64,000 bases of DNA, from assembly GCF_001438695.1 (NCBI RefSeq), contig NZ_JQBH01000003.1, forward strand, positions 1 to 64,000. Reading direction: 5' to 3'. Made by a program: the position numbers and the translations under genes. The notes beneath the pieces were generated by a model. It searched no databases, had not been told where the DNA came from, and was given only the letters and a program-made list of their open reading frames with translations. Source of the stretch: Fructobacillus fructosus KCTC 3544. Its GTDB lineage: Bacteria > Bacillota > Bacilli > Lactobacillales > Lactobacillaceae. Shown here piece by piece: positions 1 through 64,000 of the stretch. Position 1 is the stretch's first letter. Each line of letters starts with the position of its first letter.

Positions 1-77
1 CAAGGAACAATAATTAGTATACTGACTTTCTTCCTCTTGGTCAATGCTTTTTTTGAAGAAAATTCTTAAGAAAAGGT

Positions 78-638
78 TTAGTCACTTTCAAAGCCCTCAA
101 CCAGTGCGTCTATAACCTTTTTTGTTTCTTCCCAATCATCATTAATCACAACGGTTGCATCATTTTTCAAGATTTTTGGAAGGGCGAGGTCTCTTTTGAA
201 TTCAGTTGAGTGCAATCTTTTTTGGATTGCTGCTGATTGGTCGCCCCTCTTTTCAAGACGTTTTTCTAGTACCGTAACGTCAGAGACCGTGATGTACCAA
301 AGCCAAGCTCTTTGCCCGAGCTCTTGGCGATACGTCGCGGCACCCTTTGTGTCCAATACAATGGAAATCAATTGATTTTGTTGCCAACCAGCAAGCAATC
401 CCTCGTGAGAGGAACCGTATTGATGACCTGAGTATTCGACTTTCTCTAAATAATGGTTCTTTTTGAAGGAAGTTGGGCTTTCAAAATAGTAATCGCGACC
501 GTTTATTTCACCAGTTCGCATTTGGCGAGTGGTATGGGTAATCACTTGTGGAATTCCCCACCGTTTTTTTAAATAAGAAGCAACCGAACTTTTACCGGCC
601 CCAGCCGGTCCCATCAGTACAATGACACGCTTTTCCAT
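78..638 (-). CDS. Guanylate kinase-like protein
   Basis: A 186-residue protein of the guanylate kinase family, which phosphorylates GMP to GDP with ATP. The P-loop GPAGAGKS lies at residues 10-17, and the GMP-binding segment TTRxxRxGEINGxDYYF at about 36-52 is well kept. A lid-region arginine cluster follows around residue 130. The length is slightly below the usual 190-205. It stands alone, divergent from the permease on its right, away from the rpoZ/priA setting where the housekeeping gmk of Firmicutes usually lies. It may therefore be a second copy rather than the essential enzyme. No start problem is seen; the ATG follows an AAGGAG-type site. Confidence 0.75.
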   Translation of the reverse strand: MEKRVIVLMGPAGAGKSSVASYLKKRWGIPQVITHTTRQMRTGEINGRDYYFESPTSFKKNHYLEKVEYSGHQYGSSHEGLLAGWQQNQLISIVLDTKGAATYRQELGQRAWLWYITVSDVTVLEKRLEKRGDQSAAIQKRLHSTEFKRDLALPKILKNDATVVINDDWEETKKVIDALVEGFESD

Positions 639-744
639 TACTTTTTAACTCCTTTATTATTGGCCTATTCTACCATTAAAAATCGACAAGCGAAAAGTGA
701 CCTGCTACAATAGTAACCAATATTAGAAAAAAGTGAGAAAAAAC

Positions 745-2151
745 ATGAATCTTGTGAAACGTGCCTTCCAAAAGGAATCAGTGGAAGGTTACTTGGAAAA
801 AGACGGCCAAATGGCCCGTGTCTTATCGACTAAGGACTTGATTGGCTTGGGCGTTGGAACCGTTATCGGATCTGGAATTTTCATTCTACCCGGACATGAA
901 GCTGCAAACAACGCCGGTCCGGCCGTTGCCATCGCCTTCCTACTCGCTGCCGTCTTTTCTGGCATTTGCGGCATGGCCTTTGCAGAGTTCTCTTCTGCCA
1001 TGCCCGTTGCCGGTTCCGCCTACTCATATGGCTCTGTCATTTACGGTGAAGTCATTGGCTGGGTACTCGGATGGTCGCTTATTTTGGAGTATTTCTTAGC
1101 TGTTTCAGCCATTGCAACCGGTTTTTCAGCCTATTTCAACTCACTGCTAAAAGAAGTTGGCCTTTCTTTACCACAGACGCTACAGGCGGGTCCTGAACAG
1201 GGAGGCTTCGTAAACTTAATGGCCGTCCTCGTCATTCTTGTGGCTACCTTCATTCTTTTTGCCGGATTATCCCAGTCAAAGAAAGTCGAGAACGCCGGCG
1301 TTGTTTTGAAGGTTGGTATCATTTTACTCTTCATTGTTGGGGGTCTTTTCTTTATTAAACCTGCTAATTACGCTGACTTTTATCCTAAGCAATTCCAAAC
1401 TGGTCTTTGGGGCCTAGGCGGAATTACGGCAGCAACCGCATCAATCATCTTCTCCTTCCTTGGCTTTGATACCATTGCTGCCCATGCTGCAGAAGTAAAG
1501 AACCCGACAAAAACCATGTCACGTGGTATTCTCGGGACGGTTGTCATTTCGTCAACACTTTACACGCTGTTTGCCATTGTATTGACGGGAATTGTTAATT
1601 ATAAAAAATTAGGTGTTGATGATCCTGCTGCCTTCGCCTTGCAAACGATTAAGCAGACGCAGTTTTCCGTCGTGATTACAATTGGTGCTTTGATTGGAAT
1701 GTTCACAGCCATCCTGGCTTTGATTTTCGCCTCATCACGACTAGCCTACTCATTCGGCCGTGATGGTTTGATGCCTCGCACTCTCGGAAAAGTCAATCGA
1801 CAACATCTTCCTAAAAACGCCATTATCTTGGCCGTTGTGGTTGAATCAGTTCTGGCCGGTTTTATTCCACTTTCCACGTTAACAAACCTAATTAACATTG
1901 GTACCTTAACCGCCTTCATGTTTATTTCCTTCGGCGTTCTCTTCCTACGTCGCCGAAAGGATTTGAAGCACAATGGTTTCAAAATGCCTCTTTATCCAGT
2001 ATTACCTGCTGTTTCAGCGGCTCTATCGCTCTTCTTAATTATTCGCCTGCCATTGGCTACCTTGAAGCTGTACCTCGTCTGGGTCATCATTGGCTTACTT
2101 TGGTACTTCCTATACGGCATTAAGCATTCTGCTATCAACCAAGACCAATAA
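745..2151 (+). CDS. APC-family amino acid permease (cationic amino acid transporter type)
   Basis: An integral membrane amino acid transporter of about 468 residues with roughly twelve hydrophobic segments. The first membrane segment has the APC fold hallmark GTVIGSGIF, followed by a conserved FAEFSSAMPVAGSAYSY stretch, both typical of YfnA/CAT-type permeases. The ATG at 745 is preferred over an upstream in-frame GTG at 733, because that GTG lies inside the weak AGTGAG ribosome site. It is monocistronic and ends in a strong hairpin shared with ezrA. The substrate cannot be told from sequence; basic or branched amino acids are typical of the family. Confidence 0.85.
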   Translation: MNLVKRAFQKESVEGYLEKDGQMARVLSTKDLIGLGVGTVIGSGIFILPGHEAANNAGPAVAIAFLLAAVFSGICGMAFAEFSSAMPVAGSAYSYGSVIYGEVIGWVLGWSLILEYFLAVSAIATGFSAYFNSLLKEVGLSLPQTLQAGPEQGGFVNLMAVLVILVATFILFAGLSQSKKVENAGVVLKVGIILLFIVGGLFFIKPANYADFYPKQFQTGLWGLGGITAATASIIFSFLGFDTIAAHAAEVKNPTKTMSRGILGTVVISSTLYTLFAIVLTGIVNYKKLGVDDPAAFALQTIKQTQFSVVITIGALIGMFTAILALIFASSRLAYSFGRDGLMPRTLGKVNRQHLPKNAIILAVVVESVLAGFIPLSTLTNLINIGTLTAFMFISFGVLFLRRRKDLKHNGFKMPLYPVLPAVSAALSLFLIIRLPLATLKLYLVWVIIGLLWYFLYGIKHSAINQDQ

Positions 2152-2157
2152 GAATTC

Positions 2158-2189
2158 AAAAAAAGAATCCACGAAATGGATTCTTTTTT
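2158..2189. terminator. Bidirectional terminator between permease and ezrA
   Basis: GAATCC and GGATTC arms flanked by A-run and T-run serve the two convergent genes. Confidence 0.85.
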
Positions 2190-3893
2190 TTACAATTCAA
2201 TTGAATTTTGGTTAGCAACCAAGCGCGCATAGGCGTCGGGCTCGATTTCATTGAGTACCGGTTTGATTTCGCCAATAACGGCAGCATAATCGAATTCATC
2301 ATTGTACAACTTCGAAGCCTTCTGTAAGGCTTGCGCCATTTGGCCATTCTCGTCCACATAGCGACTGGCATATTGCATAAGGGCAACGGACAAGTCTGCC
2401 TGCTCCGCAACGACTTTTGCTTCTTCTTTCAATGTATCCAAGTCAGAAGAAACAATGTTAACTTGACGTTGGACGGCGTCCAAATCAACCTGTGAGGCGT
2501 TTACCGCTGTATCAAGACGGGCCATTTCGTCCGATAGAGCAAAGAAATGATCCAAGAAAAGCTTGGGAAGGCCTGGTAAATCACGACGTTCGAGCGAACG
2601 TTTCAAGTCCTTCAACTGGCCGATGTAGTCATCTGAATAGGTTTTAGCAGATTTCAAAGCCGGTTGGAAAGCCTCAATTTGCTTATACAGTGCCACTTGA
2701 TCCCGGTCCAGCTCCCGCATCACCGTTAACCACTTTTCTTGACGAGCAACGGCTTCCGAATAAGTCATGGTTTTATCTGACAAAGCTGACGACACTTCCT
2801 GTTGGCCAGTTACTAAGTCTTCAATTTCCTTAGCATATCCCTGTTGTTGACCATCTTCATCATTAGCAAATTGAAAGCGTCCTTTGAGGTAAGCCAATTC
2901 AATCATCAAGGAATGGTTTTGTTCTGAAATTCGGTCAAAGGCTTCTTGGACGACTTCTTGCTGCTTAAAATACAGTCGGTAGGCATTTAATTCTTTTTCC
3001 AAAACATCATACAAATCCTGGATTTCTTGATTAAGACGCAACTGCAAATCAGTTGCTTCCTTCATTTTAAGTGATTCAAGCGCATCAAGCGCTTTTAATC
3101 GATCCTGATCAATTCTTTCCAAATCGGCTTGAACAAGCTGATTGTCAAAAATAACCCCACGTTTCTCTAAATCAGCCTTACCTGAAACAATCTCTTGAAT
3201 CTGTTCAATAAATTTTTGGTTCAATTGTACAAAAATTAACGGAATTGACTGCAAATAGTGCGTCAACTGCCCTGCTTCCATACCGAGTGTTTCAAAGACT
3301 TCAGAGGCCTCAACGGCTTCACCCTGCTCAACCAAATCCAAATAACGTTGATAGTTATCTTCGCCATCTTTAACAAAGTCGATAAGGGCCTTGGCTGAAG
3401 GACCAAAGTTCTCAGGTTCGTCCTCAATGCGTTTCGAGATAACAGCACGTTCCTCATGCAATTGATGAATAATCGCGTGATGACGTTCATTTTGCTTATA
3501 AAGATTATTCAAGCCATCTTTAATACTTGCCTGTACTTGAGCAGCTTCCTTCGTCAACGCTAAGAGTTTACGCAAGGAATGCTTCGTTGCCCAGACGTTT
3601 AACCCAGCAGTTTTTCGCTCCGCCTCTACGCGTACTTGATCCATTTGTGCAAAAAGCGTCTTCTTTAAATAGGAATACTGTCCTTGAATCGCTTCATATT
3701 CTTTCAACGCCTGCCCAGACAATGAAATCTTTTTAGCCTCTTTAATTGATTGGTCAACATGCTCATTCAAGAGGGCCTTTTTGGCTAATTCAAAATCAGC
3801 CACTTGTCCGGCGGCCTTACGCTGCTCCATAATTGCCCAAGAAACCGCTGCAAAAACGAGCAGTACAAGCATAATTCCAATGATAATCCACAT
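2190..3893 (-). CDS. ezrA: Septation ring formation regulator EzrA
   Basis: A 567-residue protein with one N-terminal membrane helix (about residues 2-20), then an almost wholly helical coiled-coil cytoplasmic part. This is the architecture of EzrA, which restrains FtsZ ring assembly and coordinates septal and lateral wall growth in Firmicutes. The length matches the family (about 560-575). The gene is monocistronic and shares a terminator with the convergent permease. A ribosome site GAAGAGGG precedes the ATG. Confidence 0.92.
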   Translation of the reverse strand: MWIIIGIMLVLLVFAAVSWAIMEQRKAAGQVADFELAKKALLNEHVDQSIKEAKKISLSGQALKEYEAIQGQYSYLKKTLFAQMDQVRVEAERKTAGLNVWATKHSLRKLLALTKEAAQVQASIKDGLNNLYKQNERHHAIIHQLHEERAVISKRIEDEPENFGPSAKALIDFVKDGEDNYQRYLDLVEQGEAVEASEVFETLGMEAGQLTHYLQSIPLIFVQLNQKFIEQIQEIVSGKADLEKRGVIFDNQLVQADLERIDQDRLKALDALESLKMKEATDLQLRLNQEIQDLYDVLEKELNAYRLYFKQQEVVQEAFDRISEQNHSLMIELAYLKGRFQFANDEDGQQQGYAKEIEDLVTGQQEVSSALSDKTMTYSEAVARQEKWLTVMRELDRDQVALYKQIEAFQPALKSAKTYSDDYIGQLKDLKRSLERRDLPGLPKLFLDHFFALSDEMARLDTAVNASQVDLDAVQRQVNIVSSDLDTLKEEAKVVAEQADLSVALMQYASRYVDENGQMAQALQKASKLYNDEFDYAAVIGEIKPVLNEIEPDAYARLVANQNSIEL

Positions 3894-4039
3894 GGTGTTG
3901 CCCTCTTCTTATCTCTAATCTTCTACCACAACTTTACACTATTTCATTAATAATGCTTACTTCAATAAAAGCTTTTAGACTTTTCTTAACTTTTTACCTA
4001 AGTAAAGTAGGAAGAAAGGCGGTCCATTCTTTCTAAACC

Positions 4040-4068
4040 TTGCCATCGCAACTTCTAACTGGTATACT
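4040..4068 (+). promoter_or_regulatory. rpsD promoter
   Basis: TTGCCA (4040-4045), a 17-base spacer and TATACT (4063-4068) form a near-consensus sigma-A promoter. It would start the transcript near 4075, about 160 bases before the rpsD ATG. Confidence 0.8.
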
Positions 4069-4074
4069 TATCAG

Positions 4075-4233
4075 AGTTGTATTGGTAGCAGTCTGCAAAG
4101 AAGCGCGTCAACAACGTCCCAACTCGTTAGTAAGAACTGAGCTACGGTTTCTGAGAAACGAATCAATCGACGTTGCACGCATCTGGTGCAGGCCCTCAAA
4201 TGTACAGCAAACTACATTTTGGAGGACATATAT
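4075..4233 (+). promoter_or_regulatory. Structured rpsD leader, candidate S4 autoregulatory element
   Basis: The long 5' leader can fold. CAACGTC (4112-4118) pairs with GACGTTG (4169-4175) and encloses a GTTTC-TGA-GAAAC hairpin (4147-4159); a TGCAC/GTGCA hairpin (4174-4190) overlaps the end of that helix. Overlapping alternative helices just before the ribosome site fit translational or transcriptional feedback by S4, which is known for rpsD in Firmicutes. That this leader binds S4 is inference. Confidence 0.6.
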
Positions 4234-4845
4234 ATGTCACGTTATACTGGACCAAAGTGGCGTGTTTCACGTCGTTTAGGTGTTTCTCTTTCAGGAACTG
4301 GTAAGGAATTGGCACGTCGTGCCTACGCCCCTGGTGACCACGGACAAGGTCGTCGCGGTAAGGTTTCTGAATATGGTGTTCAACTTCGCGAAAAGCAAAA
4401 GTTGCGCTTTACTTATGGTTTGACTGAACGTCAATTCCACGGTTTGTTCAACAAGGCTGGTAAGATCCGCCAAGGTACTCACGGTACCAACTTCATGATC
4501 TTGCTCGAACGTCGTTTGGACTCATTGGTTTACCGTCTCGGTTTGGCAACGACGCGCCAACAAGCACGTCAGTTGGTTAACCACGGCCACATCTTGGTTG
4601 ACGGCAAGCGCGTTGATATCCCTTCATACGAAGTGGTACCTGGCCAAGTGATCTCTGTTCGTGAAAAGTCAAAGAACATCGTTCCTATCCAAATCGCCAT
4701 CGAATCAGTGGTTTCACGTCCACAGTTCGTTGAATTCGATAAGGAAAAGTTGGAAGGTAAGCTTGTTCGTTTGCCAGAACGTGAAGAACTTGATGCCGAC
4801 ATCAACGAAGCTTTGATCGTCGAATACTACAACCGTTTGGGATAA
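4234..4845 (+). CDS. rpsD: 30S ribosomal protein S4
   Basis: A 203-residue S4, a primary 16S rRNA binder and assembly initiator. The N terminus [16 protein letters not shown] and the S4 RNA-binding domain (about residues 93-155, with [11 protein letters not shown]) are clear. The start at 4234 is fixed by GGAGG at 4221-4225; an earlier in-frame ATG at 4186 sits in the leader and lacks a ribosome site. The N-terminal zinc-binding cysteines found in some S4 proteins are absent, so this is the zinc-independent form. Confidence 0.97.
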
Positions 4846-4874
4846 TTTTTTATCACAATTGGTTGTTTCAAAAA

Positions 4875-4899
4875 GTCGCTGCAATGCAGCGGCTTTTTT
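4875..4899 (+). terminator. rpsD terminator
   Basis: Stem GTCGCTGCA / TGCAGCGGC followed by six T. Confidence 0.85.
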
Positions 4900-4956
4900 G
4901 TATCTACTATTCTTTTTACGTATAATAGACGGCAGAAGAAACAAAGGAGTATGCAC

Positions 4957-5325
4957 ATGGATGTCAACGAACGACTCGAACAAAACCAAACAGGTAACGG
5001 CCCTAGCCTTAAGCCTGACGAGAAACGACTCTATCTAGGTACCTATCGTGAGCGAGTGATTTTGGCAATCAAAACCTCCCAAGTTAATTCTGAACAAGCC
5101 AAACAGGTGTTAGCCGATAAATTAACACAATACCCAAACGCCACACTGCTAATCGACCAGAATCACGCGGGTGCTGCTTACATTGATTATTTACAACTTG
5201 CCATTAAATCAGGTAATCAGTATTCATTACTTTCAAATAACGAAACAAGCAAGCAAACTGAAGATCCCTATGCGATTGTCTTAGCTGACCACGGGGCAGT
5301 TAACCTTGAACACATTGAACTCTAA
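4957..5325 (+). CDS. YueI family protein (DUF1694)
   Basis: A 122-residue protein with the YueI/DUF1694 pattern, notably YLGTYRERVILAIKTSQV near the N terminus and a central Asp/Gly-containing strand region. The function of the family is not known; it is widespread in Firmicutes. The ATG at 4957 is chosen over 4951 because AAAGGAG ends only one base before the earlier ATG but seven before this one. It lies between rpsD and rarA and probably has its own promoter in the short gap. Confidence 0.75.
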   Translation: MDVNERLEQNQTGNGPSLKPDEKRLYLGTYRERVILAIKTSQVNSEQAKQVLADKLTQYPNATLLIDQNHAGAAYIDYLQLAIKSGNQYSLLSNNETSKQTEDPYAIVLADHGAVNLEHIEL

Positions 5326-5390
5326 GAAAATCGTTTCTAAAGTGATACTTTTATATAAGTCTGCTTATTTAATAGCAAGAAAGGACAACC

Positions 5391-6689
5391 ATGACCGGAC
5401 AAAAACCACTAGCTTACCGAATGCGTCCACAAAAAATCGACGACATCGTTGGGCAACAAGACCTGGTCGGTCCAAATAAAATTATCTGGCGTATGGTTGA
5501 AGCCAAGCGACTGTCCTCTATGATTCTCTATGGACCACCAGGAACAGGAAAGACATCCATTGCCTCTGCTATCGCCGGTTCAACAAACTTTGCCTTTCGT
5601 GCTCTCAATGCGGCAACTGATTCTCAAAAAGATTTACAAGCCGTTGCAGAAGAGGCCAAAATGTCTGGCACTGTTGTTTTACTACTTGATGAAATTCATC
5701 GTTTAAACAAGGTGAAGCAGGACTTTCTTCTCCCCCATCTCGAATCGGGCGCGATTATTTTAATTGGGGCAACAACTGAAAACCCATACCTGAACGTCAC
5801 CCCAGCCATTCGGTCCCGAACCCAAATTTTTCAGGTTCATCCGTTGGCAACAGCGGATATTAAAAAAGCCATTGACCGAGCACTGGCTGATTCAGAAAAC
5901 GGTCTTGGTCACTATCCTGTCCAAATCACGGATGAAGCCAAAGAACACTTGGCACAAGCAACCAATGGTGATCTTCGATCTGCGCTCAATTCACTCGAAC
6001 TGGCCGTTCTTTCCACAAAAGAAAACAAAAAAGGTGTGATTCCGATTACGCTCGAAGTAGTGGAAGAAACGTCTCAAAAACAAGCCTTAGTGGCAGACAA
6101 AGACGGAGACGCCCACTATGATGTTATTTCTGCTTTGCAAAAGTCCATCCGCGGCTCTGATGTTGATGCCGCCCTTCACTATACCGCTCGATTAATTGCA
6201 GCAGGCGATTTACCCATCTTAGTTCGACGTCTGACGGTGATTGCTTATGAAGACATCGGTTTGGCCAATCCAAATGCCGCCTTTCGTGCCGTTACAGCAA
6301 TTCAGACAGCCGAAAAATTAGGCTTACCTGAGGCACGGATTCCGCTAGCCAATGCTGTGATTGAGCTGGCCCTTTCACCAAAGTCGAACGCTGCTTACAA
6401 AGCAATGGATGCCGCCTTAGCGCAAGCCAGCCGCTCCAAGGCCCAAAAGATTCCCGCCCATCTTCGGGACGCTCATTATTCCGGTGCGTCCAAGCTCGGC
6501 CACGGAAATGACTATGTTTATCCGCACGACTTTGATAATGATTGGGTGGCTCAGCAATACCTACCAGATGCCATTAAGAATGACCGTTACTTCCAGCCAA
6601 AGGGCAATTCGACTTTTGAACAACAGTTGAAAGACGTCAACGAAAATCTGAAGAAGAACCAAAGCAAGGGTTTGAAGAATGCCAAATGA
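5391..6689 (+). CDS. rarA: Replication-associated recombination protein A (RarA/MgsA)
   Basis: A 432-residue AAA+ ATPase of the clamp-loader clade that acts at stalled replication forks. Walker A GPPGTGKT (48-55), Walker B DEIH (100-103), the sensor-1 stretch GATTENP and a C-terminal tetramerisation region ([11 protein letters not shown] onward) are all present. Length is normal for the family. A GAAAGGA site precedes the ATG. It is followed by the 6S RNA gene; a rarA neighbour for 6S RNA is also known from other Firmicutes. Confidence 0.95.
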
Positions 6690-6762
6690 CTGTCAACATT
6701 GTCGAAACAAAATTCTAGGCATGTCAAGACTGTTTTTTTAAACATTTTTTTCTTATACTAGA

Positions 6763-6952
6763 TACGAATACTTCGGTATACGCGTTGCTGCAATACCAGC
6801 TTTTTCCTTACAACCTTTTTATTAGGGCGAGAATCCCGAACGGAATGTCAAGCCTTCTCATTTGGTAGACATTTCTTAAGGTGCATCACCCACCTCGATA
6901 ACTTCGAGGAAAATCTGAGCAGCGATTAACGGTACCAAGGAAGTATCGTAGG
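6763..6952 (+). ncRNA. ssrS: 6S RNA
   Basis: About 188 bases with the long, nearly self-complementary rod expected of 6S RNA, which binds sigma-A RNA polymerase as a promoter mimic. The 5' segment 6763-6778 (TACGAATACTTCGGTA) pairs with 6933-6950 (TACCAAGGAAGTATCGTA), and CGTTGCT near 6784 pairs with AGCAGCG near 6918, leaving a central unpaired bubble. A TATACT -10 box at 6754-6759 places the start at about 6763-6766. A hairpin with a T-run ends at about 6990. The identity rests on structure, size and position, not on a covariance search. Confidence 0.78.
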
Positions 6953-6965
6953 CATGACCTACGAG

Positions 6966-6990
6966 TCCACTTGCGGGTGGGCTTTTTTTA
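6966..6990 (+). terminator. Terminator downstream of 6S RNA
   Basis: GTCCAC / GTGGGC stem around a TTGCGG loop, followed by seven T. Confidence 0.75.
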
Positions 6991-7020
6991 TTGTTCTTTT
7001 TTCTTACTTTGGCTTATACT
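6991..7020 (+). promoter_or_regulatory. Promoter of the universal stress protein gene
   Basis: TTGTTC (6991-6996), 18-base spacer, TATACT (7015-7020). Confidence 0.65.
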
Positions 7021-7045
7021 AGGGGCAAATAAGGAGGACAAAACC

Positions 7046-7492
7046 ATGTCACAGTTTTACCAACAGATTCTCGTACCCATTGATGGATCAAAGGAGTCCG
7101 AAGCTGCCTTACACCGTGCCATTACATTAGCAAATGCTGATGGCAAAAAGACAAAAATCATGCTCGCCAACGTGATTGATACACGGGCCATCCATAACAT
7201 TTCCGCCTTTGACAATTCCATGATTGACACCGTCACTGAAGACGCAAGGCAAATGCTTGAAAAGTATCAGCAACAAGTAAAAGACGCCGGGATTGAAACG
7301 GTTGATTACCGTATCGATTACGGTTCACCAAAGGCACTTCTAGCCCACGATATCCCGGAAGAAATTCATGCCGACCTGGTCATCATCGGTGCCACCGGTT
7401 TAAATGCCGTGGAACGACTAGTCGTTGGTTCTGTCACTTCTTATGTCACTCGAATCAGCCAAGTGGATGTGCTTGTTGTCCGCGAAAAATAA
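7046..7492 (+). CDS. Universal stress protein UspA family
   Basis: A 148-residue single-domain UspA protein. It opens with a typical first strand (ILVPIDGSKESEAALHRA), and near the C terminus has the ATP-binding pattern GATGLNAVERLVVGSVTSYV, matching G-2x-G-9x-G-S/T. It therefore probably binds ATP, as in the UspFG/MJ0577 type. The start at 7046 follows AAGGAGG; the reading frame extends upstream only into the promoter and terminator. The exact stress role of such proteins in lactic acid bacteria is not established. Confidence 0.88.
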   Translation: MSQFYQQILVPIDGSKESEAALHRAITLANADGKKTKIMLANVIDTRAIHNISAFDNSMIDTVTEDARQMLEKYQQQVKDAGIETVDYRIDYGSPKALLAHDIPEEIHADLVIIGATGLNAVERLVVGSVTSYVTRISQVDVLVVREK

Positions 7493-7498
7493 CCAAAA

Positions 7499-7526
7499 AA
7501 AGAAGACCTAACGGTCTTCTTTTTTT

Positions 7527-7528
<2 letters not shown>
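7499..7528. terminator. Bidirectional terminator between usp and ddl
   Basis: AGAAGACC / GGTCTTCT stem with A and T runs on either side. Confidence 0.85.
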
Positions 7529-8690
<1,162 letters not shown>

Positions 8691-8715
8691 CTACAATCAA
8701 GTTGATGAGTAACGT

Positions 8716-9705
8716 TTATGAAAGATAGTTTTTCGTATTTTGGGCATATTCCCAAATAATTTCGGGAGAAGCAGTTGGCCCATAAGCCAAAATTTGTTGA
8801 AAAAAATCCACCCGGTTATATAACATTTGCCAGCTCGCCCGACTTTGAGCAAAGGGTTCGTTAACCAAGTCCTGTCGCCAAAGCTTTAACGTTAACAAAA
8901 AATAATCGGCATACAACTGGTGTTGCTTGCTTAGTTGCAGCACGGTACCGACTAAGCGACCCATTTCGCCCATTGTTAACGGCGTATTAATGGTTCGCAT
9001 GTTGGTCATTAAGCAGGCCAAAAGGTAGAGTTTATCCGCCCTTTTTAAGTCTTTTCGTTCAAAAAGTAAGCCAAGGACATTAGCTAGATGGGTATAACTA
9101 TGAACCCAACCGTGTTCTTCAACAAAACCACGTGTATCTTTTTCAGCAAGGAGATAAATCCCAATTTGAAAGAGAATGTGCTCTAAAAGCTTATTTGAGA
9201 TGAAAGGGTCTGCTCGAACAGCGTCCTCATTCAACAAAATAGCTAAAACAGCGAGGCAATACGAACGGTAATAAGCTGCTTCGTTTTCTTCTTCCAACAG
9301 ATGATCAAACAGTCGGTTATCGGCCATTAGTTCCTCAGTGAGCCAAATCATCTGAGCCTTGCTTAGATGCCCGTTTTGAATGGCGTTCCCTAAAAAGAAG
9401 AAAGTGCCTGTATCACGAACCGATTCATCCGGTGAAGAAAGTAAGGCAACAAAGCGACGTAAATCAGCATCCTCAAGATAAGCAACCTGCCCTTCTTCAA
9501 GCTGATTCCACTGTTTTTGGTAGGTGGTCATTTGCGCCAAAGATTCATCGGCCCCCAGTACGGGTGTAACCGGCGTCGCCTTTTCATAAACCAGTTCTTC
9601 ACGAATCGCCCGCAGTAAGTCAGGCAAAGACTCGAATAAATCGCCGGCATGGAGTTGTCGAAGTAAAATGCTTTGTTTTTCTGCAATCGTTGTTAATTGA
9701 TTCAT
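8716..9705 (-). CDS. DUF2785-like protein of unknown function
   Basis: A 329-residue, probably soluble, mainly helical protein. The central segment GWVHSYTHLANVLGLL and the general pattern match my recollection of the DUF2785 family, whose function is unknown. No signal peptide or membrane segment is seen. It starts 9 bases after rodA and is probably co-transcribed with mreB-DUF2969-rodA, though nothing in its sequence ties it to cell shape. Assignment to the family needs a profile search. Confidence 0.55.
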   Translation of the reverse strand: MNQLTTIAEKQSILLRQLHAGDLFESLPDLLRAIREELVYEKATPVTPVLGADESLAQMTTYQKQWNQLEEGQVAYLEDADLRRFVALLSSPDESVRDTGTFFFLGNAIQNGHLSKAQMIWLTEELMADNRLFDHLLEEENEAAYYRSYCLAVLAILLNEDAVRADPFISNKLLEHILFQIGIYLLAEKDTRGFVEEHGWVHSYTHLANVLGLLFERKDLKRADKLYLLACLMTNMRTINTPLTMGEMGRLVGTVLQLSKQHQLYADYFLLTLKLWRQDLVNEPFAQSRASWQMLYNRVDFFQQILAYGPTASPEIIWEYAQNTKNYLS

Positions 9706-9714
9706 ACAGCAACC

Positions 9715-10926
9715 TTAGAGAGAGAAATCATTTGATTCGTTAAAAGTACGACTTTGCTGCTGATAAGACATCGACATAACCAAACCAACCCCTATCATAT
9801 TTGACAGCAGTGACGATCCCCCCTGCGAGATAAATGGCAATGGAATACCAGTAAGCGGAAGTAAACCAATGTTCATCCCAATATTTTCAAATACGTGGAA
9901 GAGCACCATGACAACAACACCAGTGGCGATGTAGGCGTAAAATGAGTTTCGCACTTTAAAAGTCACTCGAATCATTAAGTAAAGCAAAAGAAAATAAACC
10001 ACAATCAAAAAGGCGCCACCGACAAAACCAAAGGATTCTCCCATAACGGAAAAAATCATATCCGATTCACGGACTGGGACAAAGACTTTCATGTTACCGA
10101 AACCAGAACCAAAAAGCTGTCCTGAGCCAATGGCCTTCAAATTCTGATAAGTCTGATAACCTGTATCAGAGGTATCCTGACCGGGATGTAGCCATGCATC
10201 AATTCGAGCAAATTGATAAGCCTGAAAGCCAAACGCTCCTAGAATACTGCGTCCGATGGACGAAGTCACCAAGAAAAGCATGCCACCGCCAAGCGTACCG
10301 GCAGCAATCAAGATTGGTCCAAGAATGCGCCAAGTAACGCCAGAAACAATGGTAATACCACCTAAAATAGCAATGAAAACCAGAAGCGTTCCCAAATCGT
10401 TTTGCAAGGCAATCAAAAGCGCAATTGGCAAAAAGACGCCAACCATTTTTCCAATCAATAACCAATCAGAATCCGTCGTGTGCTCTGGATAAAGTCGATT
10501 GTGATTGGCAACCACCTTCGACAACATCAGGATGAAAGCAGGCTTGACCACCTCAGAGGGCTGCAGTGAAACTGGTCCAAAAGCAATCCAAGACTTGGCC
10601 CCAGCGGAAGCTGCTAACGCACGGTTATAGAAAAAGAGCACGCCAATCAATAGGACAATCCCTAGACCATAGGCGATTGGTGCTAGCCGCCAAAGTTGAA
10701 AAGCATCGAATCGCATAATAAAGGCAATCATTACTCCTCCAACCGCCCAATAAAGCAGCTGCATAATAATTGCCCGAAGGGGCGAAGCATCTTTCCCACC
10801 GTTTAAAATGGCAAAGTATAGTGAATAAAGGCCGATTAACATCAGCAAAATCAATACCAGAATCATCCCCCAGTCAAGCTCTGAGGCAGATGTTCGATTC
10901 GATTGATGAGCAGCTCTACGTTGCAT
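9715..10926 (-). CDS. rodA: Rod shape-determining protein RodA (SEDS glycosyltransferase)
   Basis: A 403-residue polytopic SEDS protein, the peptidoglycan glycan-strand polymerase of the elongasome. About ten membrane helices are visible, with family blocks KSWIAFGPVSLQPSEVVKPA, LQNDLGTLLVF and GIPLPFISQGGSS near the C terminus. The start is taken as the second of two tandem ATGs (10926), six bases after AAGGGAG. The frame is open further upstream but without a ribosome site. Its neighbour mreB supports RodA over FtsW. Confidence 0.9.
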   Translation of the reverse strand: MQRRAAHQSNRTSASELDWGMILVLILLMLIGLYSLYFAILNGGKDASPLRAIIMQLLYWAVGGVMIAFIMRFDAFQLWRLAPIAYGLGIVLLIGVLFFYNRALAASAGAKSWIAFGPVSLQPSEVVKPAFILMLSKVVANHNRLYPEHTTDSDWLLIGKMVGVFLPIALLIALQNDLGTLLVFIAILGGITIVSGVTWRILGPILIAAGTLGGGMLFLVTSSIGRSILGAFGFQAYQFARIDAWLHPGQDTSDTGYQTYQNLKAIGSGQLFGSGFGNMKVFVPVRESDMIFSVMGESFGFVGGAFLIVVYFLLLYLMIRVTFKVRNSFYAYIATGVVVMVLFHVFENIGMNIGLLPLTGIPLPFISQGGSSLLSNMIGVGLVMSMSYQQQSRTFNESNDFSL

Positions 10927-10996
10927 CATGTTCTCCCTTATTGTGAAGTCATTATGTACAAAAACCCCTTGCCGAAGCAAAGGATTCTTTTAAAAA

Positions 10997-11206
10997 TTAA
11001 TAGTAAAGGTTATAGGAAGCCAACATGGTTTGCAAAGCTTCATCCTCAGATTGTGCCGCAGCAATCACAACTTGCTTGCCCAATGTCCCAACAAAGGAAC
11101 CTTGGTTTTCTTCAATCTGACCGATTTCTTGATCATCAACGAATACCTTCAAAAGCTTATCTTCATTTTTTAGCGAAACAGCAAAGCTCTGATTTTTCTT
11201 TGACAT
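10997..11206 (-). CDS. DUF2969 family small protein
   Basis: A 69-residue cytoplasmic protein lying between mreB and rodA, as DUF2969 members commonly do in lactobacilli. It is charged, with a predicted beta-rich middle (LLKVFVDDQEIGQIEENQGSF). The function of the family is unknown; the constant neighbourhood suggests a link with cell elongation. It starts 11 bases after mreB and is surely in the same transcript. Confidence 0.7.
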   Translation of the reverse strand: MSKKNQSFAVSLKNEDKLLKVFVDDQEIGQIEENQGSFVGTLGKQVVIAAAQSEDEALQTMLASYNLYY

Positions 11207-11217
11207 TCAAAAACTCC

Positions 11218-12201
11218 TTAACCCTTAGCCTTCATGTGTTCAAGCAATGCACCCGTTCCCTTTGCGACATTATCCAAAGGTGATTCTGCGATGAAAACAG
11301 GCACTTCAAGACGGTCAGCCAAGAACTTATCAATTCCGTCAAGCAATGCACCACCACCCGTCAACATGATACCACGGTCAATGATATCCGCTGCCAATTC
11401 AGGTGGCAACTTTGACAAAGCCAAGTGAGCAGCATCGGCAATCTGAGCCAACGTTTCATGAAGGGCAGTTTCAATCTCGTTTGCATTAACCGTAATGGTC
11501 TGTGGCATTCCCTGGAAGTTATCACGACCACGAACCGCCATCGTCTTTGGTTCTTCGGATGGCAATGCCGAACCGATTTCAATCTTAATCGTTTCAGCTG
11601 AGCGCTCTCCCACCACTAAGTTATGTTCGCGCTTCAAGTAGTTAACAATATCAATGTTCATGCGGTCACCCGCAACACGGATAGACTCGGAAACAACAAT
11701 ATCACCAAGTGACAAGATGGCAATATCAGAAGTTCCACCACCCATATCGATAACCATTGAACCAACTGGCTTGAAGATATCAAGTCCGGCACCAATAGCG
11801 GCAACCTTTGGTTCGTAGTCCAAATAAACCTTTGCACCACCGGCCTTTTCGGCTGCTTGGATGATTGCCTTACGTTCAATTTCAGAAATGTTGGTTGGTG
11901 CGCAGATCATGATGTTTGGCTTTGACATAAAGCCTTTCACGTTCAACTTGTTCACAAAGTATGTCAACATCGCTTCCGTGATGTCAAAGTCAGAAATGAC
12001 GCCATCCTTCAACGGACGAACGGCCCGAATGTTTCCTGGTGTACGGCCAACCATCCGATAAGCTTCAGCACCGACAGCCAACACACGATCTGTCTTATCG
12101 TCAACGGCAACAACGGATGGCTCATTCAAGACCACGCCTTCGCCTTCAACATAGATCAATACATTGGCTGTTCCCAAATCAATTCCAATATCTCTTGCCA
12201 T
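11218..12201 (-). CDS. mreB: Rod shape-determining protein MreB
   Basis: A 327-residue bacterial actin that guides lateral wall synthesis. Phosphate 1 motif DIGIDLGTANVLIY (about 4-17), phosphate 2 motif VIDMGGGTSDIAIL and adenosine motif IMLTGGGALL are intact. The usual partners mreC and mreD are not next to it; instead DUF2969 and rodA follow. An extended -10 box (TGGTATAAT on the minus strand, at about 12267-12275) gives an approximately 60-base leader. An A/G-rich ribosome site precedes the ATG. Confidence 0.95.
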   Translation of the reverse strand: MARDIGIDLGTANVLIYVEGEGVVLNEPSVVAVDDKTDRVLAVGAEAYRMVGRTPGNIRAVRPLKDGVISDFDITEAMLTYFVNKLNVKGFMSKPNIMICAPTNISEIERKAIIQAAEKAGGAKVYLDYEPKVAAIGAGLDIFKPVGSMVIDMGGGTSDIAILSLGDIVVSESIRVAGDRMNIDIVNYLKREHNLVVGERSAETIKIEIGSALPSEEPKTMAVRGRDNFQGMPQTITVNANEIETALHETLAQIADAAHLALSKLPPELAADIIDRGIMLTGGGALLDGIDKFLADRLEVPVFIAESPLDNVAKGTGALLEHMKAKG

Positions 12202-12377
12202 GGTTCATTTTCTCCAAAATATAGGTTACCTGAGGAGAGTCAAAATACTCCCCTACAATCCTTTCGATTATACCATATTTGGAGCTAAGAAAGACCAACT
12301 TTCAGGCGAAAGATAAGGATTTCTTAAGGGTTCTTGGTCAAAAAGCAATGATTATTTCCTAACACAAACGACCTCCA

Positions 12378-13076
12378 TTACCGTGCCAACGTTATTGAAA
12401 ATACGGCGGCCGCTCCCGCACTTTTTAATCGCGCCGACGCATGATAAAGGGTTCGCCCCGTCGTATAAACATCATCAACTAACAGGATCCGTCGCCCCCT
12501 AATCCGTGGTTCCATTCCTTCTTTAAATTCAAAGGGTTGTGTCGTTTGAAGTCGATCGACTCGTGTTTTAGATGACTGATCGACTTTATGATTGTCAGAA
12601 ACGGTCAGTGGTTCAAGAAATCCCTTACTGATTGGAATAAAAACATGCACTTGGTTGAAACCGCGTGTTTGCAGCCGCTGACTACTGATGGGGATGGACG
12701 TAACCATATCAATCTTCTCAGCACGCACTCGTCGACAGATGTGTTTTCTCATTCCACCTTTAAACAACACACGCAACCGATAATCACCAATAAACTTGTA
12801 GCGCGCCATGTAATCCTTCATTTGCTGGTTATAAACATAAAGCGCCCGATTTTCAATCAGTGTCTCTCCCTTGTCCTGCCAGGTTTGACAATCCTGACAA
12901 AGTCTTGCATCCCCGCTCATTCGACCACAGCCCGGACAGATTGGACCAGTAATCTCCTGAAATTTTTGCAAACAAGTCTGACAAAATTGCTCTTGTGCGC
13001 CCCGATAACCAGTTAATAAGGTGAGTAAGGTTAATTCGCTTGTGAGCGATTGCTGACACAGTAAACATTGTTCCAT
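12378..13076 (-). CDS. comFC: Competence protein ComFC (ComF phosphoribosyltransferase-like)
   Basis: A 232-residue ComF-family protein. The N-terminal zinc-ribbon cysteines appear as CLLC, CQTC, CPGC and CQDC pairs within the first 75 residues, and the C-terminal half holds the PRPP-loop-like ILLVDDVYTTGRTL. It is thought to assist ComFA in pulling transforming DNA inward. Its ATG overlaps the comFA stop by one base (TGATG), so translation is coupled and the start is 13076 rather than the TTG one codon earlier. Confidence 0.9.
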   Translation of the reverse strand: MEQCLLCQQSLTSELTLLTLLTGYRGAQEQFCQTCLQKFQEITGPICPGCGRMSGDARLCQDCQTWQDKGETLIENRALYVYNQQMKDYMARYKFIGDYRLRVLFKGGMRKHICRRVRAEKIDMVTSIPISSQRLQTRGFNQVHVFIPISKGFLEPLTVSDNHKVDQSSKTRVDRLQTTQPFEFKEGMEPRIRGRRILLVDDVYTTGRTLYHASARLKSAGAAAVFSITLAR

Positions 13077-14341
13077 CAATCCATCCCTGCTTTTTCATTT
13101 AATAGTCGAATCTCTTTTTGGGCCGCGCGAATCGTACGGGCTGGTCCAGAAGCCACCGCGAACACTACCCCTTCTGTTGCAACACGCGAGCGCCCGACAC
13201 GACCAGCCATTTGTAATAAGGCCTCTTTTGTAAAAGTCGGATCATCCGCCCCCAATATCACAACTTGTAATTTCGGTAGCGTCACTCCCCTCTCAAGGAT
13301 GGTTGTGCTCACTAAGTAACGGTAATGGCCGGCACGCATGTCCGCTACTTTTTTCAAACGATCCGGGTCGTTGGCATGAACCGTAGTACCGTTACTAGGG
13401 ACCATGGCAGTGACGTGTCTAAAAACAGGGATTAAATGACGAACCTTTGGAACAAAGATGATGAATGGTAACTCCTGTCGTTCAAATCCAAGTAACAACT
13501 GTTTTAATCGCCTGGAGAACCGTTTCTCCCAATTTGCATGAACATGTAACGTAATCTCAGGAAGGTGCTGCCCATGGAAGCGTTCAGGTAGCATAAGTAA
13601 CCGCCCGCCTCGTTCTTTGACCTTGTCAAGGAGTCGTTTGGAGGGCGTGGCCGTCAACATGACCAGATGCCCGCTACTCTTTACTGACCGCCTCACAGCG
13701 CGTTCCAAAAGGCGATTACCGCGGTATGGAAAGGCATCCACTTCATCAATAATCAATAGATCAAAGGCCTGGTAAAAACGCAATAATTGGTGGACAGTTC
13801 CAAGCACTAATTGACTATATCGGTAGGGTTCTTCTTGTTCACCATATAAAACCTGTAATGATACCGAAAAAGCCGCTTGTATTCGGGGAGCAAGTTCCAG
13901 CACTACATCAACTCTTGGTGAAACAAAGCCAACGCGTAGCCCCCGTTTTAATGACTGTCCAATTAACGGAAAAAGCATCTCGGTCTTGCCAGCACCTGTT
14001 ACTGCCCATAACAGCTGGTCGACTCCTTCGCTGTAATTCTTAATCAGCTGGCAACTAATCTTTTCCTGTTTTGCAGTTAGTTGACCGTTCCAATGCATCG
14101 TGCCAACTGTTTCAAAGTCATTTGGCTCCGGCACCGTTAGTAACTTATCCAGTGTGGACACACGTCCTATCGTTAAACAGTCCAAACAATAGCTTTGCTT
14201 CCCATGTAGCGTGGCCCTTGTTCGACCACCACAACGGCCACAGCGCCCTTTCAGTAGAGAGGGCATCGCCACAGTACCTTCGGGACATTCGCGTGCTTTT
14301 GGCCAGGTTACTAACCGACCATAAAATTCCTCTAAGTTCAT
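13076..14341 (-). CDS. comFA: ComFA, DEAD-box DNA translocase of competence
   Basis: A 421-residue superfamily 2 ATPase that helps drive single-stranded DNA through the ComEC channel during transformation. An N-terminal zinc finger (CGRCGG and CLDC, residues 34-55) precedes Walker A GAGKTEM, the DEVD box, TATPS (motif III) and the C-terminal motif VI QMAGRVGRS. The gene is intact, as is comFC, so at least this step of competence is preserved. The intergenic space to yigZ is 62 bases and must hold promoters in both directions. Confidence 0.93.
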   Translation of the reverse strand: MNLEEFYGRLVTWPKARECPEGTVAMPSLLKGRCGRCGGRTRATLHGKQSYCLDCLTIGRVSTLDKLLTVPEPNDFETVGTMHWNGQLTAKQEKISCQLIKNYSEGVDQLLWAVTGAGKTEMLFPLIGQSLKRGLRVGFVSPRVDVVLELAPRIQAAFSVSLQVLYGEQEEPYRYSQLVLGTVHQLLRFYQAFDLLIIDEVDAFPYRGNRLLERAVRRSVKSSGHLVMLTATPSKRLLDKVKERGGRLLMLPERFHGQHLPEITLHVHANWEKRFSRRLKQLLLGFERQELPFIIFVPKVRHLIPVFRHVTAMVPSNGTTVHANDPDRLKKVADMRAGHYRYLVSTTILERGVTLPKLQVVILGADDPTFTKEALLQMAGRVGRSRVATEGVVFAVASGPARTIRAAQKEIRLLNEKAGMD

Positions 14342-14368
14342 TTGTTCATCCCATCCATCCTAAAGCAG

Positions 14369-14396
14369 TTCGCATCCGATTGCTTCATGTTATAAT
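14369..14396 (+). promoter_or_regulatory. Promoter giving a probably leaderless yigZ transcript
   Basis: TTCGCA (14369-14374), 16-base spacer, extended -10 TGTTATAAT ending at 14396. The start point 6-8 bases on falls at 14402-14404, on or next to the ATG at 14404. Confidence 0.65.
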
Positions 14397-14403
14397 ACGA
14401 AAT

Positions 14404-15039
14404 ATGGCAGACTTTTACTTACTAAAACCCCAGGAAGGTCACTGGGAACAAACAATTAAAAAATCAGACTTCTTGATTTACCTTGCGCGGGTCAATAGCG
14501 AAGAAGAAGCGAAAGAAAAAATCGAACAGGTCAATAAAGAACATTACAAGGCCACTCACAACGTCTTTGCCTACGTTATTGGTGATAACGATGAGATCAA
14601 GCGTTACTCCGATAATGGTGAACCATCCGGCACAGCCGGTGTTCCGATGCTAGAAGTTCTCCAGAAGCAAGGCGTTCACAACGTCTTGGCCGTTGTCACT
14701 CGCTATTTCGGGGGAATTAAGCTTGGAGCAGGTGGCTTAATTCGTGCCTACGCCGGGACGACAGCCCAAGGCCTTGAAGCCCTTGGATTGGTTGAACGGC
14801 TCAATCGGACCGTGCTTGAGCTAACCGTTGATTACGCCAATAATGACGAATTAACCTACTGGATAAAGGAGGAAGCCTATCCCCTGATTGACACGACTTT
14901 TGATACCGCTGTCCATCACCAAGTGGCCGTCGACCCAAATACTATAAAAACTTTCGAAGAAACCCTTACAAACCGCTTTGCAGGGCGCATTACCTTTAAA
15001 AAGATTGGCGAGAGTTACTTGGAAATTCCAAAAAAGTAG
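14404..15039 (+). CDS. YigZ family protein (IMPACT domain)
   Basis: A 211-residue protein of the YigZ/IMPACT family, structurally a two-domain protein with similarity to a domain of translation factor EF-G; its exact role is not settled. The family block KRYSDNGEPSGTAGVP and RYFGGIKLGAGGLIRAY are both present. The frame is open far upstream, but the family N terminus begins at MADFYLLKP, and the promoter fixes the start at 14404. No ribosome site precedes this ATG, so translation is probably leaderless. Confidence 0.88.
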   Translation: MADFYLLKPQEGHWEQTIKKSDFLIYLARVNSEEEAKEKIEQVNKEHYKATHNVFAYVIGDNDEIKRYSDNGEPSGTAGVPMLEVLQKQGVHNVLAVVTRYFGGIKLGAGGLIRAYAGTTAQGLEALGLVERLNRTVLELTVDYANNDELTYWIKEEAYPLIDTTFDTAVHHQVAVDPNTIKTFEETLTNRFAGRITFKKIGESYLEIPKK

Positions 15040-15057
15040 GTTATAATAACATAGTTC

Positions 15058-15129
15058 GCGCGGTTGGTGTAATGGATAGCACGCAAGATTCCGGTTCTTG
15101 CAATCCGGGTTCGACTCCCGGATCGCGCA
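15058..15129 (+). tRNA. tRNA-Arg (anticodon CCG)
   Basis: Acceptor GCGCGGT pairs with ATCGCGC; the anticodon stem CAAGA/TCTTG encloses loop TTCCGGT with anticodon CCG. The T arm CCGGG-TTCGACT-CCCGG is perfect. A TATAAT box lies at 15042-15047, 11 bases upstream. CCA is not encoded. Confidence 0.95.
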
Positions 15130-15141
15130 TACTATGAAAAT

Positions 15142-15176
15142 AAAAAGAGGAAGAGCAAACAGCTCCTCCTCTTTTT
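15142..15176. terminator. Bidirectional terminator between tRNA-Arg and tag
   Basis: AAAAAGAGG and CCTCTTTTT arms with an inner GAGC/GCTC extension. Confidence 0.8.
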
Positions 15177-15750
15177 ATTTTGTCATCAAATGATGCCAGG
15201 CACAGCCCTGATCGTGGCCATTATGAATGCCAACAGCTTGCAACAGCGATTCAACGACGACTGGACCCGTAAAGGAGAAGCCAGCATCCTTAAGCGCTGC
15301 TGAAACCTCCTTTGATAAAGTCGTGCTGGCCGGTAACTTTTCCCCATCTTCAGGACCAATATCGACACTTTTCCCTTCTGTAAAGGACCATAAAAAGTCA
15401 ATGAAGCGTCTTCCCTCCGCATGCCAGTTCACAATAATCCGTGCATTGTGGATGACCGCCTCAATCTTACGACGGTTTCGGATAATTCGAGGATCCTGCA
15501 TGAGGGTTGCAATATCATCAGCACCAAAGGCGGCAACTCTCGCAATGTCATTGTTCGCAAAGTCTTCCTTCAAGGCCACACGCTTTTTTAAAACCGTCTG
15601 CCAAGACAACCCGGATTGAAACAGTTCCATCACCAAGTATTCAAAGGCTACCTGTTCGTCATGAACTGGTCGGCTATACTCTTTATCATGGTAATCAATC
15701 AGTTCCTGACTCAGCATCCCACTTGTCACCCAGCGGCACCGTTGCAACAT
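15175..15750 (-). CDS. tag: DNA-3-methyladenine glycosylase I
   Basis: A 191-residue Tag enzyme, which removes 3-methyladenine from alkylated DNA. The family order is visible: an N-terminal zinc-site region CRWV, then EYSRPVHDEQVAFEYLVMELFQSGLSWQTVLKKR, and a C-terminal GIHNGHDQGCAWH with the second zinc ligands. The ATG at 15750 follows AAGGAGGGG; the longer frame has no ribosome site. It appears to be monocistronic. Confidence 0.92.
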   Translation of the reverse strand: MLQRCRWVTSGMLSQELIDYHDKEYSRPVHDEQVAFEYLVMELFQSGLSWQTVLKKRVALKEDFANNDIARVAAFGADDIATLMQDPRIIRNRRKIEAVIHNARIIVNWHAEGRRFIDFLWSFTEGKSVDIGPEDGEKLPASTTLSKEVSAALKDAGFSFTGPVVVESLLQAVGIHNGHDQGCAWHHLMTK

Positions 15751-15813
15751 CGTTCCCCTCCTTTTCAAACACCCTTGAACAGCTTTCAACTAATTATACG
15801 AAAACAAATAAAA

Positions 15814-15840
15814 AAACGCTCCATACGGAGCGTTTTTTTA
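15814..15840. terminator. Terminator downstream of eno
   Basis: ACGCTCC / GGAGCGT stem with A and T runs; it ends enolase transcripts from the right. Confidence 0.85.
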
Positions 15841-15846
15841 AAGCAA

Positions 15847-17172
<1,326 letters not shown>

Positions 17173-17288
17173 TTAGTTGTTCTCCTTTTGTCTGTGGGTT
17201 ATTCAATAAATAATTCCACTTAAAGTATACCACCCTTATTTAGCAAATTGAACAGTAAACTAGAAGACTTCATCCTTATTTACAAATA

Positions 17289-17320
17289 AAAAACAGACAA
17301 CGTTAATTGTCTGTTTTATT
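17289..17320 (-). terminator. Terminator downstream of tpiA
   Basis: ACAGACAA / TTGTCTGT stem followed on the minus strand by a T-rich run. Confidence 0.8.
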
Positions 17321-17349
17321 TCAAAGTCGTTTTCAAGCAATCCACCGAT

Positions 17350-18126
17350 TTAACGCGTTGCCTGTGCGATATCAATTAATTCTAAGAACTGCTTTGGATC
17401 CAAGGCAGCCTTTCCCACCAAAACACCATCGATATCGTTTTGGGACAAAAAGGCAGCCGCGTTCTTGGTCGTGACAGAACCACCGTAGAGGATCCGAATT
17501 TTTTCAGCGACACCGGCTGAGTACAAGTTCTTCAAAGATTGGCGAATTAACACGGCCGCCTTTTGGGCAGCCGTCGCTGAGGCAGCTTCACCAGAGCCAA
17601 TCGCCCATGTTGGCTCATAAGCGATGGCCACCTGATCAAGCTCTTCTGCCGAAATACCCGCTAATGCGGCTCGCAACTGCGCTAGGACAACGGTGTTCGG
17701 ATTAACCGTATCATAGGTCGACATATCTTCATCGAGATCAACGATGACTTTCAACCCGTTTTTCAGGGCCGCCTTGGTTTTTAAATTCACTCGCTCATCT
17801 GTTTCATTGAAAAGTTTGCGTCGCTCAAAATGACCAATCAAAACATAGGAAACACCAATCTCAGCTAACGCTTTTGGCGAAGTTTCGCCCGTATACGCAC
17901 CTTCGTCCGTCCAATGAGCGTTTTCGGCTGCTATGGCAAGGCGGGTGTTGGTTGTTGCTTTCACCATTTGTGCCAAGTACAAATCTTGTGCGGCAATGGC
18001 AACATCGGCGCCGGTGTCTTTTTCAACTTCGGGAATCACTTGGTCAAGATAGGGAAGAACCTGCGAAGGTGTCATATTCATCTTCCAGTTAGCCAAAACA
18101 AGTGGTCGACGTTTCATATCCGTCAT
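17350..18126 (-). CDS. tpiA: Triosephosphate isomerase
   Basis: A 258-residue TIM-barrel enzyme interconverting dihydroxyacetone phosphate and glyceraldehyde 3-phosphate. NWKMN holds the catalytic lysine, GHFERR the histidine region (the usual sequence is GHSERR, so the serine is replaced by phenylalanine), and AYEPTWAIGSG the glutamate and loop 6. GGSVTTKNA near the C terminus binds phosphate. Its ATG overlaps the stop of the upstream membrane-protein gene by four bases (ATGA), so the two are translationally coupled. Confidence 0.96.
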   Translation of the reverse strand: MTDMKRRPLVLANWKMNMTPSQVLPYLDQVIPEVEKDTGADVAIAAQDLYLAQMVKATTNTRLAIAAENAHWTDEGAYTGETSPKALAEIGVSYVLIGHFERRKLFNETDERVNLKTKAALKNGLKVIVDLDEDMSTYDTVNPNTVVLAQLRAALAGISAEELDQVAIAYEPTWAIGSGEAASATAAQKAAVLIRQSLKNLYSAGVAEKIRILYGGSVTTKNAAAFLSQNDIDGVLVGKAALDPKQFLELIDIAQATR

Positions 18127-18458
18127 TTGTCCTCCCCCCGTCCCATAAAGATGATGAAGGCTGCTTCAATTAGCAGGATCCAGGGCAGATTCGCGTTACG
18201 TTCGCCGAAGAAAACCAGTAATCCGTAAGATAGCGCCAGAACAACCAGCCCCATGCCAATCCGAATCACCCGGTTCTTAAAACCAGAGCGAGAAAGTAAG
18301 TCTTCCATGTGTTTCTTTTCAGCTTCAAGCTCCGTAAGTTCAAGCTTCAGCGACTCGATATGATCAAGCAATCGATCATTTTCCGCTTGGAGAAACTCAA
18401 TTCGACTGAGTTCCTTTTTATCTTCCTGGTCTTGTTTGGACCAATTAAATAATTTCAT
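18123..18458 (-). CDS. Small coiled-coil membrane protein, unknown function
   Basis: A 111-residue protein. Residues about 15-60 form a charged coiled coil (ELSRIEFLQAENDRLL onward). Two hydrophobic helices follow at about 64-84 and 90-106, and the C terminus is GRGEDK. I do not recognise the family. It is the first gene of a two-gene unit with tpiA, sharing a four-base overlap, which is an odd partner for a glycolytic enzyme. Its length and lack of a signal peptide suggest an inner-membrane protein with a cytoplasmic coil. Confidence 0.65.
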   Translation of the reverse strand: MKLFNWSKQDQEDKKELSRIEFLQAENDRLLDHIESLKLELTELEAEKKHMEDLLSRSGFKNRVIRIGMGLVVLALSYGLLVFFGERNANLPWILLIEAAFIIFMGRGEDK

Positions 18459-18537
18459 AAGCAGTTCTCCATTCCATACATTAGTTTAACAAATATTTGG
18501 AAAGTCGAGGAGAATAATCGAAACTTTCATACCCTAC

Positions 18538-18566
18538 TTGACAAAAGTCGCAATACACTGTAAAAT
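18538..18566 (+). promoter_or_regulatory. tRNA-Leu promoter
   Basis: Consensus TTGACA (18538-18543), 17-base spacer, TAAAAT (18561-18566). Confidence 0.85.
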
Positions 18567-18581
18567 TCTAAAAGTTAAGTT

Positions 18582-18667
18582 GCGGATGTGGCGGAATTGG
18601 CAGACGCGCAGGATTAAGGATCCTGTGTCCGCTTTAGGACGTGCGGGTTCGACTCCCGCCATCCGCA
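18582..18667 (+). tRNA. tRNA-Leu (anticodon AAG)
   Basis: An 86-base class II tRNA with a long variable arm. Acceptor GCGGATG pairs with CATCCGC; anticodon stem CAGGA/TCCTG encloses TTAAGGA, with anticodon AAG for CUY leucine codons. T arm GCGGG-TTCGACT-CCCGC is perfect. CCA is not encoded. Confidence 0.95.
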
Positions 18668-18673
18668 TCATAG

Positions 18674-18704
18674 AAAAAAGCAGACCTTCGGGTCTGCTTT
18701 TTTT
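18674..18704. terminator. Terminator after tRNA-Leu
   Basis: AGCAGACC-TTCG-GGTCTGCT hairpin with a T-run; its A-run makes it usable from both sides. Confidence 0.85.
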
Positions 18705-18720
18705 GTTGGTTTAAAACTTA

Positions 18721-19440
18721 TTAAAGTATATTCTTTAAAATACGATTAGCACTTTCCACGTTGTACTTCTTCTCTGATAATGGAACAAGATTACCCACTT
18801 CATCAAAAAATTCCCCGCTCACCTTTTTAATATTCTTCGACAAAGCAAGATAAGCACCCACTGGAACATCAGTCCTTAGCAGACTACGAGTGTAAGACAT
18901 TAATTCACTATGGACATCACCCGGAAAGAAAGCATTGACTGTAATCTCATCCATTGTCAATTCAGCCGCCATTTTTTTAACAAGCAATGTTTTTCTTGAT
19001 AATAACCACATTGCTCTCTGCATCGTTGTCAATTGTCCAGTGATGATGGGTGCATTTTTAACGGCAAGGGGATTACCAGTAACCAATAAAACTCGCCCAC
19101 CCCGTAATTGTTGACGCAACGCCATTGTCAAAAAATAATGAGGTCGAATATTCACACGACGATTTTCTTCTCCTGTTTTTGGAAAAACACCTGCACTATG
19201 AATGAGAACATCCAACTTGTCGGGAAATGCTCGTGAAGCCTTCTCAACAATTTCAACGCCTTGTTCACTACTAATATCTGCTTGAATAAAGTGAAACAAA
19301 GGACCTAGTTGTTCCTGAACAAACTGCCCCTTTTTCTTATTACGCCCCACACCCAAAACCTGATACCCTTTTTTAATCAAGTCTTTTGCAATCGCAAGAC
19401 CCACACCCGATGTACCACCCGTAACTATAATAAATCCCAT
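18721..19440 (-). CDS. Short-chain dehydrogenase/reductase-like protein lacking the catalytic Tyr
   Basis: A 239-residue Rossmann-fold protein of the classical SDR type. The cofactor motif TGGTSGVG (7-14) and the HSAG equivalent of NNAG are present, and Asp after the second strand (QADIS) is kept. The catalytic YxxxK is not: the aligned segment reads AMWLLSRKTLLVKKMAAEL, with leucine where tyrosine should be and tryptophan one residue earlier. It may therefore bind NAD(P) without normal oxidoreductase chemistry. It lies downstream of an ArsR-type regulator and has its own operator copy, so it is the likely target gene. Confidence 0.75.
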   Translation of the reverse strand: MGFIIVTGGTSGVGLAIAKDLIKKGYQVLGVGRNKKKGQFVQEQLGPLFHFIQADISSEQGVEIVEKASRAFPDKLDVLIHSAGVFPKTGEENRRVNIRPHYFLTMALRQQLRGGRVLLVTGNPLAVKNAPIITGQLTTMQRAMWLLSRKTLLVKKMAAELTMDEITVNAFFPGDVHSELMSYTRSLLRTDVPVGAYLALSKNIKKVSGEFFDEVGNLVPLSEKKYNVESANRILKNIL

Positions 19441-19452
19441 ACCCCCACCTTT

Positions 19453-19472
19453 ATATCGTTATATTTCGATAA
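19453..19472 (-). promoter_or_regulatory. Second ArsR-type operator, within the SDR promoter
   Basis: ATATCG-N8-CGATAA matches the arms of the operator in front of the arsR-like gene. It sits between a minus-strand TTGACT and the A/T-rich -10 region of the SDR gene. Confidence 0.6.
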
Positions 19473-19494
19473 ATAGTCAATAAACTCAAAAAAA

Positions 19495-19812
19495 TTATTC
19501 TTCTAGATATTTCACCAAACAATCAATTTGCTTTTCGTTTCTCCTATAATAAGTCCACTTGTCATGTCGCTCGCTTATCAATAGATCAACTTGTACCAAT
19601 TGTTTTAAGTAAGCAGAAACCGTTGACTGAGCCAGTTTTGTTTTAGCAACAATTAGAGTCGCACACACTCCACCATAGTTTTCAACCATATAGTTAATGT
19701 TTGCAACAGGCACTTCATCAGTTGCAAACACTTCCGGTCGTCGTAACCATTTGAGTATTTTCAATCTACTATCGTTAGCCAACGCTTTAAAAATTTGTTC
19801 ATTAATATCCAT
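19495..19812 (-). CDS. ArsR/SmtB-family HTH repressor
   Basis: A 105-residue winged-helix regulator. It begins IFKALANDSRLKILKWL, typical of the family, and the recognition helix is LAQSTVSAYLKQL (about 66-78), followed by a wing with KWTYYRRN. The known metal-site ELCVC(D) motif is absent, so it probably senses something other than As/Zn/Cd; single cysteines remain at about 50 and 98. A perfect inverted repeat overlaps its own promoter, pointing to autorepression. Its -10 box lies six bases from the ATG, so the transcript is probably leaderless. Confidence 0.85.
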   Translation of the reverse strand: MDINEQIFKALANDSRLKILKWLRRPEVFATDEVPVANINYMVENYGGVCATLIVAKTKLAQSTVSAYLKQLVQVDLLISERHDKWTYYRRNEKQIDCLVKYLEE

Positions 19813-19821
19813 AACTACACT

Positions 19822-19841
19822 ATATCGAATATTTTCGATAT
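19822..19841 (-). promoter_or_regulatory. ArsR-type operator over the regulator's own promoter
   Basis: Perfect 8-4-8 inverted repeat ATATCGAA-TATT-TTCGATAT. It overlaps the spacer and -10 (TATAGT) of a minus-strand promoter with -35 TTTACA at 16-base spacing. Confidence 0.75.
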
Positions 19842-19904
19842 GTAAAGTTTTTTTTTACAAAAACAGCAACAAAAAAGCGCCTTACCGAAGTGAGACGCTT
19901 GGAA

Positions 19905-19977
19905 TGCCGACGAAAGGATTCGAACCTTCGACCCCAGGTTTACGATACCCGTGCTCTACCAACTGAGCTACATCGGC
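19905..19977 (-). tRNA. tRNA-Thr (anticodon CGT)
   Basis: A 73-base tRNA. Acceptor GCCGATG pairs with CGTCGGC; the anticodon stem CGGGT/ACCTG encloses ATCGTAA, anticodon CGT. The T arm GAAGG-TTCGAAT-CCTTT allows one wobble pair. It lies just downstream of tRNA-Asn on the same strand. Confidence 0.93.
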
Positions 19978-19980
19978 ATA

Positions 19981-20053
19981 CTCCGAATGTCGGGCTCGAA
20001 CCGACGACAACACGATTAACAGTCGTGTGCTCTACCAACTGAGCTAATTCGGA
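19981..20053 (-). tRNA. tRNA-Asn (anticodon GTT), copy 1
   Basis: Acceptor TCCGAAT pairs with ATTCGGA, and anticodon stem ACGAC/GTCGT-type arms enclose GTT. Three bases separate it from tRNA-Thr, so both come from one transcript. Confidence 0.95.
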
Positions 20054-20203
20054 ATAATGCGTTTGTTGTATCAAAACAACTATTTAATTATGCCATCTGC
20101 CCCCATAACTGTCAAGATTTTTCTGCAAAAAAAGAAGTTTTTTTCAATCAGAGAACCCTTCCCTTTTTCAAGAAACGAAATGGCAAAAATATCGCACGAA
20201 CTA

Positions 20204-20231
20204 AAAAAGTCACCCCGCAGGATGACTTTTT
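20204..20231 (-). terminator. Terminator of MFS gene 1
   Basis: AAAAAGTCATCC / GGGTGACTTTTT arms on the minus strand. Confidence 0.75.
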
Positions 20232-20235
20232 AAAA

Positions 20236-21486
20236 TTAGAATTGAACGTCTTTCCGGCGCAAAGCTGGAATGGTTAACATAATGATCAATGAAAAAAGAT
20301 AACTTAAGGTAAAGAAAAGGAGCACGTAGGTGAAGGAGAACTTGTCCATCAACACACCAACAATCGCTGGGAAAAAGCCACCAAGAAACTTTCCACCTGA
20401 AGAAACGACAGAATTGGCCGTCACACGTGCTTCAGCTGGGTAAAGTCGTGAAACAATGACACCAAAGCCGGCGTACATCCCGTTCGAGAAGAAGCCAACA
20501 ATTAGCATGATGATCAAGAGGCTCAACGCATTGTTAGCAAAAGTTGGTAAGTACAGGGCCAGGGCGGAAAAGGATAAGAAGAGTCCGAAGGCTTTTCGTG
20601 GCCCAAACTTATCCAAGAAGGAGCCGAAGAAGTACATTCCAAGAGACATCCCAATTACCATGGCCACCGTCCACAATGTCGACTTTCCAACCGGCAAGCC
20701 CAAGTGGGCCTGCATGGTCTTTGGCAACCAAGTCAAAATACCGTAATAACCGCCAATCTGAACCATCATCATCAACACCAACGCTGTGGTCTGATAAGCT
20801 AGGGCTGGCGTTTTGAAGACCTCAATAATTGGCAGTTGCTGCTGCTTCTTTTCAAGATCACGCTTTCTTCTTGCTTCCTCAAATTCAGCCGAGTCCTTCA
20901 GGTTCCGTCGAACGAAGAAGGCAAAGGCAATGGGCAGCAAACCAAATAAGCAAAGGGCATTCCAACCATACTTTGGCAGGATAACCGCTGAAGCGATCGC
21001 GGCCAAAATCGTTCCTGTTTGGCCACCAATGTGGGCAAGTGAGGTCAAGCGACCAATTTTCTTGCCAGCAAAACTTTCTGCAATCAGTGTCACACCGGCC
21101 CCGTATTCGGCCGCCGTACCAAAGCCAGCGATGAATTTTAAGAAGTAAATTTCATAGATGTTATCGGCAAAGTAAAGGGCGGCTGTGGCAAAGGCCACCA
21201 CAAAGATCGTCCAGTTGAAAATACGGGCACGGCCGATTTTATCGGCCAACATTCCAAAGAACAGGCCACCTAAAAGTGTGCCTGTCATGGCAAAAGTCGT
21301 AATTAATCCGGCCGCCGCTTGGGTTACCCCAAGGGAGGCCACAATGGCAGTCGTCGCGATTGGAATCAAGGAATGATCCATGTGTTCCAAACTGAAGCCA
21401 GCAGTCGTGGAAAGCATCGTTACTTTCTGCTGCTTAGTAAAATCCTTATAATGGATCGCCTCAGCATCGTGGGCAGTCTTTGTCAT
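20236..21486 (-). CDS. MFS transporter, metabolite:H+ symporter type (paralogue 1)
   Basis: A 416-residue, twelve-helix major facilitator. The loop 2-3 signature GMLADKIGRARIF and the GAEYGAGVTLIAESF block in helix 4-5 suggest the aromatic-acid/metabolite:H+ symporter branch. It is a close paralogue of the next gene (20-residue stretches such as VTANSVVSS near helix 10 are identical), so the two arose by tandem duplication. A leader hairpin GAGGC-CTGTGA-GCCTC lies just before its ribosome site. The substrate is unknown. Confidence 0.85.
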   Translation of the reverse strand: MTKTAHDAEAIHYKDFTKQQKVTMLSTTAGFSLEHMDHSLIPIATTAIVASLGVTQAAAGLITTFAMTGTLLGGLFFGMLADKIGRARIFNWTIFVVAFATAALYFADNIYEIYFLKFIAGFGTAAEYGAGVTLIAESFAGKKIGRLTSLAHIGGQTGTILAAIASAVILPKYGWNALCLFGLLPIAFAFFVRRNLKDSAEFEEARRKRDLEKKQQQLPIIEVFKTPALAYQTTALVLMMMVQIGGYYGILTWLPKTMQAHLGLPVGKSTLWTVAMVIGMSLGMYFFGSFLDKFGPRKAFGLFLSFSALALYLPTFANNALSLLIIMLIVGFFSNGMYAGFGVIVSRLYPAEARVTANSVVSSGGKFLGGFFPAIVGVLMDKFSFTYVLLFFTLSYLFSLIIMLTIPALRRKDVQF

Positions 21487-21614
21487 TTATTCAATTTTCC
21501 TTTCAAAACCGAGGCTCACAGGCCTCAATTATTTCGTCTAAACATTATTTGGTTAAAAACACCACCTGCTACTATACAGAAATTTGCAGGGTGGCGCAAT
21601 CACTTTTTACAAAA

Positions 21615-21641
21615 GAAAAAGAGCCGCAAAAGCGACTCTTT
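21615..21641 (-). terminator. Terminator of MFS gene 2
   Basis: AAGAGTCGC / GCGGCTCTTTTTC hairpin on the minus strand. Confidence 0.75.
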
Positions 21642-21662
21642 AATCATGTTAGTAAACTTTTA

Positions 21663-22922
21663 TTAAAACTCAATATCCTTGCGACGAAAGGCTGGAATCG
21701 TCAACATAATCAAGAACGAGAATAGGTACATGGCCGTAAAGAACATCATGACATGGCTCAACGTGTACTTATCCATCAACCAACCGATGATTGGTGGGAA
21801 GAAGCCTCCCAGCAACTTTCCAACAGAGGAAACGACTGAGTTGGCCGTCACACGAGCAAAGGTTGGGTAAAGCCGTGAGACAACCACGCCATAACCACCG
21901 TACATGCCGTTTGAGAAGAAACCAACGACCATCATGATGATTAAGAGTGACCAAGCGCTGTGGGCAACTAAGAGCAAGTAGACGGAAACCGCTGCCAAGA
22001 GCAAGAAGGCTCCGAAAGCCATGCGTGGTCCAAAGTTATCCAGCACGAAACCAAAGATATACATTCCAAGGGACATTCCAACAATCGTGACAATCATCCA
22101 AAGGGAGGAACCTGAAATTGACAAGTGCAGTTGCTTTTGCATGATTTTAGGCAACCAGTTCATCAAACCGTAGTAACCACCGATTTGAATCATCATCATC
22201 ATGATCAGTGCAAACGTTTGGTAAGCCAAAGCTGGCGTCTTAACAACCTCTAGGATTGGTGCCTTTTCAACAACGGATTCTTTCTCTGTCTTACGCTTTG
22301 CCTGTGTCTTCAAGAATTCCTCTGGTTCCTTCAAGTGACGGCGCAGAATAAAGGCCAAGAGCACTGGAACCAAGCCAACTAAGAAGAGTGCGTTCCAGCC
22401 AAAGGTTGGAATGATGATGGCGGACGCGATGGCTGACAAAACAGCCCCCACCTGACCACCAATTTGAGTCAAGGATGTTAACTTACCAATCTTTTTACCA
22501 GCAAAACTCTCAGCAATCAATGTGACCCCGGCCCCGTATTCGGCCCCGGTTCCAACTCCCGCAATGAAACGGAAAGTGTAAACCAGCCAAATATTGTGAG
22601 CGAAGTAAATGGCACCCGTGGCAAAGGCCACAATGAACAGCGTCCAAGTAAAGACGCGCACCCGACCAATTCGATCAGACAACATTCCGAAGAAGAGTCC
22701 TCCAACCAAAGAGCCAAACATGGAAATCGTTGAGATAAACCCTCCTGCAAAGTTCGAGATATGCAAAGAGGCAATGATGGATGACATCGCGAAGGAAATG
22801 AAGAGCTGATCCATGTGCTCCAAACCAAATCCGGCGGTGGTTGACCAGAGCGTTAGCTTCTGGTTGGTCGAAAAGTCGCGGTAGTGTAAGTGTTCGACAG
22901 GCTGTGCTGTGTCTTGTGACAT
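21663..22922 (-). CDS. MFS transporter, metabolite:H+ symporter type (paralogue 2)
   Basis: A 419-residue twelve-helix transporter, paralogous to the downstream gene along its whole length (GMLSDRIGRVRVF, TGAEYGAGVTLIAESFAGKKIGKLTSL). The ATG at 22922 follows AAAGGA by eight bases; the longer frame runs into the leader. The promoter and leader resemble those of paralogue 1 (TATAGTAGC box, then a TGATGC-CCGAGA-GCGTCA hairpin just before the ribosome site). Each gene therefore carries its own control region and terminator, and the pair is not an operon. Confidence 0.85.
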   Translation of the reverse strand: MSQDTAQPVEHLHYRDFSTNQKLTLWSTTAGFGLEHMDQLFISFAMSSIIASLHISNFAGGFISTISMFGSLVGGLFFGMLSDRIGRVRVFTWTLFIVAFATGAIYFAHNIWLVYTFRFIAGVGTGAEYGAGVTLIAESFAGKKIGKLTSLTQIGGQVGAVLSAIASAIIIPTFGWNALFLVGLVPVLLAFILRRHLKEPEEFLKTQAKRKTEKESVVEKAPILEVVKTPALAYQTFALIMMMMIQIGGYYGLMNWLPKIMQKQLHLSISGSSLWMIVTIVGMSLGMYIFGFVLDNFGPRMAFGAFLLLAAVSVYLLLVAHSAWSLLIIMMVVGFFSNGMYGGYGVVVSRLYPTFARVTANSVVSSVGKLLGGFFPPIIGWLMDKYTLSHVMMFFTAMYLFSFLIMLTIPAFRRKDIEF

Positions 22923-23032
22923 TATTTTTTTCCTTTCAAAATTGACGCTCTCGGGCATCAGTTATTTTGTCAGTGCATTATTTATCGTAATTCACCATTG
23001 GCTACTATACCGAAAAAAAGAAGTTAAATCAA

Positions 23033-23060
23033 ATAAAAAAGCCGCCAAAGGCGACTTTTT
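23033..23060. terminator. Terminator after tRNA-Asn copy 2
   Basis: AAAAAAGCCGCC / GGCGACTTTTT hairpin. Confidence 0.75.
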
Positions 23061-23065
23061 AAGTA

Positions 23066-23138
23066 CTCCGAATGTCGGGCTCGAACCGACGACAACACGA
23101 TTAACAGTCGTGTGCTCTACCAACTGAGCTAATTCGGA
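23066..23138 (-). tRNA. tRNA-Asn (anticodon GTT), copy 2
   Basis: Base-for-base identical to the copy at 19981-20053, including one base beyond the acceptor on each side. It sits alone upstream of the MFS pair. Confidence 0.95.
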
Positions 23139-23208
23139 ATAATTAGTGCTTAACTAACTCAATAAGTATACAAAGAAAAGCTAAGCACGTCAATCATATT
23201 TTTAAAAA

Positions 23209-24693
23209 TTATGGACGCATCGTTGGGAACAAGATGACATCGCGAATCGTGTTCGTGTCCGTCAACAACATCACCAAACGGTCGATTCCAATCCCCAATC
23301 CACCCGTAGGTGGCATACCGTATTCAAGGGCTTCGATAAAGTCGTCATCAATGTTTTCGGCTTCATCGTTACCGTTCTCACGTTCCGCCGCTTGCGCCTC
23401 AAAACGAGCACGCTGGTCAATCGGATCGTTCAACTCGGTAAAGGCGTTACCATATTCGGCCCCCATGATATAGATTTCAAAACGATCCGTAAAGCGTGGA
23501 TCGTCATCATTCTTCTTTGCAAGGGGGGAGACTTCAACGGGATGACCATAAACAATCGTTGGTTGTTCCAAAGTATCTTCAACAAACTCTTCGAAGAAGG
23601 CGTTAATAATGTGCCCAACACCCCAGAACTCTTCGTATTTAACACCCTTTTCATCCGCTAGTTGACGGGCTTTTTCAACCGACATTTCTGGCCAGAAGTC
23701 CACACCGGACTTTTCATTAATCAAATCAACCATATGCTTACGAGCAAAAGGCTTGTTCAGGTCGATTTCAGTTCCCTGGTAAGTAATCTTCAAGTCGTCT
23801 GAGACAACCGCAGCGGCTGCCTTAAAGATGCCTTCTGTTTCGTCCATCACATCGTGAAAGTCCCAGTAAGCTGCATACGACTCCATCGTCGTAAATTCGG
23901 GGTTATGCTTAGGGTCCATTCCTTCGTTACGGAAGATCCGGCCAATTTCATAGACTCGCTCCATGCCACCGACAATCAAGCGTTTCAAGTAGAGCTCAGT
24001 AGCAATTCGCATGTACATGTCGATATCCAAAGCATTGTGATGGGTCACAAAGGGACGAGCAGCAGCACCACCAGCCTGCGTCTGGAGGATTGGTGTTTCC
24101 ACTTCTAAGAAGTCCTGCTTTTCCATGTATGCACGGATGGCCGAAATAATCTTTGAGCGCTGTTGGAAGCGAACGAACGATTCCTTGTTGGCAATCAAGT
24201 CAAGGTAACGCTTACGGTAACGAGTTTCCACGTCAGAAATTCCGTGGAACTTGTCTGGCATTGGCCGCAGGGCCTTGGACAAATGCGTCAAATGCGTGAC
24301 CAAAACCGTTAATTCACCGGCTTCCGTCTTCATCATTTGACCTTCGATTCCGATAAAGTCACCTAAATCAGCACGCTTAATGATTGGATAGTTCTCACCC
24401 AAGTCATCACGCCGAGCGTAAATTTGAATTTGACCCGAACGGTCACGGATGTCTGCAAAGATTACCTTTCCCGCACCACGCTTGGCGACCATTCGTCCGG
24501 CAATAATCACCTTCACTGGGTTTTCTTCCAGTTCTTCTTGGCTCTTACCATCGAATTTTTCGTGGAGGTCTGCGGCCAATGAATCACGATCGAAACGGTG
24601 GCCAAACGGATCAATCTGAAGATCATCTTGCAGCGCTTGCATCTTTTGACGGCGAGCGCGCATTTGATCATTAAGGGCTTTTTCTTCAGCCAT
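23209..24693 (-). CDS. lysS: Lysyl-tRNA synthetase, class II
   Basis: A 494-residue class IIb synthetase. An N-terminal OB-fold anticodon-binding domain (about 55-170) precedes the catalytic core. Motif 2 reads [21 protein letters not shown] and motif 3 [14 protein letters not shown]. The C terminus ends [12 protein letters not shown], as is usual. The length is normal. It is monocistronic with a hairpin-flanked gap to hslO on its right. Confidence 0.97.
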
Positions 24694-24764
24694 TCATCTT
24701 ACCTTCCTGTCAGCGATTTTCTCGCATTTTCTCTACTAATCAGTATAGCAAATCCACCTGCATT

Positions 24765-24790
24765 TAAAAAGTCGGCCGTAGCCGACTTTC
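24765..24790 (-). terminator. Terminator after hslO
   Basis: AAAGTCGGC-TAC-GGCCGACTTTTT on the minus strand. Confidence 0.8.
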
Positions 24791-24798
24791 CACAAAGT

Positions 24799-25758
24799 TT
24801 ATTTTTTTTCGTCCGCTGAATTGGCAGCATCAGAATCATCGTCTTGCGCCTCTTCGTTTTTTTGCTGTGCTTCTCGTTTCAAAACATCCTGCAAAATAAC
24901 GTCTAATTCATGTGCGGAGAACTGGTGGCGCTTACCAGAGAACTTACCACGAACTTCAGCCCCACCATCTTCATCAATCATGGCTTGGATTTCATGGGAA
25001 GGCAACGTGGCCAATTGGGCTGCATAAGCATCCTTCGATGGCTCTGCCGCCAAACCAATGCTAACCGATTGCAACTGACTGTAGTTTTGCTCCCCTAGAA
25101 TGGCATCCAAAATGGCCAGCGGCCCCTTTTTGTTACCCAGAAGAGTGGCTAACGCCGGCATCTTTTGCAACTTTTCGTTCAATTCCGCCAACTGATCATC
25201 GCTTGCGCCAGGCAATGCTTGAACCAAAAAACCGCCGGCCGCTTTGACCGTGTTATCAGAGTTCATCGTCACCCCAACCCCAATCACGGAAGGAATTTGT
25301 TCCGAATGCGTTAAGTAGTAGGTAAAGTCATCGCCAATTTCACCAGAAACCATGATGGATTGTCCGATGTAGGGATTTGAATAAGGCGCAAACTTCGTCA
25401 CTTGGAAGGAACCGTTATTGCCAACAGCACCGGCAACGTTTAATTGATTATCATCGTTCACGATTGGTTCAATCTCGGGGTTGGAAACGTAGCCACGAAC
25501 AGCCCCCTTTGTATCGGCTTCTGTAACGATTTGCCCAATGGGACCACGGCCAGCCATTTTAACGTTTAATCGTTCTTCACCCTTGAGTGTGGCTTGCGCC
25601 AGAATTTCAGTGGCCAACAGCGCCCTTCCCAAGACTACCGTCGCCAAACGTGAGGTTTCGTGCGAGCTTGCTGCTTCTTGAACTAGCTTTGTTCCATCAA
25701 CCGCAAAGGCACGAAAAGCCTCGTCTTTTGTAATTACTTTGATTAATTGATCTGCCAT
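24799..25758 (-). CDS. hslO: Hsp33-family chaperone without any cysteine
   Basis: A 319-residue Hsp33 homologue. The substrate-binding N domain is well kept (SSHETSRLATVVLGRALLAT, VKMAGRGPIGQ, GNNGSFQVTK). In ordinary Hsp33 a C-terminal CxCS...CxxC zinc centre acts as an oxidation switch. Here the aligned stretches read LAAEPSKD and VRGKFSGKRHQF, so all four cysteines are replaced, and the whole protein has no cysteine. The linker and fold appear otherwise complete, and an acidic tail (about residues 295-319) is added. It cannot use the known redox switch; it may be constitutively active or respond to heat or acid. Confidence 0.9.
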   Translation of the reverse strand: MADQLIKVITKDEAFRAFAVDGTKLVQEAASSHETSRLATVVLGRALLATEILAQATLKGEERLNVKMAGRGPIGQIVTEADTKGAVRGYVSNPEIEPIVNDDNQLNVAGAVGNNGSFQVTKFAPYSNPYIGQSIMVSGEIGDDFTYYLTHSEQIPSVIGVGVTMNSDNTVKAAGGFLVQALPGASDDQLAELNEKLQKMPALATLLGNKKGPLAILDAILGEQNYSQLQSVSIGLAAEPSKDAYAAQLATLPSHEIQAMIDEDGGAEVRGKFSGKRHQFSAHELDVILQDVLKREAQQKNEEAQDDDSDAANSADEKK

Positions 25759-25774
25759 CGTTTTCCCCTTTCAA

Positions 25775-25800
25775 GAAAAAAAGTTGGCCGAAGCCAACTT
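25775..25800 (-). terminator. Terminator after ftsH
   Basis: AAGTTGGC-TTCG-GCCAACTT then seven T on the minus strand. Confidence 0.85.
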
Positions 25801-25809
25801 CAAAAGATT

Positions 25810-27900
25810 TTATTGCTTAGAATCGTCATCCGAGTCAGAACCATCATCAACAGATTCTGGTTCATCTGGATTGTCATCCAAAGGCGCATCCGGATTCTTC
25901 GCACCTTCCTCTTCAGCCTGTTCCACTTCGTCTTCCTTGTGATCCAAGGCAGCCTTTGCTTCGTCATAGGACTTAGCATCGTTCTCGTCCTCTTCACCCT
26001 TGCGAGTGAAGTGACCAGTTTCATAAATATCTTTAATTTGCTTTTCATCAAGCGATTCAACTTCAAGCAAGGCGTTCGCAATTTCTGCTAACTTATCCTT
26101 GTGTTCAGTCAAAATCTTGGTTGCTTCTTCGAAGGCTTCCTTTGTCAATCGACGAACTTCTTCATCAATCAAAGCAGCCGTTTCATCTGAATATGACTTG
26201 GCACCGCCACCTTCACTATATGAAACCGACGCATTACCTTCCAACTGGACCATGCCTAACTTATCAGACATTCCGTAAGCCGTGACCATTTGGCGAGCCA
26301 GGTTGGTTGCCTGCTGGAAATCGTTAGCTGCCCCTGAGGAAGCTTCATCAAAAGTAGCCAATTCAGCGGCGCGACCACCCATCAGACCAGCCAACTGCTC
26401 AAGTGCTTCGGAGTAGCGAATGTTGTAACGGTCCGTCTTAGGAGTCATCAACGCGTACCCACCGATACGACCACGAGGAACAATCGTAACCTTACGCACA
26501 ACGGAAGCGTTGGATTTCACCAGTCCGACCAAAGCGTGACCAGCTTCGTGGAAAGCCGTTGTCTTCCGTTCAAGGTCTGACATCGCCTTATTGGCCTTGG
26601 CAGGTCCTTGGAAGATTCGATCTTCGGCTTCATCCAAGTCGGCGGCATCAATGTTTTTCTTGTTACGACGAGCGGCCAACAGAGCTGCTTCGTTCAACAA
26701 GTTTTCCAAATCAGCCCCTACGTAACCTGGGGTTTGGTGGGCAATGGCTTTCAAATCAACTGAGTCGGCCAATGGCTTGTTCTTAGCGTGAACCTTCAAG
26801 ATGGCTTCACGGCCCTTCACATCAGGAGCGCCAACCATAATCTTTCGGTCAAAACGACCAGAACGGAGCAATGCCGGATCCAAAACATCAGAACGGTTCG
26901 TTGAAGCTAAGATGATAACCCCTTCGGAGTTATCAAAACCGTCCATCTCAATCAGGATTTGGTTCAACGTCTGTTCACGTTCGTCGTTTCCGCCACCAAT
27001 ACCAGAACCACGACGGCGACCCACGGCATCAATTTCATCAATGAAAATGATGGCAGGGGCACTCTTCTTGGCTTGATCAAAGAGGTCACGAACACGGGAA
27101 GCCCCAACACCAACGAACATCTCAACAAAGTCTGAACCAGACATTGAGAAGAACGGTACGGAAGCCTCACCGGCAACGGCCTTAGCCAGCATCGTCTTTC
27201 CAGTTCCTGGAGGCCCCTCAAGTAAGACACCCTTTGGAATGCGGGCCCCCATTTGAGTGAACTTCTTCGGTGACTTCAAGAATTCAACAACTTCAACAAG
27301 TTCTTCCTTCTCTTCGTCTGCACCAGCGACGTCGGTAAAGCGTGTCTTGTTGTCCTTTGGATCAGAAGGCTTTGCCTTGGACTTGCCAAAGTTGCCCATC
27401 ATGCCGCCTTGACCACCCTTGCCGGCTGACTGTGACATCATTAAGTAAATAATCCCCACAATCAACAACATTGGCGCAATGGTGATAATCAGGTTTAACC
27501 AAAAGCCGGATGAAGCCGCTGGCTTCGTCGTCATTTCGGTATTGGACTTCTTTGCAGCAGCCGTAATGTCCTTAATTGATGAGTCGTTCTGCAAGACAGA
27601 AGTCTGGAACTTTGTCGTCGTTGATTGCTGGGCAATCAGGGCGTTCAATCCAGAATTTGAACTCTTCTGCTTTTGACTATTCTTGTACGTTCCCGTTACG
27701 TTATAAACATCATTTCCGGGCTGGATAGAAAAGGAATCAATATCCTTATCAGAAAGTGATTTGACAAATTCCGACTGTGAAATCGTCTTCGTCGTTGTCT
27801 TGGAACCACCCATGAAGGTGTAGATTCCAGCAATCACCGCTAGGAAAATGATGACGTATAGGAAGGAGCTTCGAAAGAAGCCACCATTTTGATTTTTCAT
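25810..27900 (-). CDS. ftsH: ATP-dependent zinc metalloprotease FtsH
   Basis: A 696-residue membrane AAA protease that degrades membrane and regulatory proteins. Two N-terminal helices (about 10-28 and 130-150) flank an external domain. Walker A GPPGTGKT, Walker [12 protein letters not shown], the second region of homology with paired arginines (LRSGRFDRK) and the zinc site HEAGH are all present. The C-terminal 60 residues form an acidic, unstructured tail (many Asp/Glu). It follows hpt in the usual tilS-hpt-ftsH order. Confidence 0.97.
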
Positions 27901-27983
27901 CTGTAATCCTCAATCTTCGTTTAAAAAATTTATGGCCAAACAACCTCTAACCGTTGCATCGCCGGACAGGAAGCCCTTCCTGC

Positions 27984-28520
27984 TTAACTATAAATACTTT
28001 GTTTCAAAATACCAACGTATGGTAGGTTCCGGTAAAGACCTTTGTAGTCCAAACCGTACCCAACAACGAATTCGTTACGAACATCAAAACCAACGTAGTC
28101 CGCCTTGATGTCAACCGTCCGGCCACCCTTCTTGTCTAAGAGCGTTGCCACACGAACGGAATTAGCGCCACGAGACAAAATTAACTCTTCCAAGAATTCA
28201 AGGGATTGCCCAGTGTCGACAATGTCTTCTAGAATCAATACGTCGCGTCCCTTTACGTCAGAATGGATGTCTGTTACCAACGAAATTTCATTGGATGACG
28301 AAACCCCACCATGGTAGGACGAAATTTTAATAAATTCAAGGTCAACATACAAGTCGATCTTTCGAATGACGTCCGCTGTCCACAAGTAGGCCCCTTTCAA
28401 AACTGAAAGAACCAGGGGCTTTTGCCCAGCGTAATCCTCGGTAATGGTTTTACCCAAGCGATCTGCAGCCTCTTGGATTTGCTCTTGGTCAAATAATACT
28501 TCCTCAATATCGTTATCCAC
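27984..28520 (-). CDS. hpt: Hypoxanthine-guanine phosphoribosyltransferase
   Basis: A 178-residue purine salvage enzyme. The PRPP-binding loop VLILEDIVDTGQSLEF (about residues 94-109) and the purine-side FVVGYGLDYKGLYRNLPYVG are intact. It overlaps the tilS stop by one base, and the tilS-hpt-ftsH order is conserved in Firmicutes, so co-transcription is certain in practice. Confidence 0.95.
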   Translation of the reverse strand: MDNDIEEVLFDQEQIQEAADRLGKTITEDYAGQKPLVLSVLKGAYLWTADVIRKIDLYVDLEFIKISSYHGGVSSSNEISLVTDIHSDVKGRDVLILEDIVDTGQSLEFLEELILSRGANSVRVATLLDKKGGRTVDIKADYVGFDVRNEFVVGYGLDYKGLYRNLPYVGILKQSIYS

Positions 28521-29854
28521 TAGTTTTCCTCAATTCGCCATACTAAGCAATGTTTGCCATTTGGTTGTCCTTTGGGCCAGTCTTGCGTAAAATACCAGCG
28601 TTTCTGTCCCAAAAAAACAGCCAAAATATTCTCTTGTTGGTCCTTGAGAAGCAGGGTTTTAGCCCTGTCTTCCACCGGTATTTTTTCATCAATTTGCAAG
28701 CGGCGAACCGTTTTATGTCCATTTGGAATCGAAAGGCGGTCACCCTTGCTTGCCAAGCAAATTGAAAGCGGTCCTTCCAGTTGTTTCGGTAGTGCAATCC
28801 ACTGATCATTTACCGGAAGAAAGGCATTCGACTGTAACTTTAGCATTGAATCGGTAAAAAAATACCATTGGTCTAATTCTAACACAAGAGGGCCGTTCTG
28901 TTGGCTGACTTTCACCAATTTTTTATTCGAAACAGGCGCGGTCGTTTCTTTTTTCTTCAGCGCAATTTCGTAATAGGTTTTTTCAAAAAAATAACCATCC
29001 CCTAAGTCAATCCGACCATTGGGTCGTTGCCGGTGATGTAGCAACTGACAAAACTGATCAATTTGTTCTTTTTTTAAGCGATAGTAACCGGATCGAGTTG
29101 CCATTTCCTTTAGACAGGCCGGCCACCATTCATCCGGAACACTTCGATAATCTTGGACAAAATCGGCATAATAGCGCACTGCCTGCCCCTGAATCAAAGC
29201 CTGCTGTTCCGCCATTTGCGTCCCTAATTCCAACAAATGTTCGGGAAAACGAGCGTTCATTTCCTGCAAGGCGGGGATAATAACCTGACGCAATTGGTTC
29301 CGCTTTGTGTAGTGGGGGTCCTGATTTGTCTGATCCTCCCGCCAGGCCAAGCCCATTTCTTTGGCAGCCGCCAGTAATTCTTTCTTTGATAGAGTCAAAA
29401 AAGGTCGTCGATAACGGCCACTCTCAGCTGCCATTCCCGACTTATTTTGCCAGGCCCCGCCGCGAATCAGTTGCAACAAAATGGTCTCCACCTGATCGTC
29501 TCGATGCTGGCCCAACAAAACGGCCGAACTTCCCGTTTCCGACAACACATCATCAAAAAAGCGGTAGCGATTTTGTCGGGCTTTTTCTTCAACGCCAGTT
29601 TCCATTTTGGATAAATCCGCGACCCGTTCATAAAAGAGCAACCCATGCCGATCGGCCAAACGACGAACAAAGTCGGCATCCCCCGTACTTTCAGAACGCA
29701 AGCAATAGTTGACATGGGCAACGGTCACTTGCACCTCCGGTCGGAAACGACAGAGCGCCTCGAGTAGGAGCGTTGAATCGAGACCACCCGAGCAAGCCAC
29801 GACCACCCGCCTCGGTAAGGAAACTGATTGAATTGTTTGTTGAATTTTGTTCAT
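28520..29854 (-). CDS. tilS: tRNA(Ile)-lysidine synthetase
   Basis: A 444-residue enzyme that converts the wobble cytidine of tRNA-Ile(CAU) to lysidine. The N-terminal PP-loop SGGLDS lies at 22-27; the catalytic core includes LLGQHRDDQVETILLQLIRGG. The C-terminal TilS substrate-binding domain ends in RWYFTQDWPKGQPNGK. It is essential in nearly all bacteria. It runs into hpt with a one-base overlap. Confidence 0.94.
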   Translation of the reverse strand: MNKIQQTIQSVSLPRRVVVACSGGLDSTLLLEALCRFRPEVQVTVAHVNYCLRSESTGDADFVRRLADRHGLLFYERVADLSKMETGVEEKARQNRYRFFDDVLSETGSSAVLLGQHRDDQVETILLQLIRGGAWQNKSGMAAESGRYRRPFLTLSKKELLAAAKEMGLAWREDQTNQDPHYTKRNQLRQVIIPALQEMNARFPEHLLELGTQMAEQQALIQGQAVRYYADFVQDYRSVPDEWWPACLKEMATRSGYYRLKKEQIDQFCQLLHHRQRPNGRIDLGDGYFFEKTYYEIALKKKETTAPVSNKKLVKVSQQNGPLVLELDQWYFFTDSMLKLQSNAFLPVNDQWIALPKQLEGPLSICLASKGDRLSIPNGHKTVRRLQIDEKIPVEDRAKTLLLKDQQENILAVFLGQKRWYFTQDWPKGQPNGKHCLVWRIEEN

Positions 29855-29866
29855 TACCTATTCTAG

Positions 29867-29892
29867 AAAAGCCACCCCGGAGGGTGGCTTTT
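29867..29892 (-). terminator. Terminator after divIC
   Basis: AAAAGCCACCC / GGGTGGCTTTT hairpin; usable from both sides. Confidence 0.75.
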
Positions 29893-29900
29893 GATTTCAA

Positions 29901-30287
29901 TTATTCTGGCAAATTATAAATGGTTTCGTTCTTCTTTGAATAACCGTACTTATCACGCAAAATTTGCTTTAAGTAGTTTTCGTCATTCAACTGCTTCGAT
30001 TCTTTCTTCAAAGAATCGTTGGTCTTTTGAACCGAGACCAGTTGGTTTTCCGATTTCGTCAGGGTCTTGTTGGCCGCGTGCAACCGCACCTGTCCAAAGA
30101 CCAGCTGCATCATGAAAACGGCTGCAATGGCCAAGCCGACGAAGATAATCTGCTTTTTGCGGCGACGGTGAGCACGAGCATAGTGCTGACGAGCTGCCTC
30201 GCGCTTGGCGTCCGAAGCAGCAATTTGCTGAGCAATTCGTGCGTTCAGCGGTCGAATATTTGGTTGTAAACGACTACTGTCTGCCAT
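29901..30287 (-). CDS. divIC: Cell division protein DivIC (FtsB-like)
   Basis: A 128-residue bitopic protein: a basic cytoplasmic segment ending RAHRRRKKQ, one membrane helix (about 47-66), and an external leucine-zipper coil (LTKSENQLVSVQKTNDSLKK), finishing with the family motif LRDKYGYSKKNETIYNLP. It joins FtsL and DivIB in the septal complex. The start is ATG 30287, eight bases after AAGGAGAG; the frame also allows a GTG two codons earlier. It lies in the usual mfd-rqcP-divIC-tilS cluster. Confidence 0.92.
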   Translation of the reverse strand: MADSSRLQPNIRPLNARIAQQIAASDAKREAARQHYARAHRRRKKQIIFVGLAIAAVFMMQLVFGQVRLHAANKTLTKSENQLVSVQKTNDSLKKESKQLNDENYLKQILRDKYGYSKKNETIYNLPE

Positions 30288-30363
30288 CGTCACCTCTCCT
30301 TAAAAAATATTTTCACACATTTTTGGTTAAGTTACAAGGCAGTTTGTCAAAGTTTGTAAAACT

Positions 30364-30639
30364 TTAAAAATCCTGCCGGTCACCCTCTTCATACTTTTCA
30401 GAAATTAACTCGTAGAGATCCTGCGCTTCATCCTTCTTCACGATGTCTTGCAACTTAAGCACCTTAAAAGTCGCAGTCTTATTTCCAAAACGAATTTCGA
30501 CTTCGTCATTAGTACCAACGTTTGCCGAAGACTTCGCTACTTTTCCGTTGATCGAAATCCGACCCTGGTCGGCCAATTCCTTGGCCACCGTCCGACGCTT
30601 AATGATTCGAGACAACTTTAAAAACTTATCAATCCGCAT
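30364..30639 (-). CDS. rqcP: RqcP, S4-domain ribosome quality control protein
   Basis: A 91-residue protein with an S4 RNA-binding domain in residues 1-60 ([16 protein letters not shown], then [20 protein letters not shown]). Known members (YabO) bind the 50S subunit and assist RqcH in C-terminal alanine tailing of stalled chains. The start at 30639 follows TGGAGAAACG and overlaps the mfd end by eleven bases; the longer frame would overlap further. It is followed by a 70-base gap and divIC. Confidence 0.88.
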
Positions 30640-33600
30640 TCGTTTCTCCATTCTTTTCATCTGTTACCGAAAGGGCTTCTTCCAAGAAATCCTTCACCGC
30701 ATTCAACCAATAGGCCGATTCCTGCTTCAGGTCAATTGTCAACGTCACGGCTAACTGAGTAGACTTGCCATCAACCACTGCCTTGTAAGGCACGTCTTTT
30801 AAGGCCACAAAAACGTTTTCGCCTGCCAATCGCTGAGACATTGTTTCGTCAAAGCGGATAGTGACCTTGTCCTTCAAACGGCGAATTTGCGTCACCTGAG
30901 CCTCGTCAGCCACTGTCTTCAAACGAGAGACCAGAATCAGACGGGCCGCCTCATCAGGCAACTCACCGAAACGGTCCGTTAAGTCGTCTTCGACCTGATC
31001 AAAGTCCTCATCCGTTCGTGCCTGGCGAATCTGCTGATAAAGGGCGACTTTCTGAGCATTATCCGCCACATAGTCGTCGGGCAAAAAGGCCAAGACCCCG
31101 AGCACCAACTCGGCATCGGTCCGATGGGCGTTGGCCTCATCAGGTAACGTTTCGCCCTGCTTCTTCGCAACCGCTTCTTTCAGCATTTGTGTATACAAAT
31201 CATAACCAACTGAATCGATAAAGCCGTGTTGCTGCTTTCCTAGCAAGTCCCCAGCCCCTCGAATGGACAAATCGCGCATCGCGATTTTGAATCCGGAACC
31301 AAGTTCCGTAAAGTCACGAATGGCTTCCAAACGCTTTTCTCCCTCTTCAGACGGTGTTCGCGTGAATGGGTAGGTAAAGTAGGCGTAGGCCAACCGGGCT
31401 GAACGGCCGACACGACCTCGCAACTGATAGAGCTGCGACAAGCCCATGTGGTCGGCGTTATCGACAATCAACGTGTTGGCATTGGGGATGTCGACCCCCG
31501 TTTCAATAATGGTCGTTGTGACCAAAACATCGTATTCCTGGTTCAAAAAGTCATACAGCACCGATTCCAACTGAACTTCAGACATCTGACCGTGAATAAC
31601 AGCCACGCGGGCATCCGGCACAATCTCCTCAATTTGCGAGCGAATGTTGTCCAAATCCGCGACCCGGTTGTGCAGGTAGAAGACCTGTCCGTTACGGGCC
31701 AACTCTTTTTGAATCACGTCGCGAACCAAGGTCCAATCCAGTTCCACCACGTAGGTTTGGATTGGGAAACGGTTCAGCGGTGGTGTTTCAATGACCGACA
31801 AATCACGGGCGCCAACCATCGCCATGTTTAGCGTACGCGGAATTGGCGTCGCCGTCAGCGTCAACACATCAATGTTGGCTTTCAACTGCTTCAACCGTTC
31901 CTTGTGCTTAACACCAAAACGTTGCTCTTCATCAATCACTAACAAGCCCAGGTCCGCAAAGGAAACATCCTTTGATAGCAAACGATGAGTCCCAACCACA
32001 ATGTCCAGTTCATGCTTTTCCAAGGCCTCAATCGTTTTCTTGTTTTCCGCCGCCGTTTGGAAGCGGGACAAGTGGCCAATTCGAATCTCTGGAAAGTCGG
32101 CAAAGCGCTCAATCATGGTTTCGTAGTGCTGCTGAACCAAGATAGTGGTTGGCGCGAGGAGCGCCACCTGTTTACCAGCATGGGCGGCTTTGAAAACAGC
32201 ACGCAGGGCCACTTCCGTTTTACCAAAGCCAACATCCCCCACCAAGAGACGGTCCATTGGCCGCTTTTTTTGCATATCGACTTTAATTTCTTCAATCGAC
32301 CGAATTTGGTCGGGCGTTTCGGGATATGGAAAAGCCGTGTCAAACTTCAGCTGCGCCTGATCATCGGCAGGAAAGGCGTAGCCTTGCTTGGCTTCACGCT
32401 CGGCATAAAGGGCCAAGAGGTCGTCGGCAATGTCTTCAATTTTCGCCTCAACCTGCTTTTTGGTCTTCTGCCACTCCGTGCCCCCAAGCTTATTAATCTT
32501 GGGCCGTTTGCTGGCATCCGAACCACCAATGTATTTTTGAATCAGGTTCAACTGGGTGACGGGCAAGAAGATTTTGGCATTCTTTTGGTAAGCAATGACC
32601 AAGTAATCCTGCTTCCCACCGTTGGCTTCAATTGACTCCAATCCCTGGTATTGTCCAATCCCGTGGTTAATGTGAACAACGTAGTCGCCCACGGACAGTT
32701 CGTTATAGGATTTGAGCCGTTCGGCGTTTTGCAGCTTCTTTTGCTTGCGGGCAATTGGCTTACGGGCTTTGGCAAAGAGTTCGCGCTCAGAAAGCACGTT
32801 CAAGTGGGCCATTGGCCACTCAAAACCAGCCGAGAGATTGCCTAAGAGAACCTGCACCTGATTGGCTTTGACTTCCTGATGGATGGGCACCTGAACACCC
32901 CGAGAATCCAACGATTCAACGAGTCGGTCCGCCCGGTCCTTCGACCCGACCAACAAGACCCAGGTCAAGCCCCGGTCCTTGGCAAAAGTCAAATCGGGCA
33001 GCAAGGCGTCTAACTGACCAAAATACTGCTTAGCCGGACGAGACGTCCATTCCAATAAATGGTCAAAAGTCAACTGATTCAGCCCACGCTTCAAGTTGGC
33101 CAAGTAGGTCTGGGTCTGTTGAACAGACGCTAGCCGTTCCCCTAATTCGGCGCGCAAAGAAAGCGGTGGAATTAGCTGATTGTTTTCAACCTGCAGGTCA
33201 AACCAGTCTTGATCCAAACCAGTTTGTGTCAACAGTGATTCCTGCAGACGAGCATATTCGTCCACAATCAAAAGCGCATCCTTAGCCAAATAGTCCTGAA
33301 TGGTCTGTTTGTCAGGATAGAAATAAGACAAGTAAGGCAAGATTGCCTCATCTCGGCGGCCATCATCCAACGCCCGTTGCGTTGGGGCAAAGCCCTCCGT
33401 TACGTGCTTCTTTTCAACCCCAACCGCCTCTTGCCGGTATGCTGAAAAAGCCGCTTCCAAAGCTTCCTTCCCCGCTTGGTAAGCCTGTTCATTCAAAACG
33501 ATGTCCGAGGCAGGTAGGATTTGGGCTCCCTGAACGGTTCCCGTTGACTTTTGGGTTGCTGGATCAAAGGTTTTCATTTGATCCAACTCATCGTCAAAAA

Positions 33601-34180
33601 AGTCGAGCCGGAAAGGCTCGTCTTGGTCAGCGGGATAAACGTCGATAATCGAACCGCGTTGGGCAAACTGCCCAATTTGTTCAACCTGTGGTGTGTTCAC
33701 ATAACCTAGGGTCACCAGACGACCTTTCAGCTCTGCAAAGTCATACTGCTCCCCGACTGAAAGCGACAGACAAGCCGCCTGCAAATCCTTTGCTAGTGGT
33801 TCGTAACGGCAAAAGGCCGCGGAGTTTGTCAAATAGACGCCGGGTTGATTCGTAGCCAACGCTGTCAAGGCGGCGACTCGGTCAGCCACGTAATTGTTCG
33901 ACGAAACCGCTAGCTCGGTCGCCACCGCTTCCTCGGCCTCAAAACGGTAAACCGCTTGGTTGCCAAGCAGTTCCGTTAGGTCTTGGGCAAGCTCTTCAAC
34001 GTGAGCAACGGTGTCCGTTAACACCAAAATTTGCCGAGGACGGTTCTGGTAGAGCGCTGCTAATCCCGCCGCCTTGGCCGAGCCATTGAGACCAAGCAGT
34101 AGCTGCCGCTCGCCAGGCTTTTCCTGCTGGGTTAACTGTTGAAATTCTTTTTCCTGTGCTAAGTAATTAACTAATGTCAT
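30629..34180 (-). CDS. mfd: Transcription-repair coupling factor Mfd
   Basis: A 1183-residue DNA translocase that removes stalled RNA polymerase and recruits UvrA. N-terminal UvrB-like modules are followed by the RNA-polymerase-interacting domain ([20 protein letters not shown]), the RecG-like motor with [14 protein letters not shown] (Walker A) and DEEQRFG, and a C-terminal TRCF domain. Length is in the family range. It sits directly after pth, with a two-base gap, as in many Firmicutes. Confidence 0.97.
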
Positions 34181-34182
34181 AC

Positions 34183-34749
34183 CTATCCGTTGTAGCGGTT
34201 ACTCAAAGCCGCTGCGTCTGCTCCCTTTATCCAGTCCAATAGGGCCTGATCTGTCTTTTCAAACACCTGGTCCCAATAGGCCAAGTCTTCCTTCGAAAAC
34301 TTCCCCAGTACGTAATTAATCACCGCTTGATGCGTGTGATCAGGGTGTGAAATCCCAAATTTTAGCCGTAAGAAGTTCTGTGTTCCCGTGTGCGCCATAA
34401 TGGACTTCAAGCCATTGTGCCCACCGGCAGAACCCTTAGCCCGGAAACGCAATTTACCAAAGTCGGAATCCAGGTCATCGTGGAGAATCAAAATATCATC
34501 ACCATTTCCACCGTAAAAGTCTAAAAAGGCCCGGACTGCTTGCCCCGAATCGTTCATATAAGTCGTCGGTTTTACTAACCAAACCGTTTCACCGTCAACT
34601 TGTAGCTTGGCAGCCGTTGCAAAAAGCTTGGTTGGGGTAAAATCAACACCCTGACTAGCAGCAAAATGATCCAAAGCCATAAAGCCAATGTTGTGTCTTG
34701 TTTGGTCGTATTTGGCCCCGATATTTCCTAAACCAAAGATGAATTTCAT
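34183..34749 (-). CDS. pth: Peptidyl-tRNA hydrolase
   Basis: A 188-residue enzyme releasing tRNA from aborted peptidyl-tRNA. The N-terminal GLGNIGAKYDQTRHNIGF carries Asn9 and catalytic His19, and the middle block LILHDDLDSDFGKLRFRAKG with SAGGHNGLKS is intact. The start at 34749 follows GGAGGGG; the extra upstream codons in the open frame have no ribosome site. Confidence 0.96.
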   Translation of the reverse strand: MKFIFGLGNIGAKYDQTRHNIGFMALDHFAASQGVDFTPTKLFATAAKLQVDGETVWLVKPTTYMNDSGQAVRAFLDFYGGNGDDILILHDDLDSDFGKLRFRAKGSAGGHNGLKSIMAHTGTQNFLRLKFGISHPDHTHQAVINYVLGKFSKEDLAYWDQVFEKTDQALLDWIKGADAAALSNRYNG

Positions 34750-34862
34750 GGATTTTCCCCTCCAAAATGTCTTGTACTCTAATCTTAACATGTAAAGGCG
34801 GTGATTTTTGGCAAAAGTATGCTAGGATATAGGAAAGAACGCCATTTTAAAAGAGGTTTCTC

Positions 34863-35513
34863 ATGTTTCCACAATCAATGATTATTAAAAAGCAAGATTT
34901 GCTAACCGTTACCGAAGACACCACGATTGGTGAGGTTTACGATATCTTCGAAAATTCCAAAGAAGGGGCTCACCTCCGAACAATTCCAATCTTGGATGCC
35001 ACTGGTCACCTTTTCCGCGGAAACATTTATCGGCAACACGTTTATGAATTTGTCGCCAACAAGGGGGACCTAAACCAAAAGGCCACCACGATTATGCGAA
35101 ACTCGACCAAGTTCATTTCAACGACGGCCGATTTCTATGAATTGTTTTTCGCGATTCGGGACCTCCCCTACATCGCAGTGGTCGATGACGGTCACCACTT
35201 TGTCGGCATTCTGACCCACTCCGCCTTGATGGACCTGCTTTCCAAGTCCTGGTCACTGGCTAAGGGTGGCGTGGCCATCGCCGTCAAGGATCGCCAACGT
35301 CGTGGCGACCTCCAACGAATGGCCCGCATCATTACCCGCTACACCAACATTGAATCCGTCTTGTCCCTGCAAGTCCAGAATTCAGGGCCACTAGCCGTCC
35401 TGTTCACCTTGCCGTTAACGGCCGATTCCCCGGTCCTTCGTAAGATTATTACGAAACTCGAGCGGAAACGTTTTTCCGTCGTTGCCCAAGAGGACCTTTC
35501 CCAATTTATGTAA
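34863..35513 (+). CDS. CBS-domain pair protein, putative nucleotide sensor
   Basis: A 216-residue cytoplasmic protein with two CBS domains (about 10-65 and 75-130; second one ends LPYIAVVDDGHHFVGILTHSALMDLL). An ACT-like C-terminal domain follows (about 138-216). CBS pairs bind adenine nucleotides, and related small CBS proteins of lactobacilli and Listeria bind cyclic di-AMP; that this one does is inference. It is monocistronic with an AGAGG site and a strong terminator. Confidence 0.75.
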   Translation: MFPQSMIIKKQDLLTVTEDTTIGEVYDIFENSKEGAHLRTIPILDATGHLFRGNIYRQHVYEFVANKGDLNQKATTIMRNSTKFISTTADFYELFFAIRDLPYIAVVDDGHHFVGILTHSALMDLLSKSWSLAKGGVAIAVKDRQRRGDLQRMARIITRYTNIESVLSLQVQNSGPLAVLFTLPLTADSPVLRKIITKLERKRFSVVAQEDLSQFM

Positions 35514-35515
35514 AC

Positions 35516-35546
35516 TAAAAAAGTCGCCTTCATGGCGACTTTTTTG
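35516..35546. terminator. Bidirectional terminator between CBS gene and nucleoside transporter
   Basis: AAAAGTCGCC-TTCAT-GGCGACTTTTTT hairpin for two convergent genes. Confidence 0.85.
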
Positions 35547-35566
35547 ATTCCCGTTCATGCCATTGG

Positions 35567-36790
35567 TCACCAGACAAAGAGTCCCGCCATGGCTGCCGAT
35601 AAGAACGAAACCAGAACTCCTGCTAACAACATTTGTGGTACACGAGCGGCCACGTATTCGCTTTTTTCCGCACTTACCAAACCCTTGAAGCAGGCAACAA
35701 TCATACCTACGGTCCCGAGATTGGCAAAGGATGTTAGAAAAACGGATAAAACAATACGGGCATGTTGGTTAGCAAAGAGACCCCTTGAATGCAGCATGGC
35801 CTTTGAAACCTGGCCCATCACAACGAATTCATTGGTCACCAGCTTCGTTCCCATATACTGGGCCAATTGAAAGGCATCCCCCACTGAGAAGCCCAATAAC
35901 CAAGCAAAGGGAAAGAGCACAACGCCGAAAATATTCTCCAAAGTTAACCAGGAAAGGCCAGTCAACCCGAGCAACTGATTAACCAATTCACCGAGTGAAA
36001 CGAAGGCAATGACCGTTCCCGTAATGATGAGGACTAGTTTTCCAGCCGACAAAATGGACCCACCTAAGAAGGAAAAGAAGGGCTCTCGACGACCGGATTT
36101 GCCCTGTACTTGAACAATCACATCGTCCTTCTTTGAAACCGTCGTTGGATTCAAGATAGCTGCGACCGCAATGGCACCTAAAATATTGAGGGGGATGGCC
36201 GTCAAAACGTACTGTCCCGGAATCATCTGGGTATAGGAACCGATGATGGACGCCGATACACAAGACATCGACATCAAAGCCAGTGTCATGTTTCGCCGGG
36301 CCGACATTTGGTTCAACTGGGTCTTCGACACAGCCAATACTTCGGTGTTTCCCAAAAACATCATTTCGATTGAAAAGAAGGCCTCAAACTTTGGTTGCCG
36401 TGTAATTTTAGACAGACCCTTCCCTACCCATTTGATGACCCAAGGCAGAAAATGGCAGTAAGACAAAATATCAAAGAGAGGAACTACCAGAAGCATCGGC
36501 AATAAAGCCGCGGTAACAAAATTCGGTCCCCCGTGATTGGACGTTAACCATTCCGGAAAGGCAAAAGCAATTCCCTTCCAAGCCGCCTTAACTAGCCAGG
36601 AAAAACCGTCAGCCGCCGCCATAACGGCCAAGCGTCCCGCTCGGAAATTCGTGAAAAACCAAGCTAAGATAAATTCCAAGCCCAATACAATCAAAACGGA
36701 TCGCCAATGAATCTGTCGGCGATTATTTGACAAAGCATAAGCGATGCCAACAAAAACAACAATACTCAAGATGTTCACTGTAACTAGCAT
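35567..36790 (-). CDS. Concentrative nucleoside transporter (NupC/CNT family)
   Basis: A 407-residue polytopic CNT transporter. Hallmarks are the FLGNTEVLAVSKTQL block, the SMSCVSASIIGSYTQMIPGQ stretch and the C-terminal LTSFANLGTVGMI with the Phe-Ala-Asn motif. It imports nucleosides with protons or sodium. The ATG at 36790 is seven bases from GGTGGAG. It is divergent from rbsK-rpiA, which would use the ribose released from imported ribonucleosides. Confidence 0.88.
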   Translation of the reverse strand: MLVTVNILSIVVFVGIAYALSNNRRQIHWRSVLIVLGLEFILAWFFTNFRAGRLAVMAAADGFSWLVKAAWKGIAFAFPEWLTSNHGGPNFVTAALLPMLLVVPLFDILSYCHFLPWVIKWVGKGLSKITRQPKFEAFFSIEMMFLGNTEVLAVSKTQLNQMSARRNMTLALMSMSCVSASIIGSYTQMIPGQYVLTAIPLNILGAIAVAAILNPTTVSKKDDVIVQVQGKSGRREPFFSFLGGSILSAGKLVLIITGTVIAFVSLGELVNQLLGLTGLSWLTLENIFGVVLFPFAWLLGFSVGDAFQLAQYMGTKLVTNEFVVMGQVSKAMLHSRGLFANQHARIVLSVFLTSFANLGTVGMIVACFKGLVSAEKSEYVAARVPQMLLAGVLVSFLSAAMAGLFVW

Positions 36791-37047
36791 GTTTTCTCCA
36801 CCTTTTTTATTCAACTAACAAGCAGCAATGAACAACCTAGAAACCTTCTCTCCATCCGCTTATCCTTAATCGATTGCGACAAAGATTCCAAGTTATTTCA
36901 CCAATAGTCAATCAAATGGAAAGGGCTTTGACCAGCTAATCTTCAAACATTTGTTAATTAGGGCACAAATTCAACCACTTTTGCCAAATGTCTGCCTTCG
37001 CCCGCCTTTCTTACCTAAAATAAAAGAAAAACCAGGAGGAGCTAACA

Positions 37048-37983
37048 ATGAAAAACATTGTGGTGATTGGTAGTTTGAACGTGGATGTCTTGCAACGGAT
37101 TGTCCGCCTGCCAAAGGAAGGTGAAACCCTCAGCATCCTAAACAAATCCAGCAACTTTGGTGGTAAAGGAGCCAACCAAGCGGTGGCCGCCGCTCGTCAA
37201 GGTGCCATTGTTTCCTTCATCGGAGCCGTCGGTGCCGATTCCGAAGGACAACGTTTCATCCAATTATTAGAACACGAAGGCATCAATAGTCAGTTCATCC
37301 AGACGAAGGATGGCAGCACCGGTACGGCATACATCATGCTTGAAGAAGACGGTCACAACACCATTCTTGTTCACGGTGGCGCCAACGCTGATCTAACGGT
37401 TGATGATGTTGAACAGGCCCGTTTACTCATCGAAAACGCCGACATCGTGCTCGCCCAACTTGAAGTACCAAGAACCGTTATCGCCCATGGTTTTGCCATT
37501 GCCAAGGCAACCGGAGCCATGACCATTCTGAACCCCGCTCCGGTGACTCGCCGCATCGAAGCGGACATTCTCAGTCACACGGACTTGCTCATCCCCAATG
37601 AGACGGAGGCAGCAGCCCTACTTAATTTACCGGCGAGCACCGATTATCAAACCTTGAAAGAACGCTTGCCACTTTACCATGAACAACTTGGAATCCAAAA
37701 CCTAATCATCACCCTGGGTGAGGCTGGAGCTTTCTTTTCCATCGGTCGACACATCGGTCCGGTCAAAAATTTCCACGTCGCAGTCGAAGACACCACTGCA
37801 GCCGGTGATACCTTTATCGGTACCATTGCAACCACCATCGAACCGGACTTTACCAATATTGAACGCACGCTTCAAAAGGCCGCTGCCGCGGCAGCCATTG
37901 CAGTTTCCAAACCCGGTGCCATTCCGTCCATCTCCTATCAAGAAGAAATCGCTCGCAAGTTGGCACCCATGACCATGAGCTAA
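37048..37983 (+). CDS. rbsK: Ribokinase
   Basis: A 311-residue PfkB-family sugar kinase that makes ribose 5-phosphate. N-terminal GSLNVDVLQRIVRLP and [15 protein letters not shown] are characteristic, and the C-terminal signature DTTAAGDTFIGT carries the catalytic Asp in the GAGD-type loop. AGGAGG precedes the ATG. It is followed after 13 bases by rpiA. No regulator or transporter of the rbs type is present; the divergent nucleoside transporter suggests salvage use. Confidence 0.93.
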   Translation: MKNIVVIGSLNVDVLQRIVRLPKEGETLSILNKSSNFGGKGANQAVAAARQGAIVSFIGAVGADSEGQRFIQLLEHEGINSQFIQTKDGSTGTAYIMLEEDGHNTILVHGGANADLTVDDVEQARLLIENADIVLAQLEVPRTVIAHGFAIAKATGAMTILNPAPVTRRIEADILSHTDLLIPNETEAAALLNLPASTDYQTLKERLPLYHEQLGIQNLIITLGEAGAFFSIGRHIGPVKNFHVAVEDTTAAGDTFIGTIATTIEPDFTNIERTLQKAAAAAAIAVSKPGAIPSISYQEEIARKLAPMTMS

Positions 37984-37996
37984 AGGAGGCATTCCA

Positions 37997-38695
37997 ATGG
38001 ATCAAAACGCCCAAAAACAGCGTGCCGCTTTAGCCGCTCTTGATGAGGTTCAAGACGGCATGACGGTCGGTTTAGGCACGGGCTCAACAGCCAGTTTCTT
38101 CATTCAATCGTTAAAGCAAGCCATGGTGGAACGTCATTGGCAACTCACCACCGTCGCGAGTTCAACCCGTTCTGCTGACATGGCTCGCTCGCTTGGTATC
38201 ACCGTTAAGGATATTGACGAAGTAGACAATATTGACGTGACGATTGATGGCGCAGACGAATGCGATTGGTCACTAAATGGCATTAAGGGTGGTGGTGCTG
38301 CCCTACTCTATGAAAAAGTGCTTGCCGTTCGCTCCGACCGAAACATCTGGATTATTGATGAGTCCAAGTTATCCGAGCAGCTCGGCCAGTTCCGTCTCCC
38401 GGTGGAAGTGATTCCTTTCGGTGCGGAGCAAGTGTTCAATCGATTCCAGGACATGGGCTTAGCCCCTTCTTTCCGAATGACCAATATCTGGGACCGACTG
38501 GTCACCGATGCTGGTCATCACATCATTGATTTAGACGTTTCTAACGTCAACAATCCGTACCGGTTAGCGGACGACATCAAGGCCATGACCGGTGTGGTCG
38601 AACATGGTTTCTTTTTGGACATTTGCGACCGCGTCATCATTGGCACCGATCCCATCCAAACCATGGTCCGATCGGTCGAGTTAAAACAACCTTGA
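37997..38695 (+). CDS. rpiA: Ribose-5-phosphate isomerase A
   Basis: A 232-residue isomerase linking ribose 5-phosphate with ribulose 5-phosphate. The phosphate-binding GLGTGSTASF, the DVTIDGADE loop with catalytic Asp/Glu, and KGGGAALLYEK are intact. It is translated from an AAAGGAGG site 13 bases after rbsK, so the two form one unit that feeds ribose into the phosphoketolase/pentose phosphate route. Confidence 0.95.
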   Translation: MDQNAQKQRAALAALDEVQDGMTVGLGTGSTASFFIQSLKQAMVERHWQLTTVASSTRSADMARSLGITVKDIDEVDNIDVTIDGADECDWSLNGIKGGGAALLYEKVLAVRSDRNIWIIDESKLSEQLGQFRLPVEVIPFGAEQVFNRFQDMGLAPSFRMTNIWDRLVTDAGHHIIDLDVSNVNNPYRLADDIKAMTGVVEHGFFLDICDRVIIGTDPIQTMVRSVELKQP

Positions 38696-38730
38696 GGAAA
38701 ACCTGCCCAAAACCAACTCTTTTTGCACAG

Positions 38731-38760
38731 AAAAAGCCTTCTCCATCGAGAAGGCTTTTG
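38731..38760. terminator. Bidirectional terminator between rpiA and DUF421 gene
   Basis: AAAAGCCTTCTC-CATC-GAGAAGGCTTTTG hairpin for convergent genes. Confidence 0.85.
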
Positions 38761-38761
38761 T

Positions 38762-39409
38762 TTACTTCTTTTTTTGATCGTTATAAGGGGTCAGGCTGAT
38801 TTTACCAGACAGGTACTCCCCAACAAAGATGTCAGAAAAACTGTTATAGCCCTGCTGCTTCACTTGGTCAAGAAGCCAATCCTCATCTTGATCAATGGCG
38901 ACCAACACATCATCGTTGGCTTGGCCATCGTAAATGATTGGGTACTTTGGTGATTCATCACCATATTCGATAACCGTCAATTGACCATTTTGTTCCAACA
39001 CAGCGCGCTTGACTTTGGAAACGTCGTAAACTTCCTGCTCACGCAATTTAAACATCAAATCCGAGGCAGACTGCCCAGCCAAAATCACTGCCTGAACGTC
39101 AATCTTCCCGTTCTTAATCAGCACCGTTGGCTTACCATCGAGCAAGACTTTGGCATAGTGGTTATGCTGCTTAGCGAACTTGAGCACCATGACAAGCAGG
39201 GTCCAGATAATCATGACCATCATGAATTCGAAGACGGTAATCGAGGCCGTGTAAATCGTTCCACCAATAATACCACCAAGCACGTAGTTCTGAACTTGGT
39301 CTAGCGCGTTGGTTGGGGCCAGGTTACCCTTACCAAAGATATTAATCTGAATGATGATGACAATCAGACCAATCCCCAACTTTAGAAATATGGGCATGTA
39401 AACTGACAT
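38762..39409 (-). CDS. DUF421 (YetF-like) membrane protein
   Basis: A 215-residue protein with three N-terminal membrane helices (within residues 1-80) and a cytoplasmic DUF421 domain with the typical PTVLIKNGKIDVQAVILAGQSASDLMFKLRE. The function of YetF-like proteins is unresolved, though they are linked to spore or stress membranes in some Bacilli. Its ATG overlaps the stop of the DUF3290 gene by one base. DUF3290-DUF421 pairs recur in lactobacilli. Confidence 0.85.
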   Translation of the reverse strand: MSVYMPIFLKLGIGLIVIIIQINIFGKGNLAPTNALDQVQNYVLGGIIGGTIYTASITVFEFMMVMIIWTLLVMVLKFAKQHNHYAKVLLDGKPTVLIKNGKIDVQAVILAGQSASDLMFKLREQEVYDVSKVKRAVLEQNGQLTVIEYGDESPKYPIIYDGQANDDVLVAIDQDEDWLLDQVKQQGYNSFSDIFVGEYLSGKISLTPYNDQKKK

Positions 39410-39852
39410 TACTGAACCACCTCCGCTTTGGTGTTAATCAAGTAAACTTCCGTCCGGCTGTAGGACTGTTGGTCCTTGGACAGGGTAATTTGATAGAACT
39501 TGTTCCCCTCTTTGGCGATCATGCCGTCCTGCATGGTCGTGGAGTTAAAGGACAGTTCGGACTTCTTCACGTCCTGATCTTTAGCATAGGACTTGGCAAA
39601 AGCCGCCATTTGGTTCTGCTGCAAGCTTTTCGTTTGCGTGTTCTCCAAATTGGTATACGTTAGTCCTGCGAGAAAGAGAAAGGCCAAAAAGGCGATGATT
39701 GTCAAATCCCGGTAGCGCATGTTTAGCCGATTCCGGAAAGAGGCAATCAGCCCAATGCCTACCGCCAAGAAGGCGACAACCAATAGGCCAATATAAAGTT
39801 TGTTCGTAAAATTATTTTGACTCAGCAAATAGTCCAGAGAATAAAATGTCAT
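39409..39852 (-). CDS. DUF3290 family membrane protein
   Basis: A 147-residue protein with two membrane helices (about 20-42 and 52-72) and an external-facing C-terminal domain of about 75 residues. It matches the DUF3290 pattern, of unknown function, and is translationally coupled to the DUF421 protein. The ATG at 39852 is chosen because GGAGGG lies four bases before it; the longer frame lacks a site. Confidence 0.8.
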   Translation of the reverse strand: MTFYSLDYLLSQNNFTNKLYIGLLVVAFLAVGIGLIASFRNRLNMRYRDLTIIAFLAFLFLAGLTYTNLENTQTKSLQQNQMAAFAKSYAKDQDVKKSELSFNSTTMQDGMIAKEGNKFYQITLSKDQQSYSRTEVYLINTKAEVVQ

Positions 39853-39960
39853 GAGACCCTCCAATAGGTAATAGTGTAGCACAAAGCTGAACTAGCAACC
39901 AGCAATTACTAAATTAGAAAGCGACCGGTAGGTCCTCCATTTTCTTGCCTTTATTTCACA

Positions 39961-39992
39961 AAAAAAGAAGTGGCTTGTACCACTTCTTTTTT
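39961..39992. terminator. Terminator after groEL
   Basis: AAAAAAGAAGTGG-CTTGTA-CCACTTCTTTTTT hairpin. Confidence 0.85.
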
Positions 39993-39999
39993 AACTTGC

Positions 40000-41652
<1,653 letters not shown>

Positions 41653-41702
41653 TTAATCAAATGAAAAAGTCACTCGGAAACCATCCGATGCTTAGCACTA
41701 AC

Positions 41703-41987
41703 TTAGGCCAAAACGCCAATGACGTCTTTTTCGTGCAAAGCCAGTAGGTTCTGTCCGTCGACCTCGATGGCCTGACCGGCAAACTTATCAAAGAGCACCG
41801 TATCGCCAGCCTTGACTGTCATGGCGATGGTTTGACCTGCGTCCGTCACGCGACCAGGACCAGCTGCCACGACCTTACCGGTCACGGGCTTTTCCTGTGC
41901 GGCCTGGGCAATGACGATGCCGCCCACTTGCTGTTCACCGGCTTCTTCAACCGAAACGATTAATCGATCACTTAATGGTTTCAACAT
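41703..41987 (-). CDS. groES: 10 kDa co-chaperonin GroES
   Basis: A 94-residue co-chaperonin: [13 protein letters not shown] at the N terminus, the mobile loop [18 protein letters not shown] and the roof-hairpin region PGRVTD are present. It is the first gene of the groESL operon and is preceded by a GGAGG site. Confidence 0.97.
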
Positions 41988-42011
41988 ATCACGAACCTCC
42001 GTTTATCCTTT

Positions 42012-42038
42012 TTAGCACTCGTTTAATACGACTGCTAA
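42012..42038 (-). promoter_or_regulatory. CIRCE operator for HrcA upstream of groES
   Basis: TTAGCACTC-N9-GACTGCTAA, a single mismatch from the CIRCE consensus. It lies between the minus-strand promoter (TATACT at about 42050-42055, -35 TTTTCA) and groES. HrcA binding here would repress groESL in the absence of heat stress. Confidence 0.92.
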
Positions 42039-42079
42039 TTACACCTTTAGTATAACCCAGTGAGGGCTTTTTGAAAAGA

Positions 42080-42105
42080 AAAAAGACCACCTAAGGCAGT
42101 CTTTT
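42080..42105 (-). terminator. Terminator of the nitroreductase gene
   Basis: AAGACTGCC-TTA-GGTGGTCTT then a T-run on the minus strand. Confidence 0.7.
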
Positions 42106-42116
42106 GTCAAAAACGG

Positions 42117-42860
42117 TTATTTCAAATTCAAACCCTTGTCCATTGGGTACTGGGACAGGCGTGGGTCGGCGGGAATCATCTTAAAGAGCTTGGCGTTGTG
42201 CTTCGTCCAGTTAGTGTCCATGTCACGCTCGGCATAGTAGTCGGCCATGGTCTTGTCGTAATCCCGAACGGCTGCTTCGACCTTAGCCTCGTCATAGCGC
42301 CCCTTCATAACGGAACCAGACAATGGCAGCTTTGGCTTAACGCCAGGGTTCTGGTCAGGGTAACCAACGGAGAATCCCATGATTGGCTTGACGTACTTTG
42401 GCAAATCTAGCTCTTGCTCGTATAATTCAAAGGCACCCATGACCCCGGCCATCGTGACCGTTCCCAAACCAAGGGACTCGGCCGCCACCTGGGCACGGCC
42501 CAGGGTAATCGCCGTCGACACAATACCCCCTTCTAGGAATTGGTAGTGTTGAATCCGGTCTTCAATCACGGCCCGGTCTTCAGCCGACTGACCAATCAAA
42601 TCACGGTTCCAGTCAACGCAGGCCACGTAGAAACGGGGTGCCGACGCAATGTAGCCCATGTGGACCGTGTCGGTAATCTTCTGCTTCAAATCCTGGTCCG
42701 TAATTTCAATGAAGGTAACCGGTTGGTAATTCTGCATGTTTGGTCCAGCAAAGGCCGCCGAGAGGATGGTATCCATCGTCTCATCCGAGACCGGCTTATC
42801 CTGAAAAGCACGGATTGATTGGTGACCTTGTAATTGTTTTAAGACTTCATTATCTGCCAT
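42117..42860 (-). CDS. NADPH-dependent nitro/flavin reductase (NfsA type)
   Basis: A 247-residue FMN-dependent nitroreductase-superfamily protein of the NfsA/Frp group. QSIRAFQDKPVS near residues 15-26 and AGPNMQNYQPVTF provide FMN contacts, and GLGTVTMAGVMG with MGFSVGYPDQNPGVKPKLPL matches the family C-terminal half. The ATG at 42860 is five bases from GGAGG. Substrates in such enzymes vary (nitroaromatics, quinones, flavins), so the physiological role is open. Confidence 0.88.
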   Translation of the reverse strand: MADNEVLKQLQGHQSIRAFQDKPVSDETMDTILSAAFAGPNMQNYQPVTFIEITDQDLKQKITDTVHMGYIASAPRFYVACVDWNRDLIGQSAEDRAVIEDRIQHYQFLEGGIVSTAITLGRAQVAAESLGLGTVTMAGVMGAFELYEQELDLPKYVKPIMGFSVGYPDQNPGVKPKLPLSGSVMKGRYDEAKVEAAVRDYDKTMADYYAERDMDTNWTKHNAKLFKMIPADPRLSQYPMDKGLNLK

Positions 42861-42950
42861 AAAAACCTCCAAATTTGGTGTATACTATAATACTTGTGTG
42901 GCTCTACGGGCCATCTTACACTTTTCAAAAAAATATTTCTAGGAAGATTC

Positions 42951-43514
42951 ATGAATTTCTTTAAAGTACATATTGGTCTCCGGACCTTCAAAACCGGCCT
43001 CGCCGTCATGCTTGTCATGATCGTTTACCACTTCATCGACCGCCCCGCCTTCGTGCCGGCCCTCGCCGCCGTCTTCGCCCTGCGCGACACTTGGGACAAC
43101 ACCATGACCTTCGCCAAAGTCCGACTCATCTCGAACGCCGTCGGTGGTGGCCTGGCCATCATCTACTACCTATTCCGCGAATACACCCACAACGCCGACT
43201 GGATCTCCATCGTGCTCATCCCCGTCCTCGTCATGCTCGGCATCATCATCCACAACAAACTCGACCAAAGCGTCGGCATCGTCGGCGGCATGGCCGCCTT
43301 CCTGATGATCGCCCTCACCATTCCCCTAGACGCCACCATCGACTACGTCTTCCTCCGTGTCCTCGACGTCTTCGTCGGTGTCCTCTTCGCCATCGCCATC
43401 AACCGCTTCGCCATGCCCGACGAAATCAAAAAGGTCGAAAAAGGCGTTGAAAAAGTCGAACACAACGCCAAAAAAGTCATTGAGAAAATTGAACATAAGA
43501 ATGACAAGAAGTAA
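42951..43514 (+). CDS. Aromatic acid exporter family (FUSC/DUF939-like) protein
   Basis: A 187-residue membrane protein with about four to five hydrophobic helices and a charged, lysine-rich coil tail (KKVEKGVEKVEHNAKK). MNFFKVHIGLRTFKTGLAVML is the common start of ArAE_1/DUF939 proteins. It is about half the length of full exporters, lacking their soluble C-terminal domain, so its transport role is uncertain. The start is fixed by AGGAAGA eight bases upstream. Third codon positions are strongly biased to C, far above its neighbours, which may reflect transfer. Confidence 0.75.
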   Translation: MNFFKVHIGLRTFKTGLAVMLVMIVYHFIDRPAFVPALAAVFALRDTWDNTMTFAKVRLISNAVGGGLAIIYYLFREYTHNADWISIVLIPVLVMLGIIIHNKLDQSVGIVGGMAAFLMIALTIPLDATIDYVFLRVLDVFVGVLFAIAINRFAMPDEIKKVEKGVEKVEHNAKKVIEKIEHKNDKK

Positions 43515-43540
43515 AAAAGCGTCCTTCCGGACGCTTTTTT
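43513..43540. terminator. Terminator after the DUF939-like gene
   Basis: AAAAAGCGTCC-TT-CCGGACGCTTTTTT hairpin. Confidence 0.85.
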
Positions 43541-43663
43541 GGTCATTCCATTGATAAAAGCACAACAAAAAAGCCACACCTGACAGCGCGACTCCATCCA
43601 AAATGTGTACCAACTGAAATACTGAGTAATACAAAAAAGTATATCTTTTGAGTTTTGGTCCGG

Positions 43664-45391
43664 TTAATCCATATTTTTATTAGCATATGCCTTCATTAAG
43701 ACGGCTTGCAATTCTGGATCAACAGCATAAATGTATAACCCATTCACGCCACGAGAAAGTAAAACATTTAATTCATTATTCAAATTTTTAATTCTAGCAG
43801 ACAAGCGTTCCTCTGGGGTAGCGCCAGAACTCTCCCCCATTTTATTCGTTGCTTTTTTGGAAAAAGAATTCTTTGGGTTAAAGACAATTTTTCCACCACG
43901 ATACTGAACACTCTCACCAATAATCACACCGGCGTAATTCAAATCAAAACCTTGAATTGTGAATGTAGAACCGACTTCGTCAATTGACTTAGGATTTTCT
44001 GCCCAAGATACATGTTCATTTTGATTTGTAAGATAGTAATTCCAAGGCTTTGAAAAATTACCATCCGTCACTTTATATTCTCTACCATCCGGTTTCCATT
44101 CCCAATCATAAGTCGCAAGAACACGAGAAAGTTCTGAATCTTCTTGTTTAGCTTTTAATCTTATGGCACTATCCAATGCTGTGGCACTATCAAAAACCTT
44201 CAAATCATATTTTGAATCTTTTGGAATTGGATTAACTTGATGCTTATGAATCAAATCATCTAACCAATCAATCGTTTGTTGTTGAGCATTAATGCGCATT
44301 TGATGGTGAAGTGTGAGTAAATGACCTGCTTCTTTAACCTCTTGACGCAGTTCATCTAGCTGTTTTTGAGGTAAGCGTTGCTCCGTCTTCAAAACTTGAT
44401 ATGGATCATAAACAAGCACCGTTACTCTAGCAATTTTTCGGATTGCCTCTAAGTGTGTTTTCCCATAGGCTTTTTTAAACGCTTGTCCGTTACGATTAGC
44501 AAGCAAGTGGCCTTCATCAACGATGACAGCATCAAATTCATCCATCTTATCATGATATCTGTTAATGAAAGGATTGGGCTTCATGACCACATCATTAATG
44601 TCTTTAATTCCCAACTTCGCGCCAATACTCCTATAAACTTTCACTTGCTCATCATGGTTTACAAGCAGTGCAACACGCTTTTTAAGACGACCATCTTCAC
44701 CTATATTTTCAGCAAGAAAATCAAAGAAAAGAGAACTTAAAAGAACGGTTTTGCCAGTTCCAGCAGCACCTTCCACAATCATTAACTGCTGAGAAAGTGA
44801 TTCTTTCATCGCCTTACGGATGTTGAGCATCAAATAATTTTTATTTTCAATCTGCTCTTCAGTCAATCTGTGAAACGGAGATGATTTAAACATTGCTGAT
44901 TGTTCTACTTCCGCCCGATTTGGAAATAGCTTTTTGTTAAGATTATGAAGTTCAATCCACAATTCATCAAAGACAGTATCAACCTCATTACTAGTGTAAT
45001 AATCACCTTGAGGATTCCCTCTGCGATTATTTAAATGGTTAACAGACTCCACTCCAGTCATATATAGCCGCATTTTATTTTCAATATCGAGCGTCAAGGA
45101 CTTATTAAAATGAGGATGGCCCATCACAATTAATTCAGCTGTTCCAGATTCTCCGAATTTTTTCCAGTCATCTCTTGTGTCTTGAAGATGCTGATTAGTA
45201 CGATTCTTTATATCATTCGTTTCACCAACATATACATCGAAGAGTCCTCGACCCTGGCCCTCCTTATCATTCACAATATAAACTGTTGGATATTTAAAGA
45301 TCAAAGAGTGGATTTCAGCTGATTCTTCTAGATCCGGAAAAATATTTCTCCCATACTTCGTACTTCTAACTATTGCTGATTCAGAAACCAT
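43664..45391 (-). CDS. GIY-YIG nuclease fused to DUF2075 helicase
   Basis: A 575-residue two-domain protein. The N-terminal third carries a GIY-YIG endonuclease: TVYIVND, then VYVGETNDIKNRTNQHL with the catalytic Arg and a later Glu in DIENKMRLYM. From about residue 200 a superfamily 1-like DUF2075 motor follows, with Walker A GAAGTGKT, Walker B AVIVDEGHLL and a C-terminal TIQGFDLNYAGVIIGESV block. Both active sites look intact. It lies beside the CRISPR array on the same strand, but has its own promoter (TTTTCA, 17 bases, TATAAT at 45431-45436 on the minus strand). Nuclease-helicase fusions of this sort are often antiphage; that role here is inference. The start is the ATG six bases after GGAG. 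Confidence 0.85.
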   Translation of the reverse strand: MVSESAIVRSTKYGRNIFPDLEESAEIHSLIFKYPTVYIVNDKEGQGRGLFDVYVGETNDIKNRTNQHLQDTRDDWKKFGESGTAELIVMGHPHFNKSLTLDIENKMRLYMTGVESVNHLNNRRGNPQGDYYTSNEVDTVFDELWIELHNLNKKLFPNRAEVEQSAMFKSSPFHRLTEEQIENKNYLMLNIRKAMKESLSQQLMIVEGAAGTGKTVLLSSLFFDFLAENIGEDGRLKKRVALLVNHDEQVKVYRSIGAKLGIKDINDVVMKPNPFINRYHDKMDEFDAVIVDEGHLLANRNGQAFKKAYGKTHLEAIRKIARVTVLVYDPYQVLKTEQRLPQKQLDELRQEVKEAGHLLTLHHQMRINAQQQTIDWLDDLIHKHQVNPIPKDSKYDLKVFDSATALDSAIRLKAKQEDSELSRVLATYDWEWKPDGREYKVTDGNFSKPWNYYLTNQNEHVSWAENPKSIDEVGSTFTIQGFDLNYAGVIIGESVQYRGGKIVFNPKNSFSKKATNKMGESSGATPEERLSARIKNLNNELNVLLSRGVNGLYIYAVDPELQAVLMKAYANKNMD

Positions 45392-45430
45392 TCTCTTCTC
45401 CAGATTCAATACATTACTTAAACTATTTGT

Positions 45431-45459
45431 ATTATAACCTTTGGAAGATCTGGTGAAAA
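45431..45459 (-). promoter_or_regulatory. Promoter of the GIY-YIG/DUF2075 gene
   Basis: Minus-strand TTTTCA (45459-45454), 17-base spacer and consensus TATAAT (45436-45431). The start point lies about 35 bases before the ATG. Confidence 0.65.
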
Positions 45460-45625
45460 GAACACACTGATTATCATTTATCTAATAAACTACTATTAAT
45501 TTTTACTACTAGACAACACACAGTCATCAATTACGCCTAACAACTTATTTACCTTACGAAGTGATTATGGGTAATAACACACTTCTTTAATATAAAGCAT
45601 CATGGAAAACATATCCGTATGTTTT

Positions 45626-46189
45626 GGAGGAAACCCCATTAATCCGACATACATCTAAAGCTGCCAGACGTTTCACCCGACTTATCAATCAGGAAGAAAC
45701 CCCATTAATCCGACATACATCTAAAGCTACTTTCAAAAAAATACCGCTTTATTTAGCGGAAGAAACCCCATTAATCCGACATACATCTAAAGCACATAGC
45801 CAGCCGTAATAACGGTTGGAATAGGAAGAAACCCCATTAATCCGACATACATCTAAAGCAATGAAACCGTTTAATACGCTTTCGTTTGTGGAAGAAACCC
45901 CATTAATCCGACATACATCTAAAGCCCTGGCACGATGTCAATGGCAATATTGTTGGGAAGAAACCCCATTAATCCGACATACATCTAAAGCTTCAACTTT
46001 CTAACAGAGTCTTTTAAAATTGGAAGAAACCCCATTAATCCGACATACATCTAAAGCACTTCCTTGGAAAGTTTACCATCACCAAATGGAAGAAACCCCA
46101 TTAATCCGACATACATCTAAAGCTTCGAACTCACCGTTTACAGGAAACCGTACGGAAGAAACCCCATTAATCCGACATACATCTAAAGC
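45626..46189 (-). CRISPR. CRISPR array, 9 repeats and 8 spacers (type II-A)
   Basis: Nine 36-base repeats, each followed by a 30-base spacer: repeats begin at 45626, 45692, 45758, 45824, 45890, 45956, 46022, 46088 and 46154. In transcript sense (minus strand) the repeat starts GCTTTAGATGTATG and ends GGGGTTTCTTCC. All are identical except the copy at 45626, which has one change near its outer end (GGAGGA for GGAAGA), marking it as the oldest, leader-distal repeat. The leader side is therefore the right, next to csn2. The 66-base period keeps frames open through the array and produces false reading frames. The anti-repeat that matches it lies in the tracrRNA at 48171. Confidence 0.98.
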
Positions 46190-46232
46190 CGATAGACCAA
46201 TGATTTTTGTTCTAAAATTAAGAATATAGAAC
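46190..46232 (-). promoter_or_regulatory. Very short CRISPR leader overlapping the csn2 end
   Basis: Only 28 bases separate the newest repeat from the csn2 stop codon. A 6-12-6 inverted repeat GTTCTA...TAGAAC (46209-46232) spans the stop and the leader. The usual type II-A leader end ATTTGAG is not seen. Pre-crRNA promoter elements must lie in csn2 or be supplied by cas read-through. Confidence 0.5.
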
Positions 46233-46892
46233 AAAATCTTGATCAATATGAAAATGGCAATAGTGTTCATCAGAAAAGTTAGGTTTCTCCAAACTAAGAT
46301 CAATAGATATAAGATTAACACCTTCAGCTAAAAGGCATTCATGGAGTTGATTTAAATCTGACAATTTACAATAGAGTGATGCATTCGTTAAGAAGAGATA
46401 GCGACTCTCGTCTAACATCCCCATCACATGTATAACTTCTTCTATTTTACCAAAAATTGTACTGTTATTCCCTTTTTCAACTACAATATTTTGAGAATGG
46501 AGTAACCTTTCTAATTCCCATCCTTGTGATATTTCAAATGGTAAATTGTTATCAATTATTTCTGAAGCAATTACGCTTTGTATCTTCTGATTAAGTTGAA
46601 AAAGTTCATGTATTCCTTCTTCAGAAATGCTTTGTGCTAATATTTTAGGAACAAATTTAGAATAAAAACCTCTTATATCACGACCACTCACGGGATCACC
46701 AATTAACAAGCCACTTTTGCACAATGGCTTTATTTTATTATCATAGCTATAAATAATGTCGTCTTCAATGTCATTACTCAATTTCGCAATTAATCGTAAG
46801 TACAACTCAGAATTTGCTACTGTAATTAAATTAAGCCCTGAATTCATTTTTAAAACACCGACCGTTTCGATTGAAATTTGTTCATTTTTCAT
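46218..46892 (-). CDS. csn2: CRISPR-associated protein Csn2
   Basis: A 224-residue Csn2, the ring-shaped DNA-end-binding protein of type II-A spacer acquisition. The pattern is the family's: an N-terminal strand region, a variable helical arm (DIEDDIIYSYDNKIKPL) and the C-terminal FLTNASLYCKLSDLNQLHECLL segment. Length fits the short Csn2 class (about 220). Its ATG overlaps the cas2 stop by four bases. Its 3' end runs almost to the CRISPR array, closer than is usual. Confidence 0.92.
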   Translation of the reverse strand: MKNEQISIETVGVLKMNSGLNLITVANSELYLRLIAKLSNDIEDDIIYSYDNKIKPLCKSGLLIGDPVSGRDIRGFYSKFVPKILAQSISEEGIHELFQLNQKIQSVIASEIIDNNLPFEISQGWELERLLHSQNIVVEKGNNSTIFGKIEEVIHVMGMLDESRYLFLTNASLYCKLSDLNQLHECLLAEGVNLISIDLSLEKPNFSDEHYCHFHIDQDFVLYS

Positions 46893-47194
46893 ATAACAAT
46901 CACCTTATCATCACGATTTTTAACATCTGTTTTCAGTTCACCAGTTAAAAAATGCATGCTCGCATATTGCTTTTCTGTCACCTGAAGCGTCTGAATCACA
47001 CCATTTGTAGGAGCAAAACGAGCAATGCGATTTTCCAATAACTCAATTGCTTTTCCATTTGTAGCCACACGTACATAAATACTTTCTTGTATCATTAAAA
47101 ATCCTTCACTCAATAAAGCTTTGCGAAACTGTCGATAAGCTTTTCTTTCAAGCGATGTTTCCACAGGAAGATCAAACATCACGATAAGTCTCAT
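46889..47194 (-). CDS. cas2: CRISPR-associated endoribonuclease Cas2
   Basis: A 101-residue Cas2 with the ferredoxin-like fold start MRLIVMFDLPVET and the metal-binding Asp in MFDLP. With Cas1 it forms the spacer integration complex. An alternative ATG at 47209 overlaps the cas1 stop (ATGA), but the family N terminus and an upstream GAGG favour the ATG at 47194. It overlaps csn2 by four bases. Confidence 0.93.
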   Translation of the reverse strand: MRLIVMFDLPVETSLERKAYRQFRKALLSEGFLMIQESIYVRVATNGKAIELLENRIARFAPTNGVIQTLQVTEKQYASMHFLTGELKTDVKNRDDKVIVI

Positions 47195-47205
47195 AATTCG
47201 ATACC

Positions 47206-48081
47206 TCATAATTCAAAGTCCATTTCTGGCAATTCACTATCGTCAGAGCAAAGATACTTTAAGCACTCCTGTACATGTTTTTGCACTGCTTGTGCCAATT
47301 CATATCGTTTTGAATTCATAGTAATTTCTTCATTCAAAACACTTACTAAATTTAACTTATGCTCTAATGTTAGCGGACTATCACGTTGCCACTTCACAAT
47401 TCGATCAACATACGGCCGAAAAGGCTCCATTAAATCCGATGCCAAATTGAAAGGATTCGTTTGCGACTGATGATGAACTCCAATTTGCGTTAAAAATCCT
47501 GCAGCTACGATTTCTCGAGAAACAGCGGATAATAAAATGGAATAACCATAATTCAAGTGTGCGTTTGCTTTCAAAGAATCATTTGAACGAACAAAATCCT
47601 TATCAAAAATCCTTGGAAAATATAATCTTGCTGCCTGACCTTCTCGATTATCCTCATCTGCTTCCTTAACCTCCAACCCAATTTCTTTCAATTTCCCATA
47701 ATTAGCTATTACTTTTTCGCCGAGAGCTTGATGCTGGTTGAAAATTTTTGTTTGAACGATCTTTTGCCACAATAGATTCTTTCGATTCTCTGCCCAATCA
47801 AATTGTTTCCAGATATTTATATTTTGTTTAGTGTTATCACAGTAGCTTAAAAACTCGCCTACCGGCATTCCTTTTTCATCACAATTGATTATTTTGACAT
47901 TCTTTTTCTGAAGTTCATTAACTGCATAAGAAGTAATCACAGTACGAGTATTACCTAAAATTAGAACCCGGATATCATCTATTGGAATTCTTGTCCCTCC
48001 TTCCTTTGTCTGGATGTTTATATCATTCATTTTGTAGTTGATTTTTGCATGTTCGTTAACAAAAACTGTTCTCCACGCCAT
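47206..48081 (-). CDS. cas1: CRISPR-associated integrase Cas1
   Basis: A 291-residue type II Cas1 (MAWRTVFVNEHAKINYK). The metal site is visible in the second half, with HLNYGYSILLSAVSREIV, GVHHQSQTNPFNLASDLMEPFRPYVD and surrounding conserved acids. It starts nine bases after AGAGGAG. The 239-base gap to cas9 on its right contains the tracrRNA on the opposite strand and a bidirectional terminator, so cas1-cas2-csn2 probably need their own weak promoter or read-through. Confidence 0.95.
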   Translation of the reverse strand: MAWRTVFVNEHAKINYKMNDINIQTKEGGTRIPIDDIRVLILGNTRTVITSYAVNELQKKNVKIINCDEKGMPVGEFLSYCDNTKQNINIWKQFDWAENRKNLLWQKIVQTKIFNQHQALGEKVIANYGKLKEIGLEVKEADEDNREGQAARLYFPRIFDKDFVRSNDSLKANAHLNYGYSILLSAVSREIVAAGFLTQIGVHHQSQTNPFNLASDLMEPFRPYVDRIVKWQRDSPLTLEHKLNLVSVLNEEITMNSKRYELAQAVQKHVQECLKYLCSDDSELPEMDFEL

Positions 48082-48083
48082 AA

Positions 48084-48114
48084 TTGTGCACTCCTCTATT
48101 TTATATGCTATAAT
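48084..48114 (+). promoter_or_regulatory. tracrRNA promoter
   Basis: An extended -10 TGCTATAAT (48106-48114) with TTGTGC 19 bases upstream (48084-48089). It would start the tracrRNA near 48121. The cas9 promoter has the same TGCTATAAT extended -10. Confidence 0.7.
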
Positions 48115-48120
48115 TTATTC

Positions 48121-48270
48121 ATGGTTAGCTACCATACAAGCAAGAATTGTTTAGCTAACTATTCTTGCTAGGAAGAACCCATTAATCTGACATACAGGGT
48201 TAAAGTAACGCAAGGGCTTCAGCCCAAGCTTCATGAACTTTTAAAAAGTTGGCCTTATGGCCTTTTTTAT
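48121..48270 (+). ncRNA. tracrRNA of the type II-A system
   Basis: Anti-repeat from 48171 (GGAAGAACCCATTAATCTGA, then CATACA) pairs with the CRISPR repeat across nearly its full length, with a bulge near GGGT. A short AAAG-containing lower stem follows, then a GGGCTTC-AGCCC hairpin (nexus region), a small AACTT/AAGTT hairpin and the terminator GGCC-TTAT-GGCC followed by TTTTTT (48251-48268). Upstream of the anti-repeat lies a further hairpin, GCAAGAAT/ATTCTTGC (48140-48168). The RNA is on the plus strand, opposite to all cas genes, between cas1 and cas9. Confidence 0.9.
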
Positions 48271-48286
48271 TGCTTAAATATAAGAA

Positions 48287-48318
48287 AACGGTTGGCAGAA
48301 AACTACCAACCGTTTTTT
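48287..48318. terminator. Bidirectional terminator downstream of cas9
   Basis: AACGGTTGG / CCAACCGTT arms around a 10-base loop, with A and T runs; it separates cas9 from tracrRNA and cas1. Confidence 0.85.
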
Positions 48319-48320
48319 AC

Positions 48321-51300
48321 TTACAATAAATCTGAAATCTTAACCCGTGTTTCGAAAATCCCTGTAGCTGATTGATAGATCATTTCACTATTATCTGATA
48401 GTTTTATTCCTCCAGATTGTTGTAACTTATGCCAATCAGAAACCTTTTTACTAATTATTTTTACAGGTGCTTGATAGGCAGCGTCTATCTGTAATCCTCT
48501 CAAAATAGTTTGAATGACCGCAATTCTTTTATCACTATCCAAAAATTCGTCTCTAACTTGACTTAATTTATCAATATCCTTCTTGAAAAACGGAAAACGA
48601 TTCTTAACATTTTCACTAGTTAATATATCATACGCTTCCAATAATTCTTCATCACTTGAATTTTCAGAAATACTAGCAATTTTATCCGCATCAGTAGTGG
48701 ATAACCACAACTGTTTAGCATTATGACGATATTCGTTAGATGCAAGATAAATCAAATTTCCATCTTCATTAACAAGTTGCCCCAATGGGAGTTTTGAAAT
48801 CAATATTTTTTCAAATTTTTTAATTGCAGGGTTATTTACTATATAGTCATTAATTTTCAAGTTTCCTACTTCAATTTGATTTGCGATAGAGATAGGAATT
48901 TTAATAAGTAAATTTTTGCCATTAGCTCTTACTAACGTCATGTAAGCTGAGTATACGTTACTATAACCACCATACAAAGCTGTATCACTACGTTTTGAGT
49001 TAAGAGGAATCAACTTTTTACCAGACTTTGGACTAAAGATAGTTTCTTTATTCAAAGGACCTCGATCTTTTTCAGTTTTCTTAGTTGTCAAGATGTTCTT
49101 AAACATCATCACCTTGCGAAGATAACTAGTATTTTCTTCTGACCAGTCTTCATTCCCCTTACGCATGGTTCCAACAACAAATCCGAAGGACTTTAGTCGG
49201 CGTACCTCATCCCTTGAAGAAAGTTGTCGCAAATTCTTTAGGTAATCATTTGTATAACGATCAAATTCATTGTAAACGTTTGTACTGTCACGGTCTGGAT
49301 AGCGATTCTGCATGTACTGTCCTGCGGCAGTAATCAGCAAAGCATCAAAGGCGTGGTGGAAAGAATTAATTTCGCGATGTTTCTTGATTCCCACCAAGAG
49401 TCGCATATCAGCAGTTATTTCTGAACGAATTGCTACAGCTTTACTATTCTCATATTCACCTTCAATCAGTGAAGCAACGTTCTTAATAATCTGACGTGTT
49501 TCAACCAGTTGTCGTGCAATAAATCCGGTTTTTTGTCCGTCTAAATATTTCCCCGCTTTTGTTAAGCGTTCATATTTTTTACGGTTTATAAATCCGGATT
49601 TCAAAAGACTTGTCCACAACGAACCATCTTGTTTTTGTACTTCATCCGTATAAGCGAAAGAGTCAGACTTACGAGCATTCTCTGGACGTGAAACTAAGAC
49701 ACGGTTATCAAGTGAATCATCCTTTGTAAAGGCTTGCGGAATGATGTGATCGATATCATAATCTTGTGACAAGCGTTCAAAATTAATTGGCCTTCCTGTA
49801 TACATATCCTTTCCTTGTTGCTGGAAATACAGGAAATAACGATCATCTGACATTTTATTCTTGTTGCCATCAAGTGTCTTTTTCAATACCTTAGCTTCTT
49901 CAGAAAGTGACTTTGATTGATATTTTTCTTTTAATTGGTTATAACGAGGAACCGAACGAACCGAAGTTTGATCTTCTCGAGCAAACTCCAAATAAACACG
50001 TCGCGGTTCTTCTTTCATTGCCTTCTTAATATCATTCAAAACAGCAAAAGACTGCTTAATACCACGTTTATTTGCTGGAGAGGTTGTCAATTCATTAACC
50101 TTTTCATCGAAGGTTAACTTTGATGAACCAGTGTTTTGTTCAGTTATCCAAGCCTGCACACCGTATTTGTCGTTATTAATGATGGACATGAAGTTCTGAC
50201 TTGTACTCTTTAACTTGTCTAAAATTGAAACTTTTTGTCCGCGTTCATCAATAATTTTGCTATCCAATAATTTTTCAGAAAGACGTCCCCAACCTGTATA
50301 GTGCGTTTGAGACAACTTCTTTACTTGATCATCATCTAGGGGTAATTTTGACAATTCCCGACTAGCAATTTTACTATCTTCAAAAACCGTTTGAATTTCG
50401 ATAATCTTTTCAAGTGTTTCCTGATTATCTTCATTTTCTAAATACTCAGCATCAAAAGTTTTTTTCAAATCGTTATACGAAGACAATGAACTATTGAACT
50501 TACTTTCATCAGCAAGACCAGTAATTGTCACATCACCCTTACCTTGTGCCTTAAGATAATCTTTCAAAGCTGAAAGCGAAACGGTCTTTCGCGCCTTAAA
50601 CAAATCATTAATTAAATCTGCTTTTGTTTTAGAATCAAACTTTTTACCGTTCACACGAACATTGTTTAATTCATTTAAAACAGTGAATAATTGATAACGT
50701 AACGAATTTTGCGGTAATGTCTTCTCACCAATCAAATAGGTATCATTACCAGTTAATCGTTCAATAAAGTCACGCGCTGCCTTGTCACGGTTAAAGACTT
50801 TATCAAAGTTCCATGGCGTCACTCGACTCTTCTCAAAGCCTTCATTTCGCTCTACCCAGTGATTGTCAGCATCCCCGCCTGCATGCTCTACATCCTTTTT
50901 CGTCACCAATGGACCAACGTAATACGGAATCCTGAAACGAAGTAATTCTTCAATCTTATTGTCTTGACCATCTTCCTTTTCAAAAGTATCCAGTAAGAAT
51001 GGATAGTATTGTCCTTGGTTTTGAAGAATCTTTTGTAATTCTGCGAGATGAAGCTGGTGAGGAATTACTGAATTTGCCTTTGTACGTTGCTTTGGAAGGA
51101 ATTCATTTTCATCTAAGCGACGAAGTGTATCTTCTTTCACTTCTTTGGAAAGATTTGATTCCTCAACCAACTCACGAGCAGTAGAAATTCCATTTTTAAT
51201 TGTTGCTTCATCCGTTGCTAGGGCCAATTGCTCATAGATCTCTGAAAAACGTTTATGCTTTAATCCTGCTTTTTGTGCTAAGGACTTTAACAATTTACGG

Positions 51301-52292
51301 TCTTCTCTATGTTGGTCGTAAAGTTGAACCATTGCAGCAGAAACAGAGTCTGCCCCATTCAATAAACCAATTAATACAAAACCGTCGTATGCTTGCACTA
51401 CAGCATGGAAGAGCTCAATTTCTTCATCAGTCAATTGAGACAAGATCGTCTGACTTTTTTCTTCTAAAGCTTCATCATCTAGCTTAAGTTTCCATAACTT
51501 AGCCTCGTCTTTATCAGAAATATCTTTACCAAATAATTTGGCAAAATCGATTTGATTTCCGGTTAATCCAGCTAATAAAGTTTTAATGGCAACTTTGTCT
51601 TGATTATTATCAAATTCGAAGAGCTTGAGTGCCTCATCAGCTTTCATACTCTTGTTTAGGCCATAACCAGCTTCTCCAGAAATAATCTCAGTTAGTTGTT
51701 CTGGATTATTTAATTCCCAAGACAAACCTTTCTCATCAGCATAGACCTCAATTGCATTGGCAAGATCCTCGGGATTATATGTTGACCCAATCGTAATTTT
51801 TTCTTGGGAACTTAAAAAATGACCACGATATTTTACAAGATGATGAATTGCCAAATAGATTTCGCGAATATCAAATCTCTTATTTGGTTGAGCCATCAAC
51901 TCTTGTCGTAAATGATAAATTGTTGGATAAGAACGATGAAATTTTTTTGTCTCTTCTTCCGTTGGGAAAAGGTATCCACCATAATAATGTGCTTTATTTT
52001 CTTCATCCTTAGGATGGACATAAGAGTACTTCAAGCGTTGGAAAAATGATGAATCAATCTCGTTAATTTCCGCTGAGAATAACTCGTCTAACAAACGTAA
52101 CCGCCACTTTCTTCTTGAAAGCCTACGTCGTGTCGTTCGAAATCCACGCCGGTCGGCTGCGGTTTGGGCCGTATCAAATAAACGGACACCGACTAAATTT
52201 TTACCTTTAGCGCGTGCCAATTTTCCATTTTCATCTAAGGCAACCCAACCAACTGAACCTGTTCCAATATCTAATCCTACGTCGTAAACCAT
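48321..52292 (-). CDS. cas9: Cas9 endonuclease, type II-A
   Basis: A 1323-residue Cas9 from ATG 52292 (six bases after AAGGAG; an upstream in-frame ATG would lack a site). RuvC-I reads YDVGLDIGTGSVGWVAL with Asp8, followed by the arginine-rich bridge helix RRRLSRRKWRLRLL. RuvC-II is KEEPRRVYLEFAREDQ, and the HNH motif DIDHIIPQAF carries His849. RuvC-III HHAFDALLI follows. All nuclease residues look intact. The C terminus ends QSATGIFETRVKISDLL, similar to the family, but the PAM-reading Arg-Lys-Arg of S. pyogenes Cas9 is replaced by Ser-Gly-Gly-Ile-Lys, so the PAM should differ. Confidence 0.98.
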   Translation of the reverse strand: MVYDVGLDIGTGSVGWVALDENGKLARAKGKNLVGVRLFDTAQTAADRRGFRTTRRRLSRRKWRLRLLDELFSAEINEIDSSFFQRLKYSYVHPKDEENKAHYYGGYLFPTEEETKKFHRSYPTIYHLRQELMAQPNKRFDIREIYLAIHHLVKYRGHFLSSQEKITIGSTYNPEDLANAIEVYADEKGLSWELNNPEQLTEIISGEAGYGLNKSMKADEALKLFEFDNNQDKVAIKTLLAGLTGNQIDFAKLFGKDISDKDEAKLWKLKLDDEALEEKSQTILSQLTDEEIELFHAVVQAYDGFVLIGLLNGADSVSAAMVQLYDQHREDRKLLKSLAQKAGLKHKRFSEIYEQLALATDEATIKNGISTARELVEESNLSKEVKEDTLRRLDENEFLPKQRTKANSVIPHQLHLAELQKILQNQGQYYPFLLDTFEKEDGQDNKIEELLRFRIPYYVGPLVTKKDVEHAGGDADNHWVERNEGFEKSRVTPWNFDKVFNRDKAARDFIERLTGNDTYLIGEKTLPQNSLRYQLFTVLNELNNVRVNGKKFDSKTKADLINDLFKARKTVSLSALKDYLKAQGKGDVTITGLADESKFNSSLSSYNDLKKTFDAEYLENEDNQETLEKIIEIQTVFEDSKIASRELSKLPLDDDQVKKLSQTHYTGWGRLSEKLLDSKIIDERGQKVSILDKLKSTSQNFMSIINNDKYGVQAWITEQNTGSSKLTFDEKVNELTTSPANKRGIKQSFAVLNDIKKAMKEEPRRVYLEFAREDQTSVRSVPRYNQLKEKYQSKSLSEEAKVLKKTLDGNKNKMSDDRYFLYFQQQGKDMYTGRPINFERLSQDYDIDHIIPQAFTKDDSLDNRVLVSRPENARKSDSFAYTDEVQKQDGSLWTSLLKSGFINRKKYERLTKAGKYLDGQKTGFIARQLVETRQIIKNVASLIEGEYENSKAVAIRSEITADMRLLVGIKKHREINSFHHAFDALLITAAGQYMQNRYPDRDSTNVYNEFDRYTNDYLKNLRQLSSRDEVRRLKSFGFVVGTMRKGNEDWSEENTSYLRKVMMFKNILTTKKTEKDRGPLNKETIFSPKSGKKLIPLNSKRSDTALYGGYSNVYSAYMTLVRANGKNLLIKIPISIANQIEVGNLKINDYIVNNPAIKKFEKILISKLPLGQLVNEDGNLIYLASNEYRHNAKQLWLSTTDADKIASISENSSDEELLEAYDILTSENVKNRFPFFKKDIDKLSQVRDEFLDSDKRIAVIQTILRGLQIDAAYQAPVKIISKKVSDWHKLQQSGGIKLSDNSEMIYQSATGIFETRVKISDLL

Positions 52293-52320
52293 TTCACTCT
52301 CCTTAAAGTAATATGTGTAC

Positions 52321-52329
52321 ATTATAGCA
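52321..52329 (-). promoter_or_regulatory. cas9 promoter (extended -10)
   Basis: TGCTATAAT on the minus strand, with TATAAT at 52326-52321. It places the start about 22 bases before the cas9 ATG. Confidence 0.65.
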
Positions 52330-52368
52330 AAGTTTATAGTGATATATTACAGCGCGATTCACCCCATC

Positions 52369-52392
52369 AAAAAAAGCACAGTTCCCTGTGCT
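52369..52392 (-). terminator. Terminator of the coiled-coil membrane protein gene
   Basis: AAGCACAG-GGAA-CTGTGCTT then T-run on the minus strand. Confidence 0.8.
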
Positions 52393-52400
52393 TTCACCAT

Positions 52401-53858
52401 TTATCTATAATACCCCTTATTTCGATCCACCCGTTCGAAATGATTACCGACCATGGTCATGTTGCGGTCGATGTTTTGTAGACGGTTGTTGGCGTCTTGG
52501 ATACTTTGGTTGGTGCGTTCTTGGATGTCAGCCATCTTTTTGTTAGATGCGGTGATGGCTTCAGAACTCTTTTGGATGGTACCTTGCACGTTGGCGAAGC
52601 CACTTTGAACAGAAGTGTCCAGTTGGAATAGGAGTTTGGCAATATTGTTGTTCTGCTCGGCATTTTGGCGAGCTAGATCATTCATTGCGTCCAGCGTCTT
52701 TTGCTGGTTATCCTTGAGTTGGTTCATTAATTCGTCATGGTTCTTCGCGTTTTGGAAACGATCAGTAGCTAGTTCGTTAGCGTGGCCCCATTCCGTTGCT
52801 TGCATGCTTTGCAATGCTTCCAACATTAGTTGGTAGTATGGCAATTCAAACCGGTACTGATCGGCCATTGGAATGACGCGGGGTAGGTTTTGCTTAATTT
52901 CAGCAATCCGGCGATCAACGGCTGGTAGATTCTGACTTTCGATTTGGTCAATTTGACCGGTCACATCCAAAATGGAATTGTCCACATCGTTTGAATTCGA
53001 CAGCAAGTTGTTTTTCAACCCCGTCAACACAGCTTTCGCCTGTTGGACTTTATCATTATAGTCTGCATCGGCTTGTTGAACCTGCAATTCATATTTTTGA
53101 CGGTTTGCTTCCTCAACCGCTGCTGCCTCTCGCTTGAAGCGATTGGCTAACTGATTGTTAGCCTTTTTAATCAAGAAGACTCCCAGTGTAAAATGGGCGA
53201 AAAAGGCACCCCATGAAAAGGCAACTTGCAGCATCGTCAGGTGAGAACCAGATGACACCGTCGACATCAGCATGGAAACAAAGATAAAGGAATAGATTAG
53301 CAAAGCAACACGGGTGTAGTTCACAACAGGTTTGATCGTTAGGTATTTATTCACGTTATCAAACAACTTATGATGCTTCTTTAAGTACCAAACATCAAAC
53401 AGCGCAATGTACACTGGTAAGATTGTCAACAATTGCGGCATCATTGACGTGTTTTTCAGTCCTTCAGCCGTCGTATTGGTTACGAAGTTACCTGAAGTAA
53501 TTCCTGAAACACTCGAAATGACCAGCAGGACAACCTCTAGAAGAATCATCCACAGCAAAAGTCGGCGACCGACTTTTTTAGATTCTGATTCGTCAACCGT
53601 TGCCGTGTAGCCCGTTGTGTCCAAGGCAATTTGCTTCTTGCTGATGTTGCCGAATTGGCCACTGTCAATCTTAGCCACAACATCATTGATTTGCCCTTTT
53701 AAAATCTCCTTATCAAGCGACAGTTGGTCGGCCTGACGTTCAAGCATTGCATTTTCTTTTGACAGTTTTCTGCGTTGCTTCACAGCCTTTTGATAGGCAT
53801 CAACGTACTGCATCTCCTCCTTCACCTGATTAATTAGCTTGTTTTGATTCTCGTCCAT
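52401..53858 (-). CDS. Large coiled-coil membrane protein, unknown function
   Basis: A 485-residue protein I do not recognise. An N-terminal coil (residues 1-70) is followed by four hydrophobic helices (about 100-122, 140-158, 182-205 and 210-232), then a long C-terminal coiled coil of about 250 residues rich in Asn, Gln and Glu (TDRFQNAKNHDELMNQLKD onward). It may anchor a filament-like cytoplasmic coil. The start is ATG 53858, after GGAGGG, one codon after an alternative GTG. It lies immediately upstream of cas9 on the same strand, but a terminator separates them. Confidence 0.6.
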   Translation of the reverse strand: MDENQNKLINQVKEEMQYVDAYQKAVKQRRKLSKENAMLERQADQLSLDKEILKGQINDVVAKIDSGQFGNISKKQIALDTTGYTATVDESESKKVGRRLLLWMILLEVVLLVISSVSGITSGNFVTNTTAEGLKNTSMMPQLLTILPVYIALFDVWYLKKHHKLFDNVNKYLTIKPVVNYTRVALLIYSFIFVSMLMSTVSSGSHLTMLQVAFSWGAFFAHFTLGVFLIKKANNQLANRFKREAAAVEEANRQKYELQVQQADADYNDKVQQAKAVLTGLKNNLLSNSNDVDNSILDVTGQIDQIESQNLPAVDRRIAEIKQNLPRVIPMADQYRFELPYYQLMLEALQSMQATEWGHANELATDRFQNAKNHDELMNQLKDNQQKTLDAMNDLARQNAEQNNNIAKLLFQLDTSVQSGFANVQGTIQKSSEAITASNKKMADIQERTNQSIQDANNRLQNIDRNMTMVGNHFERVDRNKGYYR

Positions 53859-54124
53859 CACATTCCCTCCAAAAACACAAAATCACTTTATTTTATCACT
53901 ATTGTGATGAGTCTTGCGAATTGAAGAAAAAGGGAAGAGAATCCTCATTTTAATCTGTAATTTACAAATCGGCATCAACTTTTTTATTAAAATCTTGTTG
54001 ATTTTTCGATAATTAGGCAGACACATCGTCTGTTTATTGAAATAATGCCGTTTTTTCAATAAATAATTTTATTAGTGTCGTATTAACGAAAAAATTTGGT
54101 GTTTTTTCATTTATTGTCTTCAAC

Positions 54125-54162
54125 AAAAAAGGAACAGAATCTCAGAATTCTGTTCCTTTTTT
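54125..54162. terminator. Strong bidirectional hairpin, no clear gene
   Basis: AAAGGAACAGAAT-CTCAG-AATTCTGTTCCTTT with A and T runs. It could end the small open frame at 54274-54402 on the minus strand. Confidence 0.7.
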
Positions 54163-54273
54163 CTAGCCCGGTTGATTAATTGCATTATTCATTAATAAAG
54201 TTGCTGGTCAAGGATTGACGCATTTAAATGACTATTCTAATCCCACCAATCGTCTTTGCGCGCGATTCGCCTC

Positions 54274-54402
54274 CTACGTAATATAACTCATGACGATTAA
54301 CTTTTCCTCTTCTGAAGCAAATTCATCAAAATCTGAAAAATCATGATGATAGCGTTGAATAATTTCTTCAAATTGTACCTTATTATTCTGAGATTGGTTC
54401 AT
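54274..54402 (-). CDS. Small acidic open reading frame (42 aa), uncertain
   Basis: Minus-strand frame of 42 residues, strongly acidic (DFSDFDEFASEEEK), starting ATG nine bases after GGAGG. It overlaps the end of an upstream frame ending LPRQVLIHTKEELEALIHEPISE, which looks like the C terminus of a lost gene. It may be a real small protein or the remainder of a two-gene unit. No family is recognised. Confidence 0.35.
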   Translation of the reverse strand: MNQSQNNKVQFEEIIQRYHHDFSDFDEFASEEEKLIVMSYIT

Positions 54403-54646
54403 GAATTAACGCCTCCAATTCTTCTTTAGTGTGAATTAGAACTTGCCTGGGAAGCCCTTTCAATTTATTAAAACGAATTCCACAAAAAATAGCGAGGAAT
54501 TTGTACAACTTGAACCAGTTATGCCAACATATCCGCAAAGCAAAAAGGTCGTGTATTCCTCCCGCTTCTGATTTCCTTACCCTGCCCGGCTGCGCATTTA
54601 AGTTGTTCGTAAATAAAGTCGCTGGTCGAAGCCAACTCGATACCAA
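54383..54646 (-). pseudogene. Probable relic of an unidentified gene
   Basis: The only protein-like piece is the C-terminal 26 residues (RFNKLKGLPRQVLIHTKEEL, continuing to ALIHEPISE). The upstream part is low-quality, changes frame and lacks a ribosome site. A motif near 54605-54630 (AATAAAGTCGCTGGTC) recurs degenerately at 54194-54209 (AATAAAGTTGCTGGTC), as though a segment was duplicated and decayed. The whole 53.86-54.65 kb stretch otherwise holds no gene I can support. Confidence 0.4.
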
Positions 54647-54650
54647 TATA

Positions 54651-54680
54651 AAAAAGAACGCCCATGTAGGCGTTCCCTTT
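54651..54680 (-). terminator. Terminator of the TcaA-like gene
   Basis: GGAACGCC-TACAT-GGCGTTC then T-run on the minus strand. Confidence 0.8.
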
Positions 54681-54690
54681 AAAAATTCAA

Positions 54691-56055
54691 TTACTTGACG
54701 TTGTCTGAGTCAGACAGCTTCTTTTGGTCAGAATCGATACTATCAACCAACCACTTTGATTCGTCCTTGTCGTACTTGACGTGGGCCTTCAAGAGGAAGG
54801 TCTGCGTCAACGTACCGGACGTATGCTTGTCAGGATCAGTGTCAGAAGAGTAGTTAAAGTCTTCCTTAATCTTGAACGTCACATCGGCGGTCTTCTTACC
54901 CGTTGACTTGACGTCTTGGACGTCAATTGGGCCAAAGTTGATGGATTCGGCCGTTCGCTTTGACTTGGTCTTGTTGTTGCTAATCATTTCCGTAAAGTCG
55001 GTGTAGGCCTTGTTGCTGCTACCGTCGACGAAGACGTCGGAAGCCGTCACATCGCTACTGTATGAACTGCTGTCCTTGGCCCCGACTTTAGAGAGCAAGG
55101 AAGACATGTTGGTCAACAGTGCATCCGCGTCTGACTTGGTCAACTTGGACTTGGAACTTGAAGAAGATGATGACGAACTCGTCCTGTAAGCGTACAGGTT
55201 AATTTCGGCGTTGCTCTTGTTGGCAACCACTTCCGTATCCGTTCCCTTATAGGTGTCGCCATCGACATCGCCCTTGGCCTCAAATTCGTAGTAACCAGGT
55301 GCTTGGTGCTTCACAATTGCCGCTTCATCATCGTCTGAGTCCTTGATGATGGTCTCATCGTTGGCCGTCACCTTCAGACCTGAATGGTTCGTGTAAACCT
55401 TCAAGTTAATTGGCGTGACCACGATTTGGTACTTTGGGAAGACAAGGAAACGATTACCCGTCTTCTTAACCTGAACGTTGTAAGCAGAAGACTTCAACAT
55501 TCGTTCGATATCGCTCTTAGTGGCACCCGTCTTGATGTACTTCACCAAAGGGGTCACTTCAGACTTAGTCAACTTCTTATCCGTGTCAGACCAAGTCAGG
55601 TTTTGACTGTACTTATCGGCGCTACGACTATCCAAAACCTTAATGGCCCGATCCATTGATGAATCGTATGAATAGTAGTTTTGTCCGTACAAGTAACCAG
55701 CGACCAAGGCCACAACGATGACAATCAACGTTGGCAACTTCCAGCCACGCTTCTTCTTGTTCGTTTGACTTTGACGGTGTGGGGCAACCGTGGTGTCCTC
55801 ATCATCCTCTGTCGGCGTTTCAACAGCTGCTGTCGGTGCGATGTACTGGCGCTGCTTCACTTCGTCGATGGATGGCTTGCGACCGTATTTCTTTTCAAAG
55901 TCGGCAACCCAAGCCTGCAGAATTTCCTTTTCGGATGGTTCTGCTGCTTGCTGCTTCATTGCAAAGCCGTTGGCCTTGGCAGCCTTGAATTCATCAAGGG
56001 AAGGTTCGCGACCGTTTTCTTTCTTAAAGGCGTCACGCCATTCTTGCTGTGTCAT
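54691..56055 (-). CDS. TcaA-like membrane protein with N-terminal motif repeats
   Basis: A 454-residue bitopic protein. Two tandem 26-residue repeats open it (EWRDAFKKENGREPSLDEF and AWVADFEKKYGRKPSIDEV). A basic stretch and one membrane helix follow (about 108-125), then an external part resembling TcaA folds, which include a C-terminal NTF2-like domain. TcaA proteins of staphylococci influence glycopeptide response and wall chain length; their N terminus is a zinc ribbon, replaced here by the repeats. A serine run (about 290-299) separates the two external halves. It lies directly downstream of a protein with the same N-terminal motif. Confidence 0.55.
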   Translation of the reverse strand: MTQQEWRDAFKKENGREPSLDEFKAAKANGFAMKQQAAEPSEKEILQAWVADFEKKYGRKPSIDEVKQRQYIAPTAAVETPTEDDEDTTVAPHRQSQTNKKKRGWKLPTLIVIVVALVAGYLYGQNYYSYDSSMDRAIKVLDSRSADKYSQNLTWSDTDKKLTKSEVTPLVKYIKTGATKSDIERMLKSSAYNVQVKKTGNRFLVFPKYQIVVTPINLKVYTNHSGLKVTANDETIIKDSDDDEAAIVKHQAPGYYEFEAKGDVDGDTYKGTDTEVVANKSNAEINLYAYRTSSSSSSSSSKSKLTKSDADALLTNMSSLLSKVGAKDSSSYSSDVTASDVFVDGSSNKAYTDFTEMISNNKTKSKRTAESINFGPIDVQDVKSTGKKTADVTFKIKEDFNYSSDTDPDKHTSGTLTQTFLLKAHVKYDKDESKWLVDSIDSDQKKLSDSDNVK

Positions 56056-56073
56056 GAATTGACTCCCTTTAGA

Positions 56074-57027
56074 TTAGTAGTTAAAGCTTGAAATCGTGTC
56101 GATCAATGACTTAAACATTGGGGTGACAATGACCGCGTAACCAATGTAAATCACAACGGACGTGATGATGGTTTGGGCAATTTGCCACCAGATCAAGTCA
56201 ATCTTCTGGTCGTTTTCGCGATACTTTTGAACAAAGTAGATGGAAGCGAGGTTCGTCACGGCCACAGCCAACATTGGGAGGGCAATCAAGATTCCAATGT
56301 TAATCATGATGCCTTGAATCGTGCTGTTCAAGTTACTGATGCTGTTTTCCGTTGGCACTTGAGCGATGAATGAGTAAATAAAGCCCACAGCGGCAAAGAT
56401 GGCAGCGGCTGGTTGGAAGACCAAGAACTTGTTAACCAAGTTCTTGAACTTTTCCTTCCCCTTTGACACCAATGCCAAACCTGGCAAAGCCGCCAAGAAC
56501 AAGATGACAAAGACGACAACAAAGTTAAAGAAGACCGATGGCAAAACGCGCCCAGCGAGATCAGCAATCCCACGCGTATAAGAACTTGAATAGCTGCTTC
56601 CGTAACTGCTTCGAACGGCATCCCCCATAACCGCAAAGATACGACGAATCACGTTCCAGAAGATTCCAGCAGACAAAACCGTCGTCAAAGCGAAAGTCAG
56701 CCAAAGGTACAATTGGTTTGGCTTGTCTTCGTTGACATACTTCATTGGGTGCAAGGCCCGGTTCTTCAACCAACCAAAGTAGTTACCAGCATGTTGCTTG
56801 GCCTTGTTAAAGGCTTCGCCGGCTTGTTCCTTGGTTTCTTCCATCCCCTTGCTGATTTCCTTGCCGTCCTTCTTCAGTTCGGCCTCAACCTTTGCTTCAG
56901 CCTTAGCAGCTTCGGCGTGGGCATCCGTGAACTCACCCTTTTCCAATGCAGCAGCGATTTCATCTGCGTTTGGCTTACGGTTGTTGATGAGTTCGAAATA
57001 CTCTTCCCATTCTTTGCGACTTGTCAT
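56074..57027 (-). CDS. Polytopic membrane protein sharing the N-terminal motif
   Basis: A 317-residue protein. Residues 5-32 (KEWEEYFELINNRKPNADEI) match the repeat seen twice in the next gene. A helical charged linker follows (EAKVEAELKKDGKEISKGME), then about five to six membrane helices from residue 105. It is reminiscent of DUF6574-type proteins, though I cannot confirm the family. The two genes are 18 bases apart and surely co-expressed (AAAGGAGAAAG site here). Confidence 0.6.
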   Translation of the reverse strand: MTSRKEWEEYFELINNRKPNADEIAAALEKGEFTDAHAEAAKAEAKVEAELKKDGKEISKGMEETKEQAGEAFNKAKQHAGNYFGWLKNRALHPMKYVNEDKPNQLYLWLTFALTTVLSAGIFWNVIRRIFAVMGDAVRSSYGSSYSSSYTRGIADLAGRVLPSVFFNFVVVFVILFLAALPGLALVSKGKEKFKNLVNKFLVFQPAAAIFAAVGFIYSFIAQVPTENSISNLNSTIQGIMINIGILIALPMLAVAVTNLASIYFVQKYRENDQKIDLIWWQIAQTIITSVVIYIGYAVIVTPMFKSLIDTISSFNY

Positions 57028-57138
57028 ACTTTCTCCTTTATTATGTCTAGATTAAATGAACATATAAAAGTGTACCACAAAATGGGTACACTTATTGTAA
57101 AAAGGTGCATTTATGAGGGTATTTAGACTTTTTTTAAA

Positions 57139-57168
57139 TAAAAAAGACCTTCTAAAATCAGAAGGTCG
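57139..57168. terminator. Terminator after the 39-aa membrane peptide gene
   Basis: AGACCTTCT / AGAAGGTC hairpin with a T-run on the minus strand. Confidence 0.75.
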
Positions 57169-57184
57169 ACAACCTAACCAAGCA

Positions 57185-57304
57185 TCATGATTCAATCGCA
57201 TACGGCGCAAGCGCCACAATCAAAATCAACAGAACGGCAACAATAATCCAAGTACGCAACCGGATTTGCTTAAAGGCTGCAATACATCTAGCAATCAAAT
57301 TCAT
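57185..57304 (-). CDS. 39-residue membrane peptide
   Basis: Too short for ordinary gene finding. The peptide begins MNLIARCIAAFKQIRLRTW and continues into one hydrophobic helix (WIIVAVLLILIVALAPYAI), ending ES. It has its own promoter on the minus strand (TTGGCA and TGCTAAAAT at 18 bases) and its own terminator, which argues for a real gene. A weak AAGAAAGAG ribosome site precedes the ATG. The function is unknown; a stress peptide or type I toxin-like peptide is possible, but no antisense RNA was identified. Confidence 0.55.
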   Translation of the reverse strand: MNLIARCIAAFKQIRLRTWIIVAVLLILIVALAPYAIES

Positions 57305-57375
57305 AAATTGACTCTTTCTTTTCAAATTTTTCCTGCTTTTATTTTAGCACAGCAACCACCTGAATTTTGCCAAAC

Positions 57376-57403
57376 AAAAAAAGCCCGCGATTGCGGACTT
57401 TTT
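57376..57403 (-). terminator. Terminator after rpsI
   Basis: AAGTCCGC-AATCG-CGGGCTT hairpin on the minus strand. Confidence 0.75.
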
Positions 57404-57423
57404 GTAAAACGGTAATCCAACGA

Positions 57424-57819
57424 TTAACGCTTTGAGAACTGTGATGCCTTACGGGCCTTCTTAAGACCTGGCTTCTTACGTTCCTTCATACGAGCGTCAC
57501 GAGTCAAAAGACCAGCTTGCTTCAATGCAGTACGGAAGTCAGGGTCAACCGTCAACAAGGCACGGGCGATACCGTGACGAGTTGCACCAGCTTGACCTGA
57601 GAATCCACCACCGTTAACGTTAACAAGTACGTCGTAGTTACCCAACGTATCTGTTGCGTTAAATGGTTGCAAAACAACTTCACGCAAGTTAGGGAAAGGA
57701 ATGTAGTCTTCAATGGACTTACCATTCATCGTAATTGCACCAGTACCTGGTACCAAACGGACACGGGCAACTGAGTTCTTACGACGACCGGTTCCGGCAT
57801 ATTGTGCTGCTTCAGTCAT
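57424..57819 (-). CDS. rpsI: 30S ribosomal protein S9
   Basis: A 131-residue S9; [19 protein letters not shown] at the N terminus and the conserved C terminus [14 protein letters not shown], whose end reaches the P-site tRNA. It follows rplM by 17 bases in the universal rplM-rpsI order. Confidence 0.97.
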
Positions 57820-57836
57820 ATTCTTGGTCTCCTTTC

Positions 57837-58280
57837 TTAAACTAACTTGTTGATGTCAAGCACTTCAGGCTTTTGTGCAGCGTGGTTGTGATCCGCTCCA
57901 GCGTATACGTGGAGGTTCAAACCTTGCTTGCGACCCAAAGAAGTCTTAGGCAACATACCCTTGATTGACAATTCCAACAACTTTTCTGGATCGTATTGGC
58001 GGTAGTTACCAGCCGTACGTTCCTTCAAGCCACCTGGGTGGTTTGAGTGGTGGTAGTAAATCTTGTCAGTTGCTTTCTTACCAGTCAACTTTACTTCACC
58101 GGCGTTGATGATGATGACGTTGTCACCCATGTCAACGTTAGGCGTGAAAGTTGGCTTGTTCTTACCACGCAAAATGGCGGCAACAACCGTTGACAAACGA
58201 CCCATTACGACGTCCTTTGCATCAATGATGTACCACTTCTTTTCGATTTCGCCTGGCTTTGCTAAAAATGTTGTACGCAT
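57837..58280 (-). CDS. rplM: 50S ribosomal protein L13
   Basis: A 147-residue L13. Conserved blocks [20 protein letters not shown] and [10 protein letters not shown]-type sequence (here [20 protein letters not shown]) are present. It leads the rplM-rpsI operon behind a structured leader that probably provides feedback. Confidence 0.97.
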
Positions 58281-58301
58281 GGCGCGCTCCTTTAATTAGT
58301 T

Positions 58302-58370
58302 GTTTACAATGTCTGAGCGTTCCTTCTCAGACGGTTACAATAAGTTTCCGGGGCTTATCGTGAGGTAAAC
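58302..58370 (-). promoter_or_regulatory. L13-type leader RNA before rplM
   Basis: On the minus strand GTTTAC/GTAAAC closes a junction with two inner hairpins: CGATAAG/CTTATTG, and a perfect 7-bp GTCTGAG/CTCAGAC (58311-58332). This matches the layout of the L13 leader known in Bacilli, where L13 represses its own operon. Transcription should start near 58377. Confidence 0.8.
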
Positions 58371-58383
58371 AATACCGATTTAC

Positions 58384-58412
58384 AGTATATAAAATATCGG
58401 GCAGAGTGTCAA
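58384..58412 (-). promoter_or_regulatory. rplM-rpsI promoter
   Basis: Minus-strand TTGACA (58412-58407), exact 17-base spacer, TATACT (58389-58384). Confidence 0.88.
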
Positions 58413-58556
58413 CGATAAATGGCGGATTCGCGGGCTTTTTTACAAGATTCCCACCGACTTTTAAAAAAGGCATTTTGAAAATGTCCCCTAAAAAAATCTT
58501 TTCGCAAGTCATCCCCGCTAATTTTCTAAATTAAAGAACAAAATTCAAGGAAATAT

Positions 58557-58568
58557 CCTATTAATAGG
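58557..58568. promoter_or_regulatory. Palindrome in the adhesin promoter
   Basis: Perfect 12-base palindrome CCTATTAATAGG immediately before the -10 box TACAAT (58570-58575). It is a candidate operator. Confidence 0.5.
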
Positions 58569-58595
58569 TTACAATGTTTGAGAAAGGAGAGAAGT

Positions 58596-60050
58596 ATGAG
58601 AAGAAGACACAGTATTCAACAGCTTTGTTTGTTGATTCTTGCGGCGTTAACCCTTGGGTTATGGACAGTTAGTCACGCCAGCAAAGTTTCAGCAGCTGAA
58701 GCGAATCAATACGTTACTAGCGCCTCCCTGAAGGATCTAACGAACCCGACGGCTGACCCATACGGTCCCATCGACAATATGCAGGTTACCTATGGTTATA
58801 AGATTCCCAGTGGGGCGCTGAGCGACCAAAGTCGTGATAGCTCGATTACCGTGCCCGAACAGTTTACCATCCTATCGGTCATTAACTTTGACATCAAGGA
58901 TGCCTTAGGCCAAGTTGTGGGGGTTGGGACAACCGATCCAGCAACTAATCGGATTAACATTCACTACACCGACCTAGCGCTAAAGGAAAACCAGACGGAC
59001 GCCATTAGCGGCTCCCTGTCCATTACCATGCACTGGAACCTGGACAAAGTCAACACTGGCAAGGCCACGGTGATCAATTGGAATCTGCCCGATCGTGATG
59101 GCACCACGCCAAACGCGAACACGGTCAACATCAATCCCGCTACTGGTCCAGCCAGTGACGAAAAGTTGGCCAAGTGGTCATGGTACGATCCCGACGACCC
59201 CTCCATCTTGCACTGGTGCATTCGCGTGAACTACGCCCGTGACCACGTGGAAAACGCCGTGATTCATGACCAATTGACTGGTAACCAAGTGTTAACGGGT
59301 GACTTTAACATCCGCCAGGTTCGCTACAATGCCGATGGCACGACTTTTACCACCATTAGTCTGGCGGATAATCCTGCCGGCTTTGTCAAAGATAGCGCGA
59401 CGAGCTTTCACGGTGACCTCGGAACCATTGACGACACCTATCTGATTTACTACGAAAGTAAAATCACCGATAGTGGTGTTCAAAAGAAATACGGGAACTC
59501 GGTTGACTTAACGGGTCAGAATACAACGCCCGAAACGCAGGACGTTTATTCCCCAACGTATGCCGGTTCCGGATCCGCTACTTTCCATGGCGATAACACG
59601 CCAAAGAAGCCGGATACACCGAAGGTCCCTGATACGCCTAAGCAACCCGATACACCAAAGGTGCCGGATACGCCTAAGCAGCCGGGCACACCAAAAGTAC
59701 CGGATACTCCAAAAGTGCCGGACACGCCTAAGCAACCGGATACACCGAAGGTTCCGGATACACCGAAGGTTCCGGACACCCCTAAGGTTCCGGATACGCC
59801 TAAGCAACCGGATACTCCAAAAGTGCCGGAAACCCCTAAGGTTCCTGTTGAGCCAGCGCAAGCAGCTGTCGCAACAAAGAATGAAACACCCACAAAGCAA
59901 CAACCTGCTTCAACAATTACCAACAGTGTTCCTACTCCGCTAATGCCGGAAACAAATAAGAAAGCAAACCCTCAATTTATTAAGGGCTTGTTGACTGCCT
60001 TAAGTGCTTCAGTTACACTTTTTCTTATCGTAAACACAAAGAAAAAATAA
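58596..60050 (+). CDS. Wall-anchored adhesin with Pro-rich PDTPK repeats
   Basis: A 484-residue surface protein. A signal peptide (about residues 1-35, ending near KVSAAE) is followed by a two-part adhesive region (about 40-330) resembling collagen-binding MSCRAMM modules (WCIRVNYARDHVENAVIHDQL). Residues about 340-430 form a stiff stalk of repeated five-residue units (KVPDT/KQPDT). The C terminus has the sorting layout, with a hydrophobic helix and a Lys tail, but the motif reads MPETN instead of LPxTG. The ATG at 58596 follows AAAGGAG; the frame extends earlier without a site. It is a candidate for host or plant-surface binding. Confidence 0.8.
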   Translation: MRRRHSIQQLCLLILAALTLGLWTVSHASKVSAAEANQYVTSASLKDLTNPTADPYGPIDNMQVTYGYKIPSGALSDQSRDSSITVPEQFTILSVINFDIKDALGQVVGVGTTDPATNRINIHYTDLALKENQTDAISGSLSITMHWNLDKVNTGKATVINWNLPDRDGTTPNANTVNINPATGPASDEKLAKWSWYDPDDPSILHWCIRVNYARDHVENAVIHDQLTGNQVLTGDFNIRQVRYNADGTTFTTISLADNPAGFVKDSATSFHGDLGTIDDTYLIYYESKITDSGVQKKYGNSVDLTGQNTTPETQDVYSPTYAGSGSATFHGDNTPKKPDTPKVPDTPKQPDTPKVPDTPKQPGTPKVPDTPKVPDTPKQPDTPKVPDTPKVPDTPKVPDTPKQPDTPKVPETPKVPVEPAQAAVATKNETPTKQQPASTITNSVPTPLMPETNKKANPQFIKGLLTALSASVTLFLIVNTKKK

Positions 60051-60072
60051 GTAACTTATCATAGTATTGATA

Positions 60073-60117
60073 AAAGGACCAGCCGATTTCAAGTGAAATT
60101 GGCTGGTCCTTTTTTTA
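60073..60117 (+). terminator. Terminator of the adhesin gene
   Basis: AAAGGACCAGCC / GGCTGGTCCTTT arms and a T-run. Confidence 0.85.
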
Positions 60118-60702
60118 TAATCGGTCGTCATGAAAAGACCGGCGGTTACCAAGGCAACCACCGATCAATTCAGACAGAGGGAATTACTCACTGTCAACAT
60201 CCCGCAGCATTGTGAGCAAACATGAGAGAAGAAACAAGCTGATTAAAAGAGGATAGCAGCGCAAATTTCTATCGTAACCAAAACACCCAGGCAAAGAAAC
60301 GAAATCAGTGAAGGTCAGCAGCGCGCGAACGGTAAACGCCGGAGAAGCGCTTACCATGGATCATCACGCCAATCTTATGACACCAGACTAGTATAGGAAG
60401 AGAAAGTGTCAGTCGACAGCTCGAACACTGCTTCTATTGATTCGCTGACAAAAGTGGGTTCGTATTTTGGTCCCTCTGTCTGCTTTATTTATACCACGAT
60501 TCGTGGTAACTGGCAATCATTTTATTTATATTTTTAAATTATGTTGCAGTATTATGCAATAATTTAAAATATGTATTGTTGGATCTAGCGACTTTTTTAA
60601 CAGTGTCTAATGGATAAGTATGGGAAGAACTGAAAAAGTTCAGGCGATAAACCGAAAGGGAAAAAGCAGTCCAAGTGTTTCTCCACGGGGTTGCTGGCAA
60701 TT
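60118..60702. other. Gene-poor stretch with inverted repeats
   Basis: No gene is supported with confidence here. A weak minus-strand frame of 57 residues spans 60184-60357 (ALLTFTDFVSLPGCFGYDR in the middle) but has no ribosome site. The stretch holds several hairpins and a perfect 7-3-7 palindrome. A minus-strand TATACT near 60390 could start an RNA reading leftward. It may be a small RNA or a decayed gene. Confidence 0.4.
60492..60508. repeat. Perfect palindrome TACCACG-ATT-CGTGGTA
   Basis: Arms 60492-60498 and 60502-60508 are exact reverse complements, the size of a dimeric repressor site. It is separated from any clear promoter, and its target is unknown. Confidence 0.6.
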
Positions 60703-60733
60703 AAAAACGACTGCCCGTACAGCAGCCGTTTTC
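60703..60733 (-). terminator. Terminator of the bacteriocin-like peptide operon
   Basis: ACGGCTGC / GCAGTCGT stem with flanking A and T runs, 20 bases after the second peptide gene. Confidence 0.8.
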
Positions 60734-60754
60734 AATCAAATCATTAATCAGTCA

Positions 60755-60907
60755 TTATTTGCCTAAGAGCCCATCACAAAATCCATGGGCAAATTGGCTC
60801 ACCGCTCGTCCTAGGACAAGCCCACGGTTGCCCATGCCACCATGCACTTCGGCTAACTGATTGACAGCTAAATTAACATAACGTTCACTCACCATAATAC
60901 CCTGCAT
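60755..60907 (-). CDS. Double-glycine leader peptide B, class IIb bacteriocin candidate
   Basis: A 50-residue peptide too short for standard calling. The leader ends NLAVNQLAEVHGG, with Leu at -12, Leu at -7, Val at -4 and Gly-Gly at -2/-1, the export-cleavage pattern used by peptidase-containing ABC transporters. The predicted mature peptide has 26 residues, begins MGNRGLVLGRAVSQFAHG and ends FCDGLLGK. It contains a GxxxG motif (GLVLG), one cysteine and a net positive charge. AAGGGAG lies six bases before the ATG. It starts 27 bases after peptide A and shares its promoter and terminator. Confidence 0.72.
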   Translation of the reverse strand: MQGIMVSERYVNLAVNQLAEVHGGMGNRGLVLGRAVSQFAHGFCDGLLGK

Positions 60908-60934
60908 TCTTTTCTCCCTTCTCTTTCTTCAAAC

Positions 60935-61063
60935 TTAACGGCCCATCACAATGGAACGAACTAACCGACCACACGTATACCCCACTTGATAGGCGATGGA
61001 ACGTCCGCCCAAAACTTCGTTTAGCTGTTCGTCATCAAGTGTTTGCATCGTTGTTTCGTACAT
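60935..61063 (-). CDS. Double-glycine leader peptide A, class IIb bacteriocin candidate
   Basis: A 42-residue peptide. The leader ends LDDEQLNEVLGG, with Leu at -12, Leu at -7, Val at -4 and Gly-Gly. The predicted mature peptide has 22 residues, begins RSIAYQVGYTCG and ends RLVRSIVMGR. It carries a GxxxG motif (GYTCG), one cysteine and four arginines. The start at 61063 follows AAAGGA; the frame stays open further upstream, but that part covers the promoter. Two-peptide bacteriocins typically consist of two such cationic, GxxxG-bearing peptides. No immunity or transporter gene is in the window. Confidence 0.72.
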   Translation of the reverse strand: MYETTMQTLDDEQLNEVLGGRSIAYQVGYTCGRLVRSIVMGR

Positions 61064-61130
61064 ATCGTGTCCTTTCTTACAAAAACAAATTCTCCAAACA
61101 AGCAATAAGAACTGGCCAGCTCTCACCTGA

Positions 61131-61159
61131 AATATAGCACGGCCAAATGGGCCGAACAA
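61131..61159 (-). promoter_or_regulatory. Promoter of the two-peptide operon with spacer palindrome
   Basis: Minus-strand TTGTTC (61159-61154), 17-base spacer and TGCTATATT with TATATT at 61136-61131. The spacer holds a perfect inverted repeat CGGCC-N5-GGCCG (61140-61154), a possible regulator site. The rest of 61160-61366 shows no supported gene; a strong AAAGGAGGGGG sequence near 61318 on the minus strand is not followed by a usable frame. Confidence 0.65.
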
Positions 61160-61367
61160 GAAGAATGATTGCAAAAAATAAATAATGAATCTTTTGATTT
61201 AGGATGTATAAAATACGTGAAAAGAGTGATTATCTGATTTTTAATTAGTGGGTTTAAAATACTGATTTTTATATATCGTTGAGAATGGTCACTCGTCAAT
61301 TAACTAAATCAGCCCCCTCCTTTCGCTCTTTTCAAAAAAACAAAAATTCCCGCCCTAACTGACCAAG

Positions 61368-61402
61368 AAAAAACAGCCGGACTTTCGTCTGACTGTTTTC
61401 TT
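61368..61402 (-). terminator. Terminator of the FMN-binding protein gene
   Basis: AACAGTCAGAC / GTCCGGCTGTT arms, then a T-run on the minus strand. Confidence 0.75.
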
Positions 61403-61403
61403 T

Positions 61404-61814
61404 TTAATCTTCAAATGTAAAGACTTCGTTACCAGCATAGGCTGCCAGACGGGCCGAGTGAATGGTCAGCTCTAGGAGCACTTCTTCCTCTGGGTGGGGA
61501 TGGTTCCGGTGAAAGACGGGATTTGTGAAGTAATCCTTGACGTCCGCCCAGTTTTTTGTCGAGGGACGCAATGTCGCTTGATTGGATTCAATCCGAGCGC
61601 CGTTTTCGTTCATGACCGTCATAATAGCCACCCGGTCATTGACTTTTAAGTCCGCAATCTTGCCAGTATCTGGTTGGCTGACCAAATACCAGTGATTGTG
61701 CTGATTGGGGTCCATTGCAAAGCCCATGATGCGTAGGCTGGGCTGCCCATCTTTTTCGGTGGCAACGTAGAGCAATCCCTTTGCTGCCAGTGCGTATTCT
61801 TCAAATAGCGTCAT
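61404..61814 (-). CDS. Pyridoxamine 5'-phosphate oxidase-like FMN-binding protein
   Basis: A 136-residue split-barrel flavoprotein of the PNPOx-like group. Residues 1-75 follow the family pattern (LLYVATEKDGQPSLRIMGF, then HWYLVSQPDTGKIADLKVNDRVAIM). It is far shorter than true PNP oxidase and lacks its C-terminal dimer part, so the reaction is unknown. It follows truA by 12 bases and probably shares its transcript. Confidence 0.75.
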   Translation of the reverse strand: MTLFEEYALAAKGLLYVATEKDGQPSLRIMGFAMDPNQHNHWYLVSQPDTGKIADLKVNDRVAIMTVMNENGARIESNQATLRPSTKNWADVKDYFTNPVFHRNHPHPEEEVLLELTIHSARLAAYAGNEVFTFED

Positions 61815-61826
61815 GTTGCCTCTCCT

Positions 61827-62609
61827 TTACTTATCCAACTGACCATCGTAATCAATATGGTCCAAATACAATCCTGCTGCAGGTGCCGTATAGCGCGCCT
61901 GTTCGCGATCTTTTGCCGCAATCAACTTTGGAATGGCATCGACGGGGCGACGCCCCGTTCCAATTTCAAGTAGAACACCGACCATAATTCGAATCTGATT
62001 ATACAAGAAAGCATTGCCTTCGAAAGTAAAGACCAATTCCTGTTCGTCTTCTTTCACCTGCACCTCGGCGCGCGTAATCGTCCGGATAGTTGTCGCTGTC
62101 TGATTACCAGAAGCAGCGAAGGTAGCAAAGTCTTGTTCACCAATCAAATCCGGCAAGGCTTTTTCAATCCGCTTTGGATCAAGGTTCCAGTGAAAATGGC
62201 CTGTATACCGCCGCTTGAAGGGGTCCACGTAATCCTGAGTGGACACCCGGTAATAATAGCGCTTGTTGTGCGATGAGAACCGAGCGTGAAAGTCGTCTTG
62301 TACCTGACGGACTTCCTTAATCAGGATATCGCGGGGCAAAATGGTGTTCAATCCCTTTCGCACGCCTTCGCCGGGGATGTCAAAGGGCAAGTTAAAGTGG
62401 ATGACCTGCCCGTTGGCATGAACGCCGGTGTCGGTGCGGGAAGCACCGACGACTTTAATGCGCTCGGCCGGATTCTTTCCCATTTGATTAACTGCTTTAA
62501 TGAGCTCCCCTTGTACGGTTCGGTGCCGTTCGACACCGTTTTTAGACTGTACTTGAAAGCCTAAAAAGTCTGACCCGTCGTAGGCAACCACTGCTCGATA
62601 GCGTGGCAT
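61827..62609 (-). CDS. truA: tRNA pseudouridine synthase A
   Basis: A 260-residue enzyme making pseudouridine 38-40 in tRNA. The catalytic Asp lies in GASRTDTGVHANGQVIHF, and the YRYRV-like block is KRYYYRVSTQDYVDPFKRRY. It follows ecfT with a 23-base gap, the standard ecfA1-ecfA2-ecfT-truA order in Firmicutes, just after ribosomal protein genes in many. Confidence 0.96.
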   Translation of the reverse strand: MPRYRAVVAYDGSDFLGFQVQSKNGVERHRTVQGELIKAVNQMGKNPAERIKVVGASRTDTGVHANGQVIHFNLPFDIPGEGVRKGLNTILPRDILIKEVRQVQDDFHARFSSHNKRYYYRVSTQDYVDPFKRRYTGHFHWNLDPKRIEKALPDLIGEQDFATFAASGNQTATTIRTITRAEVQVKEDEQELVFTFEGNAFLYNQIRIMVGVLLEIGTGRRPVDAIPKLIAAKDREQARYTAPAAGLYLDHIDYDGQLDK

Positions 62610-62632
62610 AAGAAGCTCCTTTCCATTCTTAT

Positions 62633-63433
62633 TTATGACACAAAATTTAAGGCAATGAACCCAAAGGCAAAGACCAGTACGGCCCCGAATGCCCAGGCAT
62701 CTGCTTTACTGTAAGACAATTCGCGATAACGAGTCCGTCCCTCGGCTGACTCGAAGCCACGGACTTCCATGGCGTTGGCGAGGTCCAGTGCGCGTTGCAA
62801 GGCCCCGACAAAGAGGGGGACCAGCAGTGGCACGACCGCCTTTGCGCGCTTAATCAGCGAGCCGGTTGATAGCGACATTCCTCGCGACTTTTGCGCCTTC
62901 ATGATCTTATCGGTTTCGCCCATTAACAACGGAACAAAGCGCAGCGCAATGGATAGCATTAGCGCCAATTCGGACACGGGCACCTTCACGACTTTGAGCG
63001 GTTTCAGGAGCGATTCAATAGCCGATGCGATGGCCGTCGGTGGCGTGGTAATCGTCAAGATGGTTGACATCAACACGATTAACACGAAGCGCACGACCAC
63101 GTAAAAGGCATTAATCAAGCCCGGCAGTGTGACTTTAACGGGTCCGAAAGCGAAGAGAACCGGTGTTCCACCTGAAAACAGCAATTGGAGCACCACGGTG
63201 AAGAGAATCAACCAAAGAATCGGCTTAATGCCACGCCAATACAGGCCAAGTCCCTGCTTTGTCAGTACGAGGGCCATTAACAAAAAGGCCGCTGACCAGA
63301 GATAGGTAGGCCAACTGTTGGCAAAAACCAGTAAGAACACGTAGGCAATCGTCATCAAGATTTTGGTACGGGGATCGAGTTTATAGAGAATCCCAGAACC
63401 CGGAACGAATTGACCAATCACTAAGTTATTCAT
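62633..63433 (-). CDS. ecfT: Energy-coupling factor transporter membrane component EcfT
   Basis: A 266-residue T component that couples vitamin-binding S proteins to the EcfA ATPases. About five to six membrane helices are present, and the two coupling motifs are visible as KAQKSRGM and NAMEVRGFE (the paired Ala-Arg-Gly motifs). The ATG at 63433 follows GGGGAGG and overlaps the ecfA2 stop by eight bases, so translation is coupled. Confidence 0.94.
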
Positions 63434-64000
63434 GATTTGCCTCCCCGTTTTCGCTAATGGTCGAGCCAAGCGTTTGGATTTTTGTCGGGTCAAGTTGTTT
63501 CTTAATCGCCTTGGCTAAATCCGGAACCGTCTTGCAGAGACCATCAAAAACAAAGCCCTTCTCTTCCAATTGCTTTTGGAAGGCAATGGTTTCCGGCAGA
63601 TCTAAGTGCTGCTCAGCAAACCAGGATTGAGGCCGTGAAAAAAGTTGGTCAACGGGTTCATCCGCCGCAATTTCACCATCTTTTAAAACCAGTACCCGGT
63701 CTGCTAGGGCCAGCACCTGATCCATTTGGTGAGAAATTAAAACCACGGTCTTCCCCTCGTCACGCAATGATTTAAGCAGATTCAAGAGTTCCTCTTGTCC
63801 CTGTGGGTCTAATCCCGCCGCTGGTTCATCGAAAACCATGGTCTGTGGATTCATCGCCAATACACCGGCAAGTGCGACTCGTCGCATCTGACCACCAGAT
63901 AAATTAAAAGGCGATTGCTCATAGAGCGTTGCATCAAAGCCAACTCGCTTTAAGGCTGTTTTTGCGGCTTTCTTCGCCTCTTCATCCGTTGCCCCAAAGT
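63426..64000 (-). CDS. ecfA2: Energy-coupling factor ATPase EcfA2, 5' end missing
   Basis: Partial gene: about 190 C-terminal codons are in the window, and the start lies beyond the right edge. The ABC signature [16 protein letters not shown], Walker [14 protein letters not shown] and the switch His in LISHQMD are present. It powers EcfT-based vitamin uptake with EcfA1. The frame runs through to the window end with codons such as [13 protein letters not shown] before the signature. Confidence 0.93.

Follow-up and report, generated by a model that had tools for sequence, protein, structure and literature searches.

A two-gene locus encoding double-glycine precursors

Two short genes, encoding the precursors of peptides that we call B and A, lie on the minus strand of the window, that is, the whole stretch of 64,000 nucleotides from Fructobacillus fructosus analysed here (Table 1). 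B is upstream of A with a gap of 27 nt, and each gene is preceded by a ribosome-binding site (AAAGGA for B and AAGGGAG for A). The first-pass annotation, made from the letters alone, had described two genes 27 bases apart, with textbook double-glycine leaders and cationic mature peptides of 22 and 26 residues that each carry a GxxxG motif; both open reading frames (ORFs) are where it put them, and its description holds. Both leaders have L at -12, L at -7, V at -4 and glycines at -2 and -1. The mature peptides have computed charges of +4 (B) and +2 (A), and their GxxxG motifs are GYTCG in B and GLVLG and GFCDG in A. Unmodified, the two mature peptides would have calculated masses of 2486 and 2704 Da. 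The largest hydrophobic moments, computed without a control, are 0.67 for B and 0.65 for A.

The leader signature was assessed with a strict rule combining L at -12, L or M at -7, I, V or L at -4, Gly-Gly and a ribosome-binding site. This rule returned two matches in 64 kb, exactly A and B, and zero matches in all 40 dinucleotide-preserving shuffles of the window, which places the leaders beyond chance. A looser rule gave 4 matches in the window versus 2.6 +/- 1.5 in the shuffles, and a tandem pair on the same strand appeared in 0 of 40.

One promoter and one terminator had also been proposed, and both can be located. The extended -10 promoter was read by eye, with its -35 element at 61159-61154 and its -10 hexamer at 61136-61131. 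It is absent from the output of a consensus scanner because TTGTTC matches TTGACA at 3 of 6 positions and the threshold is 4; promoter-like sites reported by this scanner are no commoner in the region than in shuffles (4 versus 3.6 +/- 2.0). From the one promoter and the one terminator hairpin we infer that the two genes form a single co-transcribed operon.

Table 1. Location of the peptide genes and of other features discussed in the text. Bare positions refer to the window; others carry their contig or locus.
Feature	Position	Strand	Description
Peptide B precursor gene	60935..61063	-	42 aa: 20-aa leader MYETTMQTLDDEQLNEVLGG and 22-aa mature peptide RSIAYQVGYTCGRLVRSIVMGR
Peptide A precursor gene	60755..60907	-	50 aa: 24-aa leader MQGIMVSERYVNLAVNQLAEVHGG and 26-aa mature peptide MGNRGLVLGRAVSQFAHGFCDGLLGK
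Promoter	61131..61159	-	TTGTTC, 17-nt spacer, extended -10 TGC-TATATT; read by eye
Palindrome CGGCC-CATTT-GGCCG	61140..61154	.	Overlaps the spacer and the final base of the -35
Operator-like palindrome GAACTGGCCAGCTC	61109..61122	.	Just downstream of the -10; comparative support from G006
Intrinsic terminator of the putative two-gene operon	60699..60737	-	17-bp hairpin and U run; folding z -3.17
Candidate structured RNA	60130..60482	-	Roughly 350 nt in length
Surface protein gene	58578..60050	+	Collagen_bind and Big_8 domains, long PDTPKVPDTPKQ-type repeat
CRISPR type II-like set	46218..52322	-	Includes a 1333-aa Cas9-like protein; by eye
C39/ABC exporter gene	G000:C1:173032-175194		721 aa
Second two-peptide cassette (B2, A2)	L060:8120-8433, contig C4	-	Two PF02517 genes come next, at L060:6678-8061
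LytTR-domain protein, candidate regulator	G000:C23:72744-73034 (L129)		About 9 kb past the window end
XRE-type regulators with double-glycine leader	L044:6645-6908, L075:1137-1424, L080:1312-1566, L082:1681-1938, L126:1122-1397		84-95 aa

Exporter and immunity-type genes elsewhere in the genome

Neither an exporter nor an immunity-type gene was recognised in the window, among ORFs of at least 100 aa across the 64 kb and of at least 25 aa in positions 58000-64000. Both absences had been pointed out before. For an immunity gene, none was recognised here either; the lack of an exporter is true of the window, but the host genome (G000; 1,484,857 bases in 45 contigs, 97.55% complete) has one in trans, on a different contig from the pair. 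It is the only C39-peptidase match in the genome, reaches 952.6 bits against TIGR01193 (cut-off 523.85) and has the Pfam domains C39, ABC_membrane and ABC_tran. The gene next to it encodes a 367-aa accessory protein (TIGR01000, 361.1 bits versus a cut-off of 258.85). Readable in the exporter sequence are DERDCGTACLAM, which we take to be the Cys motif, GVSGSGKST, presumably Walker A, and LSGGQ. Exporter and accessory genes are apparently intact, and the genome-wide absence of a C39 exporter, named earlier as an observation that would speak against a bacteriocin, was not what we found. A search for exporters limited to the neighbourhood of the peptide genes would miss such systems.

To judge by eye, the neighbours of the exporter gene are exoIII-like on one side and dnaQ-like on the other. 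The same place holds peptides, a PF02517 gene, an exporter and an accessory gene in G006, and peptides, an exporter and an accessory gene in G004. A leader scan of the 18-kb stretch around the host exporter found no GG-leader ORF. Upstream of this exporter a 62-aa protein with hydrophobic stretches is encoded (L003:9419-9607), for which Pfam reports nothing over cut-off.

PF02517, the CPBP (Abi) family, has six matches in the host genome, all outside the window contig. Two of these adjoin a second two-peptide cassette, B2-A2, which is also separate from the exporter. The immunity proteins PlnI and PlnL have been described as resembling the Abi family (PMC8538875), and a publication of 2019 spoke of the mechanism of CPBP/Abi proteins as a mystery (PMC6957408).

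Relatives of the pair and co-occurrence with the exporter

A DNA search with the locus in 13 genomes of the genus matched only the host genome itself. At the protein level, with 397 family genomes searched at E <=0.1, precursor A matched 5 other genomes (best E 0.0025) and precursor B matched 7 (best E 3.6e-4). Some of the matching places hold GG-leader peptides; L018, L019, L020 and L022 gave no GG-leader ORF. A close homologue of either precursor was not found in the 396 other family genomes, so the pair could be decaying or lineage-specific.

To evaluate more distant likeness, mature-peptide profiles were built from five relatives with peptides A and B left out, and 2000 shuffles were scored for each; this test is not fully independent, since some of the relative pairs or loci had been reached through matches of A and B themselves. 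Peptide A scores 19.7 bits against the A profile (best of 2000 shuffles, 9.7) and peptide B scores 8.9 bits against the B profile, a thin margin over the best shuffle at 8.2. In the cross-test, the A profile does not report peptide B, and the B profile gives peptide A 0.3 bits. Across the aligned peptides, GxxxG is present in 6/6 B peptides with both glycines invariant (G28 and G32 of peptide B), and in 4/6 A peptides; all six A peptides share F-x-x-G, with L18, G24, F39 and G42 invariant. The Cys of peptide B occupies the same column in one of the five relatives and that of peptide A in none. The inter-peptide disulfide suggested by the first-pass annotation is left without support from conservation, and we have dropped it.

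Profiles that include peptides A and B and the leaders matched 33 (B) and 30 (A) of the 397 family genomes at E <=0.01, many of the weak matches resting mainly on the leader. Within the genus, the exporter (E <=1e-100) and both peptide profiles (E <=0.01) occur in the same 5 of 13 genomes (G000, G002, G003, G004 and G006), and the remaining eight have none of the three. Were the occurrences independent, the odds of such a split would be 1 in 1287; shared ancestry makes it less impressive. The weak place among the five is G003, where both profiles match one and the same gene, mainly at its leader. A further 13 genomes, all from outside the genus, match both profiles. In six of these (G122, G198, G306, G332, G367 and G373) the B and A matches are neighbours on one strand with B first; G389 has them as neighbours in the opposite order, G111 has both on one gene, and in five (G027, G139, G274, G289 and G321) they lie apart.

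Gene content at the same locus in the genus

The interval between rplM and PNPOx/truA, which is the locus of the pair B and A, contains a fuller cluster in G002. It comprises an exporter, a PF02517 protein (39.5 bits), five GG-leader peptides, four of which alternate B/A in our own classification, and a 172-aa accessory-like protein that has no Pfam match and is 24% identical, over part of its length, to that of the host. At the same locus, G006 has one A-like ORF of 60 aa (L036:2018-2200), whose end GFTSGLLGN resembles the end of peptide A, GFCDGLLGK, and whose leader departs from the double-glycine rule; G004 has a 219-aa PF02517 protein (30.7 bits) with no GG-leader peptide found beside it. 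Elsewhere, G004 carries a B/A pair followed by a PF02517 protein (L044), on another contig than its exporter, and in G006 the order is A, B, PF02517 protein, exporter and accessory gene.

The contents of this locus in G002, G006 and G004, as well as the lack of an adjacent immunity gene, would fit a decaying cassette, in which exporter and immunity genes were once present at this locus as in G002 and have been lost, leaving peptides with little or no function. Yet both reading frames, their ribosome-binding sites and leaders, the promoter and the terminator are intact, the exporter and accessory genes look intact as well, and the second cassette of the host is likewise apart from the exporter. 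We regard decay as unlikely.

Operator-like palindromes and candidate regulators

The palindrome CGGCC-N5-GGCCG, to which attention had been drawn earlier, is indeed present in the promoter spacer, and the consensus scanner reports it as a terminator-like stem. In the promoter region of L036, which is related, it was not observed; the comparative support belongs instead to GAACTGGCCAGCTC, downstream of the -10. At the matching place in G006 (L036:1970-1983), upstream of the peptide-like ORF described above, lies the perfect palindrome GAACTGGCCAGTTC. The GAACTGGCCAGCTC-type palindrome has one match in the window at <=1 mismatch, compared with any match in 0 of 100 shuffles, and among 18 other loci searched at <=2 mismatches only L036 gave one. 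The palindrome TGTTAGCTAACA, which precedes three peptide genes of G004 and G006, was rejected: the window has only 2-mismatch matches to it, none of them at the operon.

In G006 and G004, the palindrome TGTTAGCTAAC(A/G) stands upstream of three groups of peptide genes, in each case before the leading gene (L043:6301, L051:6321 and L051:11593). It is likely an operator; the clusters with it also hold a 256-aa protein that starts with a helix-turn-helix (HTH_3 in G006; by eye in G004). The host genome has two LytTR-domain matches, one of them a candidate regulator on the window contig that is accompanied by a small membrane partner and ABC genes (Table 1), and three HATPase_c_5 matches, two over cut-off.

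Five XRE-type regulators from five genomes begin with a double-glycine leader. All five exceed the PF01381 cut-off, and in four of the five loci the gene is directly before, or divergent from, GG-leader peptide genes. Such a regulator is possibly bound or cut by the C39 exporter. Titles and abstract starts in the literature searched did not treat such leader-bearing regulators.

Other features of the window

Just downstream of the pair lies a candidate structured RNA with complementary ends, a terminator and, by eye, a promoter TTGCCA-N17-TATAAA whose spacer holds the palindrome ACCACGATTCGTGGT (60493-60507). Similar promoter regions occur at the same locus in G002, G004, G006, G008 and G010 (blastn) and in G007 (by eye). 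Fold z scores relative to shuffles are -5.45 for the window, -6.11 for G004, -6.95 for G006, -8.79 for G008 and -5.52 for G007. The closing helix differs in its letters yet remains complementary, over 10 bp in the window, 10 in G004, 13 in G006 and 10 in G008; in the predicted folds it has 5 bp in G002 and only 1 bp in G010. Four aligned rows share TGATGA and GCGGGATG without variation, and GCGGGATG was not found in G002, G004 and G010. No Rfam family is over threshold, the only matches being below gathering scores, and ARAGORN reports no tmRNA. We note it as a candidate conserved structured RNA without an Rfam match.

The window further encodes a CRISPR type II-like set and a surface protein (Table 1); several genomes of the genus have similar surface proteins at the same locus, either a single one or two.

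Probable assignment to class IIb

Class IIb peptides act jointly at an equal ratio, carry GxxxG or similar motifs and permeabilise membranes to cations and use membrane-protein receptors, that of lactococcin G being an undecaprenyl-pyrophosphate phosphatase, as described in PMC8538875. The locus has the adjacent genes in one predicted unit with different double-glycine peptides, a GxxxG-type motif in each cationic, amphipathic mature peptide, and a C39 exporter with its accessory protein in the same genome, on another contig. A dedicated immunity gene was not recognised beside the peptides in the nearby ORF lists. This counts against a class IIb reading of the pair: an immunity-type gene adjoins the second cassette of the host and the pairs of G002, G004 (L044) and G006.

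Peptides A and B are below the cut-off of every curated model touched among the Pfam and TIGR/NF families. Peptide A scores 18.4 bits (E 0.0014) against TIGR03949, the lactobin A/cerein 7B class IIb family, for a cut-off of 21.5, and has zero matches at E <=1 to NF038034 or PF11632 (cut-offs 37 and 29.4 bits). Peptide B scores 14.7 bits (E 0.03) against PF10439 Bacteriocin_IIc (cut-off 27.1). Some relatives do pass such models. The A-type peptide of G004 at L044:6159-6308 exceeds both NF038034 (55.3 bits) and PF11632 LcnG-beta (32.7 bits); two other G004 peptides score 36.5 and 18.7 bits against TIGR03949, and one A-type peptide of G002 scores 20.3 bits against NF038034. Solved structures were tried and rejected as evidence of membership: profile A1 returned nothing relevant, and the B-type profile retrieved PlnK, at E 2.1, together with the leaders of PCAT1-type substrates. 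Literature on Fructobacillus bacteriocins and class IIb genome mining, covered as titles and abstract starts, gave no description of the pair among the matches listed. By its anatomy the pair fits class IIb, and it belongs to no curated sequence family tested; it is a new sequence of a known class.

Because ComC, BlpC and EntF pheromones also have double-glycine leaders, the peptides might be secreted signals, either pheromones or an inducer with a partner, read by a histidine kinase. At E <=1, PF03047 ComC matches 4/6 A-type and 2/6 B-type peptides, and its cut-off of 20.4 bits is exceeded by two relatives of A type, at 23.8 and 20.9 bits; an operator-like palindrome is present in the promoter region, and two LytTR-domain proteins are encoded, of which the one on the window contig has a small membrane partner. 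The over-cut-off matches, however, span residues 1-25 and 1-24, essentially the leader. Peptides A and B themselves have zero ComC matches at E <=1, and B reaches 12.4 bits against NF033383, used as a test for EntF/BlpC/ComC pheromones (cut-off 35). Among the A-type relatives, one exceeds the cut-offs of two models for lactococcin G-beta, several cassettes are accompanied by PF02517 genes, and neither a kinase nor a response regulator was recognised when the ORFs listed near the peptide clusters were read by eye. Pheromones are not usually built as two different tandem peptides that both carry GxxxG. We give the signalling reading a very low probability.

That the ORFs, at only 42 and 50 aa, are chance ORFs of an intergenic region is hardly credible, given the 40 shuffles free of strict leader matches, the likeness to other B/A pairs and the co-occurrence with the exporter.

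Taken together, the homologous B/A pairs, the CPBP (Abi) genes and the exporters of relatives support the class IIb reading made at the outset, and we consider it likely that the pair encodes a class IIb two-peptide bacteriocin with the exporter acting in trans.

A proposed dispersed two-peptide system

We hypothesize that one promoter drives both precursors and that the C39/ABC exporter, with its HlyD-type accessory protein, would cut both leaders after Gly-Gly and export the peptides in trans. Outside the cell, B and A, probably once docked on a membrane-protein receptor, may pair as amphipathic helices through GxxxG-type contacts in the membranes of related bacteria, which would then leak ions. 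Immunity is not encoded beside the pair; it may be supplied by the CPBP/Abi proteins beside the second cassette or by others in the genome. The scheme predicts that both genes are expressed, that the exporter processes their products in trans, that the peptides pair and kill, and that the producer is immune; the pair would be antimicrobial.

The system looks dispersed, with its exporter in trans and no adjacent immunity gene, because the exporter is on another contig, the second cassette is elsewhere and G002 has a fuller cluster at the locus of the pair. A more far-reaching and tentative reading is that of a modular arsenal, in which one exporter serves scattered two-peptide cassettes and the rplM-truA interval is a site where genes for peptides, immunity and export turn over, in part controlled by a common GGCC-palindrome operator; the pair, lacking its own immunity gene, might then rely on cross-immunity from the CPBP proteins of another cassette or on receptor insensitivity. 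If immunity is truly in trans, the pair would allow a clean test of whether CPBP/Abi proteins cross-protect. It adds to class IIb a candidate pair whose mature peptides, at 22 and 26 residues, are very short, from a small-genome lactic acid bacterium.

Comparison with known two-peptide systems

Lactococcin G and enterocin 1071 consist, like the pair described here, of two cationic peptides with double-glycine leaders. The lactococcin G-beta-type relative in G004 and peptide A align in the ending F-x-x-G-F-x-x-G; peptide A nevertheless matches neither family model, and neither an exporter nor an immunity gene adjoins the pair. A pair in G245 (L115), which we take to be plantaricin NC8-like, is more distant: one of its peptides is recovered by the A-type profile (E 4.0e-5), and neither host precursor matches it directly at E <=0.1.

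For plantaricins JK and EF, the GYxxG segment of the B-type profile aligns with PlnK (2keg) at a value that is not significant. Their immunity proteins PlnI and PlnL are of Abi type (PMC8538875), as are the PF02517 genes adjoining the second cassette of the host, whereas the pair B and A has no adjacent Abi gene or exporter and its likeness to these plantaricins is limited to one motif. In the same genus, two contiguous bacteriocin peptide genes near an ABC transporter were found by BAGEL4 in Fructobacillus durionis and described as similar to chains A and B of bacteriocin LS2 (PMC9934391). Set beside these, the pair is part of an ordinary kind of system in a somewhat unusual arrangement.
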